In this document: in pieces, positions 1 through 21,022 of the stretch
How positions within the stretch are numbered: the first letter of the stretch is position 1
How the letters are laid out: every line of letters starts with the position of its first letter
From: a virus
Direction: 5' to 3' (one strand)
IMG/VR virus record: IMGVR_UViG_3300021519_000088
Location: 1-21,022 of that record
DNA: 21,022 bases
Translations under genes and position numbers: made by a program
The notes under the pieces: model-generated
Seen by the model: the letters and a program-made list of their open reading frames with translations, nothing else
The model's database searches: none
What the model was told of the DNA's origin: nothing

Positions 1-254
1 GTTGCTGCCCAGCCCCACTGCGTCGAAGCTGGCAAGTCAAAACGCAGACGCCCCTCTTCCAGCACACCAGCCACAGACGGCCATGTCGGATCATCCAAGG
101 TCACCATGCCGCCAACGACCGGCGCAAAGCCGCCGTCTGCGGCCCACACGGACACACGCATGACCGGCGGGGCCGGCTGTAGGGGGACGGGAACGGGAGG
201 CGGGGACGGTCTGCGGCGATTGAGGACGGCCAGCAGACGACTAAACCAAGACAT
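1..254 (-). CDS. Pro-rich linker protein next to lysis genes, C-terminus cut off by window edge
   Basis: The frame opens with ATG at 254 (MSWFSRLLAVLNRR) and is still open at base 1, giving 84 visible residues. The visible part has a short amphipathic basic N-terminal segment (about residues 1-15), a proline-rich linker (about 16-31, PSPPPVPVPLQPAPP), and the start of a beta-rich domain with a GG-V-L-DD-P...G-L-E-G-R-L-F pattern. That pattern recalls carboxypeptidase-regulatory/Ig-like modules, but this is only a resemblance. The start lies 14 bp inside the DUF5675 gene, the overlapping arrangement used throughout this operon. It follows a holin-like gene and a DUF5675 gene, so a role in lysis or cell-wall attack is possible, but no catalytic domain is visible before the edge. 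Existence of the gene is fairly sure; function is unknown. Confidence 0.6.
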   Translation of the reverse strand, partial: MSWFSRLLAVLNRRRPSPPPVPVPLQPAPPVMRVSVWAADGGFAPVVGGMVTLDDPTWPSVAGVLEEGRLRFDLPASTQWGWAA

Positions 255-675
255 GTGGCTCCTTCAGTGTGGGGTTCACGATGGTCATCCAACACGGCTG
301 ACCCTTCGACAGCGCCTGCGCCAGTGCGCCTTGCACCTTCGCCAACGCCAAGCGGCTGGAGAGGATCGTATGCTCCGTGTGGGACAGGCCGACCAGAATA
401 CACCCAGACGTGTCTGCCGTGCTATTCCCGGCGTGGATGCGAACACCGGACCACCCCTGCCCCACGTCAATGAGCGGTAGCATGACGCCCCACCGCTGCG
501 ACTTGGTGATGGACACCGCGTAACGCCCAGCGGGGATGGCCGTCTCATGCAGAATCTTGAAACCCGGTGGGCGCACGGTGTCTTCCAACGTGTAACACGC
601 ATGGACCCCATCGATGGACAGGGTGCCATGCGTCTCGTCCGGCGTTAGCCTCGTCCGCGTCAGCAGCAGTTCCAT
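241..675 (-). CDS. DUF5675 family protein
   Basis: A 144-aa protein starting MELLLTRTRLTPDE. I chose the ATG at 675 because it forms a TAATG junction with the stop of the preceding gene; the TTG six codons upstream (693) lies inside that gene and is less likely. Recognisable DUF5675 features are the CYTLEDTVRP segment, the AIPAGRYAV turn, and the RIHAGN...DTSGCILVG block at about residues 81-100. DUF5675 proteins occur in phage late regions, often beside lysis genes, and are suspected to act on or bind the cell wall; their biochemistry is not settled. Length matches the usual 120-160 aa. Placement right after a one-membrane-segment protein supports a lysis cassette. The family call is good; the enzymatic role is inference. 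Confidence 0.82.
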   Translation of the reverse strand: MELLLTRTRLTPDETHGTLSIDGVHACYTLEDTVRPPGFKILHETAIPAGRYAVSITKSQRWGVMLPLIDVGQGWSGVRIHAGNSTADTSGCILVGLSHTEHTILSSRLALAKVQGALAQALSKGQPCWMTIVNPTLKEPHVLV

Positions 676-893
676 TAACGATGCGTCATCCAATACAACG
701 CCGCTGCACAGACCGCCGACAGCGTCGAGAGCGAGATGGTCGTAGCGCGACTGCTGCGGTCGGCCAGCACCGCAATCTCCATCTCTGAGGCGCGTGTCCT
801 GCCGTTCAGGACGTCCAGCCGGTCCACGATGCTGGCAATCGCCGCCATCACAGCGGTGTGGCGTTCATCCAAGAGGCGCTGATGGTCATCCAT
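675..893 (-). CDS. Small one-membrane-segment protein, holin-like (XhlA-type layout)
   Basis: A 72-aa protein with a charged helical N-terminal half (residues 1-47, MDDHQRLLDERHTAVMAAIA onward) and one hydrophobic stretch near the C-terminus (about residues 51-68, TTISLSTLSAVCAAALYWM), ending THR. This layout, a cytoplasmic coil followed by a single C-terminal membrane segment, resembles XhlA-type holin accessory proteins and some small phage holins. It is coupled by TAATG both to the gene before it (893) and to the DUF5675 gene after it (675), which fits a holin/lysis-effector pair. It could instead be a spanin-like or unrelated membrane protein. It has no lipobox and no second membrane span. 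The call rests on size, topology and position, not on sequence family. Confidence 0.55.
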   Translation of the reverse strand: MDDHQRLLDERHTAVMAAIASIVDRLDVLNGRTRASEMEIAVLADRSSRATTISLSTLSAVCAAALYWMTHR

Positions 894-1216
894 TACGGCA
901 ACGACTTATACAGGGCTTTGATACGCGCCCGAAGCTGTGGCTTTGTCATCGACGGGACTGGAATGCATTCCCACAGGGCTAGCGCGACCGCTTGAAGCCG
1001 CTTGTCTGATGTCTCGCGTTCAACGTCCTCATCTTGCAGTTGCGCGTCCGTAGGATACGCGTATCCCTCAATAATGGGTTGCGCAACGCCTTGCAACGCG
1101 TCCGGTTGCACAGACCATGTCGAACGGTCATCTTCTGTCCCAATCGAGACGCTCGACACGTTAACGTTGGCCTGTTTCAATGCGGCGAATATACGGCTAG
1201 CCGTGCGCTTGTCCAT
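893..1216 (-). CDS. Hypothetical phage protein, 107 aa
   Basis: I do not recognise this protein. It is soluble and mixed alpha/beta, beginning MDKRTASRIFAALKQANVNV and ending in a basic helical tail (KPQLRARIKALYKSLP). A conserved-looking core (residues 46-53, AQPIIEGY) sits before an acidic helix. It has no membrane segment, no cysteine cluster and no obvious catalytic motif. It starts with ATG one base after the stop of the large beta protein at 1218 and is joined to the holin-like gene by TAATG at 893, so it is probably made with the late operon. The position between fibre-like genes and lysis genes suggests a small structural or chaperone-type late protein, but that is a guess. Confidence 0.6.
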   Translation of the reverse strand: MDKRTASRIFAALKQANVNVSSVSIGTEDDRSTWSVQPDALQGVAQPIIEGYAYPTDAQLQDEDVERETSDKRLQAVALALWECIPVPSMTKPQLRARIKALYKSLP

Positions 1217-1217
1217 G

Positions 1218-2141
1218 CTAATTCTCGATGCTTCCCGTCAACCCGTATGCGCTCGCCCCACTCCACGTAATCGATCCTGACCCTGCACCTTGCTCTTGCC
1301 ACACATACGTATGACGACCGACCGGGACAATCTTCCGCAAGGACACATGATGCAAGACTTGCGCATTCAGCAACACGCCCGTGGCTTGCGACTGCAACGA
1401 TGACGCCGACTTGGTGGTCGTACTGTCTTCGCCGATAGAGATGAAGCTCTGATACGTCGCGTCAGTTCCGCTGGCGGAAGCGAGTGTTTGCACCCGCACA
1501 TCGACTAACACTTCAGCCACGCCCACCACGACATCGAGTTGGTTTGCCGTGTTCGCGTTCGCTTGTCTGAGAGTACCAGAAGTATAGGTCCATGATGCCG
1601 TCGTCTCAAAACGCAGCATTGGACGCACAGCGCGCTGGTAATAGTTAAACAGGTATCGCTTCGTCGCGGAGTCTTCGGTTTGCCCAGCCACGGTCGTTGT
1701 GCGGAACGTGCCAAGATACCGCCGCGTCACGTCTACTAACGCCCCATCGGGGCTTTTGACGTAAATGCCATCCTGCTGCGGCAACAACGTGGCATAGGTG
1801 CCAGCCGCAAACCGTGCCGTGTCACTCGTCCAAGCCGCAGACAACTCAAGCGCAAGCGATCCAAAGTTGTCATAGACGAACACGTCATACAACGCACTCG
1901 CAACAGCCGGAATGGCAATCGAGAGTTCGGCAAACGTGCGGCGAATCCAACTGGTGCCGTCATAGATTTCGCAACTGCTCCCACGGAACGGCGTCCAACG
2001 AACCGTGGTCGCTGCCGTCACATCAGCCGTCGTCACTGGCACACCCGTCGTCAGCGTCAACCGTCCCTGCGGGGCCGTGCCGCTATTCACATTAATGAAT
2101 TTTGAGGGCGGGACAAACGCAGGACTTCCAAACGATGGCAT
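1218..2141 (-). CDS. Fibre/decoration-type phage structural protein, 307 aa
   Basis: A beta-rich 307-aa protein. After a short N-terminal arm (MPSFGSPAFVPPSKFINVNS) it has a domain with WTPFRGSSCEIYDGTSWI, a YDVFVYDNFGSLALELSAAW block, and the RRYLGTFRTT...GQTEDSATKRYLFNYYQRAVRPM segment at about residues 141-175. I recognise that last pattern from structural proteins of many environmental phages and prophages, where it is usually annotated as hypothetical. The C-terminal 130 residues are Thr/Ser/Ala-rich beta strands ending in TWSGASAYGLTGSIEN. Placement after the fibre gene and a small beta protein, and before lysis genes, suggests a surface-exposed tail or capsid fibre component, possibly receptor-binding. 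It is coupled to the gene before it by TAATG (2141). Structural role is likely; exact location in the virion is unknown. Confidence 0.65.
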   Translation of the reverse strand: MPSFGSPAFVPPSKFINVNSGTAPQGRLTLTTGVPVTTADVTAATTVRWTPFRGSSCEIYDGTSWIRRTFAELSIAIPAVASALYDVFVYDNFGSLALELSAAWTSDTARFAAGTYATLLPQQDGIYVKSPDGALVDVTRRYLGTFRTTTVAGQTEDSATKRYLFNYYQRAVRPMLRFETTASWTYTSGTLRQANANTANQLDVVVGVAEVLVDVRVQTLASASGTDATYQSFISIGEDSTTTKSASSLQSQATGVLLNAQVLHHVSLRKIVPVGRHTYVWQEQGAGSGSITWSGASAYGLTGSIEN

Positions 2142-2551
2142 TAGTAATCTCCACCAACTGCCGACACTTGCAACGCCGCAGCCACCGTCGTGCCAATCGT
2201 GACATACACACGATACGTCGCGGGCAACGAGATGTTCATGGCAATCAGGTTGTCCACTTGCGCCGCCACTTCAGACAACGTCGTCGCGGCAATTGTGGCT
2301 TCCGCATACAAACTGTTGTTCGTCGCGGTCGTATTGGCTGCGCCGTTGTTAATAAACACGCGCAACACGGTTGCTACCGCCGTCCCAGTGCTTCGGACCT
2401 TGATACTGTCAATGCGACTGCCGTTGACGCCAGCCGTGTAGACCAGCACCACCGTGCCGGTTCCATCTTTCGCGGTGTTGGCCGTAGTGACGGTTTGCCC
2501 AACAACAAAGATGGGCGTTTGTGCGAAAATCGGAAGAGCGGTAACCGCCAT
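2141..2551 (-). CDS. Small beta-rich phage structural protein, 136 aa
   Basis: A 136-aa protein rich in Thr, Val and Ala with no charged helices. Segments such as TTANTAKDGTGTVVLVYTAG, GSRIDSIKVRSTGTAVATVL and RVFINNGAANTTATNNSLYAE read as alternating beta strands of a jelly-roll or Ig-like fold. Proteins of this type recur in environmental phage genomes beside tail fibre genes, and I recognise the pattern without a formal family name. Its start directly abuts the stop of the fibre gene (TAA then ATG) and its stop shares bases with the start of the 307-aa gene (TAATG), so the three are probably translated together. A decoration, fibre-tip or fibre-connector role is inferred from context. Confidence 0.65.
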   Translation of the reverse strand: MAVTALPIFAQTPIFVVGQTVTTANTAKDGTGTVVLVYTAGVNGSRIDSIKVRSTGTAVATVLRVFINNGAANTTATNNSLYAEATIAATTLSEVAAQVDNLIAMNISLPATYRVYVTIGTTVAAALQVSAVGGDY

Positions 2552-3541
2552 TTAAAAGCCTCCCAGCGTCGAATACAGATACAAGTTTAGCGGCGTCTTG
2601 ATGCCGCCAGTCGGAGTCAGCAGGCCCGTCACAGCCACGGTGCTCGACAACGTGGCCGCACCCGTCACGCCAAGCGTGGTGCTCACCGTTGCGGCTCCCG
2701 TCACGGTCAACGCGCCCGTGCTTACAGTGCTCGACAGCGTAGCCGCACCAGTGACGTTCAACGTGCCGCCCACCGCATGATTTCGGCTCTGGAACAGGTC
2801 GCGAGGACGGCTCGCCCCCGACTTGCCGATGTCATAGGTCGCATCGACAAACAGCAAATCTTGGTTAATAGGGTTTGGCAACACCGCCACGGCTGTGGTT
2901 GCGGACAACAAAAGCGTTGATGTCGTGTTGGCGATGCCCACGGTGCGCGACAGCGTTGGAGCCGTTGCCGTAATGGCCCCAACCGTCGTTGACACATAGT
3001 ACGTGCTGCCCGTCACCACCGCCGAGGGCGTCGAAACAATGCCTGCCAGACGAATGGTGCCCGCCGTGTTGATCGGGATCGCACTCACCGCCACACCAAT
3101 GGCCTGACAACTTGTGCTGCTCACCGCGAAGTCCGCATCGGTCAGATACCACAGGCCCGCCGTCAGCGGCACCGCTTCCAGCCCCGACGACAAGTAGCAG
3201 ACCTGTCCCGCCGTCACGGCCACGCCAACCGTGCCTTGGATGTCCAAGTTCACCGCCGCGCCGGGAACGGCCAAGATGTTGTCCTGGTCGTCAATCGTCG
3301 CCCCAGCAGGGGTCTTAATGACAAACCGCATGTTCGACCCGGCTGGCAGATAGGCCACATAGCGCCCCGCCGAGTCTGCCACGATGGGATTTGGGTTGGC
3401 GACAGTCAGCGCCGAGGTCGTGTACGTCAAGGCCAGCGTCGTTGTCCCGCCGGTATAGGTGTAGATCAGTGCGCCAGACACGGACACGCCATCGGCGTCC
3501 AGGACGGTCTGGTAGGGAGTGGGAGTGAGTGTGCCTGCCAT
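2552..3541 (-). CDS. Tail fibre-like protein with repeat region
   Basis: A 329-aa protein in three parts. Residues 1-90 (YQTVLDADG, GALIYTYTGGTTT, ANPNPIVADSAGRYVAYLPAG) resemble the virion-attachment domain that starts many podovirus tailspikes and fibres. Residues 100-215 form a beta domain of the kind found in phage fibres and cement proteins (GTIRLAGIVS, GSTYYVSTTVGAITATAPT). Residues 224-260 carry the DATYDIGKSGASRPRDLF motif common in phage fibre shafts, followed by TGAAT-L-S-S-T repeats. The protein ends soon after the repeats (LYLYSTLGGF), with no large receptor-binding head or enzymatic domain, so receptor contact may be made by a partner, perhaps the two downstream beta proteins. 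The start ATG at 3541 has an AGGA 7 nt upstream that overlaps the previous gene's stop codon. Confidence 0.75.
   Translation of the reverse strand: MAGTLTPTPYQTVLDADGVSVSGALIYTYTGGTTTLALTYTTSALTVANPNPIVADSAGRYVAYLPAGSNMRFVIKTPAGATIDDQDNILAVPGAAVNLDIQGTVGVAVTAGQVCYLSSGLEAVPLTAGLWYLTDADFAVSSTSCQAIGVAVSAIPINTAGTIRLAGIVSTPSAVVTGSTYYVSTTVGAITATAPTLSRTVGIANTTSTLLLSATTAVAVLPNPINQDLLFVDATYDIGKSGASRPRDLFQSRNHAVGGTLNVTGAATLSSTVSTGALTVTGAATVSTTLGVTGAATLSSTVAVTGLLTPTGGIKTPLNLYLYSTLGGF
2621..2770 (-). repeat. Short tandem protein repeats in fibre shaft (VTGAATLSST type)
   Basis: Residues 258-307 of the fibre-like protein contain imperfect repeats of about 10-15 residues: LNVTGAATLSSTV, LTVTGAATVSTTL and GVTGAATLSSTV, followed by VTGLL. 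The DNA shows the matching recurrence of GTCACGG/GCCGC-type blocks. Such repeats usually form a trimeric shaft in phage fibres and are prone to gain or loss of units. Confidence 0.7.
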
Positions 3542-3548
3542 GTGTATG

Positions 3549-3552
3549 TCCT
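3549..3552 (-). promoter_or_regulatory. Shine-Dalgarno of the fibre-like gene, embedded in the upstream stop codon
   Basis: On the minus strand the sequence TAGGACATACACATG places AGGA seven bases before the start codon at 3541, and the TAG of this block is the stop codon of the 734-aa gene. Termination and re-initiation are therefore likely to be linked at this junction. Confidence 0.6.
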
Positions 3553-5755
3553 ATTGGTCCTTACGACGTTGCCCAAATGGCAGGTTCTCGACTTCGCCTT
3601 TAGCATTTAGGTTTTTGCCACCGCTCACGCTGACTTGTGCTTCCCTATTCGTTACTGGCTCTGCCACATTGCGGGCCGCGCTTTTCATGCCTTGTCTTTT
3701 GGCATGATACTGATCCCACGCGAATCTAATGCGCGGGTCTTTCTCTGCCATGTTTTCAACAAGCACGTCGCCAGCAAGAATTGATTTCACACGCGCTTTT
3801 ATTTGTTCTTCTGTCGTTGCCGCCGCTCCAGACGCAGTTTCCCGCTGCGCTTGTTCGTTCAACTGCTCAAGCACGTTGTCGGGCGTCACTTTACCGGACG
3901 GCTTCGTCTTTGGCGCAGAGCCTTTTGGCGCAGACGCAGGGCGTGATGCAGGCGCACCCTGTTGAGGCACCGGTTCTTCGGCAGGCGCAGGCTCACTGAA
4001 CGCTTCCGTCACACGTTGACGATTGCCGCTAGCATCCTGCGCCGATGACGAACGTGTCGCACGAATGCCCTTCGATTCCAGCCCTTGCAGTTGCTCGTTC
4101 TGTGCAGCAAGCCGCTCAGCCATCGTCGCAGACTGCGTCTCAAAGACTTGATCAATCTTGCCTTTGAGTGCGGCACGGACATCTGGGTCTAGGCTATCAG
4201 CTAACTCAAGATGATAGTCGGCCACTTGTCGTGCAGAATTCAGCGCATCAGGCGTCTGGGCCTTGAGCATAGACTCCACATTCGACAGATGCGTGTTGCT
4301 CAACTGCGCCGCCGTATGCGCCGTTGCAATCTCAATCCTCCGGGCATTGCGATTTGCCGCATCACTCAACGCGTTGTTCCGCGTACGCGTTTCTTTCTCT
4401 AACGCCAGCGTTTCTTGCCGTGCCCGAATGGCATCAGCCCGAGCAAAGCCCTCTTGTCTATGTGCTTCTGTCGTTCCTTCGCGGGACATACGAAGTGCAT
4501 CTTGACGTTCAGACTCTAACGATTTTTCTACAGCTTTTTCTGCGGCAAGCTTTGCGGCATGTTCGCGAGATTCCAACATGTCGCCAACTTGTTGCGACCG
4601 TCTCAATTTGTTTTGATCGGCCTTCGTCCCAGCTTGTAGCACATCTCGTTCAAGGCGATCTGTATGCGCTTTTTGAAGCCTGAACAAATCAGCTTGCTGT
4701 TTTGCTGAAATAGTCTCCGACGTGTAGGCACGTTCGTCGGCTAATAGTGTGGCATCGGACGCTAGCTTTTCAGCACGGTCTGTAAGTTGTTGTTCTCGCC
4801 TCGTAGCAGCGTTTGCGTCTAGACGACGGTTTCGCTTTTCAACTTGAGCTTCATTGTAAGCACGTTCCTCAGCAATCTCAGCAGCAGTTTTTCGGCCAAA
4901 AAGCTTCAACGCAGAATTATAACCAGACGGCGCGCCAAACGCCCCAACCACGGCTCCAAGTGTGCCGCCTTCTTTATATCCTCCGTATGCACCGGTTAGC
5001 GCCACGCCTGGATTCTCTACCACGTTAAGAACCGTCTTTTTGACAATCGCTGGCACTGGAATTCTTGACACGCCACTTTTGACCGCAGCAATCGCTTCCG
5101 CTTTGCCAGCCGTTGTTAACGCTCGAAAGCTTGGACTGCCTTCAAGCAACGCCAGCGTGTTCAACGTGGCTTCGCCCATCTGTTCAGGGTTGCCTGATCC
5201 AAATTGCTCGCCAATTGACGCAACCGCTGGCCCCAGCCACGGGATAGGCGATAACGCGCCATACGCCAACCGTTCAGACATAGACTTTGCGTTTTTTGAC
5301 TTCTCTATCAAGTCTTTTGCGCCTTGCGTTCCACTATCACGTAGCTTCTTTGGCGCATTCAACAATTCGCCAAGTGTAACGAACGGGTTGCTTGCTTCGT
5401 ATCCTCGCTTGACAGGGTCAATCACCATGTTGGCAACGCCACCAACGAGGTTCTTACCCGCTTGATACACGCCTTCAGCGCCTTGCTTGAACGATGTGCT
5501 GATGTCTTGGTTGAAAATGTTCCGGTCTTTTGGATCAATAAGATCGGTTCTGTACGCTTCAGTAGACTGCTTCAGTTCATCTTCCGTACGAGGTCTAAAA
5601 AGACGAGCGGCGTCCTTTGGCGGAGTCTTAGAATCAGCTTGCACGTTAGCTGCTGTAAAGATCTCGTCAAGCTCCTGTTCGGTCGGTGGTTTGTCTCCAG
5701 TTATAGAAAGAGATTTTCCATTCGGAGCCGTAACGGTATACGTGTTTTGTGCCAT
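3551..5755 (-). CDS. Large helical internal virion/ejection-type protein, 734 aa
   Basis: The N-terminus (YTVTAPNGKSLSITGDKPPT, then EQELDEIF) is a short beta-alpha module I recognise at the start of large virion proteins in many podovirus-like phages. Gly/Ala-rich hydrophobic stretches follow at about residues 163-185 (AYGALSPIPWLGPAVASIG) and 250-278 (Gly-rich, including GALGAVVGAFG-like sequence), which could touch or cross a membrane. Residues 290-560 are almost continuous charged, Ala-rich helix, probably coiled coil. Residues 585-625 are a Pro/Ala/Lys linker, then a helical C-terminus. This matches proteins ejected with DNA to build a conduit through the cell envelope, and its place after three other such genes supports that. 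No lysozyme or transglycosylase motif is visible. A tape-measure role is unlikely given the P22-like short-tail genes around it. Confidence 0.65.
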   Translation of the reverse strand: MAQNTYTVTAPNGKSLSITGDKPPTEQELDEIFTAANVQADSKTPPKDAARLFRPRTEDELKQSTEAYRTDLIDPKDRNIFNQDISTSFKQGAEGVYQAGKNLVGGVANMVIDPVKRGYEASNPFVTLGELLNAPKKLRDSGTQGAKDLIEKSKNAKSMSERLAYGALSPIPWLGPAVASIGEQFGSGNPEQMGEATLNTLALLEGSPSFRALTTAGKAEAIAAVKSGVSRIPVPAIVKKTVLNVVENPGVALTGAYGGYKEGGTLGAVVGAFGAPSGYNSALKLFGRKTAAEIAEERAYNEAQVEKRNRRLDANAATRREQQLTDRAEKLASDATLLADERAYTSETISAKQQADLFRLQKAHTDRLERDVLQAGTKADQNKLRRSQQVGDMLESREHAAKLAAEKAVEKSLESERQDALRMSREGTTEAHRQEGFARADAIRARQETLALEKETRTRNNALSDAANRNARRIEIATAHTAAQLSNTHLSNVESMLKAQTPDALNSARQVADYHLELADSLDPDVRAALKGKIDQVFETQSATMAERLAAQNEQLQGLESKGIRATRSSSAQDASGNRQRVTEAFSEPAPAEEPVPQQGAPASRPASAPKGSAPKTKPSGKVTPDNVLEQLNEQAQRETASGAAATTEEQIKARVKSILAGDVLVENMAEKDPRIRFAWDQYHAKRQGMKSAARNVAEPVTNREAQVSVSGGKNLNAKGEVENLPFGQRRKDQ

Positions 5756-5757
5756 AG

Positions 5758-7440
5758 CTAATTCACTACGACTTTGTACTTACCAACCACTATGGGCGTT
5801 TTTGGAGCAGCGTCTGGTGTGCTAATCCTATTAAGCTTCAAGCCTTTTTCCAGTTGAGTGCGCCTTTCCTCGGATAGGTCCGTAGGAGCAAACGCACGAA
5901 TACTGTCGAAGTAGGCTTCTCTGTTTTGTTCGGCAACGGTGCCTTGACGAACAATGCTATCGCGAAACATTTTAAAAATTTCTTGCGTACTGCCAGTCAC
6001 TGGGACGCCTGTGACATACGTAACCAATTGGGCCACATCGCCCTTGGCTGATGCTTGGTTCAATTTTTGTTCAAGCTCAAGACCAACATTACCAGTAGGA
6101 GACACCAACCGAGCGAGTCCAAGCGCCAACTCCGTCTGCAACACCAATGGAATTTTGTACTCGCCGGTCTTGGGGTCTTGATTCTGGCTAAAAATAGCCA
6201 ACAAGTGTTTCGCTTGATTGACTTTTTGGTCTTCAAGGCCCATGCCTCCGCTTCTTGACGAAAGCGTCCGTTGCAATATTGCCTGATACTGCTTCTCAAA
6301 CCCTTCTTGAGCCTTTGTCGAGTTTGGGTCGTATTCGGCAGCGGCCACTCGCGGACGTTCATAGACACGCGCGCCAGTTTTCATCTCCTGCGCCGTCATT
6401 GGACGTCGCACAGGTTTGCCGTCAGGTCCAGGGACAGTCACCATAGGCGGTACAACTGGTGCCCGCTTATACTCCTCAATAGACATAGGAGTACCGCCCG
6501 CTGCCACTGTATCGGTTACGTACTTTTGATATTGAGCAAGACTAACATCGCCAATGGTCGTCTTCGCGTTAGATGGTGTCACGCCAATGACTTGTCCGCC
6601 CAGCATTGTCGTTGTGCCAGGAGCAAGGCTCACAGCCTTCTCGCTGCCCTTCCGCATCAAGCCGATGAGCAACTGCTCTTGACCTTGGCGACCTTGGTCT
6701 TGACCACTGGCAATCAACGCATCCAAGTCTGATTGCTTGTAGATGCCATTAGCAACAAGAGACGAACCAACCCCATTGACTGCATCAGCCCATGACGTTT
6801 GCGACCCATCAGCCTTCGGCGCACGGAACATCGCCAGCGCATGATTTGCGGCTTGCGCCACGGTGTCATTGCGTTTTTGCACAAAATCGGCAATGTCTTG
6901 GTTCTGCTTGCCAACGTTCACCATCAGTTTGTCAGCGTATGCGCCATACCCCGCCGCATTCAATGCTTGTCGCGTCTTGGCTGGGTTGAACGTCTTCTGC
7001 CCAAAGTCACCTTGGTCAAACAGGTTTGAGTAGTCAGGCGACGGTGGACCTTCATACCGAGACGTGCCAGTCGCAGGGTCGCGCTGATAGTTAGGATCTG
7101 GGCTTTGATCCAAGGACGCCAGGAACCTAACAGCCTCTTTGCCCTTGGCCTGTTCAGCCCGTTCAGTCGCCTTATCAGCAAACTCCAACCGCGCTTGCGC
7201 TTGCTGCTCGTTCTTGAACGCTTGGTCCTTACCGGCTTGAATCTGAGCAGGAATGCCGCTCACAATCTTGCCCACGTTCTCAATCGCCCCGCCGTAGGCT
7301 TGCCCACGAATCTCAGCGGCTCGCGCCTGGGCACTGGCCGTATCGACCAGCGCCTTGGCCTTGGCGTCTTCGCCACGGCTCAAGAGGTCGGCAATGGTGC
7401 TGACGTACGGGTTCCGATAGGCCTGGAAGTCAAACGCCAT
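5758..7440 (-). CDS. Internal virion/ejection-type protein, 560 aa
   Basis: A 560-aa mostly helical protein starting MAFDFQAYRNPYVSTIADLL. Residues 15-105 are Ala/Gln/Lys-rich helix (AKALVDTASAQARAAEIRGQ; KATERAEQAKGKEAV), probably coiled coil. A looser middle region contains SPDPNYQRDPATGTSRYEG and many Gln/Ala helices. The C-terminal third has a helical block (residues about 385-480, including LLAIFSQNQDPKTGEYKIPL and LGLARLVSPTG) and ends in a short beta strand, TPIVVGKYKVVVN. It has no signal peptide or catalytic motif. Position, length (P22 gp16 is about 609 aa) and the TAATG link at 7440 to the 413-aa gene suggest it is one of the proteins injected with the DNA. I base this on context and composition, not on detectable sequence identity. 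Confidence 0.6.
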   Translation of the reverse strand: MAFDFQAYRNPYVSTIADLLSRGEDAKAKALVDTASAQARAAEIRGQAYGGAIENVGKIVSGIPAQIQAGKDQAFKNEQQAQARLEFADKATERAEQAKGKEAVRFLASLDQSPDPNYQRDPATGTSRYEGPPSPDYSNLFDQGDFGQKTFNPAKTRQALNAAGYGAYADKLMVNVGKQNQDIADFVQKRNDTVAQAANHALAMFRAPKADGSQTSWADAVNGVGSSLVANGIYKQSDLDALIASGQDQGRQGQEQLLIGLMRKGSEKAVSLAPGTTTMLGGQVIGVTPSNAKTTIGDVSLAQYQKYVTDTVAAGGTPMSIEEYKRAPVVPPMVTVPGPDGKPVRRPMTAQEMKTGARVYERPRVAAAEYDPNSTKAQEGFEKQYQAILQRTLSSRSGGMGLEDQKVNQAKHLLAIFSQNQDPKTGEYKIPLVLQTELALGLARLVSPTGNVGLELEQKLNQASAKGDVAQLVTYVTGVPVTGSTQEIFKMFRDSIVRQGTVAEQNREAYFDSIRAFAPTDLSEERRTQLEKGLKLNRISTPDAAPKTPIVVGKYKVVVN

Positions 7441-8681
7441 TAGGCACCCGCCGCGTATTGAATGTCGCTCATGCGGTCGCGCTCGTACTGCCGCTGGTTG
7501 TTAATCTTGGTCTGATACGCCGCCATCGCATCATCGTACGCTTTTTGCGTCTGGTTGTAGGCGTTCGTTTGCTGGTTCTGGTACAAGTTGCTGTTGGTGT
7601 TAAACGCGCCAGACTTCCGCGCTTCGGTGTCTTGGTTGTAGGTATTCCCGGCTAGCGCATTGGTCGAGTACTGCTGGAACGCGTTCGCGGCGTTGGTGTT
7701 GTACGTGTTCAGGTTCCGGTTATAAACGTTGCCGTACTCTTGAGACGCCGCTTGCTGGCCGTAGTCCAGCAGTCCCTTCATGTTGCCGCCCGTGTTCGTC
7801 ACGCCACGCGCTGCCCCAGAGTTTTCCAATGCCCGCTGCCCTTCGGCCAAACGGAACTGGTAGCCGGGGTCTTGCCCCATCTCTGCCGCCGTCGGTGCCG
7901 CAAACGGTGCAGGAGCCGCATACTGCGGAGCTTGATAGGCGGCACCGGGCGTGTAGGTGCCGGGGTTCGCAATCGGCCCCTGCTGGCCCATCATGTCGCC
8001 CAATGTGGGAGCGGGCGGCATCTCACCGGGCTTTTGGTTCTGCAAACCATTTGGGCCAAGTCCAAAGGACGCCAGACGTGCTGACCGCTGGGCGGGGGTT
8101 TCGGTCAACGCCGACGCGGTTGCTGTCGTGGTTGACCCGCCGCCACTGTCAGGATGTTCGTCCCATTGGATGTATGGATTGCTATCGGTAGACCCAATAG
8201 CCTTTGTCAAAAAGTTCCCGTTGTACGCGAGTTGGTTCAGTTTCGAGCCAGTGCGCGTCACCCCCGTGGCAAATCCACCGTTCTTGTTGTTGGCGTCAAG
8301 GAATTGTTGAAGTCCAGCGGGTGTCTTTGCGCCAGTCCATGCCAGCCATGCGGCCTTCAGTTTGACAGGGTCGTAGCCCGCGCCGGTCTGCGTTGTGTTT
8401 GTCGTATTTGCGGCTGCGGCTTTTTCTTCGTCTGTGTACTTGTCCGTCTCAGCCTTCGCCATCGACTCAAACATCTGCTTTGTGATGACGATGTCTTTGC
8501 CACGCATGTGCTGCAAAACTTCTTCATCTGACACGGGCCGAGTAATGCCAAATTCCTTATACCAACCACGGACAATCGCCATGTTGGCTTTTCTTTTTGA
8601 GTCGTAGTCCGACTGCGTCGTTGCGTTGGCGTTTGCCTCAGCCGTTGCGGCTGTTATTTCGTCATCCGTAAGTGGCGGCAT
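7440..8681 (-). CDS. Phage DNA-transfer/ejection-type protein with Asn/Gln/Tyr-rich C-terminus
   Basis: A 413-aa protein. The N-terminal half contains helices and a small domain (residues 100-180, including YDPVKLKAAWLAWTGAKTPA). A Pro/Ala/Tyr-rich linker runs from about 220 to 265. Residues 271-322 carry a motif I recognise from many podovirus-like genomes: DPGYQFRLAEGQRALENSGA, then ARG, then YGQQAASQEYGNVYNR. Such proteins are commonly annotated as DNA transfer or internal virion proteins. Residues 316-400 are strikingly rich in Asn, Gln and Tyr (LNTYNTNAANAFQQYSTN; LYQNQQTNAYNQTQKAYDD). It shares TAATG junctions with the genes before and after it. In gene order it matches P22 gp20 (about 471 aa). 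Ejection function is inferred from family context. Confidence 0.7.
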   Translation of the reverse strand: MPPLTDDEITAATAEANANATTQSDYDSKRKANMAIVRGWYKEFGITRPVSDEEVLQHMRGKDIVITKQMFESMAKAETDKYTDEEKAAAANTTNTTQTGAGYDPVKLKAAWLAWTGAKTPAGLQQFLDANNKNGGFATGVTRTGSKLNQLAYNGNFLTKAIGSTDSNPYIQWDEHPDSGGGSTTTATASALTETPAQRSARLASFGLGPNGLQNQKPGEMPPAPTLGDMMGQQGPIANPGTYTPGAAYQAPQYAAPAPFAAPTAAEMGQDPGYQFRLAEGQRALENSGAARGVTNTGGNMKGLLDYGQQAASQEYGNVYNRNLNTYNTNAANAFQQYSTNALAGNTYNQDTEARKSGAFNTNSNLYQNQQTNAYNQTQKAYDDAMAAYQTKINNQRQYERDRMSDIQYAAGA

Positions 8682-9211
8682 TACACGTACCTCGGTTGTC
8701 CGGTCAGGGGATCAATGCTGTCATCGACGGGCGTGGTGTATTGCTGGTCTTCCGGCACAATCAGTGCCGCTTGACGCAACGCATCCGGCTCAACAAACGT
8801 ATCGAGTGCCTCTTGCGGCTGACCGTAGCCCATCATGTCGCGCAAGTAGTTCATCTGGTTGGTGTGCTGCCCACGAACCTTGCTCGCCGTGCGACCACCG
8901 GACACGTACTCTGCCCGTTGATTAGCCGCAGTATCGCCAGACATGCCGTAGGCGTTTCTCAACCCAGCCACATCAGCTTTGTGCTGACCTTGCGATGCTG
9001 CGTTCGCTCGCACTTGATCAAGAAACGACTGGTGCTGCGTGAAACCCAGCGACCGCTTGGCAGCGTCGTCTTGCAACTTTGCGGACGCATTGGCCGCGTC
9101 AGTCGTGAGTTTTGCGGCACGAGATGCCGCGCTTGACTGCATCTTTGCACTAGCAATACCGCCTATTGCGGTAACTCCGGCAGCGATAACTGGTACGGCA
9201 GCTACTGGCAC
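8681..9211 (-). CDS. Small ejection-type virion protein with hydrophobic N-terminus
   Basis: A 176-aa protein with a GTG start at 9211, supported by AGAGGTG about seven bases upstream. Residues 1-20 are hydrophobic (VPVAAVPVIAAGVTAIGGIA), followed by an Ala/Ser/Lys-rich helix (residues 22-60), then a mixed region with DVAGLRNAYGMSGDTAANQR and an acidic C-terminus ending SIDPLTGQPRYV. The hydrophobic start plus Ala-rich helix is typical of small proteins injected with the DNA, and in gene order it matches P22 gp7 (about 229 aa). It overlaps the GNAT-like gene by 10 bp and is joined to the 413-aa gene by TAATG. No catalytic residues are apparent. The N-terminus is not followed by a clear signal-peptidase site, so I do not call it secreted. 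Confidence 0.62.
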   Translation of the reverse strand: MPVAAVPVIAAGVTAIGGIASAKMQSSAASRAAKLTTDAANASAKLQDDAAKRSLGFTQHQSFLDQVRANAASQGQHKADVAGLRNAYGMSGDTAANQRAEYVSGGRTASKVRGQHTNQMNYLRDMMGYGQPQEALDTFVEPDALRQAALIVPEDQQYTTPVDDSIDPLTGQPRYV

Positions 9212-9987
9212 GACAGCACCTCTACATGTGACTGCATAATCTCAATCCTTAACTGATCAAAACTGACCACAAGCGGGCACTCGTTTTCAACAACCAGTGT
9301 TTCGTATCCCGTCCACAAGGCCCAGCGGTTGTAACACGTCACCGCTTTCCAGACGAGTCCGGCTTGGAGCATCCCAATCGTCGCGCCGACCATCGCGTCA
9401 TGGACCGCATCGTCAGGATGTGCGGCGTGTTGTTCGTCTGTTCGAATCGTGTCGAGCATGGCATGGAACCATGCGCCCATCCGCTTGGACTCACGAGACA
9501 GCAACGCCCACTTTTCAACAGGCAGACTATAGAACGCGGTCAGTTTCTGTGACTCGGCATTCCACGCAGACAGGCTTTCAAACTGCGGCGTAAACCCAGC
9601 TAGTCGTGCCAACCCTTTTGCCGCAAGGTTATCGACAGGCACCTTCGTCAGCACTTCGACGCACGGCGTAGACGTAAACATGTACGCCATCGCATCACGC
9701 ATCGCGTGAATAGCCGCTTGTTTAGGCCGAGACGGGTCAAACAACGAATGCACCTCGTACCGACCAGCGCCGTGGTTCACGCAGATAAACCCGCCAGCCT
9801 CGCCTAGCAGCGCAATATTAGATGGTTCAGTCACAATTGCCGTCAAGTCGGCGACACCATCTCCACCAATCCACGGACGTACCGAAGGATGGTTCGCAAT
9901 AACGTTGAATGCCGTGGCGTCAACCGTACGACGCACCAGCCGTGTTGCGCGAAACGGAGGGATGACGTTCAAATCAGTTGCTCGCAC
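9202..9987 (-). CDS. GNAT-like protein encoded in the virion gene block
   Basis: A 261-aa protein with a GTG start at 9987, inside the preceding gene; a TTG at 9972 that overlaps that gene's stop is an alternative. Residues 20-135 resemble a GNAT N-acetyltransferase: GGFICVNHGAGRYEVHSLF as the central strands, an helix from about 90 to 103 (AAIHAMRDAMAYMF), strand CVEVLTKVP, and the NLAAKGLARLAGF block typical of motif B. The usual acyl-CoA pyrophosphate loop (R/Q-x-x-G-x-G/A) is not intact; the corresponding stretch is RPKQAA. Residues 170-261 form an extra domain with HPDDAVHDAMVGATIGMLQAG and CYNRWALWTGYE. GNAT-like proteins are known in tail-side gene blocks of short-tailed phages. It may be an enzyme acting on host or virion proteins, or a non-catalytic structural relative. 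Confidence 0.65.
   Translation of the reverse strand: MRATDLNVIPPFRATRLVRRTVDATAFNVIANHPSVRPWIGGDGVADLTAIVTEPSNIALLGEAGGFICVNHGAGRYEVHSLFDPSRPKQAAIHAMRDAMAYMFTSTPCVEVLTKVPVDNLAAKGLARLAGFTPQFESLSAWNAESQKLTAFYSLPVEKWALLSRESKRMGAWFHAMLDTIRTDEQHAAHPDDAVHDAMVGATIGMLQAGLVWKAVTCYNRWALWTGYETLVVENECPLVVSFDQLRIEIMQSHVEVLSCQ
9217..9223 (-). promoter_or_regulatory. Shine-Dalgarno deciding a GTG start
   Basis: On the minus strand AGAGGTG lies just upstream of the GTG at 9211, with good spacing (about 5-7 bases). It lies inside the 3' end of the GNAT-like gene and supports translation of the 176-aa protein from GTG rather than from an internal ATG more than 20 codons further on. Confidence 0.6.
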
Positions 9988-10451
9988 ACCACGTCCAATC
10001 GATACTGCATCGGAGTTACCCCCACGCTGGCATACGTCGTCGCATAGGTGATGGTCGTCGCATCACCCACGCTGATGAGAGCGGACAACGAGGTCGTGGT
10101 CGCCAACGTGTTGCCCGTCATCGCCGTGCTACTCAGCGTACACGCGACACCCGATGTCCAGCCGAACGTCACAATCAGCGACGAACTGGTCGTCGCCACG
10201 CGCGTCACTTGCGTCGTCATCGACACGCGATAGACACCCGGCAGCACCGACAGGATCGGCAGTGCCGTCGTCGTAATCGACGCGGCTTGCGTCGTTAAAC
10301 TGACTGACGACACGGTTTGTGGTCCGGCATTGATGCGGTCAATGAGCGACAGCAACCAGTAGCGCATGGCTTGCGTCACGCGTCCAGTGATGCTGTTGTT
10401 CAGCACCGGTGTCTCGACAATGACACCGGGCACCGGAGCCAAATTCAACAT
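9969..10451 (-). CDS. Tail-side structural protein, 160 aa
   Basis: A 160-aa protein. Residues 1-45 contain an extended arm (MLNLAPVPGVIVETPVLNNS) and a helix (TQAMRYWLLSLIDRINAG). The rest is Thr/Ser/Val-rich and reads as beta strands, including TALPILSVLPGVYRVSMTT and a long run of small polar residues around TAMTGNTLATTTSLS. I recognise similar arm-helix-beta proteins beside tail hub genes of environmental phages, without a formal family name. It follows the gp10-like gene through a TAATG junction, the place held by the tail needle gene (gp26) in P22, but it lacks the long heptad coiled coil of gp26. A tail-closure or fibre-attachment role is possible. Confidence 0.6.
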   Translation of the reverse strand: MLNLAPVPGVIVETPVLNNSITGRVTQAMRYWLLSLIDRINAGPQTVSSVSLTTQAASITTTALPILSVLPGVYRVSMTTQVTRVATTSSSLIVTFGWTSGVACTLSSTAMTGNTLATTTSLSALISVGDATTITYATTYASVGVTPMQYRLDVVCEQLI

Positions 10452-11920
10452 TACGATTGCCCTAGGAAATGACGCCCGTCAATCAGTGCGCCCACAATGC
10501 GCCACGGAATCGGGTCCGTCACCACAATCTCAGGCACCCACATCTGCTGCGAACTTGCCAGGCGTGTCCAATACACATTCTGCGTATACGCGCCTAACGT
10601 GCCAGCCGTGGCCGATAGACTGCCTGTCCACGTCTTCACATCTGCACTCGTCCGCAGCAACACTTGCGGGTTGGACCCTTGGCCGCTGACCGCGCCCAGC
10701 CCCGGTTCCATCAACAGTTGGAATCGCGACACAAACATTCGTTTGGCTTGCGGGTCCACCCAAATGGGCGGGGGAATCCGCAACCGTCGAATGAGGTCGC
10801 CGTTACACTCGCTGGTAAATGTAATGTCCATCTCGCACAACATGCCTGTGCCACGGTTGCCCACCAGATGCTTGCCAAAGGCATAAGCATGGTTGCGCGG
10901 CCCCCAGACGCCATAACTGCCCGTGGCCGTATCCCACACGCCCCGCTCATGCCAGAGTCGCGTGGTCAGGTCATAGACCCACGTCGCGTTGGCCGCAGGA
11001 AATGTCAGGCAGTAGAACGTGTGCCCTTGGTCACTGTACGTCACGGCTTCCGCGTCCGTAATCCCCACCGTCCGCGCATAGCCCGCAATCGCCGTCTCGA
11101 CGGCATACGTGCTGACGCGCTCAGGCACGAGTCCGTTAGCTCCAATGACTTGCCCTGCCCCATTTGAATTCTGCGACAGCCACATCATGCTGCTGCCGAC
11201 TAGCTTTACGCTCGCTGGCGCACAGGTGCCATAGCCAAAGACGCTGCCAGGCACTGGCTGGAACGGGAAAGGCGACGTGCCCGCGTCATACCAGACTTCG
11301 CCGGTCTGCTCGCCAATCAGCCAAATCTGCCGGTTGCTATCGACGGTCATCGACACCCACGGATCCGGCGCGATGCTGCGTTGAGCAAACTGCGTCAAGT
11401 CCCACGTCGCCCCGTCATTCAGATTGCTGATGTAAAACGTCGAGGTTGCGGCATTGAACGCCAAGAAGTAGCCATCAATCATGCCCACGCTGGTGGTGAT
11501 GCCTGCCAGGTTTGCGACCGCTACCAACGTGTTGGTCGCAATGGTCAGCAAATAGCCATTTGTGCCAGACCCGATCAGCAGTTGCCCGCCAGCCGCGCCG
11601 TTGCTGGCAATGCTCGCCATGTTGGGGTCGTTGACGACCGTGCCGCCCGTGACAATGGCCGCGCTATTCGTGGCAAAGACTTGGTAAACACTGGCCCCCA
11701 TCACGGCGTAGCACCGTCCCGCCATCGCAAACAAGGCGCGGCAGTTGATGTCGCTGACCGTGACGTAGTCCTCTTGACCCGGACACGGATATAGCGCGGC
11801 TGGATACGGTGACGCTGGCGACTGAATCGGCTCAGGATACCAATTCATCGTCCGCTCAAGGTCAGCCCACGGACTCTGCGACTCATTCGACCCGTAGACG
11901 AAGCCCGGATACAGCGGCAT
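10451..11920 (-). CDS. P22 gp10-like packaged DNA stabilisation protein (tail hub)
   Basis: A 489-aa protein starting MPLYPGFVYGSNESQSPWAD. I place the start at the ATG at 11920, one base after the stop of the gp4-like gene. A TTG 15 codons upstream also keeps the frame open but lies within that gene and adds residues unlike the family. The beta-propeller-like composition, the N-terminal ADLERTMNWYPEPI segment, repeated strand-turn units (QIWLIGEQTGEVWYDAG; FYCLTFPAANATWVYDL; LWHERGVWD) and the length match the gp10 family (P22 gp10 is 472 aa). In P22, gp10 assembles below the gp4 ring, keeps DNA in the filled head and anchors the tailspikes and needle. Its place directly after the gp4-like gene is the same as in P22. 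Confidence 0.82.
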   Translation of the reverse strand: MPLYPGFVYGSNESQSPWADLERTMNWYPEPIQSPASPYPAALYPCPGQEDYVTVSDINCRALFAMAGRCYAVMGASVYQVFATNSAAIVTGGTVVNDPNMASIASNGAAGGQLLIGSGTNGYLLTIATNTLVAVANLAGITTSVGMIDGYFLAFNAATSTFYISNLNDGATWDLTQFAQRSIAPDPWVSMTVDSNRQIWLIGEQTGEVWYDAGTSPFPFQPVPGSVFGYGTCAPASVKLVGSSMMWLSQNSNGAGQVIGANGLVPERVSTYAVETAIAGYARTVGITDAEAVTYSDQGHTFYCLTFPAANATWVYDLTTRLWHERGVWDTATGSYGVWGPRNHAYAFGKHLVGNRGTGMLCEMDITFTSECNGDLIRRLRIPPPIWVDPQAKRMFVSRFQLLMEPGLGAVSGQGSNPQVLLRTSADVKTWTGSLSATAGTLGAYTQNVYWTRLASSQQMWVPEIVVTDPIPWRIVGALIDGRHFLGQS

Positions 11921-11921
11921 A

Positions 11922-12656
11922 TTAGGTGTCCGAGTAGATGTTGTAGTGTGGCCCTGCGCCGCCAAAGAGCAATCCCGCCACGCCGCTCGACAGGTCGCTC
12001 AACCGCTGGTTGCTGCGTTTGATGTCCGCTTTGCTTTCCATGGCCGCTTGCTGCAAATCGACCGTCAACGGCGCGTCAAATGCCGCCGCAATCTCTTTCG
12101 CCAGCCCCGTTCGCAGGAACCGACGGTAGCCCGGAGGCAGACTGATCGTGTCTGTAATTGCGGCAAACTCCGTCACTGGCACAGGCGTATAGATAACCCC
12201 TTGCAATGTGAGACTGGTCGGCAACGGCCAGAGATACAGCAACCCCAGCCCCGCATTGAACGTGGGGTTGTAATACGCGGCTTGCGGATAGACCGAGGTC
12301 AACCCCTTCTGCGCGATACCCGCATAGGCGTCTTCCGTCAGCGCCGTGCCGAGGTTGTACTCAATCGTCGGCGTCACGCTGGTGTCTTGAAAACCCACGT
12401 TCGTGATGTTCATTGCACTCAGAGGACGCACGCAGTTGATGGTGCCGCCAGACCCGACCGTGTAGTTGGTTGCCCCGCTAATCGTCCAGGTTGTGCGCGC
12501 TTGGCTATAGACGGTCAACCCCTCAGTCGCAAGGCTGTTGATCCAATCGTTCAACCGTGCCAGCGCAAACGCCGCATCACTGGCAGACGCCGTTTCGTTG
12601 ATTTGCAGGATCCGTAAATCCTGCATCGCTGCCGTAATGAGTTGGCTGACCGTCAT
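11922..12656 (-). CDS. P22 gp4-like tail adaptor (head completion protein)
   Basis: A 244-aa protein. The helical N-terminus (QLITAAMQDLRILQINETAS, then ALARLNDWINSLATEGL) and the following beta segment (TTWTISGATNYTVGSGG) are hallmarks of the gp4-like tail accessory factors found in P22-like phages. A second conserved stretch, ITDTISLPPGYRRFLRTGLA, leads into helices near the C-terminus (LQQAAMESKADIKRSNQR). In P22, gp4 forms a ring of 12 copies under the portal and seats gp10. Here the gene lies immediately before the gp10-like gene. At 244 aa it is longer than P22 gp4 (166 aa) and in the range of environmental homologues. An AAGGG lies close to the ATG at 12656. P22 gp4 has been reported to have muralytic activity; nothing here shows that directly. 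Confidence 0.8.
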   Translation of the reverse strand: MTVSQLITAAMQDLRILQINETASASDAAFALARLNDWINSLATEGLTVYSQARTTWTISGATNYTVGSGGTINCVRPLSAMNITNVGFQDTSVTPTIEYNLGTALTEDAYAGIAQKGLTSVYPQAAYYNPTFNAGLGLLYLWPLPTSLTLQGVIYTPVPVTEFAAITDTISLPPGYRRFLRTGLAKEIAAAFDAPLTVDLQQAAMESKADIKRSNQRLSDLSSGVAGLLFGGAGPHYNIYSDT

Positions 12657-12662
12657 AGACCC

Positions 12663-12941
12663 TTACACCTGATACAAGGCGTTCATCAACGTAGCCGTCG
12701 TGGTCGTGCTGTTCACGCGGATGCACTTGAGCGGCAGAATGGTGCCAGCCGTCACCGTGAACTGTGCATTCGACCCGTCTTCAAACACCGCCACCACAAT
12801 ACCAGCCCCGCCCACAAAGATGGCGTCCGCAGGAATGGCTTTGGTCGCCGCGCTGGCCGCATACGTGCTGCCGTCAAAATTGACGGTGTCGCTCTTCGTA
12901 ATCAGAATCGACCGGTTATAGGTGTTGCTCTGTTGCGCCAT
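12663..12941 (-). CDS. Small conserved beta-rich virion protein, 92 aa
   Basis: A 92-aa protein starting MAQQSNTYNRSILITKSDTV. The core (AIFVGGAGIVVAVFEDGSN, then TAGTILPLKCIRVNSTTTTA and a terminal ALYQV) is a pattern I recognise in small proteins next to head and connector genes of many environmental phages. It is all beta in character, with no helix, cysteine cluster or membrane segment. It starts directly after the TAA of the 156-aa gene and ends six bases before the gp4-like start, so it is probably translated along with both. A role as a head decoration, spike or connector protein is plausible. I give no molecular function. Confidence 0.68.
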   Translation of the reverse strand: MAQQSNTYNRSILITKSDTVNFDGSTYAASAATKAIPADAIFVGGAGIVVAVFEDGSNAQFTVTAGTILPLKCIRVNSTTTTATLMNALYQV

Positions 12942-13412
12942 TTAGACGACCTTTCGCGGACGACCAGCCTTGCGCTTCACCGGTACCGCTGGCACCTGTT
13001 CATGCGTGGCGTCATCCGCTTGTTTGGCTTCCGCACGGGCCAGTTCGCCCATGCCCTGATCGGCATAGTGCCGCTGTGCCGTCACTTCGGCAATGCCGCG
13101 CATATCGCGTTCGTACTTCGCCATCGCGAGGTCTGGATCCAGCGACCAGCCATCTCGCACGGCGTTGTCGCGTTCGTATTCGCTCTGGACAATCAACTGG
13201 CAGGACCGAGAAAACGCTTCGCCCACCGGGTCGCCCACAGCGGCAAGCGGGTCGCCACACATAACCTTGCCGTTCTCACGGGCAAACGCTTTGTAGAGCA
13301 TCGTTGGGAACGCCTCAAAGCCGTTGGCATTTTTGCCGCCATGACGCTTCTGGGTGTTCCACTGCTGCATTTCGCGGGAGTACTCGCTGTCCGGGTTGTG
13401 AATAATTGCCAT
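12942..13412 (-). CDS. Conserved phage protein with AT-hook-like C-terminal tail, 156 aa
   Basis: I place the start at the ATG at 13412 (MAIIHNPDSEYSREMQQWN). The frame stays open for 43 more codons upstream, but that stretch covers the preceding spacer and the end of another gene and has a Cys/His-rich, non-protein-like composition. Conserved-looking features are NPDSEYSREM, FPTMLYKAFARENGK, GEAFSRSCQLIVQSEYE and a helical segment ending MGELARAEAKQADD. The C-terminus, KRKAGRPRKVV, contains the basic GRP core of an AT-hook, which binds the minor groove of AT-rich DNA in other proteins. I recognise the family from phage head/connector regions, where it is uncharacterised. It follows a hairpin-bearing spacer and precedes the 92-aa and gp4-like genes. 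A DNA-contacting virion protein is one possibility. Confidence 0.68.
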   Translation of the reverse strand: MAIIHNPDSEYSREMQQWNTQKRHGGKNANGFEAFPTMLYKAFARENGKVMCGDPLAAVGDPVGEAFSRSCQLIVQSEYERDNAVRDGWSLDPDLAMAKYERDMRGIAEVTAQRHYADQGMGELARAEAKQADDATHEQVPAVPVKRKAGRPRKVV

Positions 13413-13433
13413 CTGCCCATGCCTTTGGAAAGT

Positions 13434-13464
13434 GAGGCGAGACTGCCATCGACAGCCTCGCCTC
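13434..13464 (-). terminator. GC-rich hairpin in the spacer after the split capsid-adjacent gene
   Basis: The arms GAGGCGAG (13434-13441) and CTCGCCTC (13457-13464) are perfectly complementary, and after one mismatch three more pairs (CTG/CAG) extend the stem around a seven-base loop. In the direction of transcription the stem is followed by ACTTTCC, which has only a short T run. It could be a weak or leaky terminator, an RNA-processing site or an mRNA-stabilising structure. It lies in one of only two spacers over 20 bp in the window. Confidence 0.5.
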
Positions 13465-13474
13465 TGAAGAGAAA

Positions 13475-13759
13475 TTACGCGACGGTGCCGGTGATGTTCG
13501 TCACAGTGCCCGCAATCGGGACCGCCGTAAACGAGGTCCACAGTCCGTTACAGGCCATCGCTTGCATCGCAATGGGCGCAGTCGCATTGACCGTGACGGC
13601 GTCGTAAGACGTGCCCGCGCCGGACAGCCCGCCCGTGAACGTCAGCACATGCGCCGCCGCGCCGTTGCCAACAATCGTCAGGAGACAGCCGTCCATATCC
13701 TTGGTCGGCACCGGGATGGTCAGCGTAATGACCGAGGTGCCGTTGAGGATGACGCGCAC
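13475..13759 (-). CDS. C-terminal half of a frameshifted capsid-adjacent beta protein
   Basis: A 94-aa frame from a GTG at 13759 to a stop at 13475. The sequence (VRVILNGTSVITLTIPVPTK, DGCLLTIVGNGAAAHVLTF, GTSYDAVTVNA, MACNGLWTSF) matches the C-terminal domain that, in related phage proteins I recall, directly continues a domain like the one encoded by the neighbouring 13720-14106 frame. The two frames overlap by 40 bp and differ by -1. The GTG has no Shine-Dalgarno sequence, and codons before it still read sensibly (GGTDV) in this frame. The simplest reading is therefore one protein of about 210 aa interrupted by a one-base deletion, a sequencing or assembly error, or less likely a programmed shift. 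It is beta-rich, lies directly after the coat gene, and may be a head decoration or completion protein. Confidence 0.65.
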   Translation of the reverse strand: MRVILNGTSVITLTIPVPTKDMDGCLLTIVGNGAAAHVLTFTGGLSGAGTSYDAVTVNATAPIAMQAMACNGLWTSFTAVPIAGTVTNITGTVA

Positions 13760-14106
13760 ATCGGTGCCGCCAGCGGCAGCGCCAGCGTCGAGGTCGCCGT
13801 GATGCTTTGAATGACCACCGCCCGCGCTGCGGGATAGGTCACGGCCGTCTGCGGGGCCGGAACGGCAAAGTCACTCGCCAGGCCATGCGTGACGTTCGCC
13901 GTCACCTTGTGCGCCAGGGTCGCACTGCCGTCAATGCCACGCTGCACCGGCACGGTCAGACCAGACACGTAGCTCTGACCGACCTTCATCATTTCCTGGT
14001 CCACCAAGACCAGACGGCCAGCGGAGACCGATGTGGCCGACGCGACCACAATCGAAACATCCGTCACCGCTACCGCACTCGTCAGTGTCGTCGTTGCAAA
14101 CGCCAT
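13720..14106 (-). CDS. N-terminal half of a frameshifted capsid-adjacent beta protein
   Basis: A 128-aa frame starting MAFATTTLTSAVAVTDVSIV at 14106, three bases after the stop of the coat gene. It reads as a compact beta domain: ATSVSAGRLVLVDQEMMKVG, SGLTVPVQRGIDGSATLAHK, then NVTHGLASDF and YPAARAVVIQSITATSTLAL. After residue 113 (near 13768) the frame turns into non-family sequence (APMCASSSTAPRSLR) and stops, while the -1 frame continues as GTDVRVILNG, the expected next strand. The family is common directly downstream of major capsid genes in environmental phages. The N-terminal domain could be made alone as a truncated protein. No classical X-XXY-YYZ slippery heptamer is present at the junction (CTGGCGGCACC). 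Confidence 0.68.
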   Translation of the reverse strand: MAFATTTLTSAVAVTDVSIVVASATSVSAGRLVLVDQEMMKVGQSYVSGLTVPVQRGIDGSATLAHKVTANVTHGLASDFAVPAPQTAVTYPAARAVVIQSITATSTLALPLAAPMCASSSTAPRSLR

Positions 14107-14109
14107 AAC

Positions 14110-15348
14110 TTAACCCCACACCCGCGCTGCAAGGCGCGCCTGAATCGTTGCCGCACCAATGAGAATGTCGAGACGGCTCGGGTTCTGGTCCGTGCCAATC
14201 TGGTACTGCTCGACCATGCGGATCGAGAAGCCAAGCGCCTTGCTCCGCACCGTGGTCGATTCTGCGCCCGCACCGGGCTTCATCAGGTCGGCCATGACGA
14301 ACGCAAAGGCGTCCGGGTGATACACAAACGACTGCGGCGAGGTCGTGGTCGCGAGCGTCCCAGACGACGCCGAGGTTGCGCCCAGCACGGTGATAACCGC
14401 GTTGTCCACCGGGGAGGCATCGACCGTCTGAAGCTGACCCGAGGTCACAATCGACGGGCTAATCGGCAGAGTCGCCATCGCACCCGACGAGTCCGACGTA
14501 TCGGCAGTCACCACGAACTGCTGGAGACGACCGGTGGACGAGTAGGACAGCGGGTTGACCGAGTTCACGCCGCCGATGGTGAAGATGTCGCCCTTCTTGA
14601 GCGTGGACGCACCCGTCGCCCAGCCATCCGTCGCCAGCACGTTGCCGGTCTGGTTCGCGCCGTTGACCAGCGGGGTCGCGGCCGTGAACGTGCCGGTGGT
14701 GTGGGTCGGACGCACTGGGTCTTGCAGCCACTTATCGACGCCAAGCTGACGACGCCCGAACATGCCTTCTTCGTAGTTCTCCGAGATGATGGCCGTGGGG
14801 TTGAACAGGCTGCTGGTGGTGTTCGCCAGCGTGGACATGGCGAGCGGGTCCAGCACGGCCACACGGCCCTTGAGCGGGGTCGAGAGGTCGGTGAGCTTGA
14901 CGCCAGCCTGAAGGTAGGTCAGGGTCGCACTCGGGGTCGTGCCGGGAGTGCCGACGGCGCTATAGATGTCGCGGTAGACCGCTTGAAACGCCAGCACTTC
15001 AGCCGCGTTGGCAAGGGCTTCGGACCCCGGCTCAACGTAACGGGTGCGGATGTTGTCAAGTTCGGTCGTCGCCTGCTGGCTGCTGTAGCCAAACGCGACG
15101 TTCTTCTGGTTGGTCAGCGAAATCGGGACCGTCTGGTCATACAGGTTCTGGAGTTGCAGAGCCTGACCATCAGTCACCGTGAACCGCTGGGGCAGACGCG
15201 CATTCACGGTATTGCCGACTTTCGCGCCAGCAATTTCGTACTGCGAGTCGTACGTGCGGTTGACGTTCGCGAGGAACACCAGCTTGTTGATGAAGCCTCG
15301 GGCGACTTCCTTGGTCGTCCACGAGGGGGTTGCGAGCGTATTAGCCAT
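14110..15348 (-). CDS. Major capsid protein, P22 gp5-like
   Basis: A 412-aa protein beginning MANTLATPSWTTKEVARGFI. The N-terminal region (NVNRTYDSQYEIAGAKVGNT, VNARLPQRF), the central ENYEEGMFGRRQLGVDKW, and especially KKGDIFTIGGVNSVNPLS followed by STGRLQQFVVT (about residues 250-282) are typical of the P22 coat protein family (gp5, 430 aa), an HK97-fold shell protein with an inserted I-domain. The C-terminus contains FVYHPDAFAFVMADL and IRMVEQYQIGTDQNPSRLDI, also typical. It is the structural unit of the icosahedral head. It follows the scaffold gene by 16 bp with AGGA about ten bases before the ATG. Codon use is very GC-rich (one sampled line near 14600 is about 67% GC), consistent with a highly expressed gene. 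Confidence 0.88.
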   Translation of the reverse strand: MANTLATPSWTTKEVARGFINKLVFLANVNRTYDSQYEIAGAKVGNTVNARLPQRFTVTDGQALQLQNLYDQTVPISLTNQKNVAFGYSSQQATTELDNIRTRYVEPGSEALANAAEVLAFQAVYRDIYSAVGTPGTTPSATLTYLQAGVKLTDLSTPLKGRVAVLDPLAMSTLANTTSSLFNPTAIISENYEEGMFGRRQLGVDKWLQDPVRPTHTTGTFTAATPLVNGANQTGNVLATDGWATGASTLKKGDIFTIGGVNSVNPLSYSSTGRLQQFVVTADTSDSSGAMATLPISPSIVTSGQLQTVDASPVDNAVITVLGATSASSGTLATTTSPQSFVYHPDAFAFVMADLMKPGAGAESTTVRSKALGFSIRMVEQYQIGTDQNPSRLDILIGAATIQARLAARVWG

Positions 15349-15364
15349 GAATGGTAATCCTGTG

Positions 15365-16258
15365 CTACAGACGACCCGCTTGACGGTCTACGGCGTTCAT
15401 GCGACGGAAATGCTCATCCATCGATAGGTCGTCGTTGATTTCAAACGGGTCAGATACGGGGGGCGAAGTGCCCAGCGGCTTGATGGGCGCTTTCGCGGAA
15501 CTGACGACTCGGGCTGGGCCGCGAGGAGAAGAAGCAGCTTCGAGTCGGCCTTCGAGTTTCCCCATTTCCCGGTAGGTATCTGCCGGGTGCAGCGTGGAGA
15601 GTCGCTGAGATTCATCAGGATGTGCCGACAACCATTGCAGCAACTCAATCCCCAGCGGCGAGTCCTTGACCAGATGTTGCATAGGCAGGCTCATCGGCGT
15701 GTCAGGATTGAGTTCGGCGTCCAAGTTTGGGTTCTTGTCACGCGCCGCCGTCAATCGGTCCGTCCATGCGGTATCGAGACTGGCCTGATACCGCTGGACG
15801 CGGGACTGCTCGTCGCGTTCTTGTCGCTGCGTTTGGCGTTCCTCGTCGCGGACATCCGAAACAAACGTCGCCATCGCCATCGAGTAGTCTTCGTAGGCGT
15901 CAAACTGGTCAACGGTCGGCACACCGGGCATGGCCTTAAACCGTGCCCATTCACTGCCAGGTGCAGGCGTAGGCGCAGATTCAGGCTCAGGCTGACGCGA
16001 CAGTTCGGCAATGCGGGCTTCGGCGGCTTCTGCGCGGCGTTCTGCGGCCCGTTGCTTGCCAACCGCAGACGACACCGCTTCCGTGGCGCTTTCGCGACGG
16101 TTCTGGCGTTTCTCAACAGGCACAGCCGATTCAGCAGGCGCAGCGTCAGCGACGGGCGCGTCGTCTGTGTCAAAGGCCGCACTAATCTGCTCGGCAGTCT
16201 CATGGTTGCTGTCGATGGTGATATCGCCGTCCGTGACCTGTCCTGCGTCTGTCGTCAT
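15365..16258 (-). CDS. Phage scaffolding protein
   Basis: A 297-aa hydrophilic, acidic-to-mixed protein with the composition of a scaffold. Residues 1-60 are disordered and acidic; 65-90 form a charged helix (KQRAAERRAEAAEARIAELS); a Pro-rich linker follows, then WARFKAMPGVPTVDQFDAYE and long charged helices at 130-170. Residues 195-245 (GIELLQWLSAHPDESQRLST; YREMGKLEGRLEAA) are of a kind I associate with scaffolds of podovirus-like phages. The C-terminus (DEHFRRMNAVDRQAGRL) is basic, as needed for coat binding in P22 gp8 (303 aa). It directly precedes the coat gene, the standard order. It would guide procapsid assembly and then leave the head. AGAGG lies unusually close, three bases before the ATG at 16258. 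Confidence 0.8.
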   Translation of the reverse strand: MTTDAGQVTDGDITIDSNHETAEQISAAFDTDDAPVADAAPAESAVPVEKRQNRRESATEAVSSAVGKQRAAERRAEAAEARIAELSRQPEPESAPTPAPGSEWARFKAMPGVPTVDQFDAYEDYSMAMATFVSDVRDEERQTQRQERDEQSRVQRYQASLDTAWTDRLTAARDKNPNLDAELNPDTPMSLPMQHLVKDSPLGIELLQWLSAHPDESQRLSTLHPADTYREMGKLEGRLEAASSPRGPARVVSSAKAPIKPLGTSPPVSDPFEINDDLSMDEHFRRMNAVDRQAGRL

Positions 16259-16284
16259 ATGCCTCTAAATAGGGTAACTGCCCA

Positions 16285-16315
16285 ATAATCGGAACGTGCC
16301 AGCATTGTATGTCAA
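16285..16315 (-). promoter_or_regulatory. Possible promoter upstream of scaffold and coat genes
   Basis: In the 65-bp spacer the minus strand reads TTGACA (16310-16315), a perfect sigma-70 -35 box, followed after 19 bases by GATTAT (16285-16290), a 4/6 match to the -10 box. The spacing is one or two bases longer than ideal. A promoter here would raise expression of scaffold, coat and everything downstream. The evidence is only pattern matching in a short AT-richer spacer. Confidence 0.35.
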
Positions 16316-16323
16316 ATATTTGA
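16312..16323. other. Perfect 12-bp palindrome in the spacer before scaffold
   Basis: TCAAATATTTGA is identical on both strands. It starts right after the stop codon of the DUF6321-like gene and overlaps the candidate -35 box by four bases. It could be an operator-like protein site; as an RNA stem it would be too AT-rich and loopless to terminate transcription. Confidence 0.4.
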
Positions 16324-16617
16324 CTATTTCTTGTTCCGTGCCTGAATCGCCTTGGATTTCGCCCGTGCATCTTCTTTGCTCGACGCGCCCCAGGCTTTCA
16401 GCGACAACGCCAACCGTGACGGCTCCCCATTGGGCTTGGTCATTGGCCCTAACATGTTGCCCATGCGGGCCAAGAAGCTGGACCGGCGTGGATTGTCGCC
16501 AGACTTGACCGGTGCGCGAAGCGTCCCGCCCGTTTCGGCGTGATACGACGCTCGGCCTTTGGCGTTCAGACCACCTTCGGGGTTCTTGCCTTCTTTGCGC
16601 GTCCACGCGGCACTCAT
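16324..16617 (-). CDS. DUF6321-like basic phage protein, 97 aa
   Basis: Start at the ATG at 16617, which overlaps the stop of the zinc-ribbon gene as ATGA. The upstream open frame up to 16746 lies inside the zinc-ribbon and portal genes and is not needed. The protein begins MSAAWTRKEGKNPEGGLNAK, followed by GRASYHAETGGTLRAPV, then NPRRSSFLARMGNMLGPM, and ends in a Lys/Ala-rich helix (EDARAKSKAIQARNKK). The WTRKEGxNPxGGLNxKGRxSY signature is that of a small family of phage proteins of unknown function that I know as DUF6321. It is strongly basic, as expected for a nucleic-acid or portal-surface contact. Lying between portal and scaffold, it may have a role in packaging or head assembly; this is inference. 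Confidence 0.75.
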   Translation of the reverse strand: MSAAWTRKEGKNPEGGLNAKGRASYHAETGGTLRAPVKSGDNPRRSSFLARMGNMLGPMTKPNGEPSRLALSLKAWGASSKEDARAKSKAIQARNKK

Positions 16618-16769
16618 GGCGTCTCGCTTTCTGAAACAGTGCCTTTTTTCGGCACAGGGTTCGGCCCCAACCACGCTCGCGCACAGCAATTGCACACAAA
16701 CAGTGCGCCGTCTTGCTCGGTATCTGCCGAGTCGCAAAACGGGCACACCGGATTACTGTTGCTGGGCAT
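16614..16769 (-). CDS. Small zinc-ribbon protein, 51 aa
   Basis: The start is the ATG at 16769 (MPSNSNPVCPFCDSADTEQD), inside the last codons of the portal gene, with GAGGACCAGG just upstream as ribosome site. Cysteines at residues 9, 12, 26 and 29 form two CxxC pairs (CPFC and CNCC) around a DGALFVC turn, a classical zinc ribbon. A short acidic/Ser-rich tail follows (KKGTVSESETP). The stop overlaps the DUF6321-like start (ATGA), so the two are translationally coupled. Small zinc ribbons of this kind are frequent in phage packaging regions; they may bind DNA or protein, and no specific partner is known to me. The four-cysteine pattern makes the gene convincing despite its size. Confidence 0.72.
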   Translation of the reverse strand: MPSNSNPVCPFCDSADTEQDGALFVCNCCARAWLGPNPVPKKGTVSESETP

Positions 16770-19170
16770 CGAGTGCCTGGTCCTCAGGACTGCCTTCCAT
16801 GTCCTTGCCGCCGTTTTGTGCCGCCAGCGCCGCATCTTGCTGCTGGTCTTGCGCGGACTGCTCCCGCGTCTGCATGGCTTGCTGCTGACCCATCTGCTGG
16901 TCTTGGATGTGGTCCTGTGCGGACTGTTCCTGCGCGTGACCCGCTTGCATCGCCGCCATTTGCTGTTGATGCTGTTGCTGCGCGCCCATGCCCACTCGGT
17001 TTACTTCCGCTTGGTAAATCGCGCTGGACTGGTCAGCCCGAATCTTCATCTCAGCGATGGCGAGTTGCGTCTCGTTCCGCATCCGCTCGATTTCCAGCTT
17101 GGCTTGCTGGTCGCTTTGCGCCGTCTGCGCCTGCATCTGGAGTTTCTGACCGTCCATCTCCAGCAACTTGGTTTTTTCGTCCAGCGCCTTGGTCAACTGC
17201 TCAACCATCTGTCCGGCTTGCTGCAACTGTTGCTGCAATTGCTGCGGGTCAGGCCCGTCGTCGTGCGCTTGCAGCGGCGGCGGAAGCATTTTCTTGACGC
17301 GCTCGGCGGCTTCCAGATGGCCGGGGAAATCGCGGAACTTCAGGTAGATGTCGCCCAGCATCGGAAACAGGCTCGGGTTCGCCTGGAACAGATTGCCCAT
17401 CTCGTCCGCGCCTTCTTCGTTGCGGCTCTTGTATGACTTGCCAATACTGACCACCACGCCGTAGCGGCCCTTTTTCAGGTCGTAATGCAGCACCTTGCCT
17501 TGCGGACGCGGCGGAGGCACAGGCGGCGCTCCGGGCATTCCCATAGGCGGGCCTTGCGGCGGCATCCCCATGCCCATCTGCGGGGCGGCTGGGGGCTGCG
17601 GCGCGGGCATGGCTGGCATTGGGCGCTTAGTCTGCGGATTCATCGTGAACGGCTGGTTCAGCATGACCGTCTTGGCGTTGTCCTCACGGTCGAGGATGCG
17701 AGCCACGCGACCGGGTCGGTCATAGATGAACGGAATCAAGTCGAGCACCACCTTGGCTTCGTACGTCAGGCTGATTTCCGCAAGGTTGTCAAGGAAATGA
17801 CTAGATCCAGCGGTGTGCTGGTTCTGCAACGCCAGCACGGCGCGACCACTCTTGGCATTGGTCGCTTGTTGCCCCAGTGCCGACTCGTAGGCACCCGTGC
17901 CTTCATGGATAAACTCCCGCGCTTGCTGCAACAGCAACATGCTCGGACCCAGCCGCGACGTATCGACCTGCGTGCGTTGCGGCGGGGGCGCAGGCGTCCC
18001 GTTCAGACTGACGTTGCGGTAGCGCAGATATGGGAAGTTGCGAACATTCGCCAGTTGCCACTCTTGTTCGTGGCCTTCCTCTTGGCCTTCCACCATCGTG
18101 TACGGCGCTTTGGTTTCAAGGCTTGCCATTTCGACGGCACTGGACGCGCTGTAGTTCAGCAGCCGCACGGCATCCTTGTTTGGCTCAATCATGCCGACCC
18201 ACCGCCGCTCGGCTTCAAACGGAATCAGTTCGCGGCCCACCACCGGAATAATCGGGATGTAGCGCCCATCCATCGCTTGCTTGGGTTCCAACTCCTCGAC
18301 GGCGTTGATGGTGGACCAGTACAGAATGGGCTTCTTTTCCACCTTGACGCGGGCATCTGCGCCGGTTCTGGCGGTGCGTCCCTCGGGAATCGCGTCCTCC
18401 ATCGACTCCGACCCGTCATCAAGCAGCACCTTGCGGCTCGTCTCGTATTCCAGCCGGTAATACTCGGCCACACGTACGGCACGGGCTGCGCCTTCGCTGC
18501 CTGACACCCAATGCTGCGTGGTCGTGCCGATAGTGGACAGTTCCTCTTCGGAGTAGCTCGCCATCTGGCTGTTGGGATACCGGCGCTTGTAGGTGTCCCA
18601 CGGCATGTCGTTGGTGAGGAACGCCCACTGCCCGTCCGAGTAGTCCGGTTCCTGCGAAAACGGGTCCAGCACCACGCTGCCTTGCTGGAGAATGCGCTTG
18701 ATGATGATGCGCTGGTCAAAGGCGTCGTCGCTGTCCGGGTCCGGCTCGGTAATGACGCGGTAATAGCCACGGCCCGCCTTGACGGCGCGTTCAAACGCCC
18801 AACTCCGCGCCAGCCCCGCACGGCTTTCCACCTCAATGCGCCGATACAGCCCCTGAATGACTTCAGCGGTGTCGTCGCTGGCTTCGTCCGACAACGGATG
18901 CACACTGACGCCTAGATGCGCGGCTTTTTCGGCGTTGAGCACCAACTGAATGGGATGGTCGAGGCTCGGGATACTGAGCATGGGTCGCTGCGGAATGGCG
19001 ACCCCACCAATCAGTTGCGGTTTGCGTTGGTCTTTGACATCAGTCGGCCAGCACAGGTCCGGCACCTGGAACTTCAGCGCATCGACCTCGCGGTGACGCT
19101 GGTCGACATCCGCGTCAGATCCAATCTTAAACCGGTCGAGTGCTTGCTTCAGGTCGTCGGTGTATGCCAT
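16753..19170 (-). CDS. Portal protein, P22 gp1-like
   Basis: An 805-aa protein three bases after the TerL stop. Family features include PQLIGGVAIPQRPMLSIPSL near residue 60, the AFERAVKAGRGYYRV helix-strand (about 125-139), DPFSQEPDYSDGQWAF (169-184), and the GMIEPNKDAVRLLNYSASSA stretch (326-345) found in P22-type portals. Residues 410-470 form the long stem helices. A Pro/Met/Gly-rich insert spans about 517-557. Residues 640-785 are Gln/Ala-rich helix, consistent with the long C-terminal barrel of the P22 portal (725 aa). The portal is the 12-subunit ring at one vertex through which DNA enters and leaves, nucleating head assembly and docking TerL and gp4. Its last 17 bases overlap the zinc-ribbon gene. 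Confidence 0.86.
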   Translation of the reverse strand: MAYTDDLKQALDRFKIGSDADVDQRHREVDALKFQVPDLCWPTDVKDQRKPQLIGGVAIPQRPMLSIPSLDHPIQLVLNAEKAAHLGVSVHPLSDEASDDTAEVIQGLYRRIEVESRAGLARSWAFERAVKAGRGYYRVITEPDPDSDDAFDQRIIIKRILQQGSVVLDPFSQEPDYSDGQWAFLTNDMPWDTYKRRYPNSQMASYSEEELSTIGTTTQHWVSGSEGAARAVRVAEYYRLEYETSRKVLLDDGSESMEDAIPEGRTARTGADARVKVEKKPILYWSTINAVEELEPKQAMDGRYIPIIPVVGRELIPFEAERRWVGMIEPNKDAVRLLNYSASSAVEMASLETKAPYTMVEGQEEGHEQEWQLANVRNFPYLRYRNVSLNGTPAPPPQRTQVDTSRLGPSMLLLQQAREFIHEGTGAYESALGQQATNAKSGRAVLALQNQHTAGSSHFLDNLAEISLTYEAKVVLDLIPFIYDRPGRVARILDREDNAKTVMLNQPFTMNPQTKRPMPAMPAPQPPAAPQMGMGMPPQGPPMGMPGAPPVPPPRPQGKVLHYDLKKGRYGVVVSIGKSYKSRNEEGADEMGNLFQANPSLFPMLGDIYLKFRDFPGHLEAAERVKKMLPPPLQAHDDGPDPQQLQQQLQQAGQMVEQLTKALDEKTKLLEMDGQKLQMQAQTAQSDQQAKLEIERMRNETQLAIAEMKIRADQSSAIYQAEVNRVGMGAQQQHQQQMAAMQAGHAQEQSAQDHIQDQQMGQQQAMQTREQSAQDQQQDAALAAQNGGKDMEGSPEDQALDAQQQ

Positions 19171-19173
19171 GAC

Positions 19174-20601
19174 TTAGTGCGCCATCCAGCTCGAGCTTTG
19201 CGCCCACGCCCGTGACGGGCGAGAGGACGGAGTCGGCGGCACCCGCATCTGCGAGCGCCCCGAAATAATTAGATACCGCGTGGCGTCCATCAAGTGGTCG
19301 CCGCTTTTGACAATCTTGCCTTGTTCGTCGCGGTGATACTTGCGGAACTCGCTGCGCCAATTGCGGAGATGCTCCTGCACCTTGAGTCGCCCGGACACCA
19401 GTAGATTCCACGTCTCAGTAATGCCCGCTTCCACGGCGTTGACCGCTGGGTCAAGCTTCAAGCCCAGCCGTCCATAGATTTGGATCAGCGTCCGTCCGTC
19501 AATTTGGCTGCTGCCAGACGACGCCGGGTCAATGACACCGGACATCCACTCGCCACGCGCCTTGATCGCTTCCGCATGGCTCGCCGGTTCGCCCTGCCCC
19601 TGATAATGCTCGTCGTACAGCACAATCTGCCCGGAACCGGGGTCTTGTGCGCCCCAGATGACGGCGGTGCGGTTCCAGCCTACGTCCATCGCGTAGACCC
19701 GTCGCCACGTCTCGGGAATCTCGGCGGTTGGGACGAGGATGTCCTTCTCGCTGATGGGGTAAATCGCCCCAGACCCCAGACTCGGTTCGCCTTCCGTCCG
19801 TGCCGCAATCTGGTAGGGCGGCGTGGTCGCCATCAAGGCCCGACGCTCGTCCACATCCAGATGCGGCACATCCTTCCATCCCGCTTGGATGAACGTCTTG
19901 AACTCAGCCGAGGCGTCTGTCTCCGGCTCCAAGAAGCCCTTAACGACCGCACTCATGCCTTGCAGCGGGGTGAACGTCACCATCACGATGCCCTTGGTGG
20001 TCACCGTGCGGTACAACATCTCCGTGTAGCAATCGGCTGGTGGTTCTTCGTCGCACCAGATGACATGCTTGGAGGTGCCTTCAAAGCTCGGTCGGCCCTG
20101 CTCGTAGGTCTTCAGGCCCAACAGACTGGACCCGCCGCTGCTGTGCTTGATGACCGCGCCTTCCAGCGCCCCGGGCAGACCGCGCGAGCTAATGGTCGAC
20201 AGAATCAAATGCGCCGGAATCATGCCGGTGCCGGGGAGTTGCACCGACCCCAACAGCTTGGCTTGCACAATGTCCCGCGTCGTCTGACTGTTGGTGCCGA
20301 CGGCCCAGCATTCAACGGGCATCTCAAACCGACGGCCCGTCCACCAGGCCGGATACAGGCCGGTGAGGTGACACGTCAGTTCGTACGCGCCCGCTTCCGA
20401 TTTGCCCACGCGGTTCGCGGCCATGAACAGTCGTTCCTTGAAGACTTTGCCTTGAGCAAAGAACTCCAAGTGGCGCGGATACAGGACACGGGCGGTCGGG
20501 CCGCTGTCGGCAAAGAACGTCGTAAATCGCGCACTCGACCGACGAGCCGCCTCGTCCATCAGTCGCTGATACAGCGCTTGTTCGTCGAGTGTCAGCGGCA
20601 T
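19174..20601 (-). CDS. terL: Terminase large subunit (TerL)
   Basis: A 475-aa packaging motor protein. The ATPase domain shows Walker A ANRVGKS at residues 62-68, Walker B VIWCDEE at 180-186 (D184, E185), and a coupling motif TFTP at 209-212. The C-terminal RNase-H-like nuclease shows acidic residues at D306 (YAMDVGWN), D358 (GVIDPAS) and D435/D439 (DHLMDATRY), in the expected order and spacing. It would pump DNA into the procapsid through the portal and cut concatemers. Length is close to P22 gp2 (499 aa). It is coupled by TAATG to the 132-aa gene and followed three bases later by the portal gene, the usual order. All visible catalytic positions are intact. Confidence 0.93.
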   Translation of the reverse strand: MPLTLDEQALYQRLMDEAARRSSARFTTFFADSGPTARVLYPRHLEFFAQGKVFKERLFMAANRVGKSEAGAYELTCHLTGLYPAWWTGRRFEMPVECWAVGTNSQTTRDIVQAKLLGSVQLPGTGMIPAHLILSTISSRGLPGALEGAVIKHSSGGSSLLGLKTYEQGRPSFEGTSKHVIWCDEEPPADCYTEMLYRTVTTKGIVMVTFTPLQGMSAVVKGFLEPETDASAEFKTFIQAGWKDVPHLDVDERRALMATTPPYQIAARTEGEPSLGSGAIYPISEKDILVPTAEIPETWRRVYAMDVGWNRTAVIWGAQDPGSGQIVLYDEHYQGQGEPASHAEAIKARGEWMSGVIDPASSGSSQIDGRTLIQIYGRLGLKLDPAVNAVEAGITETWNLLVSGRLKVQEHLRNWRSEFRKYHRDEQGKIVKSGDHLMDATRYLIISGRSQMRVPPTPSSRPSRAWAQSSSWMAH

Positions 20602-20999
20602 TACTTACGGAAACCCATGAGCAATTTTGCCAAGTCTTCAGATGACAACTGGGTCGGCCACCCTTTCATTTCATTTGGTTTGATAACCGGCACTTCTTCC
20701 ATCTCTTGCAAGTTAGGAATAGGTTTCCTGCCAAGTAATGTCAACGGAGACTTCTCGTCCAACCCCAGCTCGTCTTTGATCAGGCTAGGCGCAACTACAC
20801 TTGCCATATGCCATGCGTTTTTCCACGGATGCGGGTTCCCACGTTCACCAGCCGTCAACGCTTCGTACACCATGTCTTTTAACAAGTAGGCCGCTGCGGC
20901 CATTTTGTTACGTGGACCTTCTTCTGCCGTGCCTTCTTTTGCCCGCAAAGACAGCATGTCACCCATCGTGCCCAGTGCGGCCTTGGGTTGCTGTGGCAT
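20601..20999 (-). CDS. Hypothetical protein in the small-terminase position, 132 aa
   Basis: A 132-aa protein starting MPQQPKAALGTMGDMLSLRA, coupled by TAATG to TerL after it and to an edge-truncated gene before it. Residues 28-62 are helical (GPRNKMAAAAYLLKDMVYEA; HPWKNAWHMASVV), followed by an acidic Pro-containing stretch and a short C-terminal helix (SSEDLAKLLMGFRK). The position immediately before terL is where the small terminase subunit lies in many phages, and the size would fit, but I see no clear helix-turn-helix DNA-binding unit. It could be TerS, or a different small protein with TerS further upstream. Sampled lines are about 45-48% GC, lower than the capsid genes. Confidence 0.6.
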   Translation of the reverse strand: MPQQPKAALGTMGDMLSLRAKEGTAEEGPRNKMAAAAYLLKDMVYEALTAGERGNPHPWKNAWHMASVVAPSLIKDELGLDEKSPLTLLGRKPIPNLQEMEEVPVIKPNEMKGWPTQLSSEDLAKLLMGFRK

Positions 21000-21022
21000 T
21001 AGTCCTGCAACTTCTTGAGTAG
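20999..21022 (-). CDS. Last codons of a gene cut by the right edge
   Basis: The minus strand enters the window with codons reading LLKKLQD and a TAA stop at 20999-21001, which shares bases with the ATG of the 132-aa gene (TAATG). Because the same coupling is used at seven other junctions here, this is probably the end of a real upstream gene. Seven residues are too few to identify it; the small terminase subunit is one candidate. Confidence 0.45.
   Translation of the reverse strand, partial: LLKKLQD

What the first reader, a model, noticed from the sequence alone, without database searches (positions are those of the whole stretch)
9202..9987. GNAT-like protein with a degenerate acyl-CoA loop and extra C-terminal domain among ejection genes
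The fold pattern of GNAT acetyltransferases is visible, including the NLAAKGLARLAGF block, but the pyrophosphate-binding loop is RPKQAA instead of R/Q-x-x-G-x-G/A. An extra domain of about 90 residues follows (with HPDDAVHDAM). The gene overlaps tail and ejection genes on both sides and takes the place of P22 gp14. Either it modifies host or virion proteins early in infection, or the GNAT fold has been recruited as a virion building block.
Basis: partly seen in the sequence, partly recalled or inferred. Interest (0 to 1): 0.5.

Follow-up and report, generated by a model that had tools for sequence, protein, structure and literature searches.

The report
Disarmed acetyltransferase-fold protein beside ejection genes
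A short-tailed phage carries, just before the genes for the proteins it injects into bacteria, a protein shaped like an acetyltransferase but lacking the usual catalytic signatures and carrying an extra domain of unknown fold, which suggests that the enzyme fold has been reused as a virus-assembly helper.

Summary
The ORF is real and conserved. A predicted model (pLDDT 67) shows a GNAT fold over residues 8-160 (best Z 15.2), followed by a conserved ~100-residue domain with no fold match. The family is tiny: nine IMG/VR contigs, no match in 50,697 phage records. The acyl-CoA loop is degenerate in all seven distinct members, and the usual helix-4 Tyr is missing in all seven. In 69 related contigs that reach this gene slot, 60 hold a GNAT-type protein there (8 window-type, 30 small, 22 with R-x-x-G and Tyr), 9 none. 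The slot is that of P22 gp14 ('virion stability factor') and T7 gp13 ('probable scaffold'); kinship to P22 gp14 is suggestive only. In three published virion mass-spectrometry studies of other phages, slot counterparts were not reported while ejection proteins were. Best reading: a catalytically disarmed GNAT fold acting as a non-packaged assembly factor for the ejection proteins (confidence 0.5).

The parts
9202..9987 (-). slot gene: GNAT-fold protein with C-terminal extension (261 aa from GTG 9987; 256 aa from TTG 9972)
   Evidence: ORF list; junction sequences; relatives
9517..9948 (-). GNAT-fold domain (about residues 9-152 of the 256-aa form)
   Evidence: model; VIA-align Z 15.2 over 151 residues; Foldseek
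9712..9729 (-). degenerate acyl-CoA loop RPKQAA
   Evidence: codons listed; family variants
9592..9630 (-). helix-4 block NLAAKGLARLAGF with Ala where the usual Tyr would be (motif recalled)
9205..9507 (-). C-terminal domain: three helices plus four strands, invariant H-P-[DE]-D-x-V-H-D cluster, no fold match
9969..10451 (-). upstream orphan 160-aa gene, constant border of the slot in related phages
   Evidence: (no hits at E<=1)
8681..9211 (-). downstream 176-aa ejection-type protein with hydrophobic N terminus
   Evidence: similarity to the first late gene of L084 E 7e-9 and to Pan3_10 E 0.001, single comparisons; best PHROG match E 0.0056, function unknown
7440..8681 (-). 413-aa protein with match to the P22 gp7 family over residues 269-389
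   Evidence: phrog_598 E 5.4e-4; P22 gp7 itself is phrog_598
10451..11965 (-). tail hub, P22 gp10 type (head closure Hc3), used as anchor for the slot survey
   Evidence: phrog_578 E 7e-84

Best explanation
The gene encodes a GNAT-fold pseudoenzyme that sits in the P22 gp14 / T7 gp13 slot and works as an assembly factor made together with the ejection proteins: it probably holds or delivers the adjacent ejection proteins (176-aa and 413-aa products) during head assembly and is not kept in the finished virion. Shown here: the fold (by prediction), the slot, the loss of catalytic signatures in the family, purifying selection, and exchange with other GNAT-type proteins in the same slot. Inferred: binding to ejection proteins, the transient role, absence of catalysis, and that the C-terminal domain is the partner-binding part.
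For: Fold; one BFVD match is an 'Internal virion protein A' of a podovirus (rank 27, E 5.3e-4). Slot: of 80 tail-hub-anchored loci, 75 hold the 160-aa neighbour, 69 of those reach the slot, and 60 carry a GNAT-type gene there (8 window-type, 30 small, 22 with R-x-x-G and Tyr), 9 none (three duplicate loci removed by hand). Of 35 slot proteins scanned (17 small, 12 of the third class, 6 window-type), 29 match Pfam Acetyltransf_1 at E<=0.01. Catalytic loss: the Tyr column is Y in 12 of 12 of the third class but C or L in 17 of 17 small ones and never Y in 6 of 6 window-type; the seventh member L104 also lacks it. P22 gp14 is labelled 'virion stability factor', T7 gp13 'probable scaffold protein'. 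Virion mass spectrometry of phiPsa17 lists gp14, gp15, gp16 but not the gp13 homologue (PMC4517105, passages); SH1, SH3, SH4 list internal proteins B, C, D but not A (PMC4925675, section read); the YA3 text accounts for 13 proteins without naming the ORF13 acetyltransferase (PMC7326022, section and passages).
Against: No direct evidence of binding to ejection proteins. The proteome evidence comes from other phages whose slot proteins are not shown to be homologous to this one beyond fold class. 22 of 60 slot proteins keep R-x-x-G and Tyr, so catalysis may matter in some relatives. Nine loci have no slot gene, so the role is dispensable or done otherwise there. GNATs can act without the Tyr or with altered loops (recalled).
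Confidence: 0.5

Rival explanations
1. It is a working but atypical acyltransferase that modifies an ejection protein or a host protein; the loop has diverged but still binds acyl-CoA, with the base and acid supplied by other residues.
For: GNAT fold with best matches to enzymes such as PseH and SpeG; a basic residue P-x-R is invariant at the loop; related phages carry a GNAT with R-x-x-G and Tyr in the same slot; the strict R/Q-x-x-G-x-G/A pattern is absent from the loop even in that class, so loop deviation alone does not show inactivity.
Against: Gly at loop position 4 and the helix-4 Tyr are both lost in 7 of 7 members; loop residues change freely among relatives (PK, SG, TR, PR, PS).
Confidence: 0.22
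2. It is a packaged virion component, with the C-terminal domain as a structural module of the portal or core.
For: Location in the structural operon, strong conservation of the C-terminal domain, 'internal virion protein' label of the T7 and epsilon15 slot proteins.
Against: Slot counterparts are not listed in three mass-spectrometry virion studies where neighbours were found; the passages seen of a 2024 T7 cryo-EM paper that models gp14, gp6.7 and gp7.3 do not name gp13, with 0 occurrences in its main text (PMC11784390). None of these is this phage.
Confidence: 0.13
3. It is a cargo gene for host takeover or counter-defence that merely lodges in a tolerant late-gene slot.
For: The slot swaps among GNAT classes between phages with 86-96% identical tail hubs and is empty in 9 of 69; some class-G loci carry a further gene there; SP6 and BPP-1 hold GNAT genes at other places.
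Against: The swapped genes are nearly always GNAT-type rather than random cargo (60 of 69); gene overlaps on both sides suggest translational coupling with ejection genes.
Confidence: 0.15

Closest known systems
P22 gp14 family (PF11039 DUF2824, phrog_651)
   Same: Same gene slot between tail genes and ejection genes; similar size of the GNAT domain; end-to-end alignment with NHP near the N terminus; weak profile hits in several members.
   Different: Statistics are only suggestive (phrog_651 E 0.03-0.16; hhalign P 0.023 global, 0.31 default local); P22 gp14 has no C-terminal extension; its fold was not determined here.
PAE2_12 of Pseudomonas phage PAE2
   Same: Lies among the genes between the tail hub and large late genes; best sequence match to the family's GNAT domain (z 10.2 and 7.2 with two members, hhalign P 0.0012); weak GNAT Pfam hit.
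   Different: 135 aa, no C-terminal domain; z only 2.0 with the window protein itself.
T7 gp13 / epsilon15 gp13 (PF11090, phrog_308)
   Same: Same slot upstream of ejection genes; the epsilon15 record notes an HHpred match to a GNAT.
   Different: No profile or pairwise match to the window family; no C-terminal domain.
phrog_1249 phage GNATs (class G, Pam1_11, Pan3_09)
   Same: GNAT; Pan3_09 sits between the needle gene and a gp7-family gene, the P22 gp14 slot.
   Different: Class G keeps Tyr and R-x-x-G; no C-terminal domain; the window protein scores only E 0.02.
SpeG / PseH / RimI-type GNAT enzymes
   Same: Fold (Z 14-15 over 135-151 residues).
   Different: Intact acyl-CoA loop and catalytic residues in the enzymes (recalled); 9-19% identity.

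Membership tests
GNAT superfamily | GNAT core fold | tested here: met
   Model pLDDT 67, pTM 0.54 with GNAT strand/helix order; Z 15.2 and 253 PDB chains at E<=0.001
GNAT superfamily | acyl-CoA loop R/Q-x-x-G-x-G/A | tested here: not met
   Position 4 is Q or R in all 7 members; 0 of 6 in the loop by pattern (one off-site match in L063)
GNAT superfamily | Tyr general acid in helix 4 (common, recalled) | tested here: not met
   Absent in 7 of 7
GNAT superfamily | Pfam GNAT model above curated cut-off | tested here: not met
   PF13302 14.8 bits against 25.4; L043 19.3 bits
GNAT superfamily | acyl-CoA binding and acyl transfer | not testable with these tools
   needs biochemistry
P22 gp14 family (DUF2824 / phrog_651) | gene slot between tail genes and ejection genes | tested here: met
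   a 160-aa orphan gene stands where P22 has its needle gene
P22 gp14 family (DUF2824 / phrog_651) | profile match | tested here: inconclusive
   phrog_651 E 0.076, 0.14, 0.16, best 0.031, 5 of 35 slot proteins at E<=0.5; PF11039 not listed at E<=1
P22 gp14 family (DUF2824 / phrog_651) | single ~150-aa domain | tested here: not met
   extra 101-residue domain
T7 gp13 family (PF11090 / phrog_308) | profile match | tested here: not met
   not listed at E<=1; pairwise z -0.8 to 2.2
T7 gp13 family (PF11090 / phrog_308) | role in assembly of the ejection core | not testable with these tools
   no mutant or proteome for this phage

The most novel reading that the evidence does not exclude
The unexplained slot before the ejection genes of podophages (P22 gene 14, T7 gene 13, epsilon15 gene 13 and the genes seen here) is generally filled by GNAT folds, repeatedly stripped of catalysis and swapped for one another, that act as transient assembly factors for the ejection proteins; the window family has added its own client- or portal-binding domain.
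Probability: 0.3. Interest if true: 0.65.

Novelty: new variant of a known kind. Interest (0 to 1): 0.45.

Why it matters
P22 gene 14 and T7 gene 13 are old genes with vague labels. A shared GNAT fold with a lost active site would give them a common, testable job in loading the proteins that build the DNA-injection channel, and would add a viral case of an enzyme fold turned assembly factor.

Tried and rejected
Direct homologue searches: tblastn of the whole protein (E<=0.01), of its C-terminal part (E<=10) and of L043 (E<=5) found nothing in 50,697 phage records; a genome-contig scan with the C-terminal alignment matched 142 stretches by pattern, none confirmed. A profile search of solved-structure sequences found nothing at E<=10. 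NCBIfam gave nothing for the window protein.

Kinship tests: profile comparison in default local mode did not link the family to P22 gp14, T7 gp13, epsilon15 gp13 or the small slot class; shuffled-sequence z-scores for P22 gp14 relatives were 1.0-3.7 over 12 comparisons while six negative controls reached 2.4; hmmsearch over a local set of ORFs gave no significant P22 link either way (S9-5 at E 3.8 only). So homology to P22 gp14 is not claimed as shown.

C-terminal domain: best VIA Z 5.0 over 63 residues and no viral match at E<=0.001; that shows no relative at hand, not a new fold. Considered and dropped: calling it a metal site from the invariant His/Asp cluster, for lack of any structural match.

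Literature: searches listed no paper whose title, abstract or opened passages discuss P22 gp14 as a GNAT or a GNAT pseudoenzyme in ejection assembly; only open-licence PMC papers are held and the limit of 15 opened papers was reached, so this is weak evidence of absence. The YA3 paper and the epsilon15 record already call their slot proteins acetyltransferase or GNAT-like. For phage G11 only SDS-PAGE was used, and its GNAT ORF 39 was not assigned to a band (PMC10142737, passages).

Rows dropped before counts: three duplicate loci (L020, L024, L025 repeat L003, L001, L002) and six loci cut before the slot; slot classes were first assigned by N-terminal string patterns chosen by eye, then a set of 35 was checked with Pfam. 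In one search identical sequences and those with stops were dropped (36 P22 gp14-type and 62 epsilon15-type kept). The window-type rows are misplaced by a column or so at helix 4 in the mixed alignment; the absence of Tyr was therefore read from the sequences themselves.

Full report
What is there. The window is a 21,022-base IMG/VR virus record with a P22-type late operon on the minus strand: portal (P22_portal 4e-118), adaptor, tail hub, then a 160-aa orphan gene, the reported gene, and large ejection-type genes. The reported ORF is at 9202-9987. It overlaps its neighbours by 19 or 4 bases upstream, depending on the start codon, and by 10 bases downstream.

Fold. Sequence libraries see only a trace of GNAT (Pfam PF13302 E 0.049; phrog_1249 E 0.02). 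The predicted model from six aligned members has mean pLDDT 67 and pTM 0.54 and shows the GNAT order of strands and helices followed by a helical and beta C-terminal part. Foldseek finds 253 PDB chains at E<=0.001, led by spermidine acetyltransferases, and VIA-align gives Z 15.2, rmsd 3.2, over 151 residues to PseH. Among viral models many of the named matches are acetyltransferases and rank 27 is an 'Internal virion protein A'. The fold is therefore well supported although it rests on a model.

Family. Scans of 2.9 million viral contigs found relatives in nine contigs; with the window they make seven distinct proteins, 56-95% identical to it. None was found in genome contigs by the C-terminal alignment or in the phage records. 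Both domains are under purifying selection, with dN/dS 0.06-0.27 where it could be computed. The loop reads RPKQAA in the window, RSGQAA in the closest relatives and TRQSS, PRQSA, PSQSA or KPRRLA in the others: the R is kept, the position-4 Gly is never there. The helix-4 block N-x-x-A-x-x-L-x-x-x-A-G-F (A-to-T at its fourth position in L104) has Ala or Thr where GNATs usually have Tyr (motif recalled).

Slot. Using the tail hub as an anchor, 80 loci were fetched. Seventy-five hold the 160-aa neighbour; 69 reach the slot behind it. The slot holds a window-type protein in 8, a small GNAT-type protein of 117-130 aa in 30, a mostly 145-151-aa GNAT with R-x-x-G and Tyr in 22, and no such gene in 9. 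Of 35 slot proteins tested, 29 match Acetyltransf_1 at E<=0.01, and the six Pfam families reported at that level are all acetyltransferase families (FR47 by recall). The Tyr column is Tyr in 12 of 12 of the third class, Cys or Leu in 17 of 17 small ones, never Tyr in 6 of 6 window-type. Phages with tail hubs 86-96% identical to the window's differ in slot class, so the GNAT type is exchanged while the slot stays. In cultured phages, Pan3_09 (phrog_1249 E 8e-11) lies between a needle gene and a gene of the P22 gp7 family (phrog_598 E 7e-26), and Pam1_11 is in the same stretch.

What it corresponds to. In P22 the gene before gp7 is gp14, labelled head morphogenesis or virion stability factor; in T7 the gene before the ejection genes is gp13, Pfam 'probable scaffold protein'; in epsilon15 it is gp13, whose record notes an HHpred match to a GNAT. 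The window family aligns end to end with P22 gp14 and gets recurrent weak phrog_651 hits (E 0.03-0.16), but the statistics are borderline or negative. PAE2_12 is a better match for two members (z 10.2, 7.2). Kinship with P22 gp14 is thus likely but not shown.

How it probably works. Passages and sections that I read report virion mass spectrometry for phiPsa17 (PMC4517105), SH1, SH3 and SH4 (PMC4925675) and YA3 (PMC7326022): in each, ejection-type proteins are listed and the slot protein is not. A small protein made with the ejection proteins but not found in the particle is what an assembly factor would look like. With its active-site marks gone, I take the GNAT domain as a binding platform and the added domain as an extra contact, possibly for the 176-aa product. 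That last step is inference.

Limits. The model has moderate confidence, the family is shallow, the phage has no known host or proteome, and no activity or binding has been tested.

Noticed in passing
window 9969-10451: The 160-aa orphan gene is 51-98% identical to its homologues in related contigs and borders the slot in 75 of 80 tail-hub-anchored loci, yet has no Pfam or PHROG match at E<=1.
   Followed up: partly
L039 9393-10001; L046 5463-6257: In some class-G loci a second enzyme-like gene follows the GNAT; by eye it has an HxD...H pattern as in 2-oxoglutarate/iron oxygenases (recalled, untested).
   Followed up: no
L003 2632-3402 and L004 5174-5944: The last ~30 codons of the slot gene diverge from the closest relatives and end at an earlier stop, as if a recombination joint lay inside the C-terminal domain.
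   Followed up: no
window 9205-9507: Invariant H-P-[DE]-D-x-V-H-D cluster in the orphan C-terminal domain in 7 of 7 members; might be a metal site.
   Followed up: no
record OR850267.1: A 1.9-kb 'Staphylococcus phage' record matches P22 gp14 at 88% over 42 residues; probably contamination.
   Followed up: no
L270 (MW722521.1) 301-1047: Both the gp14-type gene and the following gp7-position gene are labelled DUF2824, so one label is probably propagated wrongly.
   Followed up: no
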